This document shows, in pieces, positions 1 through 64,000 of a stretch of DNA of 64,000 nucleotides. Below the pieces are notes generated by a model, which did no database searches, was not told the DNA's origin, and saw only the letters and a program-made list of their open reading frames with translations. How positions within the stretch are numbered: position 1 is the first letter of the stretch; the number at the start of each line of letters is the position of its first letter. A program made the translations under genes and the position numbers. The stretch is from Candidatus Hydrothermarchaeum profundi. GTDB lineage: Archaea > Hydrothermarchaeota > Hydrothermarchaeia > Hydrothermarchaeales > Hydrothermarchaeaceae. The stretch is from assembly GCA_002011125.2 (NCBI GenBank), contig MTMF02000009.1:712989-776988 (forward strand), given 5' to 3'.

Positions 1-2
1 AT

Positions 3-1034
3 GTTGGCGCTAGAATTCGTTCTTCTCCTGCGGTGGGCGATATTGACAAAGATGGCAATCCTGAAATCGCTATAGGTGGCGATAATAATCTATTTTATAC
101 GATAGCAATTGACAGAGATCTTGATAGAGATGGATTGTTCACTTCTGAAGAGGAGGCAATTGGAACTGACCCATATAACTATGATACAGATGGAGATGGA
201 TTGTTTGACGGTTTAGACAAATACCCCCTTGACTATGATAACGATGGCGTGCCTGATGCGGAGGACTTTCTCCCGACTATAAAAAGCGTATATGTTTATA
301 TAGGAATAGGAATAATCACTCTTCTTTTTATAAGTGCTTTATTAGCTGTGCGGAGAGTAGTTAGATGGAAGCTGTTAAAAGACCTTAAGAAAACTATCAG
401 ATACTTACCGGGTGATATCAAAAAGCATAAAGAAAGCATTTCTCGGATGCCTGAGAAGACTAAATTCTTGATAATATTATCTTTAGTTATTGGTGCGACG
501 GGTTTCATGGTTTTTAGTTTTAAGACCTACCTTTTCATAAATTATGATGAAAGATTTTGCTTAATAGGATGTCATCCCGCCACAAAAGTCATGCAGGAAC
601 CCTATTATCTTTGGCTGGAAAGTGTTCATGGAAAATATACTACTTGTCATGACTGTCATCATGCTAGTGTAACAGATAATATGATGCTCGTTTTTAAGAC
701 CATCCTAAAGAGGCCAATCGATATAGAAAAACACGCCCATATTGGAGTTGAAAAATGCTTGAAATGTCATGCAAGTGACGCTTTTCTAAAAAGAGAACAT
801 AACCCCCTTATATCTCCTTCAGTTATAGAGTTAAATAGCAGCGTTATCCCTCAGAGAAGCGGTCCGAGTATTGCTGGGCACGGGGTCCATGTTACAAGGG
901 AGAAAATACATTGTATTGAGTGTCATGCTAAGGAAGTTCACAGGTTTTTGCCTCAGAAGGAGATATGCGATAAGTGTCATTATGATCCTAGAGTTGGTCC
1001 TCCAAAAGAGTTTATAGGGGAGGGCGAGGAATGA
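3..1034 (+). CDS. VCBS/FG-GAP repeat - pentahaem cytochrome c membrane fusion (5'-truncated)
   Basis: The reading frame is open to the window edge, so the N-terminus is missing; the GTG at 33 lies inside an FG-GAP/VCBS motif (SSPAVGDIDKDGNPEI) and is not a credible start. Next come Asp-rich calcium-loop repeats (DTDGDGLFDG, DYDNDGVPDAED), a membrane segment, a basic linker, a second membrane segment, and a C-terminal domain with five CxxCH haem sites (CLIGCH at nt 559, CHDCH 645, CLKCH 756, CIECH 912, CDKCH 966). The haem part resembles the NapC/NirT style of membrane-anchored multihaem cytochromes, with the first haem straight after the membrane helix. The inferred role is electron transfer on the outer face of the membrane, coupled to a propeller-like extracellular domain. 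The next gene overlaps by 4 nt. Confidence 0.8.
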   Translation, partial: VGARIRSSPAVGDIDKDGNPEIAIGGDNNLFYTIAIDRDLDRDGLFTSEEEAIGTDPYNYDTDGDGLFDGLDKYPLDYDNDGVPDAEDFLPTIKSVYVYIGIGIITLLFISALLAVRRVVRWKLLKDLKKTIRYLPGDIKKHKESISRMPEKTKFLIILSLVIGATGFMVFSFKTYLFINYDERFCLIGCHPATKVMQEPYYLWLESVHGKYTTCHDCHHASVTDNMMLVFKTILKRPIDIEKHAHIGVEKCLKCHASDAFLKREHNPLISPSVIELNSSVIPQRSGPSIAGHGVHVTREKIHCIECHAKEVHRFLPQKEICDKCHYDPRVGPPKEFIGEGEE

Positions 1035-1441
1035 AGGGTATTAAATATTTCTACATATCTGTAATATTCGCTACTTATTCAATGATTCTTTTTAATGGCT
1101 TTTACTATCTCTTACTATGGAATTTTGATATCTTCATAAAAGTCGCTGATGATGTCCTTATAAAGGGCTTTCTAATAGGCTTTACTGGTGCATTAGCCTG
1201 TGATAAGTTGGATGTTGCAGGTTTCATTCCTTTCGGCTGGTTCGGCGCCTTAGCTGGGCTGCAATTAGCCGACTTTATATTTATGCTTGTAACTCCCTAT
1301 GGGTCTTATTGGGAAGAAGGTGTTAATTATGTGCTTGAAATCAATTTGCATATGGCGCTTGGACTGGTCGTAGGCACGGTAATATATTATGTGCTTGTAA
1401 ATCTAACGAAGATTCGACGTTTAATGGAGGTAATAAAATGA
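1031..1441 (+). CDS. Hypothetical four-helix membrane protein, partner of multihaem cytochrome
   Basis: A 136-residue protein with about four hydrophobic segments and no recognised family. Its ATG overlaps the stop of the multihaem cytochrome (ATGA), and its own stop overlaps the next start in the same way, so the three genes are translationally coupled. A strong purine-rich site (GGGGAGGGCGAGGA) precedes the start. A Cys and several acidic residues lie in or near helices, but there is no haem or Fe-S motif. Its position suggests a membrane partner of the cytochrome; the function is unknown. Confidence 0.6.
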   Translation: MKGIKYFYISVIFATYSMILFNGFYYLLLWNFDIFIKVADDVLIKGFLIGFTGALACDKLDVAGFIPFGWFGALAGLQLADFIFMLVTPYGSYWEEGVNYVLEINLHMALGLVVGTVIYYVLVNLTKIRRLMEVIK

Positions 1442-2337
1442 TGAAAAAAGTAATCGTAATCTTAATGCTGTTAGCAGTAGCAGGAGTGTCTAGTGGATTA
1501 GAAGGAGAGCCGAGGTATGCTCCATCTTCATATGAGCTCACAGAGAGAGCTTTAAGTTTTGATGAAATCACATTCAAAGCGTTAGTAGACTGGCAAGTGG
1601 TGAAGTTTGAGGTTTTAACAGAGGATGATCTTAAAAACTTAGACTTTTTAGGCAAGGTAGGTGATGAAGGCAAGGGGTTAGTATATGGGGAAATAGTGGA
1701 GTATGAGAAAAATGCAAGAGGCCTTACGGTTGTTGTTTTGGAGTTTAAGAATGAGATTGTTAGCAAAAAAGTTTTTGCTAGTGCGCTAAAATGGGCAAAG
1801 GCGAGAGGGGTAGTGGATTCACCGGAATTTGGGGATGAAGGATATGCTACTGGAGAGAAAAGCACTTTGCCTTATATCAACTGCTATCGTATGGGAAGGT
1901 TTATGGTCTTTGTTAAAGAAAGCGGGGCTTCCTTATACGAAGTGAAAATGATGGCTAGAAAAATCATGAAAGAGTTGATCCCATTATATGAGAAGGAGAT
2001 TTTGAGGATTGGTCCGTTTAAGATAACGTCGTATCAGTTTTATCCCTATATCCTAGCGGATAGTGGTGGAATACGTATATGGGGCCTAGATTTATATGTA
2101 AATAAAAATGTGCTTATAGGTATTATTGTAGGCGTTGTGTTGCTCGTTTTTTTAACTTTTATAGTGTTATCGATATTTATAATTAGAAGGGTAGGGAAAA
2201 AAAGAGCCATTGTGCCAGGAGGGGTTGCAGTGTTTTCAAGGAACAAGAAGGTGAAGGTCTACGAACATCTTAAAGATCCTCTATATTTGGAAGAGGGGAT
2301 ATACTATAAATTGAAGAGGATTTTCTCAAGGAAGTAG
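1438..2337 (+). CDS. Secreted/membrane-anchored hypothetical protein with C-terminal helix
   Basis: A 299-residue protein. It starts with a signal peptide (MMKKVIVILMLLAVAGVSSG), has an exported alpha/beta domain of about 195 residues, one strong membrane helix near residues 222-250 (LIGIIVGVVLLVFLTFIVLS) and a basic cytoplasmic tail. ATG ATG occur in tandem at 1438 and 1441; the first overlaps the upstream stop. There are no Cys pairs or metal motifs apart from one Cys. It is the third gene of the cytochrome operon and ends convergently with the CPBP gene, overlapping it by 12 nt. I do not recognise the family. Confidence 0.6.
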   Translation: MMKKVIVILMLLAVAGVSSGLEGEPRYAPSSYELTERALSFDEITFKALVDWQVVKFEVLTEDDLKNLDFLGKVGDEGKGLVYGEIVEYEKNARGLTVVVLEFKNEIVSKKVFASALKWAKARGVVDSPEFGDEGYATGEKSTLPYINCYRMGRFMVFVKESGASLYEVKMMARKIMKELIPLYEKEILRIGPFKITSYQFYPYILADSGGIRIWGLDLYVNKNVLIGIIVGVVLLVFLTFIVLSIFIIRRVGKKRAIVPGGVAVFSRNKKVKVYEHLKDPLYLEEGIYYKLKRIFSRK

Positions 2338-2934
2338 ATATGCGTAGTACACGAGAATATCAAAAATAGATGCTCCAATCCAGTGTGTTAAGGTAGAGGG
2401 TAGTATAGATCTTGTTTTTAAAGCGAGATATCCAAAGACTAATCCCGCAAAAAAAGAGTAGGGGATCTCAGGCCAGGGCTTACCTAAATGAATAAAGACA
2501 TAAAGTATAGAGTGGAGTAATATCGCCATTTTTCCGCCGATTTCCTTTTCTAAGCTGAAAAGTAGAAAACCTCTAAAAAAGAATTCAACATTGAAGATTA
2601 TGGCGAAAAGTACTATCCCTTCATAGAAGATAAAATTTTCAATACTTGAGATGTCCCAATAAGGGTAATAAAGCTGAAAACTCTTAAAGGTCGAAGCATA
2701 AACCATAATCGGAGATGCTAGGATAATTAATCCAATAGAATATTTTAACGATTCCTTTGAATTAAACTTTAAACCAACATTTTCTTTTTTAATACCCACA
2801 AAGTGCATGTAACCAAGAGGGAGTAATGTGAGCAAAACTATGTCCTTGAGTACTTCCAGCCATAGAATATGAAATTTAATTGCAAAATCAACAGATAATA
2901 AACCTAAAGCTAGAAAGATGGACGATTTTTTCAT
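2326..2934 (-). CDS. CPBP (CAAX-type) intramembrane protease family protein
   Basis: A 202-residue multi-helix membrane protein. The segment VEFFFRGFLLF matches CPBP motif 1 (EExxxR), with the first Glu replaced by Val and the second Glu and Arg kept. A second motif has His in YVFIHLG, and a third has His in THWIGAS. This family includes Rce1-type proteases and bacteriocin self-immunity proteins. The lost first Glu makes protease activity uncertain. It is monocistronic and divergent from the ABC ATPase gene. Confidence 0.7.
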   Translation of the reverse strand: MKKSSIFLALGLLSVDFAIKFHILWLEVLKDIVLLTLLPLGYMHFVGIKKENVGLKFNSKESLKYSIGLIILASPIMVYASTFKSFQLYYPYWDISSIENFIFYEGIVLFAIIFNVEFFFRGFLLFSLEKEIGGKMAILLHSILYVFIHLGKPWPEIPYSFFAGLVFGYLALKTRSILPSTLTHWIGASIFDILVYYAYLLP

Positions 2935-2984
2935 TTGCTAACTTCTTGCTTTTTTTTATTTGTTAATAATATTTGTTTGGATGC

Positions 2985-3686
2985 ATGATCGAGATTATCC
3001 ATCTCACCAAGAAATTTGGGGACTTGGTTGCAGTAGACGATCTTAATCTCAAAGTCAACAAAGGAGAGCTTTTTGGGATAATAGGGCCTAATGGCGCAGG
3101 TAAAACTACTGTTGTAAGAATCCTCTGTGGAGCATTACGACCTACGTCTGGTACAATCAGGGTAATGGGATATGATGTAGTTGAGGAGCCAATAAAGGTT
3201 AAAAGACACATAGGCTATCTCGCAGAGGAGCCTAACTTATATGAGAGAATGACTCCATTTAAATTGCTCAAGTTCTTTGGAGAATTATATGGTATGAATA
3301 GTTTTGAAAGAATAGAGGAACTGCTTGATATGGTGGGCTTATTGGATAGAGCTCACTCAAAAATCTCCACTTTTTCGAAAGGAATGCGGGAAAGACTAGC
3401 AATTGCACGAGCTCTACTCCACGATCCTGAGATCCTGGTTCTAGATGAGCCAACGATGGGGCTTGATCCAGGCACAGCAAGGACGATAAGGGAATTTATC
3501 GCTGGACAAAAAAAGCATAAAACTATTTTGATGTGCACTCATTACCTAGAAGAAGCAGAGATACTTTGTGATAGGATAGGGATCATGAATAATGGTAGGC
3601 TAGTTGCACTTGGAACTCCAAAAGAGCTGAAAGAAAAAATAGGCACGAATACACTAGAGGATGTCTTTGTACATTTTGTAAGATGA
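2985..3686 (+). CDS. ABC transporter ATP-binding protein (orphan)
   Basis: A typical ABC ATPase of about 234 residues: Walker A GPNGAGKTT, signature FSKGMRERLAIARALL (SKG in place of SGG), Walker B ILVLDEPTMGLDP and H-loop MCTHYLEEAE. The ATG at 2985 (MIEIIHLTKKFGD) is preferred to the upstream in-frame TTG at 2973 because the family begins this way. It resembles the CcmA/NatA-like drug/ABC-2 export subfamily. No permease gene is adjacent, so the membrane partner must be elsewhere or be an unrecognised neighbour. Confidence 0.85.
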   Translation: MIEIIHLTKKFGDLVAVDDLNLKVNKGELFGIIGPNGAGKTTVVRILCGALRPTSGTIRVMGYDVVEEPIKVKRHIGYLAEEPNLYERMTPFKLLKFFGELYGMNSFERIEELLDMVGLLDRAHSKISTFSKGMRERLAIARALLHDPEILVLDEPTMGLDPGTARTIREFIAGQKKHKTILMCTHYLEEAEILCDRIGIMNNGRLVALGTPKELKEKIGTNTLEDVFVHFVR

Positions 3687-3689
3687 AAA

Positions 3690-3956
3690 TCAGGTGGGAT
3701 AGTAATAATTCACTCCATTTATCCTTTCTCTAGCGAGGTACTTATACAGCATATAGTGATAGATGAACATGTTTATATTTCCCTCATCGGCATCGTAGCC
3801 CTTACTTCTTAACCTGCGGGTGATATCCTTGCACTTTAGTTTCTCACCTTTTCTCATCACACTAAGAATTGCTTTAACCTTGTTGGCTGTATTACCAAAC
3901 TTTCTCAATTCTTTCACCCCTTGCTTGGTTTTACAGCCTTGAGTAGTTGCGATCAC
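3690..3956 (-). CDS. Small winged-helix-like hypothetical protein
   Basis: An 88-residue basic protein. Its central part (VKAILSVMRKGEKLKCKDITRRL) followed by a helix and a short C-terminal strand pair (ERINGVNYYYPT) looks like a winged helix, with a wing ending in repeated Tyr. It is convergent with the ABC ATPase, 3 nt away. It may be a DNA-binding regulator; no family was recognised. Confidence 0.5.
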   Translation of the reverse strand: MIATTQGCKTKQGVKELRKFGNTANKVKAILSVMRKGEKLKCKDITRRLRSKGYDADEGNINMFIYHYMLYKYLARERINGVNYYYPT

Positions 3957-4283
3957 GGGTATATATGGTCTAATATCTCATATTTATATATTTCCGAGAA
4001 ATTATTTACGCTAAAGTATTAAAAAAGTCTTATATATAACTATTTTAGTTTTTCAAAGTTTAATTATGTTCATTTTTTTAAATTGCTTTAATTTTTCCTA
4101 GTTATATATTTTAAGATATTAAAAATCAATAATTTAAGTATTTAATTGTTTCTATTTGTTTCATAGTTGTCTAATTTTCTTTTTATTATTAATTTAATGC
4201 TTATTTTCGAATTAACAGTAAATTTAGTATTATATAAAAATTTATGGAAAAATTTATTATACTGCCTTTTTAAAGCATTTGTA
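3957..4283. other. A+T-rich intergenic region before the rhomboid gene
   Basis: This 327-nt, very A+T-rich stretch holds no convincing gene or stable hairpin. Its right half is an in-frame upstream extension of the rhomboid ORF from TTG 4167; without a ribosome binding site, that extension is doubtful. It probably carries the promoters of the two divergent flanking genes. Confidence 0.4.
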
Positions 4284-4892
4284 ATGATAACTTGGTTGTT
4301 AATAATCATAAATGTTGTTGTATATTTAGTAGTTGCTTACTTAAGTGGCGATTTATTAGAGATAAATGATATATACATTCGGGAGTTGGGTATCTCAAAA
4401 ATCTCCTTGTTACAGGGTAATTACTGGCAGATTTTAACTTCTATATTTATACATTTTAATCTTCCTCATCTAGGTTACAATATGATTTTTCTGATGATTT
4501 TTGGGCTGCGTGGCGAAGAGATTTATGGTAAAAAATTTTTATTGATATACTTCGGTTCTGGATTTTTCGCTGAACTGGTTTCTTTCATATACCCCCCTGC
4601 AACAATATCGGGTGGTGCATCTGGTGCTATTTTTGGCATATTAGGGGCTAATCTTATTGCTCTGAGAAATCTGTATTCTAAAGGTATATGGACTTCAGTA
4701 GTTTATGGTTTAGTGTTTTTTATATTAGCGATGTCTGAGTCTACCGGATTCCTTGCTCACCTCGCTGGGCTAATTTTTGGATTTACCGTAGGTTACTGGA
4801 TTACTCGTGATTGGTATGAAGCTGAAGAGGATGTTTCATTAGATAAAGAAGCTCTTGAAGCTCTTGAGAGAGAAATGCTTAAAGGTCTCTGA
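4284..4892 (+). CDS. Rhomboid family intramembrane serine protease
   Basis: A polytopic membrane protein of about 202 residues from ATG 4284 (MITWLLIIINVVVYLV); an in-frame TTG at 4167 would add 39 residues. Rhomboid hallmarks are present: HFNLPHLGYNM (the HxxxN-type loop), catalytic Ser in GGASGAIFG, and catalytic His in FLAHLAGLIFGF. Rhomboids cleave membrane helices within the lipid bilayer. The C-terminal tail is acidic. The gene ends convergently with ftr, overlapping it by 14 nt. Its substrate is unknown. Confidence 0.85.
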   Translation: MITWLLIIINVVVYLVVAYLSGDLLEINDIYIRELGISKISLLQGNYWQILTSIFIHFNLPHLGYNMIFLMIFGLRGEEIYGKKFLLIYFGSGFFAELVSFIYPPATISGGASGAIFGILGANLIALRNLYSKGIWTSVVYGLVFFILAMSESTGFLAHLAGLIFGFTVGYWITRDWYEAEEDVSLDKEALEALEREMLKGL

Positions 4893-5748
4893 GCCATATC
4901 TTATATTTGCCCAGCTTTCCTCCATAATTTCCGGCTGAAATTTTTACTACTCCATCAACATCTCTAACACTATTAAGAGCTGCTCGCATTGCATTTTTTA
5001 CAGAGCTTAAGTCTAGACCATTTATAACAATCTCGGGTATAGAAGAAACTCCTTCAGGTACCTTAGAATCCTCTATTTTATCCCTTAATGAAGGACAAAA
5101 AGGATGATTTGTAGTGGGTCCTATCTCCGGAAACTTGGTTTCTACTTTAGACCCCGCGCTACAGACACCAAAAGGTGTAATTGCTCCGTCTACCTCACTA
5201 ACAGCTTTTAATGCTTTTTCACCCGCTTCTAGTGCCGTTTCCTCATCTTTACAGAAAAACCAGAGGTTGCCTCCCATAATTCCTTTCCCATATCCGATAT
5301 ATCGTTCTATGAGGAAGTCTCCCATCATTAATGGAATACTGATAAGCTTTCTCCTAAAAAGCTCTACTTCCTCCTCATATCCGTCTCCGCAATGTCCTAC
5401 TCTCCGCATCATATCTAATTTAGTCTTACTATCAAGCGCGTTGAAAACTCTAGTTGTTGGCACCACTAAAATTCCCTGTCTAATTCTAATTGAATACTCG
5501 TATTCGAATTTATCTAAACCATCGGTATAATTTCCCCACACTTGTATTATTGCTCCTACTCTTCCGTCAGGGGTTCTTTCTTTTTTTAGTATTTTTTCTA
5601 TTCCTCCCTCAGTTCTTCCAATAACTGTAGAAGGTAGACAGGTAGAACCATGAGCGGCTCTGTGAAGATATTTCTCGTTTTTTGCGGTTATTATTATTCT
5701 CGAGAAATAGCCATCAAAGGCCTCACAGAAAGTGTCTTCTATTTCCAT
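4879..5748 (-). CDS. ftr: Formylmethanofuran:tetrahydromethanopterin formyltransferase
   Basis: A 289-residue soluble enzyme that transfers the formyl group between methanofuran and tetrahydromethanopterin in the archaeal C1 (Wood-Ljungdahl methyl) branch. It matches the Ftr family from end to end: N-terminal EIEDTFCEAFDGYFSRIIITA, central GDGYEEEVELFRRKLISIP, and C-terminal EIVINGL followed by VVKISAGNYGGKLGKY. The length is normal (about 297). It starts 7 nt downstream of the disulfide oxidoreductase gene on the same strand, suggesting a two-gene operon. It implies H4MPT-dependent C1 metabolism, in keeping with the MfnD and MfnE candidates further along. Confidence 0.95.
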   Translation of the reverse strand: MEIEDTFCEAFDGYFSRIIITAKNEKYLHRAAHGSTCLPSTVIGRTEGGIEKILKKERTPDGRVGAIIQVWGNYTDGLDKFEYEYSIRIRQGILVVPTTRVFNALDSKTKLDMMRRVGHCGDGYEEEVELFRRKLISIPLMMGDFLIERYIGYGKGIMGGNLWFFCKDEETALEAGEKALKAVSEVDGAITPFGVCSAGSKVETKFPEIGPTTNHPFCPSLRDKIEDSKVPEGVSSIPEIVINGLDLSSVKNAMRAALNSVRDVDGVVKISAGNYGGKLGKYKIWLRDL

Positions 5749-5755
5749 ATCCCAC

Positions 5756-6412
5756 TCAACTTGATGAAGATTTTTTATATGCCTCGATTACCTTCTCAAG
5801 GAATTCTGTTTCTGGCACGGCTCCTAAGATTTCAATGTTTTCGTTTATTATTGTCTTGGGAGTAGCTGTAACTTGGTATTTGAGTGCCTGATCAGGAAAT
5901 TCTTGAGCTTCAATCGCTTCGCCCTTTATATATTCGTTTTCAATTGCAAATTGGTGAGCAATCCGAACTGCCGAAGGGCAGTAGGGGCATGTGGGAAGTA
6001 CAAAGACTTTTATATTTATGGGTTTATCTATTGCTTTCAGCTTTTCTTTTATATCCCGGGCTAGTGTACTTTCCCCTCTGGAAACATCTAAGAGGGCTTC
6101 AAGGAAGGCAGCGTATTCAAAGCCGGCAGGTATTCCGTAGAATCTGATGCCATAATCCTTTGAACTCACTGGTACTATAGCAGGGATTCTTTCTATTCCG
6201 TATTTTTTCACTTTGTCGCCGTCTTTTTGGAAATCATAAATTTCCATATCCAATTTCTCAGAGAGGTTGCTTGTCTCCATAAGTATGTTTCTTGTTTCAC
6301 TACATGTTGGGCATTCAAATTCTTGAGTAAAAAACAGGATCTTTATATCTCTGTCTAAGTTTTCCAGTTTTTCCTTTATCTTTTTTTTATCTTCATCAGA
6401 TAGAAGTCCCAT
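5756..6412 (-). CDS. Protein disulfide oxidoreductase (PDO), double thioredoxin fold
   Basis: A 218-residue protein with two thioredoxin-like domains, each with a redox motif: CPTC near residue 34 and CPYC near residue 142. Cis-Pro positions follow in each half (RIPAIV and TATPKT). This is the cytosolic PDO of hyperthermophilic archaea and bacteria, which forms and isomerises disulfides in intracellular proteins, so it supports a thermophilic host. It lies directly upstream of ftr on the same strand. Confidence 0.9.
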   Translation of the reverse strand: MGLLSDEDKKKIKEKLENLDRDIKILFFTQEFECPTCSETRNILMETSNLSEKLDMEIYDFQKDGDKVKKYGIERIPAIVPVSSKDYGIRFYGIPAGFEYAAFLEALLDVSRGESTLARDIKEKLKAIDKPINIKVFVLPTCPYCPSAVRIAHQFAIENEYIKGEAIEAQEFPDQALKYQVTATPKTIINENIEILGAVPETEFLEKVIEAYKKSSSS

Positions 6413-6512
6413 TAAAATTACCTAAATTAGATTTTGGCGTTAATCCGTTTTATAATTTTTTAAAGCTAATCCCTTTTACTTTTAAATTAGAAAGTGGTCT
6501 CCAAAAACGGAG

Positions 6513-7904
6513 TTATTTTTTAGACTTTATTAGGAGCCAATTCTTTTCCCCAGCTTTTTTAAACCTTAGAAGTACGTATAAACCTCGCATTTTACTGCCT
6601 TTAACATTGAATTCTATCTTATTTTCTTTCCAACTTAATTCTTCATAGCTTCCCTTATCCCATATCTTCACTATGCCAGCACCATACTCATCTTCAGGTA
6701 TTAAGCCTTCGAAATTACTATACTCTATTGGATGATCCTCGGTCTCTATGGCAAGCCTCTTATCTCCAGTCTCCAAAGGCGGCCCTTTAGGTATAGCCCA
6801 GCTTTTAAGAACACCGTCTTTCTCTAACCTAAGATCATAGTGTAATCTGCGTGCATGATGTTCATGTACTACAAAATATTTATTATGCTGTTTTCTCGAC
6901 TCGCCTACGGGCTCAGAGGTTTTATTGAATTTACTCTTAGAGCGGTATTCTTGTAGTGTATCTGGTTTTATCTGATCTAAAGTACATTCTCTCGGCATCT
7001 TATCCAATCTGAGTCTAATGAATCTTGGCATTCGTAGCTTGCCTTCCCTAGTAATTGACTGATATCCCACTTCACAGACGAGTTCTGGTTTTAGCCAGGT
7101 AATATCCTCAGGGAGATCAGCTCCGCTGAGTATTCCTTCTTTAACCTGCAACTCTTCAAAAACTTTTATCAACTTTCTCATTTCCGCTTCTGAGAAACCG
7201 GTTCCAACTTTCCCTACGTATAAGGGCGTGGCGTGGCTATAGAGACCTAGAATTAGTGCGCCAAAAGTTTCTCGCCTACTCTTTTTCCCTTTGGTGTATC
7301 CGAAGATTACACAGTCGCAGGTTTTAATTTTCTTTATTTTAAGCCAGTCACTACTCCTTCTCCCCGGTTTATATGAACTCTGCTTCTTCTTCGCGATTAT
7401 ACCCTCCATGCCTCTTTTTATAGCTGCTTCGTAATATGCCTCACCTATCTCTTCTACATATATCGACAATACAACATATTTTCCTTCCTTAACGAACTCT
7501 TCCAACATCTTCTTTCGCTCGGTAAGAGGTAAGTCGAGCAGGGGCTCTCCTTCTTTTTCCAAAATATCGAATATCACATAGGTTGCAGGGAATTTTTTAG
7601 AGAGGAGTTTAATGGTCTTTGCTGAGTTAGTCTGGGCTCTTTCTATGAGTCTTTGAAAGTCGATTTGTCCTTCAGTCAGTACAATTATCTCCCCATCGAG
7701 CACTATATCCTTCGCGAGTTTTTTCAACTCAGCTAATTCAGGGAAATTGTACTTTAGTTCGCGTTGTGTCCTGCTTCGTATGCTAAATTCTTCATTGATG
7801 TAGCTTATGGCTCTAATCCCATCCCACTTTATTTCAAAGATCCAGTCTTTAGAGGAAAAAGGAGCTTCTGCAGATTGAGCCAGCATAGGCTTATAGTATC
7901 TCAT
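6513..7904 (-). CDS. ATP-dependent DNA ligase fused to LigD-type 3'-phosphoesterase domain
   Basis: A 463-residue protein. The N-terminal part is a nucleotidyltransferase ligase with the adenylation Lys in EIKWDGIRA (about residue 26), DGEIIV, GMEGIIAKK and KIKKIKTCD (motif V-like), then an OB domain. From about residue 340 a phosphoesterase domain follows (HARRLHYDLRLE, SWAIPKGP, EDEYGAGIVKIW), the part that trims 3'-phosphates and ribonucleotides in LigD. The order ligase-PE differs from PE-ligase-polymerase in Pseudomonas LigD. It is the last gene of the NHEJ operon, overlapping Ku by 4 nt. Confidence 0.92.
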   Translation of the reverse strand: MRYYKPMLAQSAEAPFSSKDWIFEIKWDGIRAISYINEEFSIRSRTQRELKYNFPELAELKKLAKDIVLDGEIIVLTEGQIDFQRLIERAQTNSAKTIKLLSKKFPATYVIFDILEKEGEPLLDLPLTERKKMLEEFVKEGKYVVLSIYVEEIGEAYYEAAIKRGMEGIIAKKKQSSYKPGRRSSDWLKIKKIKTCDCVIFGYTKGKKSRRETFGALILGLYSHATPLYVGKVGTGFSEAEMRKLIKVFEELQVKEGILSGADLPEDITWLKPELVCEVGYQSITREGKLRMPRFIRLRLDKMPRECTLDQIKPDTLQEYRSKSKFNKTSEPVGESRKQHNKYFVVHEHHARRLHYDLRLEKDGVLKSWAIPKGPPLETGDKRLAIETEDHPIEYSNFEGLIPEDEYGAGIVKIWDKGSYEELSWKENKIEFNVKGSKMRGLYVLLRFKKAGEKNWLLIKSKK

Positions 7905-8701
7905 TTTTTCTCAAGCTGTTTTATGGTTTCCTTAAGTGCTACCATAAGCTCTTTAACTTCCTCTTTCTTAGGCTTCTCTACTACCACCTTCTCGCCCTTC
8001 ATTTTCTTTTCTATAAGCTCCTCAATTTTTTCCTTAAAGGAGTCTTTATATCCTGTAATATCGAACTCACCGGAAAGATTTTCAATTATCTTTATAGCTA
8101 AATCAACCTCTTCGGGGTTAGGTTCCTTTAGCTCTTTTAGCTCTTCTATACCCCTTGGGTCGACGACTTCGTATGGGTATCTTAGGGTTGTAAGTATGAG
8201 TGCTCCTTTATACTCATACACAAGTGCAGGATATTCCTTTGTTCTCAAAGTTATCTTCCCCACTCCAGCTTTTCCAAGTCTTTGAAGAGCTGTAAGTAGA
8301 AGACTATAAGCCTCTTCATTCTTATCTGGTGCTAGAATATAGGACTTATCAAAGTATACCGGATCTACAGATAGAAAATCGATGAACTTGTCTATATGTA
8401 TCTTCTTATCAGATTCGGGCTTTATAGCCTCGAGTTCGTCCTTTTCAAAAACAACGAATTCATTTTTTCCTACTTCATATCCCTTCACTATTTCACTCCA
8501 GCTGACTTCCTTCTCATCTTTTGAGCATATTCTCTTATATTTCAATGGATGTCCATTTTCTTTGTGAAGGAGTTTGAATGAAAATGCGTGTTCTTTTATC
8601 ATAGGATAAAGCTTCACAGGGACATTAACTAGACCAATGCTAATATTTCCGCTCCAAATAGCTTTTCTAGGCGTCGGGGTCTTTTCTTCCTCTCTGCCCA
8701 T
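7901..8701 (-). CDS. ku: Prokaryotic Ku DNA end-binding protein
   Basis: A 266-residue Ku core protein: RKAIWSGNISIGLVNVPVKLY at the start, then YKRICSKDEKEVSWSEIVKGYE, ILAPDKNEEAYSLL and GALILTTLRYPYEV, ending in a Lys/Glu-rich tail. Ku homodimers ring broken DNA ends and recruit the LigD polymerase and ligase for non-homologous end joining. The gene sits between polymerase and ligase genes; its ATG follows the polymerase stop directly (TAAATG) and its stop overlaps the ligase start. Confidence 0.95.
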   Translation of the reverse strand: MGREEEKTPTPRKAIWSGNISIGLVNVPVKLYPMIKEHAFSFKLLHKENGHPLKYKRICSKDEKEVSWSEIVKGYEVGKNEFVVFEKDELEAIKPESDKKIHIDKFIDFLSVDPVYFDKSYILAPDKNEEAYSLLLTALQRLGKAGVGKITLRTKEYPALVYEYKGALILTTLRYPYEVVDPRGIEELKELKEPNPEEVDLAIKIIENLSGEFDITGYKDSFKEKIEELIEKKMKGEKVVVEKPKKEEVKELMVALKETIKQLEKK

Positions 8702-9562
8702 TTAATTGACCTCCAATTTTTGATTCTCCTTTAATATCCCCTCCCAGGGATCTTTTTTTCTTTTAGGGACATTAAATATATTTAACTTTTCAGGTCTTAA
8801 TGTTTTCTTTAGCTCCTTCCATTCTAGTGGAGTTGAAACAGGAGCGTATTTTGTTGCTCTTAAGCTATAAGGGCATATCATCGTCTTTCCAAGCGAGTTC
8901 TGTAAGTAATCTATGAAAACCTTTCCCGGGTCCTTGGATTGTTTAAGTTCTGATACTACGAGGTCTGATTTTTTGGCGAGATATCTCCCTATACTGTAGG
9001 CAAATACTCTCGTCTGTTTAAAAGTATACTTTGGATAGACTGGTATGACTACGTGAAGTCCTTTCTTTCCAGAGGTCTTTACATAAGACTTCAGTCCTAT
9101 GTCTTCTAGAACCTCCCTGAGTAGGAGAGCTACCTCGACTGCATTAGCGAAATCCGCTGGTGGCTCCGGATCTAAATCAAACAATACCAACTCTGGGTTT
9201 TCATAAGAATAGATTCGTGATAACATCACGTTTATTTCGATAGCTGCAATATTTGCAAGCCAGAGTAAAGCGTCGAGGCTGTTACAAACAATATAATTTA
9301 TAGTCTTCTTAGTCGTTTTAGAATACCTAGGGAAAGTCTGGATCCATGAAGGCTTTTCCTTCGGGGCGTCTTTTTCATAAAACCCTTCTTCTTGGATTCC
9401 ATCTGGAAATCTTTTAGTTACAACTGCCCTATCCTGCAGATAATTTAACATCCTAGGAGCTATCTTAATATAATATTCAATAATTTGAGACTTTTTTATT
9501 CCATTGTCTGGATAGAGTATCTTATCGAGGTTGGTGAATTCTACTCTCGTGAGTTCGCCCAT
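8702..9562 (-). CDS. LigD-type NHEJ polymerase (PrimPol) domain protein
   Basis: A 286-residue stand-alone polymerase domain of the LigD/archaeo-eukaryotic primase superfamily. Visible motifs: FTNLDKILYPDNG at the N-terminus, the catalytic LFDLDPEP (DxD), KTSGKKGLHVVIP (His motif) and FIDYLQN, with SLRATKYAPVSTPLEW near the end. It adds nucleotides at broken ends during NHEJ. It is first of three tightly packed genes (polymerase, Ku, ligase-PE). Archaeoglobus has a similar pol-Ku pair; the split LigD arrangement is also known from Methanocella. Confidence 0.93.
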   Translation of the reverse strand: MGELTRVEFTNLDKILYPDNGIKKSQIIEYYIKIAPRMLNYLQDRAVVTKRFPDGIQEEGFYEKDAPKEKPSWIQTFPRYSKTTKKTINYIVCNSLDALLWLANIAAIEINVMLSRIYSYENPELVLFDLDPEPPADFANAVEVALLLREVLEDIGLKSYVKTSGKKGLHVVIPVYPKYTFKQTRVFAYSIGRYLAKKSDLVVSELKQSKDPGKVFIDYLQNSLGKTMICPYSLRATKYAPVSTPLEWKELKKTLRPEKLNIFNVPKRKKDPWEGILKENQKLEVN

Positions 9563-9683
9563 TATTTAACTTTATAGAACTCCATGAGATTTAATTTCTT
9601 TTTCCGGACATATCCTGCGCTTTGTGCTTACAGTTATAAGTTCAATACTAGCGAGTTTCCATGAGATACCTATAACTTTGAAA

Positions 9684-9717
9684 TATCGTTATTCTTTCTC
9701 TTAATTATCGTTATTCT
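9684..9717. repeat. 12-bp direct repeat TATCGTTATTCT, two copies 22 bp apart
   Basis: TATCGTTATTCT occurs at 9684-9695 and 9706-9717. The 22-bp period is close to two helical turns, so both copies face the same side. The pair sits about 45-78 nt before the start of the cytochrome at 9762 and between divergent transcription units, as expected for an operator. Confidence 0.5.
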
Positions 9718-9761
9718 CATATTCCCCAGAAACTTATAAGGAATAAGTGGAGGCTATGAAA

Positions 9762-10535
9762 ATGACGTCATCTAAAAATTTTTTATGGGCGGCATTCCTG
9801 CTTGTAGGATTATTAATTGGGGGGGTATTCGGTTTTACTTTATCACAGGCTAAGACACCCCCTATCGAGGAATATGAGGAACGGCTTAAAGAATTGGAGG
9901 AAGAAAATACTGCGTTAAAAGCGAGGATCCAAGGAGGATTCATGATTTTTTCACAATTAGAGAAAATGTCTCACGCCCTTACCCATGTAAGAGCAGCTCT
10001 TTTAGTAGGTGACTACGAGACAGCGAGCTTTAGGGCAGGCCAATTTAAGGATGCAGTGATGGAATTAGGAGAGTATTTGGAGGCAGAGGATAGGGACAAC
10101 TTGATAATGCTAATGGATGACTTACTAATAGCAATTGATGAAAAAGACGAGGCATCTATAGAAGAAAAAACTAGAGCACTGTATCTCTTGGTGCAGATAC
10201 TAGAGTCTGAATTTGGAGTTCGAGAAGAATCAGAGTTATTTGATGAACTAGATATTAAAACTCATATGAGAGATCTGAATCATGAATACTCAAGGATAGT
10301 TTCGGCCGTGAGTAATAACGACTTTGAATCCGTTAGTAAATCTTTTGAAAAGTTTAAGGAAACTTATCTGATTTTATCAAAAAAGGCGCCTGAATCTTGG
10401 AAACCCTATTTTAGAGAGGATATTGTTGAAGACGCTGAGATAAATCTCAAAAATAATGAAAAAATTAGGTTCCTTATTGCGTTAAATGACCTCGGACTTG
10501 AGAGCTGTGACAAATGTCACAGGGTATATAGGTAG
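9762..10535 (+). CDS. Membrane-anchored helical protein with one C-terminal haem c site
   Basis: About 257 residues. The ATG at 9762 is chosen over GTG 9747 and ATG 9756 because a GGAGG site lies 8 nt upstream. A signal anchor (FLWAAFLLVGLLIGGVFGF) is followed by a short coiled coil (EEYEERLKELEEENTALKARI) and an all-helical domain, and the protein ends in CDKCHRVYR, one CxxCH haem site. A helical bundle with C-terminal CxxCH recalls cytochrome c'-type proteins; this is resemblance, not proof. It is convergent with the copper operon, so it may exchange electrons with those proteins. Confidence 0.75.
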   Translation: MTSSKNFLWAAFLLVGLLIGGVFGFTLSQAKTPPIEEYEERLKELEEENTALKARIQGGFMIFSQLEKMSHALTHVRAALLVGDYETASFRAGQFKDAVMELGEYLEAEDRDNLIMLMDDLLIAIDEKDEASIEEKTRALYLLVQILESEFGVREESELFDELDIKTHMRDLNHEYSRIVSAVSNNDFESVSKSFEKFKETYLILSKKAPESWKPYFREDIVEDAEINLKNNEKIRFLIALNDLGLESCDKCHRVYR

Positions 10536-10579
10536 GGAAACCGGTTCAGATAAAAAATAAAAAAAAATTAGGAGAAGAG

Positions 10580-11008
10580 TTATAGTGCGACTATTTTACC
10601 AACCATATTTGGGTGATATCGGCATTTCAAATCAAAACTGCCTGCTTCATTGAACTTTACTAGTACAGAGTCAGCACTAGAAAGCTCTATATCTATCAAA
10701 GGTTCATCATGGCCTGCTTCGCTTATCGTTACTGTGTGGACTCCCTCTTCGTTTTTGAATTCTATTATTTGACCTTCTTCGACATCTATGTTTGATGGTG
10801 AAAACTCGAAGTTCTTTAATACAACAGTAACAGACGGCACTCCCTCTGAGACGATAGTCGCTTCTTCATGCGCTTCTCCTGCTTCTTCATGTGGCTCTTC
10901 TTCAAGTGTACTAGTCTCAGGTTGCGGGGTAGCTTCTTCAGCTTGCTGTTGAATGCACCCTGCAAGCAAGAATAGAGACAGTAGTAGTACTAGAGGGGCA
11001 TATTTCAC
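10580..11008 (-). CDS. Blue-copper (cupredoxin) lipoprotein
   Basis: A 142-residue exported lipoprotein with lipobox LLAGC (Cys18), an acidic/His-containing linker to about residue 55, and a plastocyanin-like cupredoxin fold. Type 1 copper ligands are all visible: His91 (GVHTVTI), Cys129, His132 and Met135 in KCRYHPNMVG. It would shuttle electrons at the outer membrane surface. It is the last gene of the copper/CuA operon, 4 nt after the preceding gene. Confidence 0.9.
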   Translation of the reverse strand: MKYAPLVLLLSLFLLAGCIQQQAEEATPQPETSTLEEEPHEEAGEAHEEATIVSEGVPSVTVVLKNFEFSPSNIDVEEGQIIEFKNEEGVHTVTISEAGHDEPLIDIELSSADSVLVKFNEAGSFDLKCRYHPNMVGKIVAL

Positions 11009-11012
11009 TTTT

Positions 11013-11492
11013 TCACCTCCTTTCTACTTTAAAGAATTCAGGATCTCCCATAATGAGTTTAGATGGATTAGGTCCAATGTAGGGTATAACACTATACCTC
11101 CCGGAGGGAGCATCCCCTTTAATTTCCAACTCAAATTTAACTTTTTGTTTTTCACCTATTGTTCCTTCTTTAATCTCGTATACTTCAGCATAAGGCGTAT
11201 AAACCTCAACTTTAGCTAAATATCCTGAGTAATCCATCTTCATTTCCATCCCCGGGGCTAAAGCAATTAGGGTTATAGTAACTTTTGAGGGCTTAGTTAC
11301 AGCATTTTTATCGACTAACACAGTGGGCTCCAGCATATCAATCATCATCTGTTGCATTTCCATCATTTCACTATTCTGTACAGTTCCCCCCAGGATTGTG
11401 TAAGCATTTACGACTATTGCCCCGATTATTATAACAGTATAAAAAAGGATAGGTGGGAATGTTAGTAGACTCTTCATTTTACTCTTCCTCAA
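11013..11492 (-). CDS. Membrane-anchored exported protein of the CuA operon, unknown family
   Basis: A 159-residue protein with an N-terminal membrane helix (LLTFPPILFYTVIIIGAIVVNAY), a Met-rich stretch (MMEMQQMMIDM), and a beta-rich exported domain that looks immunoglobulin-like. Its start overlaps the CuA gene by 14 nt; a second ATG six codons on is also possible. The Met cluster could bind Cu(I), and the place between a CuA protein and a cupredoxin suggests copper delivery or assembly. No family was recognised. Confidence 0.6.
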   Translation of the reverse strand: MRKSKMKSLLTFPPILFYTVIIIGAIVVNAYTILGGTVQNSEMMEMQQMMIDMLEPTVLVDKNAVTKPSKVTITLIALAPGMEMKMDYSGYLAKVEVYTPYAEVYEIKEGTIGEKQKVKFELEIKGDAPSGRYSVIPYIGPNPSKLIMGDPEFFKVERR

Positions 11493-11880
11493 CTATAATT
11501 TTGCCTTTCATGAAATTGTGCATTGGGCTGCACATGAGAGTACATTTAAATACATATACTCCTTCTTTATCGGCTACGAATTCTATAGTTTTCTTTTTCC
11601 CAACCTCTATTGAACCAAGATCTATTCCTAGACCTTCAATTGCGAATCCATGAGTAACGTCCATGCCTTCAACAATGAGTTTTACCCTATCCCCTTTCTT
11701 TACATGGATTACTTCAGGCTGGAAACCACCTGCTTCTTTAACATATGCCCTAATTATAATAGTCTTCTGCTTTTCTTCAGCCTTTAAAACGTCAGTAAAA
11801 AGAGGCAGTGCAATCATGGCGATTGACATGATTACAAGGACCAATGCAATGAATTCAAACAAATATTCCTTATCTCCCAT
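11479..11880 (-). CDS. CuA-domain protein (cytochrome oxidase subunit II-like)
   Basis: A 133-residue protein with one N-terminal membrane helix and an exported cupredoxin domain carrying a full CuA set: His77 (DVTHGFAI), Cys113, Cys117, His121 and Met124 in CTLMCSPMHNFM. This is the binuclear electron-entry site of haem-copper oxidases and N2O reductase. No subunit I, nosZ or haem-copper gene is in the window. It lies in the same operon as a second CuA domain fused to a polyferredoxin protein. Confidence 0.9.
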   Translation of the reverse strand: MGDKEYLFEFIALVLVIMSIAMIALPLFTDVLKAEEKQKTIIIRAYVKEAGGFQPEVIHVKKGDRVKLIVEGMDVTHGFAIEGLGIDLGSIEVGKKKTIEFVADKEGVYVFKCTLMCSPMHNFMKGKIIVEEE

Positions 11881-11891
11881 TATTTATCACC

Positions 11892-13916
11892 TCATCCTGC
11901 AATCACCCAGGCAAATACAAGCCCAGCCATGGTGTGTAGAACTCCCATAACAAATGTTGCCCTAAATGCCTGCCTGTGATTATTGAAAATTTGTTCAGCT
12001 ATGTTATATGTAGCATTAATTGCTATAGCTAATCCCAATAGGAGCAATGGAGTCTGGATATATGGCAGTGCTTCAGGTGAAAATGGTTGCCATTCAAACT
12101 TTGTTCCAAAAAGATTCCATCCGTAACCAAGTGGATCTGAAATGGCGGAAATTGGATAAGACCAGTTAACTAATAGGAGTGAAAAAGCAAACGCAATCCA
12201 TAGAAAAATACCATAGGGAGCAAGAGCATAGCTGAAGGAGAGGAAAAGCTGTTTTGTTGGGATATCATTAACTCCTGAAAGCTTTTTGGATATCCACGAG
12301 AAAATATAAAACAGGCCAGGGTAGCCGATTAGAGCTATGCCTGCTACCATTAGAGCCCATTTAAACCAGTAGTTTAAAGCCTCCAAGGTAGGGGACAGCA
12401 GTCCTATTGTAGCTAGGTTTGCTCCGTAAATTATTCCCATGTTGCCCCAGTCTTTTATCCAGAAATATGGACCGAAAAATACTAGCTCATAAAAAATGGC
12501 TACTGTGAAGCGTATAAATCCGGTATATGCTTCATCAAACCTATTTTTCGCCTTTGCTCCTATCCTCGCTAGATCTTGCCCCACCATTCTTAGCTTAAGA
12601 GTCATATTATCCAATGGGCAGGATTTCAAGCATTCGTAGCACTGCCCACAATAAGTGTTTTCTTTATGTCCTCCCGGGTATAGTTTCCATGGGCACCCAT
12701 ATCCTTTTGGGCTTCCTCTAATGCACTCTTTGGGAGTGTGCTGGTTGCACGTATTTATGTTTCTACTCCTAACGGCTAAAATGGATGCGTTAGAATGGTA
12801 TCCAATATATCCATTGGCAGGACATATATTTCTGCAAAAATTGCGCTTAGGATCAAATACAAGGTAGATTATCAAGGCAAGTATGAATAAGAATCCAAAT
12901 ACTATGCCTGTAACAACAGGTCTGGTCACTAGCCATGGCACGAAAAGAGACATGGTTAAGAAAAATAGAGCCGGAATCCACATATTATTTAGCTTATTGG
13001 GCCATTTTTTCCCAATAGATGTCCATTTTCTAATTTTATGGACACCATAAAATCTCCTTCTAGCGAGCCATTCACCGAAAGCCGGGATTGGACAAAGGGT
13101 GCACCAGGTTCTTGCTCCAAGGAGTATTAGTATTTCTACTGCTGCAAGCCAGAGAATCCATATTATTACTATTGAAAAGTTCATGTTTCCTGTGGGGTTT
13201 CCAAAGAACCCAGAAGTTAGCACAACCATGAAAATTAGTAGATTGGGAACGATAAGAGCAAAGTGTACTCCTCTCCACTGAAGGAACTTTTTAAGGATTG
13301 GCCCTATAAACCTCACTTTTAATAAATCAATATCCCTGTCGAGGGGTATTCCAAGCATTTTATTTTTTGGAGCACGGCTGACATATAACAAAGTCATTGC
13401 TGAAACAACTACTGTGATAATTAATAATACCGGGAAATAGGTATTTGGCTTAACGATTAAGTCCGCCACCATGAACGGGTGAAGCGGTCCACAGGTCTCA
13501 GAGCACCTGAGCTTAAATTTACCCGGGTCATCAAAGAAGATTGGTCCGACCTCTATTATCTCGCCAGGCTTAATAAGAATCTTATTATCTTTAACTGCAT
13601 CCGGAGTATACCCATCTATATAAAAGCCATGAGTTACATCTGCGCTGATGATCCTGAATACTACTTTTCCTCCCTTTTCTACCTCCATGATACTTGGTTC
13701 TTTGCCGTCTGGGAAAATTCTTTTTTCACCGTCTTCTTGAATTGCTTTAACAGCGTATCCGAACTGATAGGCTTTTAAATATATTATCTTTGCATCTCCA
13801 TGGTCATGGGGATCGTTAAGCCATTCTTTTTCACTAACAACGTGGGCATTCACATTCTCTATCGGGATCAAAAATAGTAGTGTAATTAAGATCGTTATTC
13901 GTAGTTTGTTAATCAT
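11892..13916 (-). CDS. CuA domain fused to NosR/NapH-like polyferredoxin membrane protein
   Basis: A 674-residue fusion. After a signal peptide comes an exported CuA cupredoxin (His in DVTHGFYI; Cys138, Cys142, His and Met in CSETCGPLHPFM). Several membrane helices follow, broken by Fe-S motifs on the NosR/NapH/CcoG plan: CTLCP at about 272, CRNICP near 365, extra Cys residues (TCNQH, ECIRG, GCPWK) and a ferredoxin motif CGQCYECLKSCP at 423-434. More helices end the protein. The layout suggests electron transfer across the membrane between cytoplasmic Fe-S clusters and an external CuA site. I know no named enzyme with this architecture. Confidence 0.85.
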   Translation of the reverse strand: MINKLRITILITLLFLIPIENVNAHVVSEKEWLNDPHDHGDAKIIYLKAYQFGYAVKAIQEDGEKRIFPDGKEPSIMEVEKGGKVVFRIISADVTHGFYIDGYTPDAVKDNKILIKPGEIIEVGPIFFDDPGKFKLRCSETCGPLHPFMVADLIVKPNTYFPVLLIITVVVSAMTLLYVSRAPKNKMLGIPLDRDIDLLKVRFIGPILKKFLQWRGVHFALIVPNLLIFMVVLTSGFFGNPTGNMNFSIVIIWILWLAAVEILILLGARTWCTLCPIPAFGEWLARRRFYGVHKIRKWTSIGKKWPNKLNNMWIPALFFLTMSLFVPWLVTRPVVTGIVFGFLFILALIIYLVFDPKRNFCRNICPANGYIGYHSNASILAVRSRNINTCNQHTPKECIRGSPKGYGCPWKLYPGGHKENTYCGQCYECLKSCPLDNMTLKLRMVGQDLARIGAKAKNRFDEAYTGFIRFTVAIFYELVFFGPYFWIKDWGNMGIIYGANLATIGLLSPTLEALNYWFKWALMVAGIALIGYPGLFYIFSWISKKLSGVNDIPTKQLFLSFSYALAPYGIFLWIAFAFSLLLVNWSYPISAISDPLGYGWNLFGTKFEWQPFSPEALPYIQTPLLLLGLAIAINATYNIAEQIFNNHRQAFRATFVMGVLHTMAGLVFAWVIAG

Positions 13917-13927
13917 GTTTTCCCTCG

Positions 13928-14347
13928 TTAATTTGATCTGCAGACGTCGAAAATTCTTGAAGATATAGAATCAGCGATCTCTTGGCATTTTCTTTTATCC
14001 GTTCCTTTAACTTCTATTTCATCCCAAATTGAAGACGCAAAGTCTTTCCCTGCTTTGAAAAGCTCATTAGCTTCTTTAACGTCGGAACTGACTCTTCTTC
14101 CGGTTAAGGATAATACGGAGTATAGTAGTATTGAGCCACAGTATGCAACTTCGCTTTTTTTATCCAGTCCCTTCTTTTTAGCTTCGCAGACGTATTCTAC
14201 TACATCTCTGACAGGCTTAATTGCTACATCTCTAGATATCCCATTTTTCCCTGCCCAGTACCATTTATCTAGAGCCTTACATATGTTTTCTATAGCATCA
14301 TTTTTAGGAGAAACCCTTCTTTCAACTTGTTGAATTTCTGCGCTCAT
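13928..14347 (-). CDS. Soluble helical protein, first gene of the CuA operon, unknown function
   Basis: A 139-residue protein, predicted helical and soluble, with no signal peptide. It has five Cys (ENICKALDKWYWAG, EYVCEAKKKG, VAYCGSILLY, KCQEI, DVCRSN), none in a standard Fe-S or haem motif. It ends 11 nt before the CuA-polyferredoxin gene and is probably cotranscribed with it. It could be an assembly factor or a cytosolic electron partner; no family was recognised. Confidence 0.55.
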   Translation of the reverse strand: MSAEIQQVERRVSPKNDAIENICKALDKWYWAGKNGISRDVAIKPVRDVVEYVCEAKKKGLDKKSEVAYCGSILLYSVLSLTGRRVSSDVKEANELFKAGKDFASSIWDEIEVKGTDKRKCQEIADSISSRIFDVCRSN

Positions 14348-14472
14348 TGAGTTAAAAGGAGAGTATCCTTTTATATTTCGATTATGATAATTAAGCGTTA
14401 AAATAGAGTAATAGCATAAGCAATCTTATATCTTATTACAAATTTTTCTTGGCTGTCTTGAAGTGTAAATAA

Positions 14473-16488
14473 TTAAGTTGTGATCTGAATAAGAAACTGC
14501 CTACCCTTTTCACCCACTTCTAATACTTTGTACCTACCGGAACGCTCTACTTTTACAAGCCCTTCATTTACAAGTTTGTTAATTCTCTTTCGGGCAGTTA
14601 CTCCAGTTATCGAAAATGCTTTTTCTACGTCACTGAAGGTAGGCTTTCTCCCTTGAGTATTTTGTTTATCAATATATACCAACAGTTCTGTTAGTGCTGG
14701 CTCTAGTGCAAATGTTTCTTTTGGCACCATTTTCAAGTCAGATTTCTCTACTGTGGATACAATACCCTTCTCGCTCATCTCATGGTTTATCACCATAATC
14801 GCGAACTCCCGAGCGATATCCAAATTAACTGGGTTCACTACTTCTGAAGCAATTCCAAATAGACACGCCTTATCTTCATAGAGGAGTTCATTTAACTCTT
14901 TAAAAAACATCCTTACTTGCTCAGTATCATTAATAGATAGGACAGGGTTTAAATCCGCTACGACAATTATTGAGCTTAGAGGAAATCCCCTAATGCAGTC
15001 TTTGAGTACGAAAAGAAGATCTTTTGGACTCTCTCGTATTTGGAAAATATTATCCTCCACAGGGTATTCTGATCCTTTTAACCCTATTGCTATGATTTTG
15101 ATCCGATTTTCTTTTATATAATCTTTTAAACCTCCCAGTTCTAAGAATATTTTATTTAAGGGATCGGAGGAAATATAAATTATATTCCGCCATTGAGATA
15201 CATTCTCTTTTATCAGTGGTAGGGCTATCCATTTTTTATCGATCTTAGTGCTTTTAATATTGAGAATTATCCCCCGCGAGGGAATAAGCCCTGTTAACGC
15301 ATCAAGTTGCGAGTTGCCTGAGGGGTGTCTTTTCTCAAAATATGCGTAGTTTTCTGACGGGCTCCACTCTTTTAATAGAGCAATCATGTCTTCTGGAATC
15401 TCACCTAGCTCCCGGAGTATAGTAGATAGTCCATCCCAAAGCGTAAGGCTCACTTGTTGAGGCGTAGAGGATATTTTTTTATTTAAAACAATTGCTTGGA
15501 TAAGATTATACACAAGGAACTCCTTAATCAATTCTGGGTGCCGTGTGAAAAAAGCCAGAAGCCCCTTAATAATTTTAGTTGAAAAATCTTTCTCCGAAAA
15601 AAGTTTGGCCTGAAACTTGGAAGGTTTTATCTCCATTTTTCGAATATCTACCACTTCAGCGAGGTTAGTTAGCTTAAAGAACTCGTTTAAAAGAACTTCT
15701 TTCTCCCCTACTCCTAAATCGATAGGTCCATAGTAAATGTGCCGAAGTATATGGTTTAACGTGTCTATTAATCCCTCTCTACCCCCAAAGACCTCAAACT
15801 CTTTAGGTATAGATCCCCAGCCTGAATAAATACTCTTTATTCTAATAAAAATAATAAAAATCGCTCCAAGAGAAAAAACATTTAAAATGTTTTCAAAAAC
15901 CTCGCCTCCAGAACCCACTAGTACAAAAATGTGTAATATTACAGATATCATCCATAAAACGATTGCTACCCCGAATGGATAACGTCTATAAATGTATGTG
16001 GGGTTAAATGGTGACCCTATCTCTCTAAGCCGTTTAATTATAAAACCGGTCACAACAATAAAAACACCGAGTTCAAAAAGATGTGAAAGGATTGCAGCGT
16101 TGAGTATATTAGCTTGCCAGTCGAATAATGCGAAATATAATATGAAGACGGTTGTCAAGACAAAGATAAGTATTCTATACCCTTTCTCTATTTCTTCGCG
16201 TTGGTTAACATAAGTAAAATTTAAAACCCCAAGAGATCCTACTAGTAGGAAAAATATAACACCAAAATAGTGCTCGATATAAGATAAGAGCCCTGAATAA
16301 TCTGGGAAAACTGTGCTAAATATTTCGCTCAACCGGTTTAGGGAGTAAATCCAAAAGGCAGCCTCAAATAACCAAAGGTTGGTAGCATACTCCGTCTGTC
16401 TTTTTCTAATAAGGGATATCATTGAAGCTACTAGAACGCAGAGTAAGAGTTGTAAAGAGACTAGGTACAGGTGAGCCATCCTTATCAA
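14473..16488 (-). CDS. Membrane-bound one-component transcription regulator (sensor-HTH)
   Basis: A 671-residue protein with three parts. Residues 1 to about 225 form roughly seven membrane helices, as in archaeal sensor kinases. The middle (LIPSRGIILNIKST, NIIYISSDPL, SSIIVVADLNPVL) resembles a RecA/KaiC or DUF835-type Rossmann domain without a Walker A motif. The C-terminus is a winged helix (TFSDVEKAFSITGVTARKRINKLVNEGLVKV). No kinase or receiver domain is present, so it likely controls transcription directly from the membrane. It lies between the copper operon and the Met-rich cluster and may control either. Confidence 0.65.
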   Translation of the reverse strand: MIRMAHLYLVSLQLLLCVLVASMISLIRKRQTEYATNLWLFEAAFWIYSLNRLSEIFSTVFPDYSGLLSYIEHYFGVIFFLLVGSLGVLNFTYVNQREEIEKGYRILIFVLTTVFILYFALFDWQANILNAAILSHLFELGVFIVVTGFIIKRLREIGSPFNPTYIYRRYPFGVAIVLWMISVILHIFVLVGSGGEVFENILNVFSLGAIFIIFIRIKSIYSGWGSIPKEFEVFGGREGLIDTLNHILRHIYYGPIDLGVGEKEVLLNEFFKLTNLAEVVDIRKMEIKPSKFQAKLFSEKDFSTKIIKGLLAFFTRHPELIKEFLVYNLIQAIVLNKKISSTPQQVSLTLWDGLSTILRELGEIPEDMIALLKEWSPSENYAYFEKRHPSGNSQLDALTGLIPSRGIILNIKSTKIDKKWIALPLIKENVSQWRNIIYISSDPLNKIFLELGGLKDYIKENRIKIIAIGLKGSEYPVEDNIFQIRESPKDLLFVLKDCIRGFPLSSIIVVADLNPVLSINDTEQVRMFFKELNELLYEDKACLFGIASEVVNPVNLDIAREFAIMVINHEMSEKGIVSTVEKSDLKMVPKETFALEPALTELLVYIDKQNTQGRKPTFSDVEKAFSITGVTARKRINKLVNEGLVKVERSGRYKVLEVGEKGRQFLIQITT

Positions 16489-16771
16489 CTATGCAGAATA
16501 TATTAACCTCTTAAATAGTTAGTTTCCAGCAAAGTTTTTTAAGCCTATACTAAAAAAAGAATTTTTTTTATCGATAAATATATACATATAATATCAATTA
16601 CAGATAATTTATAAAAAAACATCTTATTTATGTTTATATTCTTTTATTAGACGATTATTATGGACATTTATTATTTCTGGACTTTTTTTATTACCCTACG
16701 GCTTATTGTCACTTAAGCAAATTCTATCATCTTTGGTGTCAATTAGTTTTTAAAAACGAGGTGATGTTAAA

Positions 16772-17530
16772 ATGAAAAAGAAATCTGTTGCAATTGGATT
16801 GGCCATGGCCGTACTCTTTGCAAGTAGCGTGTATGCAATGGGTATGGGTTGGCCAGGCAGATTTGGAGGCCAGATTATGGGCTATGGGTATACAGATGTT
16901 AGCCCTGAGGGGAGTAGATTTGATGCTTTTCTTGTTAACGGATGGAATATGCCACAGCTAGGCATGATGGGTTATGGAATGGGCTCAGGCATGATGACTG
17001 GATACGGTATGATGGGGCCTGGAGGGTGTGAATGGCACGCAGGTTATGGTTGGCAGGCTCCATCTGCTGACATGACTATTGAAGATGCTGAAAAGCTTGT
17101 TGAAGAGTACATTTCGGGTACCAACCTTGAAATAAAAGAGATGATGAATTTCGAGTATAATTATTATGCACAAGTAATTGAGAAAGACACGGGCATAGGA
17201 GCTATGGAATTATTAGTGGATAAATATACTGGGGCTGTTTATCCAGAACCAGGGCCAAACATGATGTGGAATACAAAGTACGGCCATATGAGCTGGGGAG
17301 TAGACAAGGAAAATACTGTCACGGAAGATGAGGCATTAAGATATGCGCAGGAATATTTGGACAAATATCTTCCGGGATTAGTGGTTGAAGAGCATGCAGA
17401 TGAGTTCTATGGGTATTACACAATACATGTTACTACTGAAGGCGAAATTGTAGGAATGCTGAGTGTCAATGGCTTTACTGGGCAGGTCTGGTATCATACT
17501 TGGCATGGCGACTATTTAGGGGAAAAATAA
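16772..17530 (+). CDS. Exported Met/Gly/Tyr-rich protein with PepSY-like domains
   Basis: A 252-residue protein with a signal peptide (to about residue 23), then a Met-, Gly- and Tyr-rich region (LGMMGYGMGSGMMTGYGMM) with His and one Cys, then two PepSY-like units (TIEDAEKLVEEYI and TVTEDEALRYAQEYL, each followed by beta strands ending in YTGAVYP or FTGQVWY). Met-rich loops of this kind bind Cu(I) in other proteins; the metal role here is inferred. A strong GAGGTGATG site precedes the ATG. First gene of a five-gene cluster. Confidence 0.75.
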   Translation: MKKKSVAIGLAMAVLFASSVYAMGMGWPGRFGGQIMGYGYTDVSPEGSRFDAFLVNGWNMPQLGMMGYGMGSGMMTGYGMMGPGGCEWHAGYGWQAPSADMTIEDAEKLVEEYISGTNLEIKEMMNFEYNYYAQVIEKDTGIGAMELLVDKYTGAVYPEPGPNMMWNTKYGHMSWGVDKENTVTEDEALRYAQEYLDKYLPGLVVEEHADEFYGYYTIHVTTEGEIVGMLSVNGFTGQVWYHTWHGDYLGEK

Positions 17531-17532
17531 GA

Positions 17533-17556
17533 GGGCCATTAGAGTTTGGCCCGTTT
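17533..17556 (+). terminator. Hairpin with T-rich tail after the PepSY gene
   Basis: GGGCCA (17533-17538) pairs with TGGCCC (17547-17552) across an 8-nt loop and is followed by GTTTTGATTT. It lies directly after the stop of the Met-rich gene and may end or attenuate transcription before the SHOCT genes. Confidence 0.45.
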
Positions 17557-17579
17557 TGATTTATTTGAGGTGATTGTAT

Positions 17580-17819
17580 ATGAAAGAAAAAGATTTGATT
17601 ATAATCCTTGGAGTTCTTTTTTTTATCCCAGGATTTTTGCATGCAGGTATGATGGGGTTTGGACTGCCGATATGGATAATAGTATTAGCAGTCGTTTATT
17701 TTGTCTTAAAAGAAAAGTCCGATGACAGCAGCCTGGAAGAACTGAAAAAAAGGTATGCGAGAGGGGAAATAACTAGAGAAGAATATATTAGGAAAAAAGA
17801 GGAGATAACAAAGCCATGA
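17580..17819 (+). CDS. SHOCT-domain small membrane protein 1
   Basis: 79 residues from ATG 17580, which has a GAGGTGA site 6 nt upstream; TTG 17574 is less likely. Two hydrophobic segments flank HAGMMGFG, and the C-terminus is a SHOCT motif (LEELKKRYARGEITREEYIRKK). SHOCT is a short C-terminal domain often attached to membrane segments. Its stop overlaps the next start. Two close paralogues follow. Confidence 0.8.
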   Translation: MKEKDLIIILGVLFFIPGFLHAGMMGFGLPIWIIVLAVVYFVLKEKSDDSSLEELKKRYARGEITREEYIRKKEEITKP

Positions 17820-18166
17820 GAAATTATTGGGCTTACATAATCTTTGGGTTTCTAGCAGTAATACTAGTGTTGACTTATGGATATGAAAGCGGATACCGGG
17901 CAGCTCCATATAGGTATTGGGGAGGCATGATGCATCATAGCGGCGTTGGCATGATGCATGGGCCTATGATGGGAGGCTATGGTTTTGGAGGTTTTGGACT
18001 ACTTTTCTGGATATTGGTAGTTGTTTTTGTAGTGTTAATACTAAAATGGGGTAAGTCGGAGGAAAGAATAAAGGAGACCCCGATAGATATTCTTAATAAG
18101 AGATTTGCGCGTGGAGAAATAACTAAGGAAGAGTACCTTCGAATTAAAGAGGATATTCTAAAGTGA
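17816..18166 (+). CDS. SHOCT-domain membrane protein 2, Met/His-rich
   Basis: A 116-residue protein: signal-anchor helix, an exported Met/His-rich loop (GGMMHHSGVGMMHGPMMGG), a second membrane helix (LLFWILVVVFVVLILKW) and a C-terminal SHOCT motif (LNKRFARGEITKEEYLRIKED). The MMHH and MMH clusters are plausible soft-metal (copper) ligands. It overlaps the preceding gene by 4 nt. Confidence 0.8.
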   Translation: MRNYWAYIIFGFLAVILVLTYGYESGYRAAPYRYWGGMMHHSGVGMMHGPMMGGYGFGGFGLLFWILVVVFVVLILKWGKSEERIKETPIDILNKRFARGEITKEEYLRIKEDILK

Positions 18167-18224
18167 TAGCATCGCATAAACCTTTTTTTATTTGTTAAAA
18201 AAATAGATAGTGAGGTGAAGAATA

Positions 18225-18494
18225 ATGATTGAATCACAGATGATGGATTGGGGATATGGGGGAGGATATGGGATGATGGGTTATGGCTGGGCTATCTTCA
18301 GCTGGATATTTTTTATCGTCTTCTGGGTGGCGATAATTCTGCTTATTATCTGGCTTTATAAGCAAATAAAGGGCTCAGATACCAGACATACAAGCCCTGC
18401 TGAAACTCCTCTAGAAATTTTGAAAAAGAGATATGCCAGAGGAGAAATAACTCGGGAGCAATATGAGGAAATGAGGAAAGAGATTGAAAAATGA
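18225..18494 (+). CDS. SHOCT-domain membrane protein 3
   Basis: An 89-residue protein: a short Met/Gly/Tyr-rich N-terminus (MMDWGYGGGYGMMGYGW), one long membrane helix (residues about 25-46) and a SHOCT motif (LEILKKRYARGEITREQYEEMRKE). A GAGGTGAAG site precedes the ATG. It overlaps the cytochrome c gene by 4 nt, tying the SHOCT set to a haem protein. Confidence 0.8.
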   Translation: MIESQMMDWGYGGGYGMMGYGWAIFSWIFFIVFWVAIILLIIWLYKQIKGSDTRHTSPAETPLEILKKRYARGEITREQYEEMRKEIEK

Positions 18495-18985
18495 TCAAAG
18501 CAATCGTATTCCTCATTATACTGACATATTTAAGTGGATGTCTATATCCTCCTTCACCTTTTGACATGTTTGGTGGACAGACCGCACCGCCAATTCAAGA
18601 GGTTAAAGAAGAATTTGAATCCAATGGTGAAATGATTTACTATACTGGGTTTAATGAAAAAGGTGAGAGAATCCAAAGTGATGGCGGTCCACACTGGCTC
18701 TATATGCATGGAGGGGCCTGTGTAAGTTGCCATGGTCCAGATGGTAAAGGAGGAGGGGTACCACACATGTGCACTGAAGTTGTGCCTCCGATAACGTATC
18801 ATGATCTTACTGAGGAAGAACATGGCGAAAGAGAAGAGCATCCACCTTATACCGATGAAGACATAAAAAAAGCTATCACTGTGGGTGTAGATCCTTCTGG
18901 AAATCAGCTAGACCCATGCATGCCTCGGTGGAAGATGTCTGACAAAGATCTTGAAGACTTAATAGAGTATCTTAAGACGCTGTAA
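18491..18985 (+). CDS. Monohaem cytochrome c lipoprotein
   Basis: A 164-residue exported lipoprotein (lipobox LSGC, Cys17) of the class I cytochrome c type. The haem site is GACVSCHGPDGKGG (Cys77, Cys80, His81), and a C-terminal Met (CMPRWKMSDKDLEDLIEYLKTL) fits the distal ligand. Two further Cys (VPHMC and DPCMP) may form a disulfide. The gene overlaps the third SHOCT gene and ends the cluster. It is a likely electron carrier at the outer membrane face. Confidence 0.88.
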   Translation: MIKAIVFLIILTYLSGCLYPPSPFDMFGGQTAPPIQEVKEEFESNGEMIYYTGFNEKGERIQSDGGPHWLYMHGGACVSCHGPDGKGGGVPHMCTEVVPPITYHDLTEEEHGEREEHPPYTDEDIKKAITVGVDPSGNQLDPCMPRWKMSDKDLEDLIEYLKTL

Positions 18986-19196
18986 TATGAATATAGTTTA
19001 TTTCATTTGTAATATTCTTTTTCTTTTGAGAAGTTGAGTCTGTACTCTATGGAGATTACTAGGCAATTTGTAAAAAAGAATGCTACCATCTTCTCAGAAC
19101 TCTCTATAGGGGTTGCTCCCGACTTTTTTCAGTAAAACACTCTATTACATTATGCACTAAAAATTTTCATATACTATTTTATTTGCATAGGTTTCT

Positions 19197-20297
19197 ATGG
19201 AATTCGATGCAATAATAGTTGGCGGTAGTTTCGCAGGTTTGACTACAGCTTATTATACGAGGGCTGAAAATCTATTAGTATTAGAGAAAGAGAAGGGTCT
19301 AGGAATCAAGCAGAAGTCTACATGTTGCGCTCCGGTAGACTGGGTAAGTAAGCTAGGAGCTAGGAAAAGTATTCTCAGTAAATTTGATAAAATCGTATTC
19401 CACTCTCCTAAAGAAAGGGCTGAAATCGATCTGCCTATTTACTACTGCACTATCGACTACAAGGTGTTTTGCGAGTCTCTCGCCTCTCAATTAAGAAATA
19501 CTACGATAATGACCAATACAAAAGTAACTGGAGTTAAAGAAAATGGAGTTAAAAAGGTTGTATGCAGTGAAAAGGAGTTTTCCTCTGATATCCTTGTTGA
19601 TGCTAGCGGATGGAGAGCGGTGCTAGCAACAAGTCTCTCTCAGGGGTTGCATGATGTAAAATTCAATATTAGGGGTATAGAGTCCGAGGTGGAATATGAT
19701 ACTGACTATATACACATGTTTTTTGGTAGGCGATTTATCCCGGGAGGCTACGCTTGGATTTTCCCAACTAAAGATGGTCTTTCTAGAGTTGGGCTGGGTA
19801 GCTTTAGAAGGCTGAATCTTTTAGAATTTCAGAGGGGTTTCCTAGAGTTTTTAGGAATCAAGGCGAAAGATTTGCGATATCATGGCGGTATAATCCCCTG
19901 CCTTGGCCTGAGGGACCCAGTAGTGGATAATATTTTCGTCGTTGGTGATGCAGCTGGTCAAGTCCTTCCGGTATCAGGTGAGGGGATCAGAAAAGCTTTT
20001 ATCTATAGCAAGTTATGTGGTGATCTTATATCTAAAGTTTTGTTGGATGATATAAGTCTTAGTGAGGCTTTAAGAGTATATGAGAGAGAAGTTCTACAAG
20101 GAAAGAAATTTTATGATGCCCTCCTTTTCCTTCAAAATATAGTATTTCGTGCACCAGATTGGGCGTTAAACAGGGTGATAAGAAAAGCCGCTAGGGATAG
20201 GTCGATACCGAGAGAGCTTCTAAAAGTATACTACTCGGAAAGTCATGAGTATACCAAGACTAAAATCTTGCAGCAACTTTTGAAAATCTTGCTTTAA
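19197..20297 (+). CDS. Geranylgeranyl reductase family FAD-dependent oxidoreductase
   Basis: A 366-residue flavoprotein. The N-terminus has the dinucleotide motif IIVGGSFAGLTTAYYT; DILVDASGWRAVLA and the FAD-binding DNIFVVGDAAGQVLPVSGEGIRKA are typical of the geranylgeranyl reductase family, which saturates isoprenoid chains of archaeal lipids or quinones. The pattern KSTCCAPVDWV matches the Cys-containing loop of the family. It heads a three-gene set with two methyltransferases, suggesting lipid or quinone tailoring; the substrate is not shown by sequence. Confidence 0.82.
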   Translation: MEFDAIIVGGSFAGLTTAYYTRAENLLVLEKEKGLGIKQKSTCCAPVDWVSKLGARKSILSKFDKIVFHSPKERAEIDLPIYYCTIDYKVFCESLASQLRNTTIMTNTKVTGVKENGVKKVVCSEKEFSSDILVDASGWRAVLATSLSQGLHDVKFNIRGIESEVEYDTDYIHMFFGRRFIPGGYAWIFPTKDGLSRVGLGSFRRLNLLEFQRGFLEFLGIKAKDLRYHGGIIPCLGLRDPVVDNIFVVGDAAGQVLPVSGEGIRKAFIYSKLCGDLISKVLLDDISLSEALRVYEREVLQGKKFYDALLFLQNIVFRAPDWALNRVIRKAARDRSIPRELLKVYYSESHEYTKTKILQQLLKILL

Positions 20298-20342
20298 ATA
20301 GGGAATTTTGGACATGGGTAAAAGAATTGATTGAGGGATCGG

Positions 20343-21146
20343 ATGAATATAACTAAAATAGGTAGAAGATTGTTGAATTTAACCTTATATTTATTTATAT
20401 TACTTCTTTTATTGAATGTGCTATCTTTTAGCCTCTTAATGCCATTTCCAAAAATTATTCCGCAATCTTCTAACGATCTCTATGCATATGGCAATTGGGC
20501 CGCAGTTGGAATAAGCCTTTTGATTTTTTCTCTTTTTGTTTTAAGCTATATTTCTCCTTTAGAAAAAAAGCATTGGAAGGCATTAGGAATATACGAGGCC
20601 TTTTTGGTTGCACTCTTCACAGAAATGTACGGGTTTCCTCTAACTATATTTCTCCTCTCATCATTCTTAGGACTAGACCTTTCATTTGACCACGTAGGCG
20701 GGCATCTATCCGCAGTATTATTGTCAAAGCTAGGGGTCATGCAAATAAATACTGCGTGGGCTTTAGTCATGGTGTTAAGCAACTTACTCATTGTTGTAGG
20801 CCTAATTTTGATTATCAAAGGATGGAAGAAAATCTATAGATCAAATGGGCTACTTGTAAAAGACGGTGTGTATAGATATATGCGTCATCCACAGTATACG
20901 GGTATCCTCTTAATAACTGTAGGATTTATTGTCCAATGGCCAACTATTATTACAATCATTATGTGGCCTATTCTACTGGTATCTTACTATAGGTTGGCTA
21001 AAAAAGAAGAAAAAACATTGATAAAAGAGTTTCAGGATGAATACTTACAATATGTCAGCGAAACCCCTATGTTCTTACCAAAATTAAATGTATTTGGCTT
21101 CATAAGCGTAGTTATGAACAAACTAAAGAAGCTGAATTCTAGGTGA
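20343..21146 (+). CDS. Isoprenylcysteine/phospholipid methyltransferase-like membrane protein
   Basis: About 267 residues from ATG 20343, preferred over TTG 20331 because GAGG lies 6 nt upstream. It has five or six membrane helices and, near the C-terminus, the ICMT/PEMT signature: DGVYRYMRHPQYTGILL, then YYRLAKKEEKTLIKEFQDEYLQY. These enzymes use S-adenosylmethionine to methylate membrane-bound acceptors. The next methyltransferase gene follows at once, so a membrane-lipid or quinone pathway is likely. Confidence 0.8.
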   Translation: MNITKIGRRLLNLTLYLFILLLLLNVLSFSLLMPFPKIIPQSSNDLYAYGNWAAVGISLLIFSLFVLSYISPLEKKHWKALGIYEAFLVALFTEMYGFPLTIFLLSSFLGLDLSFDHVGGHLSAVLLSKLGVMQINTAWALVMVLSNLLIVVGLILIIKGWKKIYRSNGLLVKDGVYRYMRHPQYTGILLITVGFIVQWPTIITIIMWPILLVSYYRLAKKEEKTLIKEFQDEYLQYVSETPMFLPKLNVFGFISVVMNKLKKLNSR

Positions 21147-21166
21147 CAATCCAGGAGGTCATATTG

Positions 21167-21793
21167 TTGAGTGGAAAAGAATTTGTTGAAAGAAAGTATG
21201 ATAGTATATCCCGTTTTTATGACTTTTTCGAATTACCGATGGAGCTACTTTTCTTTAAAAGATGGAGGCGCCTTGCGATTTCAAGGTTAAAAAGTGGTAG
21301 AGTTCTTGAAGTTGGCGTTGGAACGGGAAAAAATCTACCTTATTATGATAGTTCTTTTGAAATATATGGGATAGATATAAGCGAAAAAATGCTATTAAAA
21401 GCCAAAAAAAGAGCTAAAAGATTAAATATATCTCTAAAAATTTATAAAATGGATGTTCAGAATCTCGAATTCCCAGATAATTACTTTGACGGTGAATTTT
21501 CTACGTTTGTATTTTGCTCTGTGCCCGATCCTATTGCTGGCCTTTCTGAATTGATGAGAGTTTTGAAAAAGGATGGAATAGCAGTATTTTTAGAGCATGT
21601 TAGGCCAAAGGGTTTATTAGGTCTTATATTTGATTTTTTTAATCCTATTAGTGTGAGGCTAATAGGAGTTAATATAAATAGAAATACGGTGGAGAATATC
21701 AAAGAAGCGGGCTTTGAAATACTAGAGGAGAATGATCTCTTATTTGATGTTTTCAAATTAATAGTTGCTAAACCATTAGGCAAAGAAGTTTAA
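21167..21793 (+). CDS. Class I SAM-dependent methyltransferase (UbiE/MenG-like)
   Basis: About 208 residues. TTG 21167 is preferred because AGGAGGT lies 9 nt upstream; GTG 21143 would overlap the previous gene by 4 nt and is an alternative. The SAM site is RVLEVGVGTGKNLPYY with the acidic loop IYGIDISEKML, then FVFCSVPDPIAGLSELMRVLKKDG, the usual order for this fold. The family includes quinone and phospholipid methyltransferases. It is the third gene of the reductase-methyltransferase set. Confidence 0.8.
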   Translation: MSGKEFVERKYDSISRFYDFFELPMELLFFKRWRRLAISRLKSGRVLEVGVGTGKNLPYYDSSFEIYGIDISEKMLLKAKKRAKRLNISLKIYKMDVQNLEFPDNYFDGEFSTFVFCSVPDPIAGLSELMRVLKKDGIAVFLEHVRPKGLLGLIFDFFNPISVRLIGVNINRNTVENIKEAGFEILEENDLLFDVFKLIVAKPLGKEV

Positions 21794-21804
21794 AAGGAGA
21801 CACG

Positions 21805-21856
21805 GGATGGGTCCAAAACCGAGGAAGTAGGAGGTGAGAGAGGAATGGACCCATCC
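21805..21856 (+). other. 11-bp hairpin with a strong ribosome-binding sequence in its loop
   Basis: GGATGGGTCCA (21805-21815) pairs exactly with TGGACCCATCC (21846-21856); the 30-nt loop holds AGGAGGTGA (21829-21837). An ATG at 21845 opens a seven-codon frame (MDPSCSF) that runs through the 3' arm. It lies 12 nt after the methyltransferase gene. It may be a terminator, a small RNA or a structured leader; no T-run follows. Confidence 0.4.
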
Positions 21857-22060
21857 TGCAGCTTCTAAATAATAAACTAGTTGTCATTATTTATATCTCT
21901 ATTGCTTACAAATCGCAAAAAATAAAAAATAAAATCTTACTATATGTAATAATAAAGAACCATATCCATTATAATTATCACACTAATTTTGGATGAACGC
22001 TTATCAATTTGCCAAAAAAAGAGTACCTACCTTTACCCCAAATGAACCCTAAAACTTATT

Positions 22061-22075
22061 AAAAAAAGGAAAAAG
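22061..22075 (-). terminator. Poly-T tract downstream of microprotein A
   Basis: On the minus strand, a T-run of five and one of seven (CTCTTTTTCCTTTTTTT) follow the microprotein stop by about 20 nt. Such T-runs end transcription in archaea. Confidence 0.4.
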
Positions 22076-22091
22076 AGTAGAAATGTACTTT

Positions 22092-22160
22092 TTACATACA
22101 ACTCTTGTGACATTTACATGTTGAATATTTATCTTTTTTTTCAAGCTTTTTGATTTTCAT
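22092..22160 (-). CDS. Microprotein A: 22-residue CxCHxxC peptide
   Basis: A 22-codon gene missed by length cut-offs. It begins MKIKKLEKKDK, a charged N-terminus, and ends YSTCKCHKSCM. The ATG (22158-22160) has a GAGGTG ribosome site 6 nt upstream, an 18-nt promoter-like element shared with its paralogue at 25528-25596, and a downstream T-run. The last ten codons encode the same residues in both copies despite six synonymous changes, direct evidence that the peptide is under selection. Three Cys, one His and a terminal Met would suit binding of copper, zinc or haem; it could also be a precursor peptide. It lies downstream of ccmF. Confidence 0.75.
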   Translation of the reverse strand: MKIKKLEKKDKYSTCKCHKSCM

Positions 22161-22197
22161 CTATAACACCTCACCTTATGACTATAAGTCTAGTTTT

Positions 22198-22215
22198 ATA
22201 TAGTTTTTTACTGCA
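22198..22215 (-). promoter_or_regulatory. Conserved promoter-like element of microprotein A
   Basis: The 18 nt ATATAGTTTTTTACTGCA (plus-strand reading) are identical at 25636-25653, at nearly the same distance (37 and 39 nt) from the two microprotein start codons. On the minus strand it reads TGCAGTAAAAAACTATAT, a TATA-like sequence about 40-55 nt before the ATG, which fits an archaeal promoter with a short leader. Confidence 0.55.
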
Positions 22216-22337
22216 GAAATACTATATATTCTAATATAAATTTTTAATAAAGCATACACATATATGAATTATTTATCAAAGTGAAGAAAATTAAATTCTG
22301 AATCCTCAATCCTCAAGCCTTCTCAAAGAATCTGGCA

Positions 22338-24776
22338 TTATTTCTCTTTAATATACTTGGTATCAGATAAAATTGTCATAATTATGCCAAGGATGAAAAA
22401 TATTATGCCTAACCAGATTTCATTTATAAGAGGTTTCAACTTCACAGTTATAGGAATCTCACCTTCTCCATATACTCCATCGAATATAACGAAAACGTCC
22501 CTCAATAAGCTTCTATCTATTAGAGGTCTTCTAGCAATTCCATTTTTATAAGTTTCAACTTTTGCTACACCTCCTCCAATTCTGTTATAACCTTTGTAAA
22601 CATCTATTTTTATTTGTTGGATGGTCTTATATGGACTACCCTTAAGATTTTGTTGAAACTCTTCAAATCGGGGCGACAAAACTATTATATCAAAAGTTTT
22701 ATTCAGAGTCTGACTTGTAAAATTTAGCAGCAATGTGGCATCATAAACTACTAACTCAATCCCCCTCGGGACGTTGGCTTTATTGACAGCGACCCATAAA
22801 GTCTTGTTATCTCCTACAAGCTTGATATAGGTGTTATGTTCCAATTGTATTACTTCCTCAACTATGCCTCGAATAGTATAGGAATCTCTATAACTGCCTT
22901 GGGCAATTTCATTATATAACTCAGAAACGCTTATCCCTGGAGGAGAATAATACTCTATTTTCTCTTCACTTCCATAATCTACGATTTCTTTATAGTCTAA
23001 TAGCATAATAGAGTAGGGGCTCCATCCTTCTCCGGAATGCACGCCCCAGGTTCCAAGCCTACCAAATCCTTCATGTACTTTTGCGGGTTCAATGCTTATA
23101 AGTTGGCCCTTATTATTGAGGCTTAAAGTAGCTGAAAAGTTGGAAGTAAAGAGACTGGAAAACACGATTCCAAGGCTAATTAACACTACCCCTAAATGAA
23201 TAGAAATTATTCCCAACTCTTTAATCTTGTATTTTTTCCTACTACCTTCTGAAATTCTCAATCTCCATCTTTCTATTGCAGCAAAAAAAATATAAATTGA
23301 GGGAGGTATTATGCTAAGTGCAGAGGTAGATCCTATAACTCGATATAATAAGGGTTTTGAAGAACTTACTATTGCTGTGTAATCAATTATGTTGAAATTT
23401 TCATTGGGTTTTATTATACCGGCTATTAGTGTAAAAACTGAGAACCCTATGAAAGCTAACATTGCTCGCCTCCTGATTGATTCATGGTAATGTAATCCTA
23501 GGCCTACGAGAAGGAGCATTATTATGAAGAATGGAAAAATCCAAAGATTGAAGAACTGGACGGTGACAGCGTATTTCTTCGTAGTAAGTGATTTAATTAT
23601 TGGGGGGTAAGTTATACCAAAAAAAGAGATAAAAGTAATTATTAAAATGACTAATATTGCTGCATAAAAGATGTTAGTCCTATTCAATATGCGATTTTCC
23701 TCTTTTTCTATTTTTTCTGTTTTCAAATATTTTATTATTCCTAACACCAGAGGAAGAATAAAAGATCCTACAGCCAATATTATGATGAACTTCCCAACGT
23801 TTCCTGAAATGAAAGAGTGTACAGATTCAAAAATACCACTTCTAGTAACCATAGTCGCATATACTACAAAAGAAAATGAAAACGATACAAGCACCGGTGC
23901 TAGAATATTATATCTCTCCTTATTTCTTCTTAGTTCTACTACTGTATGTATTGCCCCGGTCAGCATCAGCCACGGGAGGAGCATAGCTGTCTCAACCGGG
24001 TCCCATGCCCAGAATCCTCCCCATCCCAAGGTCTTATAAGCCCAGATACCTCCAAATGCCATAGAGAGGGTCGAGAAAAGCCAAGAAACCCTTAGCCACT
24101 GGATACCTTTTTCTATCCATATCCTATGCGCGACTTCTTCGTTCTTCCCCCTAAAGGTAAGGTATAGGTAGACCAAAGCGCCGGCAAACGGTACAGTAGT
24201 ACCTGCATACCCAAGAAAGGTGGTCAAAGGGTGAGTAGCCATCCATGGGTCAAGCAATAAGGGGTTTAGACCATTACCGTCTTCAGGGATAAAATCCTTA
24301 GGTAATTCGAGGTAGAGTTGATGAATAGTCTTGAAGGGAGAATCAAGTAATGTTAGAAAACTAAAATACAATGCAAGAAAAATAACTATTATCTGCGTTT
24401 TCTTGACAAAATCCGATGTACTATCCTTAGTTTCATTAAGCCAAAGGCTACCAATACCTATAAGAGCTGCCCAGAAAAGGAGAGTGCCCTGTTGACCCGC
24501 TAAAGCTCCTGAGAGTCGATAGTATAGTGGATAATACTTACTAGAAAATGCCCATACGTAGTTTAAGCTAAAATCACTAACTGCGAAGTAATATGAAAGC
24601 AATATAAAGTCTAAGAAAAGCACTGTGGAGAATCCTCTAATAAGCCATTTTACATAATTGCTAAATTTTAAAAGGAAATTCAGTTGCTCGCATATTAAAC
24701 CCGCAAGTGCTACTACAGCTAGAATAACACTTATATAGAGTAGTAAGTCGCCTATCGGAGTTGTGAGGTTAAGCAT
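22338..24776 (-). CDS. ccmF: Cytochrome c maturation haem lyase subunit CcmF
   Basis: An 812-residue polytopic membrane protein with about 15 helices. The WWD haem-binding motif is visible as WGGFWAWDPVE near residues 250-260, with SGALAGQQGTLLFWAALIG before it and conserved His in helices around it. A large exported domain precedes the last helix. CcmF attaches haem to CxxCH apocytochromes on the outer face of the membrane. Two anchored thioredoxins lie upstream on the same strand and would keep the Cys pairs reduced. No ccmA, B, C, E or H gene was recognised nearby. It serves the many CxxCH proteins of this window. Confidence 0.92.
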   Translation of the reverse strand: MLNLTTPIGDLLLYISVILAVVALAGLICEQLNFLLKFSNYVKWLIRGFSTVLFLDFILLSYYFAVSDFSLNYVWAFSSKYYPLYYRLSGALAGQQGTLLFWAALIGIGSLWLNETKDSTSDFVKKTQIIVIFLALYFSFLTLLDSPFKTIHQLYLELPKDFIPEDGNGLNPLLLDPWMATHPLTTFLGYAGTTVPFAGALVYLYLTFRGKNEEVAHRIWIEKGIQWLRVSWLFSTLSMAFGGIWAYKTLGWGGFWAWDPVETAMLLPWLMLTGAIHTVVELRRNKERYNILAPVLVSFSFSFVVYATMVTRSGIFESVHSFISGNVGKFIIILAVGSFILPLVLGIIKYLKTEKIEKEENRILNRTNIFYAAILVILIITFISFFGITYPPIIKSLTTKKYAVTVQFFNLWIFPFFIIMLLLVGLGLHYHESIRRRAMLAFIGFSVFTLIAGIIKPNENFNIIDYTAIVSSSKPLLYRVIGSTSALSIIPPSIYIFFAAIERWRLRISEGSRKKYKIKELGIISIHLGVVLISLGIVFSSLFTSNFSATLSLNNKGQLISIEPAKVHEGFGRLGTWGVHSGEGWSPYSIMLLDYKEIVDYGSEEKIEYYSPPGISVSELYNEIAQGSYRDSYTIRGIVEEVIQLEHNTYIKLVGDNKTLWVAVNKANVPRGIELVVYDATLLLNFTSQTLNKTFDIIVLSPRFEEFQQNLKGSPYKTIQQIKIDVYKGYNRIGGGVAKVETYKNGIARRPLIDRSLLRDVFVIFDGVYGEGEIPITVKLKPLINEIWLGIIFFILGIIMTILSDTKYIKEK

Positions 24777-24794
24777 TCTGCCCTCCCCTATAAG

Positions 24795-25265
24795 TTATTG
24801 TATGTTGTCATAGTAGAAATCCCGCACTTCTTTAATTATACTATAAAACTTCTCCTTCGGCACGTAACCAGGGACCTTCGTTATAACTTCTCCTTCGGGC
24901 GTCAGAAAAAGCTCATAAGGAGGTGCTTGTACATTGAATCTACGGGTGTCTTGCTTATTAACGTCCATATCTACGGCTATGAGTACAAAGTCCTTCTCTA
25001 ATATCTCAAAAGTAGGCTCATAAGGAAACACTTCAACTTGCATTTTCTCGCAATAGGTACACCAGATGGTCCAAAAATAAACAAAGATGGGTTTATTAAG
25101 TTCTCGGGCCACTTTAGCTCCTTCATCGTATGAGTTATACCATCGGAGTCCACTTAGGTATGTGTATTTCTCGTCGCTCACCATTGGAGTCGCATTAACT
25201 GCGTAATATACATAGACACCGATCACAACTAGTGCGGCAATAGTGAGTAGTTTTTTAGTTTTCAC
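24795..25265 (-). CDS. Membrane-anchored thioredoxin-like protein (CTYC)
   Basis: A 156-residue protein with an N-terminal signal anchor and an exported thioredoxin domain. FVYFWTIWCTYCEKMQVEVF holds the CTYC redox site; the loop QAPPYELFLTPEGE provides the cis-Pro. The family reduces apocytochrome Cys before haem attachment (DsbD/CcmG-like role). It ends 18 nt upstream of ccmF and shares the pattern SGLRWYNSYDEGAKVA with the second thioredoxin (SGLPFYTSYDKAVKIA), so the two are paralogues. Confidence 0.85.
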   Translation of the reverse strand: MKTKKLLTIAALVVIGVYVYYAVNATPMVSDEKYTYLSGLRWYNSYDEGAKVARELNKPIFVYFWTIWCTYCEKMQVEVFPYEPTFEILEKDFVLIAVDMDVNKQDTRRFNVQAPPYELFLTPEGEVITKVPGYVPKEKFYSIIKEVRDFYYDNIQ

Positions 25266-25281
25266 AGCTGATCTAGCCTCG

Positions 25282-25470
25282 TTATTCTGTTTTCTTTTTC
25301 ATTGCGAAGTGGTTGCCGTGGGAATGTTTCCCCATTAATTTAAGATCTCCAACTAGACCAAAGATGAATCCTAAGCCCGGGGCGATATAGGTATACGGAC
25401 CTCCCAAGTATTGACCGATTACCAGTCCGCCAAAAAATCCTACACAGCACATCATGTCAAGATCCCTCAC
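25282..25470 (-). CDS. Small membrane protein with CC motif and His-rich tail
   Basis: Up to 62 residues (GTG 25470; ATG 25455 gives 57). A Cys pair (MMCCVGFFGG) begins the first of two hydrophobic segments, and the tail is KHSHGNHFAMKK. It lies 16 nt upstream of the first thioredoxin gene and 57 nt after microprotein B. The CC and His residues suggest metal or haem handling in cytochrome assembly; no family was recognised. Confidence 0.6.
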   Translation of the reverse strand: MRDLDMMCCVGFFGGLVIGQYLGGPYTYIAPGLGFIFGLVGDLKLMGKHSHGNHFAMKKKTE

Positions 25471-25527
25471 TAGACGTTATAATGGGCTTTTGCACTTTTG
25501 TCGATCCTTTTATCTTATAGAGGCCTG

Positions 25528-25596
25528 TTACATACAACTTTTATGGCATTTGCAGGTCGAATACCTGTTTTCTTTCTCAACTTTTTTGATTTTCAT
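25528..25596 (-). CDS. Microprotein B: 22-residue CxCHxxC peptide, paralogue of A
   Basis: A 22-codon gene with ATG at 25594-25596, a GGGTGATT ribosome site just upstream and stop at 25528-25530. It begins MKIKKVEKENR and ends YSTCKCHKSCM, the same last eleven residues as microprotein A. Both are exactly 69 nt long and share the upstream 18-nt element. It lies between the two thioredoxin genes on the same strand as ccmF. The motif is CxCH, not the haem motif CxxCH. The function is unknown; metal or haem binding, or a modified peptide, are possible. Confidence 0.75.
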   Translation of the reverse strand: MKIKKVEKENRYSTCKCHKSCM

Positions 25597-25635
25597 CTAT
25601 CAATCACCCTAAAGCTCTACATACATGAACAGAAT

Positions 25636-25653
25636 ATATAGTTTTTTACTGCA
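25636..25653 (-). promoter_or_regulatory. Conserved promoter-like element of microprotein B
   Basis: Exact copy of the 18-nt element at 22198-22215, lying 39 nt before the microprotein B start codon. The flanks differ, so the element itself appears to be kept. Confidence 0.55.
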
Positions 25654-25752
25654 AAAAATAAGTATTTATTTATATTAATCTTACAAAATGCAAAGATCAA
25701 TTTTTTTTTAATTATACTTAAGAAAGTCTTTACTATTGAGGATTAGAGGCTA

Positions 25753-26250
25753 TCAGGTAATAGAAGTTAGGGTTTTTAAAAAATCTTTCGCATCGATAAA
25801 GCCTACAATCTTTTTGATGATTTTTCCTTCCGGATCAACGAACACTAAGGTGGGGGTTCCTCGAACACCGAATTTTATTATTATTGGGATGTTCTCTCTA
25901 TCATTCACATCAATAGATGCTAGTATGAAATTCTCTTCTAGAGCAGATTTTACTTTTTTGTCTGATAGTACATCTGAGTCGAATTTCATACACCATACAC
26001 AGGACTCTGATCTGAAGTAGACTAGCGTTGGTTTTCTGGACTCGCCGGCTATCTTAACTGCTTTGTCATAAGATGTATAAAATGGTAGTCCGGAGATTAG
26101 GATGATTTCTTCATTCGGATCTGAAATATTCCCTAGAGAGCCTATTTCAGTTATTTTCTCGGTATCACCTCTGATTCCATAGATTCCCCAAAAAATAGCA
26201 AAGGATGCTAGTAACACTACAGCTATAATGAGAATTTTCTGTATCTCCAC
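25753..26250 (-). CDS. Membrane-anchored thioredoxin-like protein (CVWC)
   Basis: A 165-residue protein: N-terminal anchor helix, a short linker and an exported thioredoxin domain with redox site ESCVWCMKFDSDV and cis-Pro in VRGTPTLVFVDPEG. It is a paralogue of the CTYC protein nearer ccmF and likely reduces Cys pairs of apocytochromes or keeps the exported Cys peptides reduced. First gene of the minus-strand cytochrome maturation group. Confidence 0.85.
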   Translation of the reverse strand: MEIQKILIIAVVLLASFAIFWGIYGIRGDTEKITEIGSLGNISDPNEEIILISGLPFYTSYDKAVKIAGESRKPTLVYFRSESCVWCMKFDSDVLSDKKVKSALEENFILASIDVNDRENIPIIIKFGVRGTPTLVFVDPEGKIIKKIVGFIDAKDFLKTLTSIT

Positions 26251-26544
26251 GTTGCATCGCCTTTTCTATTAAAAAACGTAATACCAAGTTTTTATTCTCT
26301 TTCCCAAATTTCACCCAAATCAGCTGAGATAATTAACATTAAGTTTGCTGTTTAATCTAAAAAATAACTCTAATATATAATTATAAGTCTTCTTCAAGCT
26401 TTAATAATTCTAATTTCATGTAATTAGACGATATTTTATCTTTTTTATTAAAATTAAAATAGAAAAATATGAAGACAGCAAACGGTATTGGAGGCAAAAT
26501 ATTACAGTAATTGTGGGTGAATACCTGAAAAAGGAGGATAAGAT

Positions 26545-27054
26545 ATGAAAAAAAATTTAATATTCGCCGTGGTTTCCGCAATGGCTACGGGATTAATTCT
26601 CATGTTTTTTATTCTATATCTTACAAATACTCCGAGTGAAGCTATAAGCGAGGCAGATGTTACAAAGACGGTCAATGGTAATCAAGAAAAGACAGATGAG
26701 TACTACACTAGAGTAAGTCCTGGAAATATTGAAGTAACCGCTATTTTTTTAAATCCAAATTATGGTGATAAATTCGAGAGTTCTATAGCCTTTTATATTC
26801 GGTTAGATACCCACTCGGGGGATCTCTTCTCATATGATATAGAGGAATTAACTGAGTTGATTGATAATGACGGCAGGAGATATAAGCCAATAAAATGGTC
26901 AGAATCAGAGAATTCATGGGGGCATCATAGATCTGGACTATTGGAATTTGAAAGATTCGATAAAAGCGGGAGGGATCTTCTAAGTCAAGAGCGTTTGAAA
27001 CTTGTAATTAAGGGGATAGAGAGAGACATAGAGTTTGTGTGGGACGTGGAGTGA
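26545..27054 (+). CDS. Exported hypothetical protein with beta-rich domain (LDTHSGD family)
   Basis: A 169-residue protein with an N-terminal signal anchor and an exported beta-sandwich-like domain containing FYIRLDTHSGDLFSYDIEELTEL and a SWGHHRSGLLEF segment. I recall similar proteins of unknown function near metal transport genes, but cannot check this. AAGGAGG precedes the ATG. The next gene starts just after its stop and encodes a membrane protein with a Cys/His motif, so the two may act together on a metal. Confidence 0.65.
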   Translation: MKKNLIFAVVSAMATGLILMFFILYLTNTPSEAISEADVTKTVNGNQEKTDEYYTRVSPGNIEVTAIFLNPNYGDKFESSIAFYIRLDTHSGDLFSYDIEELTELIDNDGRRYKPIKWSESENSWGHHRSGLLEFERFDKSGRDLLSQERLKLVIKGIERDIEFVWDVE

Positions 27055-27058
27055 TAAA

Positions 27059-27634
27059 GTGGATAGGAGGTACATCTACGCATTCTTAGGGAGTTTTTCT
27101 TTAACCATTCTCTACATTGGTATAACCTCCTTAGGTGGAGGAGTCGAGCTTTTTAAGGCAGAGTTTAGAGAGTTGTGGTATTTTTTGCTACCCCTCATAG
27201 GAGGTTTTGGGCTACAAATATGGTTGTTTAGCCATATCAGACTATATGGGAAAGGCGAAGGGAAAAAAGAGGTTGCTACAACAGGCTGTGTTTCGACAGG
27301 TTCTATGATTGCATGTTGTGCTCACCATGTCACAGATATATTGCCCTTTGTTGGTTTGACTGCAGCTGCGGTAGTTTTAGCCGACTATCAACGCCCCCTC
27401 CTTTTGATAGGGAACCTCTCTAATGTAATAGGAGCGATATGGATGCTAGATATAATTCAAAAGTTTCATCTATACAGCGAGGAAAGCAGGTTTAAGGCCC
27501 TTGAGAGAATTCATTTTGGAGCGTTAAAGTGGCATATTATACTTTCTGCCATAGCGATATTTATAGTATATCTTATAATTTATAATCCATCGAAAATAAA
27601 TGTGGAAGAAATGCTAAAATTAGCAAGTTCCTGA
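27059..27634 (+). CDS. Membrane protein with GCVSTGSMIACCAHHVTD motif
   Basis: About 191 residues from GTG 27059, five nt after the upstream stop; GTG 27035 would overlap that gene. Roughly five membrane helices. The central segment TGCVSTGSMIACCAHHVTDILPFVG holds three Cys and two His at a helix edge, which looks like a soft-metal site. Function unknown; probable operon with the exported protein upstream. Confidence 0.65.
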   Translation: MDRRYIYAFLGSFSLTILYIGITSLGGGVELFKAEFRELWYFLLPLIGGFGLQIWLFSHIRLYGKGEGKKEVATTGCVSTGSMIACCAHHVTDILPFVGLTAAAVVLADYQRPLLLIGNLSNVIGAIWMLDIIQKFHLYSEESRFKALERIHFGALKWHIILSAIAIFIVYLIIYNPSKINVEEMLKLASS

Positions 27635-27696
27635 TGAAACATATTACGCACTGAGTCTATTCGTAATTCCCTGAGACAATGGTTGTATATCGTCCT

Positions 27697-27888
<192 letters not shown>

Positions 27889-28842
27889 TCATAAGTATCT
27901 CCATTTAAATATTTTTCTCATTTTTTCAACTTCTTCTTTGACAATATTTTCTACATCCGGCACTGCGTTTTTTTCTATTTCCATATTTGCTAGTACAGCG
28001 GATCTTATACTACTTAGAAGTTTTACACCAGTTATCTTAGTTACTTCAGGGTCGACATTTCCAAAGGGGGAGACATCAGCAATTGTAATGTTACAGGGCT
28101 GTATAAGCATATCGGGTGTAAGTCTGTTATGAGACGCTAAAGTAGCGCATATCAATAGGTCAGCTTTTTCCACAGCTTTCATCAAATCTCTGTAGAGTAT
28201 GGATCTACCTCCCACTTCTGCCGCTGTAAGTTTAGCGATGTCAAAGTGCCTATGAGCAACTGCTATCTCTGCTCCAAGCTTTCTAATCTTTTTCGCAATC
28301 CTTCTCCCCAGTAGGCCCGCTCCTAGTAGTATGACTATTCTCCCTTCAAAAGTCTGGAATTCCTTTTGAATAGAGGATAACACTAATTTTTCGACAGTAG
28401 GACTTCCTCCAATATTAGTTTCATTCCACGCTCTCTGGGAGACTTTGAGAGCTCCTTTAAATAGAGATTTTAGGAAGGGGTGGAGGGTGGAATTCTTCTC
28501 TGCGCAGTCTAAGGAGCTTTTCACCAGCCGAGGGATATAGGTCTCACCATAAACCTTTGATTCGATCCCCCCTACTAGTCTCATTAAATGCTCCACAGCC
28601 TTTTCATCGTAGTATATAAGGAATTCCTTTCTTCTCTCGTTATATAACACTTCTAGGATATCATCGATCTCTTTTTCTTCTTCCACTAACGCGTAGACTT
28701 CAATCCTCGTACCACTTTGAAATAAAATTGTTTTCCCATCGCTAAAAAGCCTATAGAATTCTGCGGGATTCTTAAAATAAAATCCGAGAAAGTCGGCGTA
28801 AGGAATTTTAATGTGATGTAGAGATAAGCATACAAGACGCAT
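27889..28842 (-). CDS. Glutamyl-tRNA reductase-like protein lacking the catalytic cysteine
   Basis: A 317-residue protein with the HemA plan: N-terminal domain (LSLHH, then LMRLVGGIESKVYGETYI in place of LxxVASGLDSMVLGE), NADPH-binding IVILLGAGLLGRRIAKKI, and ADLLICATLASHNRLTPDML. At the catalytic STCNRTE site it has QSGTRIE, so Gly44 replaces the essential Cys and normal glutamyl-tRNA reduction is unlikely. It is divergent from dsrAB and cotranscribed with a ferredoxin. A role in sirohaem or haem supply for the sulfite reductase is possible but unproved. Confidence 0.75.
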   Translation of the reverse strand: MRLVCLSLHHIKIPYADFLGFYFKNPAEFYRLFSDGKTILFQSGTRIEVYALVEEEKEIDDILEVLYNERRKEFLIYYDEKAVEHLMRLVGGIESKVYGETYIPRLVKSSLDCAEKNSTLHPFLKSLFKGALKVSQRAWNETNIGGSPTVEKLVLSSIQKEFQTFEGRIVILLGAGLLGRRIAKKIRKLGAEIAVAHRHFDIAKLTAAEVGGRSILYRDLMKAVEKADLLICATLASHNRLTPDMLIQPCNITIADVSPFGNVDPEVTKITGVKLLSSIRSAVLANMEIEKNAVPDVENIVKEEVEKMRKIFKWRYL

Positions 28843-28933
28843 AATTTTTTACTCTTTCAAAACATTTTAAAATATATCGTAAGCCCAAAGTATGGTTGTG
28901 CAGGGGTATGCTCAAAAAAGTAGCATATATTGG

Positions 28934-28946
28934 ATTATATATAACA
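28934..28946 (+). promoter_or_regulatory. TATA-like element upstream of dsrA
   Basis: ATTATATATAACA lies about 35-45 nt before the proposed dsrA start, the place expected for an archaeal TATA box with a short leader holding AGGAGGTG. Confidence 0.4.
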
Positions 28947-28979
28947 TAATCTTAATTACTCAAGGTAGGAGGTGTGAGA

Positions 28980-30134
28980 GTGTCGGATACTCCCCTTTTG
29001 GATGAGGCTGAGAAAGGTCCATGGCCGAGTCTTGTCACAGAGATAAAGAAAACGGGATTTAAAGGCCTACTCAAAATATATGAGCTGGCTTATGAGGATA
29101 AAGTAACTCACTGGACTCATGGAGGGATGGTAGGCTACCCCGGATATGATGCGGGGGTAATAGGCAGGCTTAGCGATCGGCATGACATTCTTAGAGATTG
29201 CCATACTATACGGATGATACAGCCAGCGGCTTGGTTTTACAGCACAAAAAAGTTGAGAAAGCTTGTTGAGATCTGGAATAAGTACTCATACGGCTTGATG
29301 AACTTTCATGGAGCGACCGGAGATTTTCAATTAATCGGCATAGAAACAGATAAAATAGAGCCTTTCTTCGATGAAGTCTCGAAGGAGCACTGGGATATAG
29401 GGGGCTCTGCCGGTGACTTTAGGACTGCAAGCTGTTGTATAGGTCCCGCTAGGTGTGAGATGGCCCTGATAGATACTTTGGATATCTATCAGACGCTGAT
29501 GAGTGACGAAGAGATATTGAATGATATGCATAGACCAAGGTTTCCATACAAATTCAAAGTAAAGATAGCTGGTTGTCCAACTGATTGCATTGCTGGTGTA
29601 GCTAGGGCAGACCTATTGGTCGTAGGAACATGGAGGGATAATATTAAGATAAACCAGGAGGAGGTAAGGAAATACGCTGAGAAGGGAGTAGATATTGGTT
29701 TAATAGCTTCGAAATGTCCTGGAAATGCTATGCAGTGGGATGGAGAGGAGCTTAAGATTGATAATGATAACTGCATGCGTTGTATGTTCTGCCTTCAAAA
29801 AATGTCTAAGGCTCTTAGACCTGGAGATGATAGGGGTGCTACCCTGGTTATGGGTGGTAGGGCTAGGGGGAGATATGGAGCCTTTTTAGGATGGGTTTTA
29901 ATGCCCTTTATCAAACTCGAAAAGCCCTATGAAGAGCTTAAAGACCTCATATACAAGCTCATTGACTGGTGGGATGAGAATGGCAGAACAAAGGAGAGGA
30001 TCGGCGAGACTATATACAGGTTGGGAGCAGGTAAGTTCTTAAAAGAGACTGGTTTGAAGCCGCATCCAGCGATGGTTCAAGCTCCTAGGAATAATCCTTT
30101 CTGGTTCTATTGGCCTGGAGAAGTAGAAGAGTGA
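28980..30134 (+). CDS. dsrA: Dissimilatory sulfite reductase alpha subunit
   Basis: About 384 residues. GTG 28980 (MSDTPLLDEAE) has AGGAGGTG 5 nt upstream; GTG 28974 is an alternative. Sirohaem-[4Fe-4S] ligands are visible as CCIGPARC (Cys153, Cys159) and GCPTDC (Cys199, Cys203), and the inserted ferredoxin domain as SKCPGNAM with NCMRCMFCLQKM. It reduces sulfite to sulfide as an alpha2-beta2 complex with DsrB. It is shorter than many DsrA proteins (around 420). Only dsrB follows; dsrC, dsrD and dsrMK were not seen. Confidence 0.93.
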   Translation: MSDTPLLDEAEKGPWPSLVTEIKKTGFKGLLKIYELAYEDKVTHWTHGGMVGYPGYDAGVIGRLSDRHDILRDCHTIRMIQPAAWFYSTKKLRKLVEIWNKYSYGLMNFHGATGDFQLIGIETDKIEPFFDEVSKEHWDIGGSAGDFRTASCCIGPARCEMALIDTLDIYQTLMSDEEILNDMHRPRFPYKFKVKIAGCPTDCIAGVARADLLVVGTWRDNIKINQEEVRKYAEKGVDIGLIASKCPGNAMQWDGEELKIDNDNCMRCMFCLQKMSKALRPGDDRGATLVMGGRARGRYGAFLGWVLMPFIKLEKPYEELKDLIYKLIDWWDENGRTKERIGETIYRLGAGKFLKETGLKPHPAMVQAPRNNPFWFYWPGEVEE

Positions 30135-30145
30135 GGTGAGGAGAG

Positions 30146-31228
30146 ATGGCTTTAACTATGGATGAGCTTGACTTTGGACCGCCTGATTATAAGGAAATGC
30201 TACCGGAGACCCTTAAAAGGAACTATGGAAAGTGGATATACCACGAGCTAATAAAGCCGGGAGTATTTAAGCATGTTTCGAGTACTGGGGACGAGGTGTA
30301 CACGGTTAGGTCCGGGCAGCCTAAGTTTATAGCGTCTTCAACAGTTCTTAAGCTGTGTGACTTAGCTGACAAATACTGTGAGGGCTCTTTAAGGTTTACC
30401 AGCAAACATAGTATTGAGTGGATAGTACCGAAAAAAGATGATGTAGATAAGCTGATAGAAGAGTTAAAGAAACTCGGGTTACCGATAGGAGGAACAGGAA
30501 ACGCTATGCATAGTATTGTGCAGTGTACCGGCTGGGTGCACTGTCATACCCCTGCAACTGATGCTCCCGGAATCGCCAAGGCAGTTTATGATGAGTTAAT
30601 CTCTTACTTCCAGAGGGATGACTTGCCTGCTAGACTGAATATAGCTGTCTCTGGGTGTTTGAATATGTGTGGCGCTATTCACTGCTCGGATATAGCGGTT
30701 CTCGGCGTACATAGGCGTCCGCCAAAGGTGAATGATGAGGTAGTATCAAAAGCATGTGAGATTCCTACTATGATAGCTTCGTGTCCTACCTACGCTATCA
30801 AGCCCAATCCAAAGGCGAAAAGCATTAGGATTGATGCTAATAAATGCATGTATTGTGGAATCTGCTATAGTATTTGCCCGGGGGTACCTATTGCAGATGC
30901 GAAGAACGATGGAGTTTCTATTTGGGTAGGTGGGAAGGTATCTAATACTCGAAGTGGTCCAGCGTTTTCACGTTTAGCGGTTCCTTATCTGCCGAATAAT
31001 CCTCCTAGGTGGCCGGAGGTAGTGGAGGTAGTAAAGAAGATAGTGGAGACATGGGCGAGTGAAGCTAAGCCTCATGAGAGAATGGGCGAGTGGATTTCAA
31101 GGATAGGATGGCCTGCTTTCTTCGATAAGACGGGTCTAGAGTTTACGGATAAACACATTGATGACTATATCTTTTCTATTAGAGATATGAGAGTTGGTGC
31201 TAGGATAAGGGGACGTGAGATGAAGTGA
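30146..31228 (+). CDS. dsrB: Dissimilatory sulfite reductase beta subunit
   Basis: A 360-residue partner of DsrA. It has its own full sirohaem-cluster set, CTGWVHC (Cys127, Cys133) and GCLNMC (Cys171, Cys175), and a ferredoxin domain, SCPTYAIKP with KCMYCGICYSICPG. The ATG lies 11 nt after dsrA with GTGAGGAGAG before it. The normal length and intact ligands suggest a working enzyme. Whether it works in the reductive direction cannot be told from this alone. Confidence 0.93.
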   Translation: MALTMDELDFGPPDYKEMLPETLKRNYGKWIYHELIKPGVFKHVSSTGDEVYTVRSGQPKFIASSTVLKLCDLADKYCEGSLRFTSKHSIEWIVPKKDDVDKLIEELKKLGLPIGGTGNAMHSIVQCTGWVHCHTPATDAPGIAKAVYDELISYFQRDDLPARLNIAVSGCLNMCGAIHCSDIAVLGVHRRPPKVNDEVVSKACEIPTMIASCPTYAIKPNPKAKSIRIDANKCMYCGICYSICPGVPIADAKNDGVSIWVGGKVSNTRSGPAFSRLAVPYLPNNPPRWPEVVEVVKKIVETWASEAKPHERMGEWISRIGWPAFFDKTGLEFTDKHIDDYIFSIRDMRVGARIRGREMK

Positions 31229-31272
31229 GGGTAGGGCAATAATATTTTATCAAGTATTATTGACTATCGTAT

Positions 31273-31860
31273 ATGCTTGTTAAGATCGGTGGGAGCCTGT
31301 TAGAATATTCAAGGGAAATCTTGAAGATACTAAAGAAATATGATCCCGTAATAGTTCCGGGAGGAGGGGTATTTGCAGAGTTAGTTAGGAGGATATATTC
31401 GGGTTATGGTATCTCTGAAAAGGCTGCTCACCGTATGGCTATTTTAGCCATGGAACAATATGGACTTTTTCTATCAGATATCTCAGGTATTCCCTCAAGC
31501 TATGAGTTAGGAAATAGTCGCCCTTTTATCTTTTTACCCTCAAGGCTACTGGAAGAAGAACCTCTTAAAGCCTCTTGGGATGTAACTTCGGATACGATAG
31601 CCTGTCATGTAGCCAAGCTTTTGGGGGAAAGGATCTTCATCAAATTAACGGATGTTGATGGGGTACTTGTCCGAGGAAGGTATGTTAAGGAGATATCAGC
31701 CACAGAGCTTCTTAAAATTGGAACTACCTGCGTAGATAAAGAGTTGCCGAAGTATCTTATGAAATACGGTATAAATTGTTGGGTGGTAAACGGCAAAAGG
31801 CTGGAGAATGTGGATAGGGCGATGAGAGGCAACATAAAAGGTACATTGATTTCTCATTGA
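31273..31860 (+). CDS. Amino acid kinase family protein, probable MfnE (methanofuran biosynthesis)
   Basis: A 195-residue small kinase of the aspartate/acetylglutamate kinase superfamily: VKIGGSLLEYS, VPGGGVFAELVRR, WDVTSDTIACHVAKLL, IKLTDVDGVL and a final GTLIS. Length and the motif AAHRMAILAMEQYG fit MfnE, which phosphorylates aminomethylfuran phosphate in methanofuran synthesis. An isopentenyl phosphate kinase is less likely because the protein is short. Methanofuran use agrees with ftr and the MfnD-like gene. Confidence 0.75.
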   Translation: MLVKIGGSLLEYSREILKILKKYDPVIVPGGGVFAELVRRIYSGYGISEKAAHRMAILAMEQYGLFLSDISGIPSSYELGNSRPFIFLPSRLLEEEPLKASWDVTSDTIACHVAKLLGERIFIKLTDVDGVLVRGRYVKEISATELLKIGTTCVDKELPKYLMKYGINCWVVNGKRLENVDRAMRGNIKGTLISH

Positions 31861-32178
31861 GCACTATGTTTACTTTTGTTTAATAAGGATTTTTATAAGG
31901 TATTTTAGCGTGTAATGTTTAAACATTCATTTTTTGAATAGAATGATGCATAAATGTAACCAAAAACATATATAAGGCCTTATCTATAGTAGTGGGAGAA
32001 TAGGAGTGAGTTAGAAGGAGGTTAAGGCTAAATTGGGGATTATTAAATATTTTTTTAAGAAACCCTTTTATATGAGTGCTTTTTTTGGTATGGGGATAAG
32101 AAATGTTGGGGCAATTAACAAATAGCGTAACAATATGCAAATATGATTTAGTTAATTTTAAACAGAGGAGGTAGGAAG
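31861..32178 (+). other. 318-nt leader/promoter region of the giant surface-protein gene
   Basis: Holds a TATA-like ACATATATAAGG at about 31966-31977, a GGAGG at 32018 and a possible 30-codon ORF (reported apart), then the GAGGAGGT ribosome site of the surface-protein gene. If the TATA-like site is used, the mRNA leader is about 180 nt, long for an archaeal gene. Confidence 0.4.
32033..32125 (+). CDS. Possible 30-residue small ORF upstream of surface protein
   Basis: A TTG-started frame of 30 codons begins MGIIKYFFKKPFYMSAFF and ends GAINK. AAGGAGG lies 11 nt upstream, a little far. It could be a small amphipathic membrane peptide or a leader peptide affecting the downstream gene. There is no conservation evidence in the window. 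Confidence 0.3.
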   Translation: MGIIKYFFKKPFYMSAFFGMGIRNVGAINK

Positions 32179-35100
32179 GTGAAATTTAGTTTTTGGAAGC
32201 TATTTTTCATGTTTTCTGTGTTACTTGTTGGGATGTCAAACGTCTATGCTGCTGAGTATGCTATTTTCGCAAGTTTAGATTCTCATAAATACTTGCCGGG
32301 GGAATATGTAAATTTAACTGGTGAAATCTATAGCGGTACTACGTTAGCCTCGGATGTTAACGTAGGGGTTAGTATTTACTTTGGGGAGTCTATTGTTTCT
32401 TCTGACTCAGCTAAAACAGATTCTTCTGGCTCTTTTAGTTTCACTTTTACCGATGCCACAGCTAATAAGGGTGATTATACTGTAAACATAACGGTTGGCT
32501 CCTCCTCTGTGGTGATACCCTATACTGTTAGTTCAGCTGAAAACTTTATGCTTATCCTTGTAAATGAAACTATACCGGTCTCTCTTGCTCCTTTCTCTCT
32601 GAATGATGTTAATTCAGGTAATATCGTGTTTGTAGACTCCTCGATTGACATCAGTAGCGCGGTAGCAAAGAATTTCACTTATAATAATACCGAGTACTGG
32701 GTTCTTTTACCTAGAGCTTCAAGCGGAAAGTACGAAGAGGCGTTTATTGATGATGATGCGAACTTCTCTTTAAGTAGCGATAGCAGCGGTAGCCCGGTTA
32801 TAAAGTACTTGAAAGAAGGCTCTAAGGTAAAATTGAGCGATAAGAACTTTATAATAGCATATATTGATCCATTTGGCTCTGAAATAATATTTGCGGAGGA
32901 TATCCCTGCTAGGTTCTCTGGAGGGGAAGACGCAAAACTTTTATGCATTGCAACAAATGCATCCGGCGGGCCTGTTAGCGATGAAAATCTCACTCTTAAG
33001 AAGTTCTATGATAACGGAACTATAATAAAGAATTATGGGGTTATAGGAGTTTCAAATAGTGGTGGCTACTATATTTATAGCATATCTGTGGATACAGATG
33101 GGGGAAGAAAACATTATATACTCAACGATGCAGGCCATGCTTCGTATGAAGTATCTACATACACTCTTAATGTCCTCATAACAGATAGTGAGGGTAACCC
33201 GGCTTATGTAGTTAAACCTGGTCAAGACCTAAACATTACCGTAAGCATTCTTGACTCTTCTAACCAGCCTATATCAAATACTTGGGTGAATGTTTCTATC
33301 ACCGGAACAGAATACAATAGTAGGTTTAGCATGAACCTGCCAAATGGGACCATTACCCAAACAATTTCAGCTCCAACTAAGCCTGGGTCCTACACCCTTG
33401 AGTTTATTTCAAACTATAATGGCGAGAAAAAGAAGATAATCAATAAAATCGTAGTTAAACAATACAATCTATTTATAGCTCCTCTAGCAAAGGGTAAGGG
33501 TGCTTCTCAGGGATTTGCTCCAGGCGAGTATGGAGCAATTTTTGTTGCAGCTACAGACTTATCTACCGGCGATTTTCTGAATCTCTCAGATTTAACTGGT
33601 GATGGGGTCAATGTTTCTCTGGAAGGATTTTATGATTCATCTGGAAACAACAAGTTCACAGGTGACACGGTTCTCTCGGATACGACAGAAGCGAATGTAT
33701 CCCAGATAATTGCAAATGGAAATGCAGCAGTGATGAATATAAGCGGATTCTTCCATTTCCTTACAGATACCGGAGAGATCATGCCTGAGGAAGAACAGAC
33801 TTGGCTGGAGGAAAAATTCGGCGAAAAGGCGATTGTCATAATCTTCCAGGCTCCATTTGAGGAGGATACCTACAAAGTAAAAGTTAGTGCAATAATAGAA
33901 GGAACTGATCAATACGCCTTCAATACGATAGGAGTCCAGAGGATATTCGTATGGGGCGAGCCAGTAGATGCGGAGAGCAAGAGCTTTACGTGGGGAATAA
34001 GTCCCGGTAGCGATATTTGCTTAAATATAAGAGGATATGATCCGGGTAAAGGACCTATTGATGGAAGTAAGATAAATGATGCTACACTGATAGAGGTTAT
34101 AGCTGAGAGCGGAGCTAGTGTAACAAGTTCTATGGTGAATGAGAATTTCACCAAGGAAGAAAACAATGCATATCTTTGCTTCACAGTAAACGATAGCGAG
34201 ATGGGTGGTCATTTTGTTAGGTTCAGAGTAAACGCTACGGTAGAGAAGTGGAATGGAACAGAGTATGTTCAAAACTATACGACGGCGATCGGAGACGGAT
34301 GGTTCCAAGAAAAACTATACCAAGTATGGGCATATCCCTATGTAGAAGGCTCTGAGACGGACGGCGGTAGAAAGGCCGTGTTTGGTTCTAATAGCAATAT
34401 CATCTTGAGGGTAGAAGTTAGGAATGCTCAGGGTGGTCAACTGGGCCAAACGCAAGCAGAGGGTATAACGGTTTCTCTGGTAGAGGTTAGAAATGATAGG
34501 ACTTGGCAGACCGTTGATGCTACTGCATCGTCTACGACAACAGATTCAAATGGCACAGCAACACTTAATATAAGTAAGACTAGTGGGTCTTGGAGTAGTG
34601 GGGGCTATGTTGTTAAGGTAAAAATCGTAGATACTAATGACCAAACCGATTATGGTTATGGTTGGTTTGAAATAAGAAACTTCAATTTCTGGGCTTGGAC
34701 AAATAATTGGGAGGTCTCTCTCAATAAGGATATAAGCGTCACATTAGAAACAAAAGAATTTAATTTCACTGGTATTTCTGCTACTATCACAGCTGAGAGA
34801 CTCATGTATATGGGCACTTTCGACAAGTGGCAGCCTCCAGTATTGGTGAATGATTCACTAGGAGTAACAGGGCAGACGGATTCTAGCGGCTCTGGTAGCT
34901 TAACTATACCTGCAGGTACTTTGAAAGAGGAGGGCCAGTATATGCTTACCTTAAAAGCTACAACTACAGATGGCAGGACGGATAATACCGATGTCTGGTT
35001 CTATGCGAAGTCATTTGTTCTTGACGTGAGAGATGAAAATCAAGATACTTGGCCTCCCCGGTATGGGTTAACGGATATAGCTAATATAACTGTGAGAGGA

Positions 35101-38100
35101 TATGAGGACTATGATTTCTGGAGTGGAAGCGGAGGGACACCGCATAATTTGAGTTCTGCATGGGTTAAGTCTGTTAGAAAGTTTGGAGGCATGTTTGAAG
35201 AAGAGGTCATGGACAGGAAAGACCTTGAAAATAATAATGACATGAAGGCACAGTGCTCTGGAAACACCTGCTATTTAACATTCAATATGACTAACTTTAG
35301 ACAGGGAGAGTATATCCTTTCAATTGCTGCGAACGACTCCAATGGGAGAACAGCCACCTTAGACTGGTTTAACATCCGAGTAGAGAGGCTCTCGATCTCC
35401 TTACCGGATCTTATGAGGAAGAGGGTTCAGGAATCCAATAAGTTGTATAGAAAAGTAAACTTCTCACTGATGGCTGATGGATCATCGGTTCCCAGACCAA
35501 GTGGGATAACCTCAACTTCTAAATATGATGCGATAAAAGTACTAGATGTTGTCAATAATAGTTTTGAATACTACCCATACCCAGAAACGCATTTCCTGCT
35601 TGTATATAAAGACGCTAACACTGGTACCCCAGCACTCTATGTTAATACCACTGGAAATAACTTCACTAATGCTCCAAAGTATTACGAAGGAGATGTTTTC
35701 ACTGATGCATACGGTTTTAGATGGAATATCACTAAACTGGATGCTACTAACTCGGAAGAAGGGAAAGTTACTCTAAAATCTATTGACGGTGTTGTCGCAA
35801 CACGAGATGAGTGGAGTCAAGAAAAATTTCTTATCCAGATAAACTTATCCTTATCAAAATCAGGGATCTTTCTCAGAGGAGAAAATCTGTGGGACGATGA
35901 GTGGAGAAATATAGATCTGAACGGCGATGGAGATTACGATTATAACGATCAATACCTAGTTATCCTAGCGGATACACAAGAAGCAGGTAAGTATGACCGT
36001 GTTTACATATCGAATACTACGAACTTCACTAGAGATGGGATAGATGCGAGCAGTGGTTCTCCTATTACTTTCGGCAGTAATATGCCAATATATCTCGTTA
36101 ACTTAAGATACTATGCTAGTCTCTCAGGAGCTACAAACTATTATGAGGTTTCGTTTACATCTAATACCCCAAGCTGGTGGGGTGTAGACCTTGGAACTTT
36201 CAGGCCTGGGAGTATAATTAGAGTACCTGTCATGATTACTGCTCCAGGGAATAAATCACAGTTTATAAATGCAACTGTGAGGGTGGATAATCTTATCGCT
36301 TTTGACTTTAGCGGACCATTTGGCGGAATTAAAAAGATCCCATTAGATAATCCTGCTATCAACTCCACGAACTGGTCAGGCAAGCCAGGTATTTTGGTAT
36401 TGGATATAAATACAAGCGGGATAAAGAATGGGGAATATAGGATACCTTTAAAAGTACAGGAGTTTGGGGCTACTGATTGGGTAGTTATTGACGATATCTG
36501 GCAGTATCCTGTTGTACAGCTTAGGACTTTCATCGTTAATGGAAAAATAGGTGACCATGGACGAATAACCAACTTGAGAGAATGGAGCGTAAAGGCAGGA
36601 AACCTTAGAATAGAGAACGCAGATATGGTGCCAAAGAGCGGTACACTTGGAATGGAGCATATGGGCTGGGCTGGTTTACCAGATATGTTTCATGTGTGGG
36701 ATTGGGAGTTCAGAGATATATGGTACAATTCGACAAATGGCTCGATTTATATCGATAACACGCCAGGTGATAGTGATATCTCAGACGGCAATTATACACA
36801 CGTAAATTATACTACTCAGTCTATCCATGGGATGAATGTTAAGAACATCTCTGTTGGACCAGTTAATGTTACTATATCACTTAATAATGGAAGTGGAAGC
36901 ACAGAGTTCTGGAACTTTAACTTCACAATAACAAACGCTGATCCTTCAACTGGTACAGCTACTGTGACCATTATTAACCTGCAGTACAACTTCAGAGAGG
37001 CGAATAATGAACTGACATCTGTCGGAGAAAACATTGGATATACGGACTTCCGCCTGATTGATGTCACTAGTAGTAGCGCTGTAATCGAGTGGAATAGGCC
37101 GGTTATCGTGCTTGATTCTCCATGGGAAGTTGTGACAGAGGGAGAAGCGATAATAAGAAAATTAGAATTAAATGATACTCATACTCTGCTCATATACAAT
37201 TCTCCAGACACTAAGACAGCTGAGGATCTCCAGGGTTGGTATGGAACGATGGATACGGTGGCTATTGGAAGAAACATTGATGGAAAAATATTGAAAACCT
37301 ACTCTATAGGCGAGCCCATACCCGAGTTGAATGACAATTGGAATTTAATAGGTAGCTGGGCGGTAATTCAAGCTAGGCCTTGGGAAGATAAAGTGTATTT
37401 GTCGAATTTAACGATTAATTCTAGGAATGTTTATCCACTTCCGTGGGTGGCTGATGACTACTATACTTTCTACTTCGCAAACTTCACGGAAAGCAGCGTA
37501 AAGTCGATAGTTAACTGGTATCTCGCAAGCCTTCGATCAACAGATGGCCCACCGCAGCTTGATAATACTACGCAATATTATGCTTTATTCTTTGATGGAA
37601 CCTGGGATGGCGTAGGTGAGATAACCAATGCCATCGTGGACGATGATACTATACTTGATGAGCAGTGGGTTGACCTTGGAGGTGATTGGGCTCCTTACGA
37701 CTTCGACCAAGTAGAGCTTGGTAACTCTGATGGATATATGAACTTTTCAGAACGGTGGCATATGATTGGGGAAGAATGGGGCGAGCCTCAGATGGTGAGT
37801 ATAGATTTGGATAATAAGGTAGTAGATACTTTCAGCGAGAAATGGGATATAGAGAGCGGTACAAACGTTACTTTATGGGTTACAGCTAAGGATCTCTATG
37901 GTAAACCAATCAATGGAACAGTAAGTATCAAAGAAGTTATACATAGATACTGGGATTATTCGGGCCCAGTTGAGGAGAAGTTAAATCAAACTGCTAGTGC
38001 ACCCATAATAAAAGGCGTTGGGTATCTCACGCTAGACTTTACAAACGCAAGTTGGGGCGACTATTCCTATACATTCCTTATCCAAGATAATGAGGGTAAT

Positions 38101-38214
38101 AAAGAAACACTGAAGAGGGGTATATTTGTCATGTCAGAAGAGGAAATGTTTGGACCAGCACCTGGAGAATGTCCGCCAGATGATCCAACTTGCGGTGGAG
38201 GAGGTGAATTCTAA
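32179..38214 (+). CDS. Giant secreted surface (S-layer-like) protein, 2011 residues
   Basis: Starts at GTG with GAGGAGGT upstream and a signal peptide ending near VYAAEYA. The rest is a chain of beta-sandwich, macroglobulin/Big-like units, recognisable by repeated TDSSGSFSF, TDSNGTATLNIS and TDSSGSGSLTIPAG turns, with dozens of Asn-x-Ser/Thr sites suited to archaeal N-glycosylation. DLNGDGDYDYNDQYLV near residues 1245-1260 looks like a calcium loop. The C-terminus (PGECPPDDPTCGGGGEF) has no membrane helix, so it needs a partner to stay on the cell; the next gene, adjoining stop to start, encodes one. Confidence 0.85.
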   Translation: MKFSFWKLFFMFSVLLVGMSNVYAAEYAIFASLDSHKYLPGEYVNLTGEIYSGTTLASDVNVGVSIYFGESIVSSDSAKTDSSGSFSFTFTDATANKGDYTVNITVGSSSVVIPYTVSSAENFMLILVNETIPVSLAPFSLNDVNSGNIVFVDSSIDISSAVAKNFTYNNTEYWVLLPRASSGKYEEAFIDDDANFSLSSDSSGSPVIKYLKEGSKVKLSDKNFIIAYIDPFGSEIIFAEDIPARFSGGEDAKLLCIATNASGGPVSDENLTLKKFYDNGTIIKNYGVIGVSNSGGYYIYSISVDTDGGRKHYILNDAGHASYEVSTYTLNVLITDSEGNPAYVVKPGQDLNITVSILDSSNQPISNTWVNVSITGTEYNSRFSMNLPNGTITQTISAPTKPGSYTLEFISNYNGEKKKIINKIVVKQYNLFIAPLAKGKGASQGFAPGEYGAIFVAATDLSTGDFLNLSDLTGDGVNVSLEGFYDSSGNNKFTGDTVLSDTTEANVSQIIANGNAAVMNISGFFHFLTDTGEIMPEEEQTWLEEKFGEKAIVIIFQAPFEEDTYKVKVSAIIEGTDQYAFNTIGVQRIFVWGEPVDAESKSFTWGISPGSDICLNIRGYDPGKGPIDGSKINDATLIEVIAESGASVTSSMVNENFTKEENNAYLCFTVNDSEMGGHFVRFRVNATVEKWNGTEYVQNYTTAIGDGWFQEKLYQVWAYPYVEGSETDGGRKAVFGSNSNIILRVEVRNAQGGQLGQTQAEGITVSLVEVRNDRTWQTVDATASSTTTDSNGTATLNISKTSGSWSSGGYVVKVKIVDTNDQTDYGYGWFEIRNFNFWAWTNNWEVSLNKDISVTLETKEFNFTGISATITAERLMYMGTFDKWQPPVLVNDSLGVTGQTDSSGSGSLTIPAGTLKEEGQYMLTLKATTTDGRTDNTDVWFYAKSFVLDVRDENQDTWPPRYGLTDIANITVRGYEDYDFWSGSGGTPHNLSSAWVKSVRKFGGMFEEEVMDRKDLENNNDMKAQCSGNTCYLTFNMTNFRQGEYILSIAANDSNGRTATLDWFNIRVERLSISLPDLMRKRVQESNKLYRKVNFSLMADGSSVPRPSGITSTSKYDAIKVLDVVNNSFEYYPYPETHFLLVYKDANTGTPALYVNTTGNNFTNAPKYYEGDVFTDAYGFRWNITKLDATNSEEGKVTLKSIDGVVATRDEWSQEKFLIQINLSLSKSGIFLRGENLWDDEWRNIDLNGDGDYDYNDQYLVILADTQEAGKYDRVYISNTTNFTRDGIDASSGSPITFGSNMPIYLVNLRYYASLSGATNYYEVSFTSNTPSWWGVDLGTFRPGSIIRVPVMITAPGNKSQFINATVRVDNLIAFDFSGPFGGIKKIPLDNPAINSTNWSGKPGILVLDINTSGIKNGEYRIPLKVQEFGATDWVVIDDIWQYPVVQLRTFIVNGKIGDHGRITNLREWSVKAGNLRIENADMVPKSGTLGMEHMGWAGLPDMFHVWDWEFRDIWYNSTNGSIYIDNTPGDSDISDGNYTHVNYTTQSIHGMNVKNISVGPVNVTISLNNGSGSTEFWNFNFTITNADPSTGTATVTIINLQYNFREANNELTSVGENIGYTDFRLIDVTSSSAVIEWNRPVIVLDSPWEVVTEGEAIIRKLELNDTHTLLIYNSPDTKTAEDLQGWYGTMDTVAIGRNIDGKILKTYSIGEPIPELNDNWNLIGSWAVIQARPWEDKVYLSNLTINSRNVYPLPWVADDYYTFYFANFTESSVKSIVNWYLASLRSTDGPPQLDNTTQYYALFFDGTWDGVGEITNAIVDDDTILDEQWVDLGGDWAPYDFDQVELGNSDGYMNFSERWHMIGEEWGEPQMVSIDLDNKVVDTFSEKWDIESGTNVTLWVTAKDLYGKPINGTVSIKEVIHRYWDYSGPVEEKLNQTASAPIIKGVGYLTLDFTNASWGDYSYTFLIQDNEGNKETLKRGIFVMSEEEMFGPAPGECPPDDPTCGGGGEF

Positions 38215-39699
38215 ATGAACTTTAAAATCTTCATCACAGTACTTTCGGTCTTTGTGTTAATTCCTACGGCGTTCGCTGCAACATTATCTGTGACAATAGG
38301 TGACTACGATACAGAGGTTTACAAGGGCGCTCAAATAACTATCCCGGTTGAAGTACAGCTCCAGCAGTCTAGTGGAACAACAAGCGTCTCGGTAACTATC
38401 ATACCCAAAGATGGAGTAAGCTGTGACACGTGCACAAAGACCATAACATTCACTTCTGATGGCTCGCAATCTACATCCTTCATCCTCAAAGGCGATACTG
38501 TAGGTACTTATCAGAATCCATTCACAATAACCGCAACAGCTACAGGTGCGAGTGCAACGTCAACTGCATCTAATGCGTTGATAGTGCTTGAAAGCCCAAA
38601 TATGCAGATAAACTTCTACAATACTAGTTCTCCTGTAAAAATTAGTGACAATTTGTGGACCATACCTGCTAAAATGGAGATAACTACTTTCGATGTGCCC
38701 TTTGAGGACGTAGTGGTTAACATTTCTGAGTTATTATCAGCCCATGATATGCAGATTGCGTCTGGACCGCAGATGTATTATGTTGGCAGTATTCCTGCTT
38801 ACAGCACTGTGACGCTAACATGGGTTTTCAATGTAACGGGATTTAGCGTTTATGGGGTAAGTGGTACCGTTATAACCGACAAGGGCTCATTTTATCCCTC
38901 GTTTACAGATACATATACTACGGGTGTGACAGAAACCTCTATATCGCCTGCTGGAGGGGGCGGTGGAGGAGGTGGAGCTGCTGAGGGTAATGTCATCTCA
39001 ATTTCATCTATTTCGATAGGCGTGCCGGTAGTCTTTGATTTTACCAAGTTTGCGGATATCATCTCCGATATAGTCGTAACTGCTAAGGATATCGCATATA
39101 ACGTGAAGATAAGCGTGCAATCGCTTGCCGCTAAGCCTTATGCGAGTATGCCAGATCCTCCCGGGCAGCCATATAAGTATCTTAAAATCACCGTTACTAA
39201 CCTACCTGCTAGCAAGCTTGATAAGGCGGAGATAAAATTTAGGATAGAGAAGTCTTGGTTAAAAGAAAATAATGTTAATCCTGCCACTGTGGTTCTTTTG
39301 AGAAATGTGCAAAATAGCTGGGAGTCGCTGGATACAAGTGAGACATCTAGAGATGCCACCTATATCTACTTTAAAGCAATTACGCCCGGCTTCTCTTACT
39401 TTGCAATAACAGGCGAAAAGGACTCAGGCTATGTAGAAGAAGAGGCTCCAGCGCCAACAGAAGCGCCTGTGCCCACGGAGACTCCCGCACCTACAAAGGC
39501 ACCAGCTCCCACCGAGACCCCTGCGCCAACAGCTCCTCCAACAGAAGCGCCTGTGCCCACGGTTTCACCATTACCAACAGCGATGCCAGTATCGCCTGAG
39601 GGCGGAATTGGTACTGGGATTATCGCAGCAGCCGTTATTATTGTTATAGCTATTGCGGCAGTTCTTGTAATTAAGAGAGAAGAATTGTTCGGTAAATGA
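38215..39699 (+). CDS. PGF-pre-PGF domain surface protein with C-terminal membrane anchor
   Basis: A 494-residue protein: signal peptide, two beta-rich units, a Gly run (AGGGGGGGG), a PGF-pre-PGF domain (KYLKITVTNLPASKLDKAEI, FRIEKSWLKENNVNPATVVL, TPGFSYFAITGEK), a Pro/Thr-rich stalk of PTEAP/PTETP repeats and a final helix with KREELFGK tail. The PGF sorting motif itself is absent, so the helix may be the lasting anchor. Its ATG follows the giant gene directly (TAAATG), so the two are probably made together as one surface layer. Confidence 0.88.
   Translation: MNFKIFITVLSVFVLIPTAFAATLSVTIGDYDTEVYKGAQITIPVEVQLQQSSGTTSVSVTIIPKDGVSCDTCTKTITFTSDGSQSTSFILKGDTVGTYQNPFTITATATGASATSTASNALIVLESPNMQINFYNTSSPVKISDNLWTIPAKMEITTFDVPFEDVVVNISELLSAHDMQIASGPQMYYVGSIPAYSTVTLTWVFNVTGFSVYGVSGTVITDKGSFYPSFTDTYTTGVTETSISPAGGGGGGGGAAEGNVISISSISIGVPVVFDFTKFADIISDIVVTAKDIAYNVKISVQSLAAKPYASMPDPPGQPYKYLKITVTNLPASKLDKAEIKFRIEKSWLKENNVNPATVVLLRNVQNSWESLDTSETSRDATYIYFKAITPGFSYFAITGEKDSGYVEEEAPAPTEAPVPTETPAPTKAPAPTETPAPTAPPTEAPVPTVSPLPTAMPVSPEGGIGTGIIAAAVIIVIAIAAVLVIKREELFGK
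39454..39562 (+). repeat. 25-nt exact direct repeat in the Pro/Thr stalk
   Basis: The 25 nt at 39454-39478 recur at 39538-39562, 84 nt (28 codons) apart, within the PTEAP-type stalk. Exact DNA identity points to a recent in-frame duplication that lengthened the stalk. Confidence 0.6.
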
Positions 39700-39725
39700 G
39701 GCCCCCCTCTTTCAGCAGGCGCCTC
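39698..39725. terminator. Possible hairpin between convergent genes
   Basis: GAGGC (39698-39702) can pair with GCCTC (39721-39725). The stem is short and overlaps the stop codon; a bidirectional terminator is possible but weak. Confidence 0.25.
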
Positions 39726-39732
39726 CTTAATA

Positions 39733-40446
39733 TCAGCTGATATCTCTTAGTTTCAACATTGTTCCGTCAAGCAGATATGCTTTAGCGTTTTTCAAGTCGA
39801 CTACTCCTTGCCTGAATAGTGGACCAAGCAATTTTTCTTCTTTGTTGAAGGGTGTCCCATAAATTAGATCATTGAATGCTGGCATCACTACGATCTCTGG
39901 ATTTCTTTTAACCTCGTAGAATTCGTCTGCTCTACGGTTTAATCTCGCTCTGATCCATGCGCTCTCCCTTATACTTCTACCGAACTCGTCTGTGAACTCT
40001 ACGCAGGGGTGATTATGCCCCATTATTATATATTTGAAGTCTATTGGTGACCGAATTTTTAGGTGGCCATGGGTTAGTAGTGCTTCTTCGAGTTCAAGGT
40101 TCTTTACTATCCTCATATCTGGGAGTAATTTCTCAAGATCTCCATCATGGTTGCCTTTTATCACGGTTATATCAGCTAACTCTGAGAGACTTCTAAACAT
40201 CTGCGGGATCTCCGAGTATTCCATCCACGATGTCTTAGGTATGTTATGCTTAACATCCCCAAGTACTATAATCCTGCCCACACCGGATTTTTTTATGAGA
40301 TTGGAGAGCTTAATTTCCATGGTTCTCGCTTGGGAAGGTATCTTGACTCCCTTACTAAAGAGCTCGTATTCTAGTCCGAGATGTAAGTCTGCTACCACTA
40401 GGGCATCAGATAAAATAAGGGCTTTCTCATTGTATATGGGCATCAT
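39733..40446 (-). CDS. Archaeal metallophosphoesterase
   Basis: A 237-residue calcineurin-type phosphoesterase with all metal motifs in order: VADLHLGLE, VLGDVKHN, IKGNHDGD, LLTHGHL and IIMGHNHPC. It belongs to the archaeal/ligase-associated group of small phosphoesterases (often called predicted ICC-like). The substrate is not known. Its start overlaps the dUTPase stop by 4 nt and thrS is upstream, forming a three-gene operon. Confidence 0.88.
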   Translation of the reverse strand: MMPIYNEKALILSDALVVADLHLGLEYELFSKGVKIPSQARTMEIKLSNLIKKSGVGRIIVLGDVKHNIPKTSWMEYSEIPQMFRSLSELADITVIKGNHDGDLEKLLPDMRIVKNLELEEALLTHGHLKIRSPIDFKYIIMGHNHPCVEFTDEFGRSIRESAWIRARLNRRADEFYEVKRNPEIVVMPAFNDLIYGTPFNKEEKLLGPLFRQGVVDLKNAKAYLLDGTMLKLRDIS

Positions 40447-40925
40447 CTAATTTTACCGCCCTGATATCTACCGTTATACCCTTCGGATTCCCCCTGTACT
40501 AAGGAGAAGACTACCTGGGCGATTCTGGCTCCTTTCTCAAGTCTTATTTCGAATTCTGACTCGTTTTTTATTCCAATGGTAAGAGCGCCTTTGTATCCTG
40601 GGTCTATCACGGCTGTTTTTAGTGAAGCACCACACCTGAAGATAGTTGACCTAGGGAAGATGAAAGCTACTAGGTCTAGCGGCATTCTCAGCTTCTCTTT
40701 GGTTGTACATAGGTAATATCTCCCCGGTTTTAGGGTGAATTCTTCTACCTCTTCTATCTCAGGCAGCTTCCTATTTTCCTTGCCTACAAAGGCACCTGAG
40801 ACTACCTCGTATAGTTTTTCTATCCTGAGGTCTACCCCTGCCCCTTGGATATTAGCTTCCTCATAGTCTATGAGTAAGGCCTCCTCTTTTATCCTCTTCA
40901 ATATCTGGCTCTTACCGAGGTACAT
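40443..40925 (-). CDS. dut: dUTP diphosphatase (dCTP deaminase/dUTPase family)
   Basis: A 160-residue protein of the Dcd/Dut family: GAGVDLRIEKLYEV, PRSTIFRCGA, TAVIDPGYKGALTIGIKNE and the C-terminal GYNGRYQGG loop. In dCTP deaminases the strand after GYKG carries a catalytic Glu (LExxN); here the residue is Gly (TIGIKN), while the Asp of VIDPG is kept, so dUTP hydrolysis is the better call. It keeps uracil out of DNA. Lies between thrS and the phosphoesterase gene. Confidence 0.82.
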   Translation of the reverse strand: MYLGKSQILKRIKEEALLIDYEEANIQGAGVDLRIEKLYEVVSGAFVGKENRKLPEIEEVEEFTLKPGRYYLCTTKEKLRMPLDLVAFIFPRSTIFRCGASLKTAVIDPGYKGALTIGIKNESEFEIRLEKGARIAQVVFSLVQGESEGYNGRYQGGKIR

Positions 40926-40930
40926 GGGGA

Positions 40931-42787
40931 TTACCTAAACCGTGGTCTTTTTGAGAGCTTTGCAGGTAAAGTAAGCTTTTTGAAAGGTCTTCCCTTAGTC
41001 TCTTTTTTAATCCTATCTATGAGTTCTCTCATAGTCATAGTCCTCTGAGCCCCTCCTTCTGATCTTACCCTAACGGAGAGAGTATTCTCTGCTATCTCTT
41101 TGTCTCCCACCACAGCTATAAATGGGATCCATTCTTTTTCAGCATTCCTTATCTTCTTTTGTAGAGTGAGGCTTTCGTCGTCCAGGTCTGCTCTAATCTC
41201 GTTTTCTTGAAGCGTTTTTAGAAGTTTCTCGCAGTATTCTATATGGCCCTCGGCAACGGGTATAAGCCTAACCTGTGTTGGAGACAACCATAAGGGCAGC
41301 ATAGGCTTTTTCCCCTCCTTGGCCTTTATCCACTCCCTCTCGAGGATAGCGTAGAGATTCCTATCAATGCCTCCGGAAATGCTGGCGTGAAGCATAAGGG
41401 GGTGTTTCCTCTCTCCATTTTCATCTATATAAGTAATGTCGAATCTCTCTGCGTTCTCTACGTCAATCTGCACCGTAGAGAGGGTTGCCGCTTTATTAAG
41501 GGCGTCGTTTACGCTGAACTCGAACTTCATCACGAAATAGAAGAACCTCTGCTCCCATAGCTCTATGAGTATGGGTTTTCCCACAAGCTTGGATAGCTCT
41601 CTAATAAAAGTCTCATTTTCTTCGTAAAAATCCTTAACAAGCCTAATAGCGACATCATATTCCAGATCTAGATCTTTCATCCATTTCATGCTCAGCTTAT
41701 ATTGGTTTATGAACTCTTCTTTTGCCTGCTCCATGTCCTTGCATAGAGTATGCATATCAGGCATAGTGAAAGCTCTTAGCCTTTTTAATCCTGAGAGTTC
41801 TCCACTCTGCTCTCTTCTGAAGGAGTAGTGAGTTAGCTCGTATAGTCTAACTGGCAGGTGCTTATATGAGATGGTCATGTCATGTTTTATTAGGTACTGC
41901 CCGAAGCATGCTGCGAATCTAAGGAAGTATTCTTTTTTATCTGATTTTACTACATACTGTCGAGCTGGAAATCTGTGTAGATACTTGCTTAGCTTTGGAT
42001 GTTCGAAGTCATACATAACCGGAGTTTCGACTCGCATGGCTTGGTAGTCCGCGTGTATATTATTGACATGCTCCTCTAGTAGTGATTTTATGAGTTCTCC
42101 TTTTGGGTACCATCTCAGGTTTCCTGGATCTGATCCTGGCTCGTGATCTACCAGCTCGTGTTCCTTCATCAGCTTTATATGAGGCGGCTCTTCCTCAGCT
42201 ATTCTACTACCCGAGGTCTCGTATTCGTAAAAGATTTTCAGGCTGGGATATTTTGAAAAGTCGAACTCGCTTGCTGGAACTAGCCTGCCGTCTAAGTCTA
42301 GGATATAGTATTCTTTCTTAAGCTTTTGCTCTGCTATCACCGCTTTTGATATCTCTTCTTTGCCTGCTCCAACAGTGATCTCTCTTGATAGCTCTGAAAG
42401 AGGGTGCCCTTTGCACCGTAGCTCGAAGGCTTTATACCAGCCAAACGGCGCTCTCTTCACCTCATATTTTTCTGAGAGTTTTCCTTCGATCCCTTTGAGT
42501 ATGTCTACTGCTATCGCGGGCTTAGCTAGTGAAGAACTCAGGTGGGCATAGGGGTAAACGACTATGTTCTTGGCCTTTACCTCTAAGTAAACCCTCTCGA
42601 TTTCTTCGCAGGCCTTCGATATTACCTGCTTTGGGTCTTCTTCGTCGCTCTTTTCTACTGCAATGAAGGCTACGAGGGACTCCTCTGCCCTCTGGTTTTT
42701 CATGCTTTCAGGCACTTCTTCAGCCAGTTTTGTCTTAGATTTGGCTTGGTATTCTATGTAATCCGCATGTATTAAGAGAAGCTTCAT
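40931..42787 (-). CDS. thrS: Threonyl-tRNA synthetase, archaeal type
   Basis: A 618-residue class II synthetase. Residues 1 to about 140 are the archaeal editing domain ([18 protein letters not shown]), which removes Ser from tRNA-Thr. Then come the catalytic core with zinc ligands ([14 protein letters not shown] and [12 protein letters not shown]), motif 2-like [16 protein letters not shown], and a C-terminal anticodon domain ([15 protein letters not shown]). This N-domain occurs in archaea but not bacteria, which helps fix the host domain. First gene of the thrS-dut-phosphoesterase operon. Confidence 0.96.
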
Positions 42788-42852
42788 GGCATTCGCATTA
42801 AATCCAAAAAAACTTAAATCTTTCTACTGGTAGAATGTAATGGGTGGTGTAG

Positions 42853-43263
42853 TTGAGCAGAGAAATTATTGAGGTTAGGACTTCTAGGAGGGTTGAGTTT
42901 ATAGATATCACTTCTGAGGTAGAGGAGGTAGTATCTCGCATGGGTGTTGATGAGGGCGCTGTTAACGTATTTACAATGCATACTACGACAGCTATAATCG
43001 TAAACGAGAATGAGTCTGGCCTTTTAAGGGATCTTGAGGAACTGATGGAGAAGCTGGTTCCTCGGGGGGGAGGATATGCTCATGATAGGGGGTTTGAAGG
43101 GAATGCGGATGCTCATTTAAGGTCTATATTGCTGGGTCCTTCTAAGCTTATACCTATACAAGGTGGGAGGTTGCAGTTGGGCACTTGGCAGAGGATTTTC
43201 TTTGCAGAGTTTGATGGGCCGAGGAATAGAAAGGCGGTAGCACAGGTTTTAAGAGAAAAGTAA
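42853..43263 (+). CDS. YjbQ/UPF0047 family protein
   Basis: A 136-residue protein of the widespread YjbQ family (secondary thiamine-phosphate synthase-like). Typical segments: VFTMHTTTAIIVNENESGL, NADAHLRSILLGPS and LGTWQRIFFAEFDGPR, with the conserved His and Glu residues. Start is TTG 42853; no in-frame ATG fits. Its in vivo role is uncertain in archaea. Confidence 0.9.
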   Translation: MSREIIEVRTSRRVEFIDITSEVEEVVSRMGVDEGAVNVFTMHTTTAIIVNENESGLLRDLEELMEKLVPRGGGYAHDRGFEGNADAHLRSILLGPSKLIPIQGGRLQLGTWQRIFFAEFDGPRNRKAVAQVLREK

Positions 43264-43295
43264 TATTTTTAAACCTTAATGTCTTAAGTATAAAC

Positions 43296-43613
43296 ATGGC
43301 TAAGCTAAAAAAAGTTAGCATGGAGGGAAACGATATCTTGATATCGTTAGAAGTGGCTCACGACGAGTATAAGCTTCTTGGATCTGAGAAGGACTTCTTA
43401 GTTGTGCCCAAGGGTGACAATTTTTTGTCTTTAAGTCTTACTACCGGAAAGCTTGGGCATGGTAATAGGATTATGGTTCCTACTAGGCTTCTTAGGAGGC
43501 ATGATATCATGCTTCCAAAAAAGGTTCCAGCTTCTCTATTTGAAGCTGGCGGCGAGAAATATTTGCTTATAAAGCTGCAGAAGTCTCGCCTTATACCAGA
43601 GTATGAGGAATGA
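43296..43613 (+). CDS. Hypothetical protein coupled to KaiC-like ATPase
   Basis: A 105-residue soluble protein with predicted beta strands and a basic middle (PTRLLRRHDIMLPKKVP); no known motif. Its stop overlaps the start of the KaiC-like gene by 4 nt, so the two are probably made in fixed ratio and may interact. A TATA-like AATATTTTTAAACC precedes it. Confidence 0.6.
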   Translation: MAKLKKVSMEGNDILISLEVAHDEYKLLGSEKDFLVVPKGDNFLSLSLTTGKLGHGNRIMVPTRLLRRHDIMLPKKVPASLFEAGGEKYLLIKLQKSRLIPEYEE

Positions 43614-44272
43614 CTATGGCTAGGATTAAAACGGGTTTGCCGGGCTTGGATTCTCTCATTCAAGGAGGGTTTCCTGAGAACACTGTTGTACTGCTTTCCG
43701 GAGGAGCTGGTACTGGCAAGACTTTATTTGGATTGAATTTCGTAGTAAAGGGAGCACTACAAGGCGAGAAGGGCTGTTATATCAGCTTTAATGAAAGTGA
43801 AGGCGATTTGGTGAGGGCGTGTAGGGGCATAGGATTGGATTATGAGAATAAGAACTTAATTATTAAAGGGATAACTTTGGGAAAGGATATCAATGTTGAT
43901 GGGTTTATAAGCATGATAGAGAAGTACCCGAAGATAGATAGGCTGGTGATAGATAACCTCAATAAGCTTCTCTTATTCTCGGTAGATAAGAGAGACTATA
44001 GATATCAGTTAACTCTTTTGGTGAGGTATCTGCGTGAGAAGGTGAGATGTAGCCTACTAATTTGCGAGACTGATAATGGGATAGATTCAGGTAATGGAGA
44101 GTCCTTCGAGTGTGACGGCGTATTGCATTTAACCTTCTCAGAGTTTGAAGAAAGGCCAATGAGGACTTTGACGATAGATAAGATGAGATATACTTCTTTT
44201 GAGCCTAAAATTTCATATGAGTTGAAAATTGATAGTAAAGGGCTACGGTTAAGTAAGAGAATGATAATATAA
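43610..44272 (+). CDS. KaiC/RadA-like RecA-superfamily ATPase
   Basis: A 220-residue single-domain ATPase: RIKTGLPGLDSLIQGGFPENTVVLLSGGAGTGKTLFGLNFV includes Walker A GGAGTGKT, and DRLVIDNLNKLLLF is the Walker B strand. KaiC-like archaeal proteins act in signalling and regulation. No second domain or autophosphorylation segment is present. Coupled to the small gene upstream. Confidence 0.85.
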   Translation: MTMARIKTGLPGLDSLIQGGFPENTVVLLSGGAGTGKTLFGLNFVVKGALQGEKGCYISFNESEGDLVRACRGIGLDYENKNLIIKGITLGKDINVDGFISMIEKYPKIDRLVIDNLNKLLLFSVDKRDYRYQLTLLVRYLREKVRCSLLICETDNGIDSGNGESFECDGVLHLTFSEFEERPMRTLTIDKMRYTSFEPKISYELKIDSKGLRLSKRMII

Positions 44273-44282
44273 AATAATATTT

Positions 44283-45305
44283 ATGCGCCTTTCAACTTCT
44301 CTTAAAAGGAATATAATGGAAGTCACGGTAGGGGGGATATTGTATAAATTTAAGATTAGAAAAAGGAGGCATGTTCTCTTTTTTGAAGATATTATTGCGA
44401 ATTATATAAAAGAATGTGAAAAAGCAGGTTTCAGTCAAGATTTAAGGGATATCGGGAGAGAATGGGGGGGATTAATAACAAAGCAATTAGTTCCCACAGT
44501 CTTTAAGAAATTACCGCCCCATATATTCTTAGATTTGGTTATGTCTGGAATTTGGATTAATTTGGGATTAATGGATGAGTTATCGGCGTCAAAAAATAAG
44601 AGGATTATAGAAGTCAAAACAAAAAATGAAGCCGTAACAAGGATAATTGGAAAAAATCAAGTTTTAATTGGATATTATGAAGGAATATTAAGTTTATTAA
44701 AAAAACAAAGTGCAGAATGTATTTATTCAAAGCAAACCAAGAAGTATTGTATTTATAAATTCCAATACAGAGATGTCTATTTTGATTTAGAATCTAAGGA
44801 TAAAAAAACCTATCTAAAATTAAATTACTTACCTGAAATTAAAGGTTTTTCATTAAGCGATTCATTAAAATCAAATATTTTACAATTAGATCATAAAAAC
44901 CGTTTACTCTTTAGAGGAAAAATGTTGCCTCCTGTGGAAAATACAATTTTTCATTTATTAAGCAATTGGGGGAGATTAAGTGAAAGAATACCCTTCATTG
45001 CTAAGGAATTTTTTGAAGAATTAGTTCAAAAAAGCAGTAGTCTAGAAGAAAAACTTAAATTGCTTAAAACACTTATGCAAGTAATGGGATGGGGGGTTAT
45101 AAAAATATCTCTATTTGGAAAGCCTAAATGGATAGTTATAGAAATAAGAAATCCTCCTTACGGTCTACAAAAGGATAAGGATAATTGGGATTTTTTAATT
45201 AAGACTGTCGAGGGCTACTTGTGGTTGTTAAACACGAATCTCAGAGTAACTAAAGTCAGAAGAAGCTATAAAAAAATCAGTATAGTGTATTCTGAAAAAA
45301 TTTAA
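44283..45305 (+). CDS. Hypothetical protein with two V4R-like domains
   Basis: A 340-residue protein. Both halves have the layout of V4R/haem-NO-binding-like domains: an N-terminal half with an Ile-Gly helix (LRDIGREWGGLITKQLV), strands and IIGKNQVLIGYYEGILSLL; and a C-terminal half with MGWGVIKISLF, IRNPPYGL and VEGYLWLLN. V4R domains bind small hydrophobic ligands. ATG 44283 is used; ATG 44316 has AAAAGG just upstream. It is more A+T-rich than genes to its left and convergent with a radical SAM gene. Confidence 0.45.
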   Translation: MRLSTSLKRNIMEVTVGGILYKFKIRKRRHVLFFEDIIANYIKECEKAGFSQDLRDIGREWGGLITKQLVPTVFKKLPPHIFLDLVMSGIWINLGLMDELSASKNKRIIEVKTKNEAVTRIIGKNQVLIGYYEGILSLLKKQSAECIYSKQTKKYCIYKFQYRDVYFDLESKDKKTYLKLNYLPEIKGFSLSDSLKSNILQLDHKNRLLFRGKMLPPVENTIFHLLSNWGRLSERIPFIAKEFFEELVQKSSSLEEKLKLLKTLMQVMGWGVIKISLFGKPKWIVIEIRNPPYGLQKDKDNWDFLIKTVEGYLWLLNTNLRVTKVRRSYKKISIVYSEKI

Positions 45306-46396
45306 GCTGGTATTATTAGTGGTTTAATTCCTATGTTAAATTTGTTACACCAGTAGTCTTTATTTTCCTCTGAATATTCACGTCTTATGACACATCCTCC
45401 TCTACATTTTTTAAAACTATGACACCCGATACAATTAGAAGGATACTTATAGAATTTATTATAATGTTCTTTTAATTTCATTTTGTGAAATTCATCGATT
45501 GAACCTGTTTCTAAATTATCAAATATATTATACATAGGATCTCTCTTCGCACAGCAGAAATAAACGTCGCCATGGGTAGATATAATTAAAACTAATCCAG
45601 CCATTGCTACACAAAAACCTCCGGATATTTTAAGCTCTGTTTTCAGTTCTCCAGGAAATAAAGGATCAGCTGATTCTATGTTCGTAGCTCCAGTACTTAC
45701 TGCGAACTCATATAACTTTTTTAAAGTACTGATATAGTCTGTTGGTTTTAGATAAAAGTTATCTTTAGCAATTCCATCTGAAGGAGCCATATCCCAGACT
45801 CTACATCTCTGAATACCGATACTCCTTGCAAATTTAAAAATATCTAATATTTCTTTTTCGTTTTCTTTAGTTAATACAGTTTGCGAAACACAAGTTAACC
45901 CTACTTCCATGGCATTATATAAAGCTTTAACTGTCCTCTCAAATGACCCTTTTTTTCCGCGAACTTTATCATGTTTATTTTTATCAAGGCTGTCGATATT
46001 CGTTTGAATCTGAGTTAAGCCTGACTTATATAATTCCTTAGCCCTACTTTTGTTTAGATAATAGCCATTTGTGTTCATATGTATGATCAATCCATAGTCT
46101 TTAGCATATTTTACGAGATCCGTAAGATGAGGATACAGCGTTGGTTCTCCTCCTGAAAAAGTAATTTGTTTTACTCCTATATCGCTCAAGGTTTTAATGA
46201 GAATTTTAGCTTTTTCTAATTTGAGGTACTTACCATTACCTTGATTATTACCCGCGTTAGCATAACACCATTTGCAACTGAAGTTACATGCTTCTGTAAC
46301 TTCCATTACAGCCCAAGATATGGATTTCTTCTTATTAAATGTTTTAAATTTTTCAATTGCATCATTTTTTTCCCAATCAAAAGTTACTACACACAT
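45302..46396 (-). CDS. Radical SAM/SPASM domain protein
   Basis: A 364-residue enzyme. The radical SAM cluster is CNFSCKWC (Cys37, Cys41, Cys44), followed by TFSGGEPTLYPHL (the GGE motif). The C-terminus is a SPASM-type domain with many Cys (FCVAMAGL, YFCCAKRD, CIGCHSFKKCRGGC, YWCNKF) for extra Fe-S clusters. SPASM enzymes often modify peptides, cofactors or haem precursors. It is cotranscribed with a UbiA prenyltransferase 2 nt upstream, which suggests an isoprenoid or cofactor product instead; the substrate is unknown. Confidence 0.88.
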   Translation of the reverse strand: MCVVTFDWEKNDAIEKFKTFNKKKSISWAVMEVTEACNFSCKWCYANAGNNQGNGKYLKLEKAKILIKTLSDIGVKQITFSGGEPTLYPHLTDLVKYAKDYGLIIHMNTNGYYLNKSRAKELYKSGLTQIQTNIDSLDKNKHDKVRGKKGSFERTVKALYNAMEVGLTCVSQTVLTKENEKEILDIFKFARSIGIQRCRVWDMAPSDGIAKDNFYLKPTDYISTLKKLYEFAVSTGATNIESADPLFPGELKTELKISGGFCVAMAGLVLIISTHGDVYFCCAKRDPMYNIFDNLETGSIDEFHKMKLKEHYNKFYKYPSNCIGCHSFKKCRGGCVIRREYSEENKDYWCNKFNIGIKPLIIPA

Positions 46397-46398
46397 TT

Positions 46399-47247
46399 TT
46401 AAATTACCTCCAAAAGATTTTTTAAAACTAAGAAAATAGGTAAAAACATAAACGAAGACAAAATTAAGATTCTAGTTTTGAGGATATCATTTTTTATTAG
46501 AAAAAAAAGTGCAAGAAATACAAAAGGAAGTATAGAATAAAATACTATATACCTTAAGTAAAATAGCCAACCTATGAATATCAATAGGCAGAATAGTGCT
46601 ATTTTCTTTGTTAATTCATACCCTAAAACAACAGCAACAGTAGGTATACCTGCGCTTTTATCACCTTTAAAATCCCTTAAATCACCAATTAAACTTACAA
46701 CAAATACTAAAACTACAATAGTAAGGAACACTTTTGCTATTTCTAATGTAAATTCCGAATTAGATAAAGCTCCAACAAGGAAACCAAGAGGCATAAATAA
46801 AGCAGTGTAAATATTTTTTAGAGGAAATATCTCTTTAATTCTAAAGATAGAATATGACATCCCAATTATAATCCAGCTTATATAAATTATTAGCGATTTA
46901 GTAGACAAAAAAAAGGCAGGAACAATGCTTAAAAAAAGGAAACAAAAAATAATAGTCAATGCATGATTATTTAATATAAAAAAATTTAATCTCTTTTTAT
47001 TTAACAAATCTTCTTGTTTATCTGTAAATTGATTAAATGTATAAACAGCCACAGCTGCAAAAAAGGAGGAAAATGCTACATAAAAAAATGTGGTATTTAT
47101 CGGGTTAAACAGTAGATATCCCGTAACTGCAATTCCAGTAATAAATAAGCAAATTTTTGGTCTTATAAATCTAATGAATTCTTCCAGGTAGTTTATATTC
47201 CCCTCCGATTCCCATCGGATTAAACACTTTTGTTTAAAATTATACAT
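46399..47247 (-). CDS. UbiA family prenyltransferase
   Basis: A 282-residue membrane protein with about eight helices and the two Asp-rich motifs of UbiA enzymes: NQFTDKQEDLLNKKR and GDLRDFKGDKSAGIPT. These enzymes attach isoprenoid chains to aromatic or polar acceptors (quinones, haem, archaeal glycerol lipids). It ends 2 nt before the radical SAM gene. A special product rather than bulk lipid is likely, given that partner; this is inference. Confidence 0.88.
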   Translation of the reverse strand: MYNFKQKCLIRWESEGNINYLEEFIRFIRPKICLFITGIAVTGYLLFNPINTTFFYVAFSSFFAAVAVYTFNQFTDKQEDLLNKKRLNFFILNNHALTIIFCFLFLSIVPAFFLSTKSLIIYISWIIIGMSYSIFRIKEIFPLKNIYTALFMPLGFLVGALSNSEFTLEIAKVFLTIVVLVFVVSLIGDLRDFKGDKSAGIPTVAVVLGYELTKKIALFCLLIFIGWLFYLRYIVFYSILPFVFLALFFLIKNDILKTRILILSSFMFLPIFLVLKNLLEVI

Positions 47248-47382
47248 TTCTGTATAATTACACAGTAAAATATTAATATAAAAAATTTTCCATGTTGTAT
47301 AAACAAAAGTTAATTTATTATATACATTACCGAAAAGTATTTAATATATTAGCACTATGATACATAATTGAGGTGGAGAAGA

Positions 47383-47721
47383 GTGAATAATAAGGAAAAA
47401 GAGCTCCTCCGCATTATAAGACGTGATGGCAGAGTTAAAACAGTAGACATAGTAGAACAAGCCGATATGTGCAAAGTAACGGTTCTTAAATACCTTAATA
47501 AGCTTAAGGACGCTGGGCTGGTGGATTACGAACTCGTGGGACCTACCAAGCTATGGTACGCTGTGGAAGATGGAGGCCCCAGGGGGAGGGGGCCTCTTAA
47601 TATCCTAGACGTAGAGATCTCCGAGCTGTTAGATAGGTTCGAGGCGGCAGTAGGCAAGAGAGCGTTCGTGATAATGACCGACGACAGAGATTTGATTAAT
47701 ATCCTTAGTAGGAGAGGATAG
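47383..47721 (+). CDS. Winged-helix transcription regulator
   Basis: About 112 residues from GTG 47383, preferred over TTG 47368 because GAGGTGG lies 6 nt before it. KEKELLRIIRRDGRVKTVDIVEQADMCKVTVLKYLNKLKDAGLVDYE is a winged helix; the rest is a small dimerisation or sensing domain. It opens a run of signalling genes and is divergent from the UbiA gene. Confidence 0.78.
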   Translation: MNNKEKELLRIIRRDGRVKTVDIVEQADMCKVTVLKYLNKLKDAGLVDYELVGPTKLWYAVEDGGPRGRGPLNILDVEISELLDRFEAAVGKRAFVIMTDDRDLINILSRRG

Positions 47722-47726
47722 GGTAT

Positions 47727-47972
47727 TTGAATAAGGTATATTATATGAACCTAGTGATATGGGTGATGTTAGCAAATCTGTTTTCCATCTCGCTGGTGGA
47801 GAACAGATATCAGAATACTGTAGTACCTGCTATAACGGAGAGATATGAGCATGAGATATCAGTTCTTAAGGCCGAGGTTGAGGGGGAACCTGAAAAGTAT
47901 ATCTGCTTCTCTAAGACTGAGATTATTGGGATGCTAAAAGATAATGAAACGGGGGAGGTTCAAAATGGCTAG
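47727..47972 (+). CDS. Small membrane-anchored hypothetical protein
   Basis: An 81-residue protein with one N-terminal membrane helix (YYMNLVIWVMLANLFSISLV) and a charged, partly coiled tail. TTG 47727 is followed by another possible start, ATG 47745. It overlaps the response-regulator start by 8 nt, so it may be a membrane partner in the signalling cluster. No family was recognised. Confidence 0.5.
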   Translation: MNKVYYMNLVIWVMLANLFSISLVENRYQNTVVPAITERYEHEISVLKAEVEGEPEKYICFSKTEIIGMLKDNETGEVQNG

Positions 47973-48339
47973 GATTATGGTGGTGGACGATGATAGTGAT
48001 GTTATCTACGTCCATAAGCTTATTTTAAGTAGAGCCGGATTTGAGGTTGTTGGTGTTGAGAGCTGCGAGGAGTGCTTAGAGAAGCTTGATGAAATCTCAC
48101 CAGATTTAGTTGTTATGGATATTATGATGCCGGGTATGGATGGTTGGGAGGCATGTAGGAAGATTAAAGAAAGGAACTCTCACAGCCCGCCTGTTGTCAT
48201 GGTCTCTGTTAGGAGAGATGAGGAGGATATAAGGAAGAGCCTAGAGTATGCCAGAGCGGATGCTCATCTTCCCAAGCCACTCAATAAAGATGAGCTAGTT
48301 AATACTATTAGGCAGTTGCTCGGATCTTTAAACGAATAG
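47965..48339 (+). CDS. Response regulator, receiver domain only (1)
   Basis: A 124-residue CheY-like receiver. ATG 47965 is chosen because GGGAGG lies upstream; an earlier ATG (47944) would add seven residues. Phosphoacceptor Asp52 is in LVVMDIMMPGMDGW, the acidic pocket is VVDDD, and the switch Lys is in LPKPLNK. There is no output domain, so it likely passes phosphate or binds a partner protein. Confidence 0.9.
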   Translation: MARIMVVDDDSDVIYVHKLILSRAGFEVVGVESCEECLEKLDEISPDLVVMDIMMPGMDGWEACRKIKERNSHSPPVVMVSVRRDEEDIRKSLEYARADAHLPKPLNKDELVNTIRQLLGSLNE

Positions 48340-48409
48340 GTTTAAATTCTTCTTTAAGCGCGTTTTTCCATATTCTTTTTATTTTATAAGCGTATATTTT
48401 CTAATATTT

Positions 48410-48775
48410 ATGACTAAAATAATGATAGTAGACGATGAGCAGGATATAATATTCCTGATCTCGAAGATTTTGGAGAAGGAGGGGTATGAAGTGGTTGGGG
48501 CTATAAGTGGTGAGGAATGCTTAGAAAAGTTAAGGGAGGAAAAACCTGACTTAATCCTTATGGATATCATGATGCCTGGAATCGATGGCTGGGAAACTGT
48601 GAGGAGGATAAAGTCCGACCCTGAGATGAGCGGCATTCCGGTAGTAATGTTAACTGTTAAAGGGGAAAGAGAAGACAAATTGAAAAGCTTTCATTATTCT
48701 AAGTGTGATGGGTATCTCGTTAAGCCGGTGGAGAGAACAGAGCTGGTTAAGGTTATTAAATGGGTTTTGGGATAA
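48410..48775 (+). CDS. Response regulator, receiver domain only (2)
   Basis: A 121-residue receiver with phosphoacceptor Asp52 (LILMDIMMPGIDGW), acidic pocket IVDDE and Lys in LVKPVER. Close to the first receiver in length and sequence, so the pair probably arose by duplication. Both likely serve the histidine kinase two genes on. Confidence 0.92.
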   Translation: MTKIMIVDDEQDIIFLISKILEKEGYEVVGAISGEECLEKLREEKPDLILMDIMMPGIDGWETVRRIKSDPEMSGIPVVMLTVKGEREDKLKSFHYSKCDGYLVKPVERTELVKVIKWVLG

Positions 48776-48788
48776 TGGAGGAAAGTGA

Positions 48789-50054
48789 ATGGATAACCGG
48801 GTTTCTCTCTGCGGGATTAACTGCGGGCTCTGTGATCAGTATCTAGCTGGCGAATGTGAAATTTGTGCTGCTGAAGAGAGCAAGAAAACCTGTGAAGCAT
48901 TGACCTGCGTATTGGAGATAATGAAGGTGGGCAGCTGTCCCGAATGTTATAGAGTAGCTTATTGTGCTAAGAGGATGAGGTCCATAGAGAATTGTCTTGT
49001 TTTTAAGCCTAGGAAGGAGTTTTCTCCTGGAAGCATTCTTTTAGTGGATTCGTGGAAGGATGCGATGACAGCCTTTTCGAAGCATGTTTTTATGGGTAAA
49101 AAGGGCCTGGCATTAACATTCACCGATCCAGAGCAATTAGCGAGGGAATTTATGTTAGAGGATGCGGAGATAAAGGGGCTGAGCAGGGTTAAGAAGGATG
49201 ATGCGGTGTATGTTAAGGACATAGAGGCGATCAAAGAAGCTTTTACTGAAGGGGTTAGAGGAAAAGATATCGTGATTATAGATGGAACTAGGGATTTCAT
49301 AGAGGTACTATCTCTTCAAAGAGCCCTTGAATTAATCAACTGGTTTTGTGAGAAAGTTCTCCAGGAACATGCTGTTCTGCTACTCATCGCAGAGGGTTTA
49401 ACTCATGAGGAGAAGGATCAGATTAAAGCTATTATCACAGATTTAAAAGTTAAGGACGTTATGAGAACTATATCTAATCCTAAGAGAATGGAAATTCTAG
49501 GCTATCTCAGGAGGAAAGGGAAGTCTACCTTCACTCAGATATATGATGAACTCGGCTATAACGTGCCTCCTAAGCTGAGTTTTCATCTTAGAGTGCTAAG
49601 GTCCTCAGGTATTATTGATCAAGACGAAGAAGGAATCTACTATGTCTCTGAGTTAGGTAGAAGCATCTCTGAGATTATCGATAAAATAGGAGAGAGAATA
49701 TTTGCCTTATTTGCTGTGGAGACATCTAGTGTCGTAGATAAAGCCGATATTAGTAAGGAATGGCATGAAAAATATGATTTATATTTGAGAAATATGAGGA
49801 GATTCGATTCTATTTCAGTGGATGTTATTCGGGATGTAGAGGATTCTCTTAGGCTGATTTTTGGTAGAAAAAAAACTGAAGAGACTTTCCAGATAATTAT
49901 GGGGGACTACATTTGGGCTGAGAAGAAGATGACTCGAGAGGACCTTAAAAGGATGATCAGCGAGATTGCTTTTGTTTTTTTGGCTGAGGAACTCCCTCTG
50001 GTGGATGCTATAGAATGGGCTGATGAGCTGATGAAAAAACACGAATTGAAGTGA
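48789..50054 (+). CDS. Cys-rich DUF3795-like - DUF835 - winged-helix regulator
   Basis: A 421-residue protein with three visible parts. The N-terminus is Cys-rich (CGINCGLCDQYLAGECEIC, CPECYRVAYCAKR), as in DUF3795 metal-binding proteins. Residues about 80-220 match DUF835 (GSILLVDSWKDAMTAFSKHV, IVIIDGTRDFIEVL). Residues about 225-300 form an ArsR-type winged helix (ISNPKRMEILGYLRRKG), followed by a helical tail. The Cys cluster may bind zinc or an Fe-S cluster and sense metal or redox state. It sits between the receivers and the kinase. Confidence 0.75.
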   Translation: MDNRVSLCGINCGLCDQYLAGECEICAAEESKKTCEALTCVLEIMKVGSCPECYRVAYCAKRMRSIENCLVFKPRKEFSPGSILLVDSWKDAMTAFSKHVFMGKKGLALTFTDPEQLAREFMLEDAEIKGLSRVKKDDAVYVKDIEAIKEAFTEGVRGKDIVIIDGTRDFIEVLSLQRALELINWFCEKVLQEHAVLLLIAEGLTHEEKDQIKAIITDLKVKDVMRTISNPKRMEILGYLRRKGKSTFTQIYDELGYNVPPKLSFHLRVLRSSGIIDQDEEGIYYVSELGRSISEIIDKIGERIFALFAVETSSVVDKADISKEWHEKYDLYLRNMRRFDSISVDVIRDVEDSLRLIFGRKKTEETFQIIMGDYIWAEKKMTREDLKRMISEIAFVFLAEELPLVDAIEWADELMKKHELK

Positions 50055-50121
50055 GTTATGAATTGTTTGCCATCCATTTTTCTTGATTCAATTAAAAAAA
50101 ATTTAAAAAAGCCTTCTTACA

Positions 50122-51051
50122 ATGTATTTTATGATGAAATATCGAGGGGTTTACCTAATAGCTATCTCAGGTATAGTTTTAAATGCTTTTTACTTCATAT
50201 ATTGGTATAAAAAGTTTGGAAAAGAGTTTATTGGCCATCTTTTGGAAATAGCTCCATTGGAATTCGCTCTTGTATTATCTACTGTACCTCTTGGGTTGCT
50301 CTTTGCCTCTCTTTATGCCGAAGAGTTACGTTCTGCGGAGAAGCTGAAAGCTGCACTAGGCGTGAAGGATCTTTTCGCTGATATAATGAGGCATGATTTG
50401 CTAAATTCAATTGGCTTAATAAAGGGGTTATCCGAGCTAATGAAAGATGACCCTCGCTTTGCGGATGTCGATGATGTAGATATCATCCATAGAACCGCGA
50501 TTAAGCTTGAGGACCAGGTGAAAATGGCGGCGAAATACGCTAAGCTGGAGGCGCTAGACAAAGTAGAATTAGAAACGGTTGATGTTGCTTCTATGATAGA
50601 CGAGGCTATTGAAAGCCTGAGGTACCAGTTCAGTTCGAAGAAAATCACTGTTGAGAATAAAATCGAAAGGGGGCTTATGGTAAAAGCCGCTCCTTACCTT
50701 AAGGATGTTTTTTATAACATACTTTCTAATGCGGCGAAATATAGTCCAGAAAGAGGCAGAGTAGTTATTGCCTCAGAGGATTCTGGAGAAGAAGTGGAGA
50801 TACTCGTAAAGGACGAGGGGCCTGGTGTAAAAGACGAATATAAAGAGAAGATATTTCAAAGATTTACCCGGGGCGGAAAAGAAGGCGTTCAGGGAACCGG
50901 TCTTGGGTTGGCTATCGCTAAACGTATAATTGAGTTGCATAATGGCAGGATATGGGTAGAAGATAATTGGGTAGAAAATCGTGACAAAGAGGGCCAGATA
51001 CATAAGAAGAAGCAGGGCAGTGTCTTTATTGTATCGATCCCAAAAATCTAG
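50122..51051 (+). CDS. Membrane-bound sensor histidine kinase
   Basis: A 309-residue kinase with two N-terminal membrane helices and almost no exported loop, then a dimerisation helix with phospho-His91 (IMRHDLLNSIGLIKG) and an ATPase domain (N box YNILSNAAKYSPERG, G1 DEGPGVKDE, G2 GTGLGLAIAKRI). With little extracellular sequence, it probably senses something in the membrane or through a partner. Likely phosphodonor for the two receivers upstream. Confidence 0.92.
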   Translation: MYFMMKYRGVYLIAISGIVLNAFYFIYWYKKFGKEFIGHLLEIAPLEFALVLSTVPLGLLFASLYAEELRSAEKLKAALGVKDLFADIMRHDLLNSIGLIKGLSELMKDDPRFADVDDVDIIHRTAIKLEDQVKMAAKYAKLEALDKVELETVDVASMIDEAIESLRYQFSSKKITVENKIERGLMVKAAPYLKDVFYNILSNAAKYSPERGRVVIASEDSGEEVEILVKDEGPGVKDEYKEKIFQRFTRGGKEGVQGTGLGLAIAKRIIELHNGRIWVEDNWVENRDKEGQIHKKKQGSVFIVSIPKI

Positions 51052-51260
51052 AAATTCCTGTAGCTCTATCATGCGTTTTGGCCATTTTTAGCTGTTATAT
51101 TGATCTCCTTCTTGTTGCTGTCTTAAAGTCGTAGAATATTATTTTTAAGCGAGAATTCATTATCGATTGATTATTAAGCGATTAGTAATATAAAATCGGG
51201 GGGTTTGTTGACTTTTGGTGGCATTGTTCTATAGAATTAAGGGGAAGATTATTATCTATA

Positions 51261-52505
51261 GTGGATAGACTTATTTATAATATGGAAAAATTTACTCATA
51301 GGATTAAAGGTCATCCCAAGGGCAAGATTATTAGAGACTCTATTCATGGTGATATTTTTCTTTCGGATCTTGAGTTTCGAGTTATAGATACCCCTGAGCT
51401 TCAGAGGCTTAGAAGGATCAAACAGCTTGGAATGACCCAGCTTGTTTATCCGAGTGCTAATCATACACGATTCGAGCATTCTCTTGGCTCGCTTGAGCTT
51501 GCAGGGAGGCTCGCAGAAAGACTAGGGCTCAGTGATGAAGAGAAGATCAAGGTTAGGCTGGCAGCGCTTCTTCACGATGTGGGTCATGGGCCTCTTTCTC
51601 ATACCTCTGAGGAGCTTTTAGCGAGATATCTGGAGGAGCCTCATGAGAAGATCAGCAGGGAGATTGTTGAGAAGTCGAATATAGCTGAGGTTCTTAATGA
51701 TGAAGGTATTGATCCTAGGGAGATCGGAGAGATAGTTTTTGGTGGAAGCGGATACCTCGGTAAGATAGTCTGTGGCGACTTTGATGTTGATAGGATGGAC
51801 TACCTAGTTAGGGATGCTCATCATACCGGCGTGGCTTATGGGATTATAGACTTGGATAGGATTCTCAACACAACTGAGATCAGGGATGGCTCATTGGTTA
51901 TCTCCGAGAGAGGTTTGAGGGCCGTGGAGGCTCTTCTTGTAGCGAGGTTTCTTATGATCCCTACGGTTTATCTTCATCATGCAAGCCGGATCGCGGATGC
52001 GATGTTCTTAAAAGCGACTGAGAAGGCTATTGAGGAAGGACTAGACTACCGGATGCTTTATAAGATGGATGATTATGACATTCAGAATCTTTTCAGGAAT
52101 TCTGAAGGCTATGTGAGAGATATTGGGAGAAGATTTGACGAGAGGCGGCTCTTTAAAAAAGCCTATGTTAGGAGCTGGACAGAGCTGTCTGAGGACCTTA
52201 GGTCTAGGCTTATGTTGCTGAGAGAAGATGTAGAGAAATGGAAGAACATAGAGAAAAGTATTGCGGGGGACTGCGGATTGGAGTATGGCTATGTTCTTTT
52301 GGATGTTCCCCCTCTACCAGAGTACAAGGAGGTAGATGCGGAGATATATATAAATGGGAAGATTTCAAGGCTTGCTGACGAGTCTGCCTTGGTCGGGATT
52401 CTTATGGAGGCGCAGAAGAGACAGTGGAATATAGGAGTTTATGCTCCAAAGGAGAACTTGAAAGAAGTTAGAAAAGCATGTGAGAATCTTGGGAGTTATC
52501 TTTAA
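51261..52505 (+). CDS. HD-domain phosphohydrolase (dGTPase/SAMHD1-like)
   Basis: A 414-residue HD-family protein. The metal site is visible as TRFEHSLGSLELA, LLHDVGHGPLSHTSE and GDFDVDRMDYLVRDAHHTGV, the order seen in dNTPase/SAMHD1-like enzymes, with HGDIFLSDLEFRVIDTPELQRLRRI before it. Such enzymes hydrolyse deoxynucleoside triphosphates or similar nucleotides. Start: TTG, GTG or ATG near 51261-51282; ATG 51282 is also possible. It ends convergently with the DUF4350 gene. Confidence 0.85.
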   Translation: MDRLIYNMEKFTHRIKGHPKGKIIRDSIHGDIFLSDLEFRVIDTPELQRLRRIKQLGMTQLVYPSANHTRFEHSLGSLELAGRLAERLGLSDEEKIKVRLAALLHDVGHGPLSHTSEELLARYLEEPHEKISREIVEKSNIAEVLNDEGIDPREIGEIVFGGSGYLGKIVCGDFDVDRMDYLVRDAHHTGVAYGIIDLDRILNTTEIRDGSLVISERGLRAVEALLVARFLMIPTVYLHHASRIADAMFLKATEKAIEEGLDYRMLYKMDDYDIQNLFRNSEGYVRDIGRRFDERRLFKKAYVRSWTELSEDLRSRLMLLREDVEKWKNIEKSIAGDCGLEYGYVLLDVPPLPEYKEVDAEIYINGKISRLADESALVGILMEAQKRQWNIGVYAPKENLKEVRKACENLGSYL

Positions 52506-53728
52506 AGAAGGATAGCAGTTTTTCTATTTAGTAGGTACTTCTGGATTGTCCCATTTTTTAAGGCTCTGAGCGTATTCTCCATTTTTTCTTCGCTGTCCGC
52601 TAGTATTACTAGTACGTTTCTCCTATCATCCTGGTTTAGATAGATTAGGGAGGTGTCTTTTCTCTTTATCTTTCCAGCTTCTCCGATACTTATCTCTTGG
52701 CTTGTTATTGTTATATTCTCTTCTTCGAGGTACTTTGATACTTCTACGAAACTGTCGTATAGTCCTAGGATCACCATGTCTTTATTGGTTTCCTTAGATA
52801 TTATCCTGCTCTTTTTACCTAGGATCTCCTTTATCTCAAAAGCGTATTTAAATAGCTTTGATTCAGTGTAATAGATGTCGACCTCGTCTCTGAAGAAGTA
52901 TGGAAAATCTTCCAATAGGAAGCTACGTTTTGCATGAGTCAAAAAGTCTGCTATATTGCTTATCAGCTGAGGGTTATCCTCTATATTGTCGTAGGGTTCC
53001 AGCATGAAAGTCAGGTCGCATAGAGCCAGTATGTTGCCGACCAGCGCAGCTGGTGAATACTGTTTTCTTACCTCGCTTCTAGATGAAAAGGTGTTCTCGT
53101 CTCCAAAAATAACTCCATTTTGGGAATCTATTGGGCAGGAGGAGTAAAAAACCACCTTTTTAAGGCCGTGGGTTACATTGGTATCTGCGAACTCTTCCAA
53201 ATATATGTTTCTGAAGTTTCCGTCATTCACTTTCATGTTATATAAGTATCCCTCTTCGAATATTATTCCGAAATATGTGGAAAGGGAGTTTATACTGCTG
53301 GGTCTCTGGGGATCGGATATTAGAAGAAGTCTTCCTCCCTTATCTAGGAATTTTTGTATTTCTTCGGCTTCTTCGCTGTCGAAGGGTGTACCAGGTAAGA
53401 TGATTACAAGAGAATCAGTGTACTTAAGCTTTTCAGCTAGAAGGTTTCTATCGTCTAGAAACTCCGAGTAAAAGCCTCTAGATGTGAGCCTCGTGATTAA
53501 TGGGGTTATCTCTTGAATAGTATAGCTCGAGTTCACATGGTAGAACACCACAGTTCCATTACCTAACTCGTACTTGTCTGTGAAAGCCTCAGGCTGAACC
53601 ATTGGTGCCTCTATTTCTTCAATACGATAGCTCTCAGTTGAAGGCGGCTGGTAGTAGCCCTGGTAGTATGAGAAGAACTGGATGATAAACAATCCTGCGA
53701 TTATAGCTAATACCCATTTATACTTCAT
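52502..53728 (-). CDS. DUF4350-like exported protein
   Basis: A 408-residue protein with an N-terminal signal anchor. Residues about 65-160 (VVFYHVNSSYTIQEITPLITRL, DSLVIILPGTPFDSEEAEEIQKFLDKGGRLLLISDP) form the Rossmann-like DUF4350/GATase-like domain. The rest is alpha/beta, perhaps a second such unit. Its ATG overlaps the SppA stop by 4 nt, so it may be a substrate, adaptor or partner of that protease. Function unknown. Confidence 0.65.
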   Translation of the reverse strand: MKYKWVLAIIAGLFIIQFFSYYQGYYQPPSTESYRIEEIEAPMVQPEAFTDKYELGNGTVVFYHVNSSYTIQEITPLITRLTSRGFYSEFLDDRNLLAEKLKYTDSLVIILPGTPFDSEEAEEIQKFLDKGGRLLLISDPQRPSSINSLSTYFGIIFEEGYLYNMKVNDGNFRNIYLEEFADTNVTHGLKKVVFYSSCPIDSQNGVIFGDENTFSSRSEVRKQYSPAALVGNILALCDLTFMLEPYDNIEDNPQLISNIADFLTHAKRSFLLEDFPYFFRDEVDIYYTESKLFKYAFEIKEILGKKSRIISKETNKDMVILGLYDSFVEVSKYLEEENITITSQEISIGEAGKIKRKDTSLIYLNQDDRRNVLVILADSEEKMENTLRALKNGTIQKYLLNRKTAILL

Positions 53729-54582
53729 TCTTCAAACTCCATATATAGGTAGTAGTTCACCGGCACTGTATTGGTTATAGCGAAATAGCTTTCATTGACG
53801 TAGGTTGAGAAGAATAGGAAGAAGTTTATCCCCAGCTCCTCGTTTATATCTACAATCCCGTATCTAGCTATTCCTGCCAGCTCAGCTGCCTTTGCTATCG
53901 CATCGCTTGTAGAGCCAATATTGTCTACTAGTCCAAGGCGGTAGGCTTCGAGCCCCATGTATATTGCTCCTTTTGCAAGCTCTTCCTTTGTGATGTTCAG
54001 CTTACTGCCTCTTTGCAGCATTACTGCATGGAGAAAGGTTTCTTGGGCGAGTTTTATGTTGTAAATGTGGTCTCTCCGTGAGAAGCCTGTCCTCTTAAAT
54101 GGTCCCGTTGATATGGTTTCTTCGTCCAGTTTTTCAGGCTTCGGTAGCCTTGATATCACTCCTATGCTACCTACGAAGGAAGCAGGCTTAGAGTATATGA
54201 GGTTTGAGGCAGATGCTATGTAATATGCCCCGCTCGCACCGATCTGATCAATGGAGGCTACCACCGGCTTGACCTTTCGCAACTCCAGCACGTTGAGGTA
54301 TACTTCTTCAGTAGCTGTGACTTCGCCTCCCGGGCTGTTTATCTCGAGAACCACTGCCTTAATATCGTCCCTGTCTCTCGCGTACCTCATCATCTCGGCT
54401 ATCTTGCTGGCAGTATCCATGCTCATTATCGAGGTATCTATTCTGATTATACCTACTTTTGGTTGCTCTATAATTTTTCCGGCTATAAAGTAGCCCGATA
54501 CTATGATTAAAATTATAAAGATATAGGATAGGCTTCTCCTGTGCTCGGAGTAGGCCTCCTTTATTTTATCAAGTTTCCCCAT
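53725..54582 (-). CDS. sppA: Signal peptide peptidase SppA (Ser/Lys protease)
   Basis: A 285-residue S49 protease with one N-terminal membrane helix. Visible: LEINSPGGEVTATEEVY, the catalytic Ser in QIGASGAYYIASAS, and the Lys of FKRTGFSRRD likely completing the dyad. It degrades leftover signal peptides and membrane fragments. Length is that of the short archaeal/bacterial form. It precedes the DUF4350 gene in an overlapping pair. Confidence 0.88.
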   Translation of the reverse strand: MGKLDKIKEAYSEHRRSLSYIFIILIIVSGYFIAGKIIEQPKVGIIRIDTSIMSMDTASKIAEMMRYARDRDDIKAVVLEINSPGGEVTATEEVYLNVLELRKVKPVVASIDQIGASGAYYIASASNLIYSKPASFVGSIGVISRLPKPEKLDEETISTGPFKRTGFSRRDHIYNIKLAQETFLHAVMLQRGSKLNITKEELAKGAIYMGLEAYRLGLVDNIGSTSDAIAKAAELAGIARYGIVDINEELGINFFLFFSTYVNESYFAITNTVPVNYYLYMEFEE

Positions 54583-54673
54583 TTGATTTAACTATGCTGG
54601 GGCGTATTTAAAATGTTTTTTCCTCATTAATGATACAAAAATATAAAAACTTAGGGAGATTCCTTTAAATCAT

Positions 54674-55210
54674 ATGATATTGGTTGCAATAACAGGTGCT
54701 AGCGGCACTGTTTATGGTGTAAGGTTGCTGGAGGTCCTCAGGAAGCTGGGTGTTGAAACTTCCTGCGTGGTCTCTGATGCTGCAAGGAAGCTTATAAAGC
54801 ATGAAGTTGGTGAGGCGAACATACTTAGGGACTGTTATAGTGAGGATGACCTTGAAGCTCCTTTCTCCAGCGGCTCTTATGGCTTGGATGCGATGGTTAT
54901 AGTCCCATGCAGCATGAAGACTCTGTCAGCTATTGCTAATGGGTACTCCTCAAGTCTGATAACTAGGAGCGCGGATGTCCTTATAAAAGAGAATAGGAAG
55001 TTAATCCTTGTGCCTAGAGAAACGCCTCTTAACGCTATTCATCTGGAGAATATGCTGAAGCTCGCAAGGCTCGGGGTAACTATCTTGCCGGCTATGCCTG
55101 CCTACTATCATAAGCCCGAGAAGGTTAGTGACCTGGTGGATTTCATAGTTGGCAAAATCCTTGACTCCCTTGGTATAGAGAACAGTCTTTACAAGAGATG
55201 GGGGAAATGA
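54674..55210 (+). CDS. ubiX: UbiX flavin prenyltransferase (prenyl-FMN synthase)
   Basis: A 178-residue flavoprotein: ITGASGTVYGVRLLEVL, PCSMKTLSAIANGYSSSLITRSADV, and LVPRETPLNAIHLENMLKLA are the UbiX signature. It makes prenylated FMN, the cofactor of UbiD-type decarboxylases. The next gene, overlapping by a few nt, is such a decarboxylase, so the two form a cofactor-enzyme pair for the archaeal mevalonate pathway. Confidence 0.95.
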   Translation: MILVAITGASGTVYGVRLLEVLRKLGVETSCVVSDAARKLIKHEVGEANILRDCYSEDDLEAPFSSGSYGLDAMVIVPCSMKTLSAIANGYSSSLITRSADVLIKENRKLILVPRETPLNAIHLENMLKLARLGVTILPAMPAYYHKPEKVSDLVDFIVGKILDSLGIENSLYKRWGK

Positions 55211-56460
55211 GGAGATTTCTGAGGAAAGATTTGGTTATTAAGGATGAAGTCTCTACAGAGTATGAGGTATCTAAGATACTCTTCCATAACCAGGATAAGA
55301 CTGTATTTTTTGAGAAGCTCAGAGGGTACCCAGAGTTTAAGATGGTAGGCAATTTGGTGCCGTCTAGGGAGAGAATGTGTGATGCCCTTGGAACCACTAA
55401 GAATGGGTTTATAGCTCACGTGTCTAATGCTCTTAAAAACCCCGTGGAGCCAGTGGTGGTTGAGGATATGAGGGCTACAATTGAGAAAAAAAGCCTAGAT
55501 GACTTGCCTATCCCCAAGTATTTCGAGAAGGACGCAGGGAATTATATAACCTCTGGTATAGTTATAGCCGAAGATGAAGAGTTAGGCAGGAATGTCTCTG
55601 TGCATAGAATGCAGGTTATTAGTAAGCGGAGGTTCGCAATTAGGCTGGTCGAGCGTCATCTTTACGAGTATTATAAGAAGGCAGAAGAAGGGGATAGGCC
55701 CCTTGAGGTTGCGGTGGCGCTGGGGGTTCATCCTGCTGTGATGTTCGCATCCTCATACTCTGTGCCAGCGGGTTATGACGAGTTTAAGCTTGCGTCTTCG
55801 CTTTTAGGCAGAGCCCTTGAAATTGCTAGGTGCGAGACTGTTGATCTCTACGTGCCTGCTGAGAGCGAGATCGTTATTGAGGGCCGGATACTTCCCTATG
55901 AGAGGGTTGATGAGGGTCCATTCGTTGATATTACAGGCACGTATGATGCTGTGAGAAAGCAGCCAGTATTAGAGGTAACTCGGATTGTTCATAGAGAAGA
56001 CGCTATATACCATGCTCTTCTTCCTTCTGGCAGGGAGCACAAGGTCTATATGGGCATGCCGCAGGAGCCTAGGATATTCGAGGCAGTATCTAAGGTAGCT
56101 CGTCCTGTTAGCGTCTGTCTAACTGAAGGAGGATGTAATTGGCTTCACGGTGTTGTCTCGATTTCCAAGGAGAGGGAGAATGATGGGAGGAGGGCTATTT
56201 ATGCTGCTTTAGAGGGTCATCCAAGTATGAAGCATGTTGTGGTAGTGGACGAGGATATAGATGTTTTTAATCCTGCCGAGGTAGAGTTCGCTATAGCGAC
56301 AAGGTTCCAAGGCAATAGAGATATCGTGATGATAGAGAATGTTAGGGGCTCTTCTCTTGATCCAAGCGCTAACAAGACAGGGCTTACCACCAAGCTGGGA
56401 TTAGATGCTACTATACCTCTTAGCGGCCGGGATGACTACGTTAGGGCTAAGATTCCTTGA
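55207..56460 (+). CDS. UbiD-family decarboxylase, probable anhydromevalonate phosphate decarboxylase
   Basis: About 417 residues from ATG 55207, which overlaps the ubiX stop (ATGA); ATG 55198 is an alternative. UbiD features: RNVSVHRMQVISKRRFAIRLVERH (prenyl-FMN and Arg-Glu site), EIVIEGRILPYERVDEGPFVDITGTY, and DEDIDVFNPAEVEFAIATRFQ. With ubiX upstream and the phosphomevalonate dehydratase subunit downstream, the substrate is most likely trans-anhydromevalonate 5-phosphate, the archaeal pathway first shown in Aeropyrum. Confidence 0.88.
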   Translation: MRRFLRKDLVIKDEVSTEYEVSKILFHNQDKTVFFEKLRGYPEFKMVGNLVPSRERMCDALGTTKNGFIAHVSNALKNPVEPVVVEDMRATIEKKSLDDLPIPKYFEKDAGNYITSGIVIAEDEELGRNVSVHRMQVISKRRFAIRLVERHLYEYYKKAEEGDRPLEVAVALGVHPAVMFASSYSVPAGYDEFKLASSLLGRALEIARCETVDLYVPAESEIVIEGRILPYERVDEGPFVDITGTYDAVRKQPVLEVTRIVHREDAIYHALLPSGREHKVYMGMPQEPRIFEAVSKVARPVSVCLTEGGCNWLHGVVSISKERENDGRRAIYAALEGHPSMKHVVVVDEDIDVFNPAEVEFAIATRFQGNRDIVMIENVRGSSLDPSANKTGLTTKLGLDATIPLSGRDDYVRAKIP

Positions 56461-56468
56461 GGTTTAAG

Positions 56469-57596
56469 ATGTATTTGACTAAGGAAGAAGAAAGGATACT
56501 GGATGGAGAAGAAGGGGAAGGCCTTCAAAAGGCCATGGAGATACTTGTAGCTCTGGGTGAAATTAACGAGGCGGATAGACTTATGCCCATTTCTAGTGCT
56601 CAAGTGAGCGGTGTGTCTTATAAGACTATTGGTGATGCTGGACTAGAGTTTCTATCTGATATGGCCTCGACAGGTGCTAGGGTAAGAGTGCTTACTACTC
56701 TCAATCCGATGGGTGTAGATCCCTCTATCTGGAGGGAGCTGGGTTATAGGGAGGATTTCGTAAATAAGCAGATGAGGATTGTTAACGCGTATAAGGCTAT
56801 GGGGATACTGCTTTCATGTACATGTACGCCTTATCTGATAGGTAACCTGCCTACAAGAGGGGAGCATATAGCTTGGGCGGAATCCAGCGCTGTTGTGTTT
56901 GCTAACTCTGTGTTAGGTGCGAAGACTAATCGGGAGAGCGGGGTCTCTGCGTTGGCCTCAGCTTTGATCGGGGAAGCCCCCTGTTATGGCCTTCACTTGG
57001 ATGAGAATAGAAATCCGACCATCACTATCGAGGTTGATGCGGAGTTAAAAAATCAATCCGATTATGCCGCTCTAGGATACTATGTTGGTAAAAGCTTTGG
57101 TGGGATACCTCTATTCAAAGGGATTAAGCCTGGCATGGAGGAGATGAAGGCGCTTGGGGCAGCGTTAGCTGTAGGCTCTATATCAATGTTTTATGTAGAT
57201 GGTATAACCTATTCGGGTAGTGCGCTTGGCGATAAGATAAATGTGGGTATAGAGGAGCTCAGAAATTCCTATGAGTCCCTTACTAATACGGAGGACGTGG
57301 ACGTGGTCTGCGTCGGATGTCCTCATTACAGCTTAAAGGAGATTCAAGAGGTCTTGCAAGCGAAGCCGAGTAGGGATATATGGATTTTTACTTGCAGGCA
57401 GAATAAGGTGCTCTTTGAAAAGAAGTTAGATGAAAATATCAAGATTATAGCTGACACTTGCATGGTGGTTTCTCCCTTAGAGGATCTTGGCATATCTAGT
57501 ATAGGAGTAAATTCTGCTAAAGCAGCTTTTTACTCTGCTAATCTTTCTGGCCTTAAAGTTAGGTTTGACTCTCTAGAGAATATGCTGAAGCTTTAA
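56469..57596 (+). CDS. Phosphomevalonate dehydratase large subunit (aconitase X catalytic)
   Basis: About 375 residues from ATG 56469 (GAGGT 5 nt upstream; TTG 56457 would overlap ubiD). Matches DUF521/AcnX: ISSAQVSGVSYKTIGDAGLEFL, LLSCTCTPYLIGNLPTRGEHIAWAESSAVVFANSVLGAKTNRE, and CVGCPHYSLKEI with Cys ligands for the Fe-S cluster. With the small subunit (62380-62775) it dehydrates 5-phosphomevalonate. The product feeds the UbiD enzyme of this operon. Confidence 0.92.
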   Translation: MYLTKEEERILDGEEGEGLQKAMEILVALGEINEADRLMPISSAQVSGVSYKTIGDAGLEFLSDMASTGARVRVLTTLNPMGVDPSIWRELGYREDFVNKQMRIVNAYKAMGILLSCTCTPYLIGNLPTRGEHIAWAESSAVVFANSVLGAKTNRESGVSALASALIGEAPCYGLHLDENRNPTITIEVDAELKNQSDYAALGYYVGKSFGGIPLFKGIKPGMEEMKALGAALAVGSISMFYVDGITYSGSALGDKINVGIEELRNSYESLTNTEDVDVVCVGCPHYSLKEIQEVLQAKPSRDIWIFTCRQNKVLFEKKLDENIKIIADTCMVVSPLEDLGISSIGVNSAKAAFYSANLSGLKVRFDSLENMLKL

Positions 57597-57670
57597 AATC
57601 TATTTATTGATATCTTGCCGAAAAATATAAATTCTCGGTAGGTCTTTATAAAGGATGGTGCAAAAAGGAG

Positions 57671-57713
57671 ACTCACCTGAGAAGCCTTCTGAAAGGAGGA
57701 AAATCAGGCGAGT
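57671..57713 (+). promoter_or_regulatory. Hairpin in the CRISPR leader
   Basis: ACTCACCTGA (57671-57680) pairs with TCAGGCGAGT (57704-57713) in nine of ten positions, and CCTT/AAGG can close an inner stem. It ends 29 nt before the first repeat. It may be a leader integration or transcription signal, or a small RNA. Confidence 0.35.
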
Positions 57714-57742
57714 TTAGGCGAAAATAAGGAATTTTATAGCCT

Positions 57743-59123
57743 GTTGCAGAAGTCGATCTAGTAAAACAAGGATTGAAACATTCTCTGTCGGTGCTATTGG
57801 TGTTAGCTATTTCGGTTGTTGCAGAAGTCGATCTAGTAAAACAAGGATTGAAACCTAATATGTTGTAATGTAACTCAAAACCAACTTTTAAGTTGCAGAA
57901 GTCGATCTAGTAAAACAAGGATTGAAACGTTTCTAACTGGGATTTATCATTTACAAGAACAAAAAGTTGCAGAAGTCGATCTAGTAAAACAAGGATTGAA
58001 ACTTAACAAAAGAAGTAGGTGGTGAGCTTGTTGTTTAGTAAGTTGCAGAAGTCGATCTAGTAAAACAAGGATTGAAACATTTCCCCATGGAGGCAATGGT
58101 TAGAGAGGTACGGGTGTTGCAGAAGTCGATCTAGTAAAACAAGGATTGAAACATCATCATAGAGTACCTTACCCTGAACTCTATCCTTGGCTCAAGTTGC
58201 AGAAGTCGATCTAGTAAAACAAGGATTGAAACTTGTAATTCGTTCCACATATAGGATAGATACATGTCTGGTTGCAGAAGTCGATCTAGTAAAACAAGGA
58301 TTGAAACAGTCGCAGTGTATCTCTGTATTCAATGTCTAAATCAAGTTGCAGAAGTCGATCTAGTAAAACAAGGATTGAAACCTTGCTGATGTCTTTCTTA
58401 TGTATTTCTTTTGTCTAATTCGTTGCAGAAGTCGATCTAGTAAAACAAGGATTGAAACTTGTAATTCGTTCCACATATAGGATAGATACATGTCTGGTTG
58501 CAGAAGTCGATCTAGTAAAACAAGGATTGAAACCCAACAATCCTTACAACATTTCTCACAAATAAATGTGTTGCAGAAGTCGATCTAGTAAAACAAGGAT
58601 TGAAACCTAACAGTGCAACGGTATATATTATATCGCCTAACACGTTGCAGAAGTCGATCTAGTAAAACAAGGATTGAAACATGTCTTTTCGGTAAATTCG
58701 GCGATATGCGGCGTCGAATGTTGCAGAAGTCGATCTAGTAAAACAAGGATTGAAACCCGAGGATCTCGCTACGATGAGCCGGGAAGAAGTCAGTTGCAGA
58801 AGTCGATCTAGTAAAACAAGGATTGAAACCCAGATATCGCCCCGGCTCTCTTCCCAAAATGGAAGGTTGCAGAAGTCGATCTAGTAAAACAAGGATTGAA
58901 ACAATTGATATCTCCACGGTAAATTATTGAGAATTTTCTGGGTTGCAGAAGTCGATCTAGTAAAACAAGGATTGAAACCTAAGCTTGTATGTCTTCATAA
59001 AAAAACATTAATATTGTTGCAGAAGTCGATCTAGTAAAACAAGGATTGAAACGAGTAGATAGGGTCTTCAGCTGGAGCCTTCAAGGCGTTGTAAAAGAGT
59101 AAATAGCGGATGGGAATTGAAAA
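57743..59123 (+). CRISPR. CRISPR array: 18 intact 37-nt repeats plus one degenerate end repeat
   Basis: The repeat is 37 nt (starts GTTGCAGAAGTCGATC, ends AAGGATTGAAAC). Starts: 57743, 57818, 57892, 57966, 58042, 58116, 58196, 58271, 58345, 58422, 58497, 58570, 58644, 58720, 58793, 58866, 58942, 59016; all look identical. Spacers are 35-43 nt. A worn repeat at 59088-59123 (GTTGTAAAAG...ATTGAAA) closes the array, so the leader is on the left. The GAAAC end is typical of type I or III repeats. Spacers 7 (58233-58270) and 10 (58459-58496) are identical. No cas gene is in the window. Confidence 0.98.
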
Positions 59124-59186
59124 ATGGCCTTTAGGGCCTACTAAGAATGGCATGGAAATATATGTTATGATATATACTCTCCTTTT

Positions 59187-59594
59187 TCATAGATTTTCAG
59201 GATGCTTGTAACCTAGCTTTTTCATAACGAATCTTCTTACTTCTTTAGTCATTTTTATGGCTTCTTCTGCTTCTTCATTAGTTGGTTCGAGGAGAGTAGG
59301 ATACCTGAACTCTGCCGCATACTCTTTAAACTTTTCTAGGTTCAATTGACGAAGCTTTTCAAAATCTCTTTCACTTTCTATGCACAAGCTCAGTAGGTCA
59401 AGTATATCATGCGTCTTTCTAAATCTGATTTGTTTTGATATCAAATATGCTTTTAAGTACTTTTCTGCGGCTTGCTGTGCGTGGAATGTTATAACCCATG
59501 GCTCTTCTCCATAATTAAGGAGCCTTCTTGCTACTCTCAGCTCTGTTTCCGCTCTATTGAACCATCTATCTACTTCCTCCTTCACTTCGTTCAA
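59187..59594 (-). CDS. HEPN-domain protein (toxin of HEPN/MNT pair)
   Basis: A 135-residue helical HEPN protein. ITFHAQQAAEKYLKAYLISKQ is the core helix, and RFRKTHDI gives the RX4H RNase motif (Arg57, His62). HEPN proteins of such pairs cleave RNA and are held in check by the partner nucleotidyltransferase. Its start overlaps the partner stop by 4 nt. Lies next to the CRISPR array. Confidence 0.9.
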   Translation of the reverse strand: MNEVKEEVDRWFNRAETELRVARRLLNYGEEPWVITFHAQQAAEKYLKAYLISKQIRFRKTHDILDLLSLCIESERDFEKLRQLNLEKFKEYAAEFRYPTLLEPTNEEAEEAIKMTKEVRRFVMKKLGYKHPENL

Positions 59595-59941
59595 AGCGTT
59601 ACACCTTCCTCAGATGCCTCATTTGCTATAGTGTTTACAACATTTTTTTTTCTCTCAAAAGTTTCTCTATCAATTATTATTAAATCAACTTTAATACCAT
59701 ATTCACGTAGTCTTCTTATTGTTTCAATGTAAAAATGCCAGAATGTGTTTCGGTCCACCTTCTCGTTGGTTGTTACCAGTATATCCCAGTCAGAATATTC
59801 TTTAGCCTCCTCACTTGCTCTTGAACCAAACAGGATTATCCTATAAATCTTTATATTGTATTTTTTTGCGGCTTTTAAAATGGTAGTCCTTATTTTCGTA
59901 ATGGCATCTTTATCTATTTCTCTTATCATAGAATTTTCCAT
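59591..59941 (-). CDS. MNT-domain nucleotidyltransferase (antitoxin of HEPN/MNT pair)
   Basis: A 116-residue minimal nucleotidyltransferase: IILFGSRASEEAKEYSDWDILV has the GS and DxD metal motifs, and VDLIIIDRETF the third Asp. In characterised pairs the enzyme adds AMP to the HEPN toxin to silence it. First gene of the two-gene operon. An alternative start is Met5. Confidence 0.9.
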   Translation of the reverse strand: MENSMIREIDKDAITKIRTTILKAAKKYNIKIYRIILFGSRASEEAKEYSDWDILVTTNEKVDRNTFWHFYIETIRRLREYGIKVDLIIIDRETFERKKNVVNTIANEASEEGVTL

Positions 59942-59984
59942 ATTGTAGGCCCATTATGTTAACATTGGGTTAAATATATCAAGC

Positions 59985-60176
59985 TTACGTGAAGTTACCG
60001 AAAAATTTCAAGTCACAATCCCTAAGTTGAGGAAGGCATATAATCTCAAGACAGTTACGCTTGTCTCTTTTATTCCTAAAAAAGATGAAAGAAAAATTCA
60101 TCGATACCATAATTACCAACAAAACTCATTTTGGAAAGGTGGAGACATAAAAGTAATACCGAGGGGATACCGATGA
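59985..60176 (+). pseudogene. AbrB/SpoVT-type antitoxin remnant
   Basis: The frame reads EVTEKFQVTIPKLRKAYNLK, close to the AbrB/SpoVT core (VTxKGQVTIPKxxRxxxNLxxGD) but with the Gly replaced by Phe and the GD missing. The frame is open upstream yet has no ATG, GTG or TTG before the motif. The rest to the stop at 60174 is unlike the family. Probably the decayed relic of a toxin-antitoxin pair. Confidence 0.5.
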
Positions 60177-60301
60177 ATATTCTTAAGGCTCTTTAGCTTA
60201 TTGATCTGGTTATATTAAAATTTAATCAAGAGGTTTTTATAAACATCTATCTTTGATAAGATTATAATTATAAGTTAGTTCATAGTATATGGAAAGAGAA
60301 A

Positions 60302-61010
60302 ATGGGAGTAGTTGAAACTGAGAGTTTCAGTCCAACTTGCACAGCAAAGTCAGAGGCTGTTTTAAATAGTATCAGTGCCCTCATAGATTTAAATACTAAG
60401 AAAGGGAACACTCTCAATGAAGAAGAGGACCAGATACGTAAGTTTATTTTATATAAATTTCCAGAGCTCTGCAGAGCTCCCACTGCTGAAGAAATTGGCA
60501 GAGCTTTTAATATGCCTTTAAATTCCATCGTAAAAATCTTGAGAAGGTTAAATGAGTTAGATATCATCTATTTGGATATTAACTCAAACATGATTCTTGG
60601 AGCTTACCCTTTTTCTAGTACCCCTACTGCACATCAAGTTATCCTAAAAGGCGAACATCGAGAGGGCCGGGTATATGCTATGTGCGCTATTGATGCTTTA
60701 GGAGTGCCCTTTATGTTTGAGAAGGATGTGGATATCCATTCTTCGTGCGGTTTCTGCAGTAAGGAAGTGTCACTAAAAGTTTGTGATGGAAAGATCGTGT
60801 CATAATAAGCCTAAAGGGACTGTTATATGGATAGGTTTTGAGTGTAGAGAGCGAGCCGCTACATCTATCTGCACAGTTTTAACCTTTTTATGTACTGATG
60901 AACATCACAAAAAATGGATTGCTGCGAATCCATATGAAAAGAGGGAGATTCTTAATTTATCAGAAGCTCTTTACGTGGGGAAAGAAATTTTTGAGGATTT
61001 CTTAAAGTAA
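60302..61010 (+). pseudogene. Frameshifted merB-like (alkylmercury lyase family) gene
   Basis: Two overlapping frames make one MerB-like protein. The first (60302-60805) has a winged-helix N-terminus and YAMCAIDALGVPF, with Cys128 and Asp131 matching MerB Cys96 and Asp99. The second (open from before 60783 to 61010) continues with GTVIWIGFECRERAATSICTVLTFLC, whose Cys after TSI matches MerB Cys159, then WIAANPYEKREILNLSEAL. A one-base shift near 60785-60815 separates them. All three catalytic residues are present if the frames are joined. This may be a pseudogene, recoding or a sequencing error; the real substrate of archaeal MerB-like proteins is uncertain. Confidence 0.75.
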
Positions 61011-61337
61011 ACAGTTTTTTATTGAGAAATTTTGGTTTTTATATGCTTTGAGGCACGTTTTTGTGAGAAAATAATGTTTTTTGCATCGAGGTATCTGTCA
61101 TGGCTTTCCTAGTATACTTAGGATATTCTCTAGCGTGCTTGTCCTGCAATCTATGCTGAGCAAGCATATTTAACGATAGATAGAGGTTTGATCGAGTACT
61201 TAGGAAACGTGCTAAAGAGAAGAGGATAATTTCGTAGAAAAATATGATGGTATAACCTATTTACATAAGGTAGAAGTTAATTTATCCCAAAACATGTGAC
61301 TAAAACTTTATTTAGCTGTGTTCGAGGGTGATATAAA
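61011..61337. other. 327-nt intergenic region without recognised gene
   Basis: No convincing ORF, tRNA or repeat was found. Short frames exist but lack ribosome sites. The right end holds the GAGGGTGAT site of the next gene. It probably contains that gene's promoter. Confidence 0.4.
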
Positions 61338-62420
61338 TTGAAGCTCCTCTTAATTGCTCCTACTACAAGGGCTATGGCAGAGTCCGCTGTTAAGGCTGGC
61401 TATGATTTTTTTACTATAGACTTCTTTGGGGACTTAGATCAAAAGGCGATTTGTTTGAATTACTCCCTTAGAGAAAAGAACTTGAATTACACAATAGAAG
61501 AACTCTACAGGGTGTCTGAGCCTCTTGATTTCACGCATGTAGTTTACGGTGCAGGATTTGAGAATCATCCTGAGTTGGTAGAAAAGTTTGAGGAAAAATG
61601 TACCGTGCTCGGCAATGACGCTAAAACCTTACGCAAAGTTAGAAATTGGAGGTATTTTTTTAAGAAAGCGAGCAAACTTGGGATATCAACTCCTAACACC
61701 GAGATAGTATCTGCTGAAGAGCTACACGATCTGGAAGGAAGAATAGCTAAGTCGGTTAGGAGTGGTGGAGGACATCACATATTTACATCTAAGGAAGAGA
61801 TTATGGAAGGGGAGTTCTTAGTACAAGAGGTCGTGGAGGGTATGCCTGTTTCTTCTTCTATTATATGTTCTCCTACCGAGTGCCGATATCTGGGAGCGAA
61901 TGAGCAGCTCATAGGGGATGAGACTGGCAGGTTCAAGTATTGCGGCAATATCTCGCCAGCAGATGTTGACCTTGAGGAAGTCTCCCTAAAGATAGCTGAT
62001 GAGTTTAATCTCAGAGGACTAAACGGTATAGATTTTATTTGTGGTGATGAAGTTTACTTGCTAGAAGTGAACCCTCGGATAACCGGTGCTATGGAGGTTA
62101 TGGAGAAGGCGTATAACATCAACCTCCTAGACCTACATATTAAGGCATGCCTCGGAGAGCTAGCAGTAGGCGATATCGGTAGCATGGGATATTATGGAAA
62201 AAAAATTATATATGCACCGAGGGACTTGTTTTTTAATATAGAGGCAGTTGCTTTCATCAAAGACATTCCACATCAGGGCGAGTTTATACCTGAGGGTAGC
62301 CCGGTATGCACAGTGATAGGTCACGGGAGCACTAGAGATGAATGCTATAAGGATCTCATAGCAAAGGAGAAGATGATACGTGAGAGTCTACGGGAGAGTT
62401 ATCTCAAGAGGCAAGGCTGA
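61338..62420 (+). CDS. ATP-grasp ligase, probable MfnD (tyramine-glutamate ligase)
   Basis: A 360-residue ATP-grasp protein. Start TTG 61338 has GAGGGTGA upstream. MKLLLIAPTTRAMAESAVKAGYDFFTIDFFGDLDQ is the N-terminal Rossmann part; KSVRSGGGHHIF, EFLVQEVVEGMPVSSSI and GLNGIDFICGDEVYLLEVNPRITGAMEV give the ATP and metal site. The family includes MfnD, which joins glutamate to tyramine in methanofuran synthesis. Ftr in the same window makes methanofuran likely. It overlaps the next gene by 41 nt if that gene starts at GTG 62380. Confidence 0.75.
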   Translation: MKLLLIAPTTRAMAESAVKAGYDFFTIDFFGDLDQKAICLNYSLREKNLNYTIEELYRVSEPLDFTHVVYGAGFENHPELVEKFEEKCTVLGNDAKTLRKVRNWRYFFKKASKLGISTPNTEIVSAEELHDLEGRIAKSVRSGGGHHIFTSKEEIMEGEFLVQEVVEGMPVSSSIICSPTECRYLGANEQLIGDETGRFKYCGNISPADVDLEEVSLKIADEFNLRGLNGIDFICGDEVYLLEVNPRITGAMEVMEKAYNINLLDLHIKACLGELAVGDIGSMGYYGKKIIYAPRDLFFNIEAVAFIKDIPHQGEFIPEGSPVCTVIGHGSTRDECYKDLIAKEKMIRESLRESYLKRQG

Positions 62421-62775
62421 GGGAGAAGCTATACTAACAAGGGAGCCTATCACTTTTCTGGGAGGCGTAGATCCTGATACGGGTGTAGTTGTGGAAAAGG
62501 GCCATGAGTTGGAAGATAGGAGTGTAAGCGGTAAGATACTTGTGTTTCCATGGGGCAAGGGGTCTACAGTTGGCTCCTATGTGTTATACAGGATGAAGAA
62601 AAGTGGCACCGCTCCTTCTGGCATAATAAACCTGAAGGCTGAGGAGGTAGTGTCTGCTGGTGCGATAATATCCGGTATCCCCATGATGGATTCTTTGGAG
62701 AAGGACCCTTTTGAGATACTTGCAGACGGTGTAAAGATCTTTATGAATGCGGACGAAGGATACTTGGAGGTGTAA
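62380..62775 (+). CDS. Phosphomevalonate dehydratase small subunit (aconitase X swivel domain, DUF126)
   Basis: A 131-residue swivel-domain protein: YGRVISRGKAEGEAILTREPITFLGGVDPDTGVVV, then GKILVFPWGKGSTVGSYVLYRM and GIPMMDSLEKDPFEIL, all typical of DUF126. It pairs with the large subunit at 56469-57596 to dehydrate phosphomevalonate. The two genes are about 5 kb apart, separated by the CRISPR array and toxin region. GTG 62380 fits the family N-terminus although it overlaps the ligase gene. Confidence 0.92.
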   Translation: MRVYGRVISRGKAEGEAILTREPITFLGGVDPDTGVVVEKGHELEDRSVSGKILVFPWGKGSTVGSYVLYRMKKSGTAPSGIINLKAEEVVSAGAIISGIPMMDSLEKDPFEILADGVKIFMNADEGYLEV

Positions 62776-62777
62776 GA

Positions 62778-63890
62778 GTGGGGCTCCGCGATTTATTTAA
62801 AAAGGAGAAGCCGCGGCTCTTCCAATACGATGATATAGAGGCATTCAGGGAGAGAGTTGAAGAGGGATTTTTGATACTGGGAGCCGAATTCTCGGAGGAA
62901 GCAATAACCTATATTGTAGAGCCAAGATATTCCCATGAAAGGTCCTTTGGCCTAGTCTGGAAAGAGTTGAGAAATACCGAGTTTGCTCCCTTCTATAGGA
63001 AATCAGAATCAGGGTATAGGCTCATAATTACCCAGCGTAGGAGAAGGAAAGTCAAGGTAAGTCCTCTTGGTCATATAGCGCTCCTCATACTTACCGCTGG
63101 GACAGTAACTTGGGCTGGCTACGAGTGGTGGACGGATCACAGGTTTGTGGATAGCGTATTCTTTGCAGTGGCTTTAATGAGCATATTAGGCATTCATGAG
63201 CTGGGACACGCGGTTACTGCTAGGAGCAGTGACATCGAGTCTACGTTGCCCTTCTTTATCCCTGCTCCACCTTACATATTCCCTTTAGGCACCTTTGGAG
63301 CTGTTATATTCATGAACTCCCCGGTTCAAAGCAGGAATTCTCTTCTAGATGTGGGTATAGCTGGGCCTCTGGTTGGGTTCTTGCTTTCTATACCTGTGAC
63401 TCTTTTGGGGCTTACTATGTCTAATGTGACCGTGCTTGAAGAAGCCTTGAAGGAAGGTGGAGTTATATTCTCTCCTTCATTGATGTTTCAATTTCTTGCT
63501 AGGATTGTTTTCGGCAAATTACCTGAGACAGCGGCGATAAGCATTCATCCTCTCGCTATAGCTGGATGGGTGGGAATGTTTGTGACTTCCCTGAACCTCC
63601 TGCCTATGGGTCAGCTTGACGGCGGTCACATTATTCGAGGGCTATTCCCGAATCATTATAGGAAGATTTATAGATTCACTGCCCTTGTACTGGTATTTAT
63701 AGGATTGTTCTGGCCGGGCTGGATTTTTTGGGCTCTTTTAGTTTATTTCATGACGAGGCTTGAGCATCCTGGCCCTTTGAATGATGTCACAGAGCTAGGT
63801 ACCCGGGGGAAAGTGCTTGGGATATTAGCGGGGATCATACTTATACTGTGCTTCACTCCAGTGCCTATCATAACTGTATCGCCATCGTAG
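62778..63890 (+). CDS. Site-2 protease family membrane metalloprotease (M50)
   Basis: A 370-residue membrane protease. After a soluble N-terminal domain of about 95 residues, the zinc site is IHELGHAVTARS (HELGH at 140-144) and NLLPMGQLDGGHII (the LDG motif near 280), with about seven helices. Site-2 proteases cut helices within the membrane and control signals. GTG 62778 lies 2 nt after the previous stop with GGAGG upstream. Confidence 0.92.
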   Translation: MGLRDLFKKEKPRLFQYDDIEAFRERVEEGFLILGAEFSEEAITYIVEPRYSHERSFGLVWKELRNTEFAPFYRKSESGYRLIITQRRRRKVKVSPLGHIALLILTAGTVTWAGYEWWTDHRFVDSVFFAVALMSILGIHELGHAVTARSSDIESTLPFFIPAPPYIFPLGTFGAVIFMNSPVQSRNSLLDVGIAGPLVGFLLSIPVTLLGLTMSNVTVLEEALKEGGVIFSPSLMFQFLARIVFGKLPETAAISIHPLAIAGWVGMFVTSLNLLPMGQLDGGHIIRGLFPNHYRKIYRFTALVLVFIGLFWPGWIFWALLVYFMTRLEHPGPLNDVTELGTRGKVLGILAGIILILCFTPVPIITVSPS

Positions 63891-63927
63891 CCTTAATATA
63901 TAAGGAGTTCTAAAAATTTTCTTTGAG

Positions 63928-64000
63928 ATGAAGACTTCAATAGGATATATAGACCGGCGTGACCTGACGCCTGAGGAGACTGACATCTGTGCTGATTGCA
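63928..64000 (+). CDS. Start of an unidentified gene, cut by the window end
   Basis: ATG 63928 opens a frame that begins MKTSIGYIDRRDLTPEETD, then has a Cys pair CADC, and runs off the end after 24 codons. A TATATAAGG sequence lies about 28-35 nt upstream. Too little is present to name a family. Confidence 0.45.
   Translation, partial: MKTSIGYIDRRDLTPEETDICADC

Follow-up and report, generated by a model that had tools for sequence, protein, structure and literature searches.

In the biosynthesis of PQQ (PqqA/PqqD/PqqE) and mycofactocin (MftA/MftB/MftC), a very short precursor is employed together with an RRE and a radical SAM/SPASM enzyme, and the product is intracellular. Bufferins act as copper chelators, and growth under copper stress is better in their presence (PMC12452194). 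Clusters of the ranthipeptide and sactipeptide types have been predicted by genome mining for archaea as a class (PMC12144867), in a text that names neither Archaeoglobus nor Hydrothermarchaeota, and the open-access literature yielded no description of an archaeal radical-SAM RiPP of the CKCxxxC type. Here, we consider two genes in a 64,000-nucleotide stretch of DNA from Candidatus Hydrothermarchaeum profundi (the window, meaning the whole stretch analysed), the peptides of which almost certainly serve as precursors in a new family of radical-SAM RiPPs with a CKCxxxC core. The reading of the two window genes themselves as RiPP precursors, for which we estimate a probability of roughly 0.86, is based on a maturase operon, the co-occurrence of peptide and enzyme, and the existence of multi-core precursors.

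The stand-alone precursor genes 1 (22092..22160) and 2 (25528..25596), both on the minus strand, encode 22-residue peptides, MKIKKLEKKDKYSTCKCHKSCM and MKIKKVEKENRYSTCKCHKSCM, in which a putative leader (MKIKKLEKKDK and MKIKKVEKENR, respectively) is followed by an identical 11-residue tail, YSTCKCHKSCM, as the putative core. The peptide has no signal sequence. Gene 1 lies just beyond ccmF and gene 2 between two genes for membrane-anchored thioredoxin-like proteins, and the Shine-Dalgarno-like sequences GGTGAGGTG and GGGTGATT are found ahead of the two genes. Six of the last 11 codons differ between them, and 6/6 differences are silent, with 0 amino-acid changes; over 20 homologues, pN/pS is 0.106 for the core and 0.40 for the leader. 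The sequence-only reading of this DNA had already described twin minus-strand genes with ribosome sites, this placement, six synonymous changes in the tail and a peptide under selection; its coordinates are correct to the base, its translations agree with ours, and the codon recount and the core pN/pS bear out the rest. Exactly three matches to the tail are found in the own genome at ≤3 mismatches and none with the reversed control, and therefore the window peptide genes stand far above chance.

A third precursor gene (A; G000:C8 96423-96491) in the same genome is the first gene of an operon, of which the second encodes a ~46-residue Cys protein (B; G000:C8 96492-96632) and the third a ~390-residue radical SAM/SPASM enzyme (C; G000:C8 96632-97795). 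The genes are tightly packed (L021): B begins right after the stop of A, and the stop of B overlaps the start of C. In eight genomes of the class, the precursor and the radical SAM gene are on the same strand, ~130-190 nt apart, with B between them, and the flanking genes differ. A short precursor is linked to a maturase both by the operon and by co-occurrence. This third gene copy and the adjoining enzyme, like the common promoter element described below, were not part of the sequence-only reading.

The radical SAM core of enzyme C (Pfam PF04055, E 1.7e-23) carries a CxxxCxxC motif (C101-x3-C105-x2-C108), which is invariant in 11 sequences from three phyla, as are seven SPASM cysteines (C299, C315, C350, C353, C359, C363, and C381). 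Its AF2 model has a pLDDT of 91.6, and the top PDB folds for the model are the RiPP maturases SkfB, CteB, and SuiB. Profile matches to CteB, TigE, and SuiB reach into the N-terminal domain of the enzyme (from residues 17, 15, and 20, respectively), where the AF2 model shows strands followed by helices and the nearest folds carry RREs. In a profile search with this domain alone, PqqC/D (PqqD-type RRE) was the top match, which is non-significant (E 0.34), and no Pfam RRE match was obtained. Among the NCBIfam radical-SAM maturase models listed, including AhbD, NirJ, MftC, SkfB, AlbA, PapB, and the ACGX system, none comes near its cut-off for enzyme C; the best score is 119 bits against a cut-off of 500, and the scores for the mycofactocin and PqqE models are 94.7 (cut-off 265) and 70 (cut-off 381), respectively. 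A fold search with protein B gave no PDB match, protein B and the peptides have no significant Pfam or NCBIfam family, and neither a leader peptidase nor an exporter recurs near the loci.

Homologues of the peptide occur in Ca. Hydrothermarchaeota, in Archaeoglobaceae (Ferroglobus and Geoglobus), and in a third archaeal phylum. The sequence-only reading had made its proposal dependent on homologues in related genomes, and these exist: 13/23 genomes of the class carry them, nearly all of 21-22 aa and ending one codon past the motif, with HMM E-values as low as 1e-9 to 1e-13. When the tail pattern was searched across 85,000 species, every match that ended one codon past the motif and had a fitting leader came from Hydrothermarchaeota-type archaea; the other matches were set aside as chance, in the wrong frame or without a leader. 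The His position of the motif is often occupied by Cys, Tyr, Gly, Ser, or Asn, and CKCxxxC is therefore the better form of the motif. Most precursors have a length of 19-22 aa and contain three or four Cys. In the third phylum, up to three tandem CKCGGxC cores are found per precursor. The multi-core forms have nine Cys, and sister genomes can differ in having one or three cores. Within the class, peptide and enzyme C are both present in 11/23 genomes (table 11/2/1/9, p=5.9e-4), and in Archaeoglobaceae the peptide set is identical to the enzyme C set (17/55 genomes, p=1.5e-14), although these p-values overstate the case because the genomes are not phylogenetically independent. The peptide occurs without the enzyme in G006 and G017, genomes that are 89% and 82% complete, and the enzyme without the peptide in G018, where it is located at a contig end; the enzyme search covered archaea.

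These data allow a mechanism to be proposed. A basic leader of ~11 residues (M-K-I-x-K) could be bound by the putative RRE-like N-terminus of the one dedicated radical SAM/SPASM enzyme, which would then modify the CKCxxxC core, most probably through thioether or similar cross-links at Cys or Lys. As stand-alone precursors, the window copies would presumably depend on the enzyme encoded elsewhere in the genome for maturation in trans, and a palindromic operator common to both may control expression from their individual promoters. The product would most likely bind Cu(I) or relay thiols together with membrane thioredoxin-like proteins, and this copper/thiol homeostasis could overlap with cytochrome c assembly.

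The candidate operator is a near-palindromic element joined to a TATA box on the minus strand, located 37 nt upstream of precursor 1 (TTTCTGCAGTAAAAAACTATAT, 22198..22219) and 39 nt upstream of precursor 2 (TTTTTGCAGTAAAAAACTATAT, 25636..25657). A weaker copy with 3 mismatches (19124..19145, plus strand) lies 51 nt upstream of the gene for a geranylgeranyl-reductase-like FAD oxidoreductase (19197..20297, plus strand), homologues of which are found 14-107 nt downstream of a precursor elsewhere (L034 and L039). The element found at precursors 1 and 2 recurs in another family (L024, 8040), where it precedes a precursor by 35 nt. A large regulon was considered and rejected: at ≤3 mismatches the own genome has only these three sites, two at precursors and one at the FAD reductase gene, and the third precursor copy, in the maturase operon, does not have the element.

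Stand-alone precursors repeatedly adjoin genes for Cu(I) ATPases, membrane thioredoxin-like proteins and rhodanese, and sometimes ccm genes, and copper/thiol handling is therefore our best, though tentative, guess at the function, at slightly below even odds. A P-type ATPase gene is found within ~3 kb of six of the 21 stand-alone precursors (expected 0.23, p about 2e-7), and 4/6 of these ATPases have Cu(I)-type signatures. No Cu ATPase gene lies close to the stand-alone copies of the window genome, and the same is true of most genomes of the class. The sequence-only reading had offered a modified precursor or a metal-handling peptide; the former is strongly supported by the radical SAM/SPASM operon, the matching presence and absence and the multi-core precursors, and the latter circumstantially by what is encoded close to stand-alone copies, namely Cu(I) ATPases, a TRASH regulator, DUF411, and Met-rich proteins. 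Other window genes have homologues beside precursors as well: a SAM-dependent methyltransferase (21143..21793, plus strand; L026, L029, and Ferroglobus L201), a protein without a Pfam family (26545..27054, plus strand; near a stand-alone precursor in Ferroglobus L201), and a membrane protein with a CCAHH motif, also without a Pfam family (27035..27634, plus strand; L022 and L201). A broader proposal, possible but distinctly more speculative, is that of an ancient archaeal RiPP family in three phyla and possibly also in Asgard archaea, in which the modified CKCxxxC serves as an intracellular Cu(I) or thiol cofactor. A single maturase would then process several precursors that are located among genes for copper, cytochrome c, and redox functions and controlled through their own operator; the cofactor would be gene-encoded and dispersed, and not a natural product destined for secretion.

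Alternatively, the main role of the modified peptide might be in cytochrome c maturation or in extracytoplasmic redox reactions of thiols or sulfur, in concert with anchored thioredoxins and CcmF; it could, for instance, compensate for the CcmH absent from the archaeal Ccm variant. We regard this view as rather unlikely. Archaeal Ccm variants without canonical CcmH have been reported (PMC4600277). In the window, CcmF (22338..24776, minus strand) is accompanied by the two thioredoxin-like proteins (24795..25265 and 25753..26250, minus strand), and CcmF or CcmE and thioredoxin-like genes adjoin precursors in G000, G008 (maturase operon included), and G013; thioredoxin and rhodanese adjoin a precursor in Ferroglobus and G511, and rhodanese alone does so in G590. 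However, cytochrome c assembly proteins are present in 22/23 class genomes, including some without peptide and enzyme, and the peptide has no signal sequence. In addition, the peptide/enzyme system is present in a genome that we tentatively take to be that of A. sulfaticallidus, an organism for which only a single monohaem cytochrome c has been reported. Of the neighbourhood proposed by the sequence-only reading, the thioredoxin link holds: homologues of the first thioredoxin-like protein are encoded close to precursors in eight genomes, which belong to two phyla. The ccm link is weak: of the five CcmF/CcmC-type matches in the window genome only one is near the peptides, and elsewhere no ccm genes lie close to most maturase operons and to many stand-alone copies. 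The suggestion of that reading that the peptide serves haem attachment is likewise weak: haem attachment is not supported as the sole role, and as the main role it was rejected, since cytochrome c assembly proteins are nearly universal in the class irrespective of the peptide.

An unmodified peptide that functions as a small microprotein binding zinc or copper, with another substrate for the adjoining radical SAM enzyme, is improbable. On its own, CKC(H/C)xxC could plausibly be a metal site, and many peptide copies are away from the enzyme gene, but presence and absence match in two phyla, the A-B-C operon and the basic leader are conserved, and cores occur in tandem. A secreted signalling or antimicrobial RiPP would be consistent with the tandem cores of some lineages, and subtilosin and the sporulation killing factor are known radical-SAM RiPPs that are antimicrobials; we nevertheless consider this hardly probable, given that no exporter, immunity gene or protease recurs, that metal and thiol neighbours do recur, and that the core, in contrast to diversifying bacteriocins, hardly varies between phyla. 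That the two genes are leader ORFs or relics of repeats without a product of their own, as very short and duplicated genes might be, is highly unlikely in view of the silent-only core changes, the low pN/pS, the own promoters and ribosome sites, the stand-alone positions, and the homologues in three phyla.

As RiPP precursors, the peptides would represent an apparently undescribed family with very short precursors in deep-branching archaea, including cultured iron reducers. Precursors of 19-22 aa are below the usual gene-calling limits, and thus the system is easily overlooked. The system is present in Ferroglobus placidus and Geoglobus ahangari, which makes the family directly accessible to mass spectrometry. 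If the core is cross-linked by the radical SAM enzyme and binds copper or shuttles thiols, this would be a copper/thiol RiPP made by an enzyme class other than MNIO, which could also bear on archaeal cytochrome c assembly without canonical CcmH.

Compared with known systems, enzyme C resembles the sactipeptide/ranthipeptide maturases SkfB (6efn), CteB (5why), and TigE (8vpo) and the streptide enzyme SuiB (5v1t) in fold and domain order, with a candidate RRE-like N-terminus, a radical SAM core, and a seven-Cys SPASM domain, and, as in those systems, a short precursor gene adjoins the enzyme gene. The present system differs from them in being archaeal, in its 20-22 aa precursor with a CKCxxxC core, in the extra conserved Cys protein B, and in having several stand-alone precursors per genome. 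SCIFF ranthipeptides of the CteB family are defined by six Cys in forty-five residues, a pattern that the CKCxxxC precursors do not show, and CcmH has an LRCxxC motif and a membrane anchor, whereas the 22-aa peptides have neither. Like bufferins and other copper-binding RiPPs (MNIO, DUF692), they are Cys-containing ribosomal peptides linked to copper handling; unlike with bufferins, the associated enzyme belongs to the radical SAM/SPASM class and not to the MNIOs, no DUF692 protein being found among the precursor neighbours scanned with Pfam, and the copper role suggested here comes from gene neighbourhood. Finally, in comparison with PQQ and mycofactocin, the core is Cys-rich here, as opposed to Glu/Tyr or Val/Tyr there.

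The two minus-strand genes of 69 nt, at 22092-22160 (precursor 1) and 25528-25596 (precursor 2), were found exactly as described in the sequence-only reading, each with a ribosome site and each encoding 22 residues. The proposal that the peptide itself is under selection was also borne out, as the last 11 codons hold 6 codon differences, every one silent; four amino-acid changes fall in the first 11 codons. The tail pattern, with its CKCxxxC core, occurs exactly three times in the genome, twice in the window and once on another contig (G000:C8:96423). The interval from the thioredoxin gene to precursor 2 contains a 57-codon ORF at 25282-25455 (-), MMCCVGFFGGLVIGQYLGGPYTYIAPGLGFIFGLVGDLKLMGKHSHGNHFAMKKKTE; nothing homologous to it was found at the loci retrieved from other genomes.

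The sequence-only reading proposed a search for homologues in other genomes, and these are present in 13 of the 23 genomes of the class by peptide search and again by alignment profile search, compared to 0 of 38 genomes from the rest of the domain in the peptide search at the same sensitivity. A tail-pattern scan of 85,000 species gave true-looking matches in Hydrothermarchaeota-type archaea; those with a stop one codon past the motif and a matching leader come from Ca. Hydrothermarchaeota, Ca. Pyrohabitans, Archaeon BMS3Abin16 and similar. Nearly all homologues have 21-22 residues and follow the consensus M[KR]I.K..KK..Y..CKC[HC]KSC, then one residue and a stop. Across 20 homologues, the core has a pN/pS of 0.106 and the leader one of 0.40, and near-universal conservation across the family is limited to C, K, C and the last C. 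The precursors of Ferroglobus placidus and Geoglobus ahangari (Archaeoglobaceae) are 20 aa long (e.g., MRVKKVEGRKRRICKCASTC), and those of a third phylum, probably the Asgard archaea, carry one to three tandem cores (e.g., MKIEKKEKITSAGCKCGGDCISTSCKCGGDCISISCKCGGDC), the number varying between sister genomes. Several cores in tandem after one leader are highly characteristic of RiPP precursors.

The neighbour that explains the peptides is the enzyme-bearing operon of the third copy, and the window copies are almost certainly stand-alone precursors. In this locus (L021), copy 3 (A, 8424-8492) lies immediately upstream of the gene for a 46-aa Cys protein (B, 8493-8633), whose stop overlaps the start of the gene for C, a radical SAM protein of 387 aa (8633-9796). 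The A-B-C order is found in eight class genomes with differing outer neighbours. Enzyme C contains CxxxCxxC and all seven SPASM cysteines, which are invariant even in relatives from other phyla at 34-54% identity. An RRE is likely at its N-terminus, judging from profile alignments to CteB, TigE, and SuiB that begin at query residues 15-20, within the N-terminal domain; it is graded as likely rather than proven because a search with this domain alone gave PqqC/D as the top match at a non-significant level. In one family (L028, L030, L031, and L038), a radical SAM protein of ~580 aa is encoded directly upstream of A-B-C, adjoined in three of the four loci by a lipoate-protein ligase family gene.

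Peptide and enzyme occur together in 11 of the 23 class genomes and are both missing from 9 (p=5.9e-4); the two genomes with the peptide alone are incomplete, and in the one with the enzyme alone its gene runs off the end of a contig. Beyond the class, searches recovered the enzyme from 24/394 genomes of one phylum and 21/228 of another. In the Archaeoglobaceae, including Ferroglobus placidus and Geoglobus ahangari, exactly the same genomes carry peptide and enzyme (17 of 55; p=1.5e-14, relatedness ignored), leaving aside one marginal peptide match (E 0.04). One genus shows a decay-like state: the G002 maturase gene (L051 1501-2664) has an in-frame TAA and the operon precursor is absent, while in the sister genome G011 the core of the operon precursor is degenerate, reading YSCAQCHKGCM (L038 9789-9857).

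The gene neighbourhoods would be read most economically as pointing to copper/thiol homeostasis with a connection to cytochrome c assembly. P-type ATPase genes lie within about 3 kb of 6 of the 21 stand-alone precursors (0.23 expected; p about 2e-7). MxxSS, the Cu(I) pump signature, is present in four of these six ATPases, and CPH, the CopB-type pump motif, in one. One precursor adjoins genes for a TRASH-domain regulator and a two-HMA pump, and a second one, from Ferroglobus, has a DUF411 protein and a rhodanese encoded close by. The suggested association with thioredoxins and ccmF held in part: homologues of the two membrane thioredoxin-like proteins of the window are near precursors in eight genomes from two phyla; ccm genes accompany precursors in G000 (the window genome), G008, and G013, though cytochrome c assembly proteins are present in 22 of the 23 class genomes. 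Three consecutive short, related SHOCT-type proteins are encoded at 17574-18494 (+), the first Pfam-confirmed and two Met-rich; their homologues also lie close to precursors, in G008, Ferroglobus, and G482. In G008, the gene of an M48 membrane peptidase (L024 6947-7897, -), a possible leader protease seen once, begins 17 nt past a stand-alone precursor. Adjacent genes at 28974-31228 (+) resemble dissimilatory sulfite reductase subunits, as judged by eye only.

Both window precursors have a common 22-nt element, a near-palindrome (TTTTTGCAGTAAAAA) merging into the TATA box, at 37-39 nt upstream of the start; in G008, from another family, a perfect palindrome stands at 35 nt. The whole genome contains three such sites at ≤3 mismatches, the third being 51 nt upstream of an FAD reductase gene (19197-20297) whose homologues directly adjoin precursors in other genomes, suggesting that this gene and both window precursors may form a small regulon.

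Neither the peptides nor protein B match a Pfam or NCBIfam model, and enzyme C scores far under the cut-off of each named radical-SAM family listed. No description of this system was found in the open-access literature, and its novelty is provisional. The AlphaFold model of C (pLDDT 91.6) is closest in fold to SkfB, CteB, and SuiB, all of them RRE-bearing RiPP maturases. In one survey (PMC12144867), archaeal clusters of the ranthipeptide and sactipeptide type appear only as a class.
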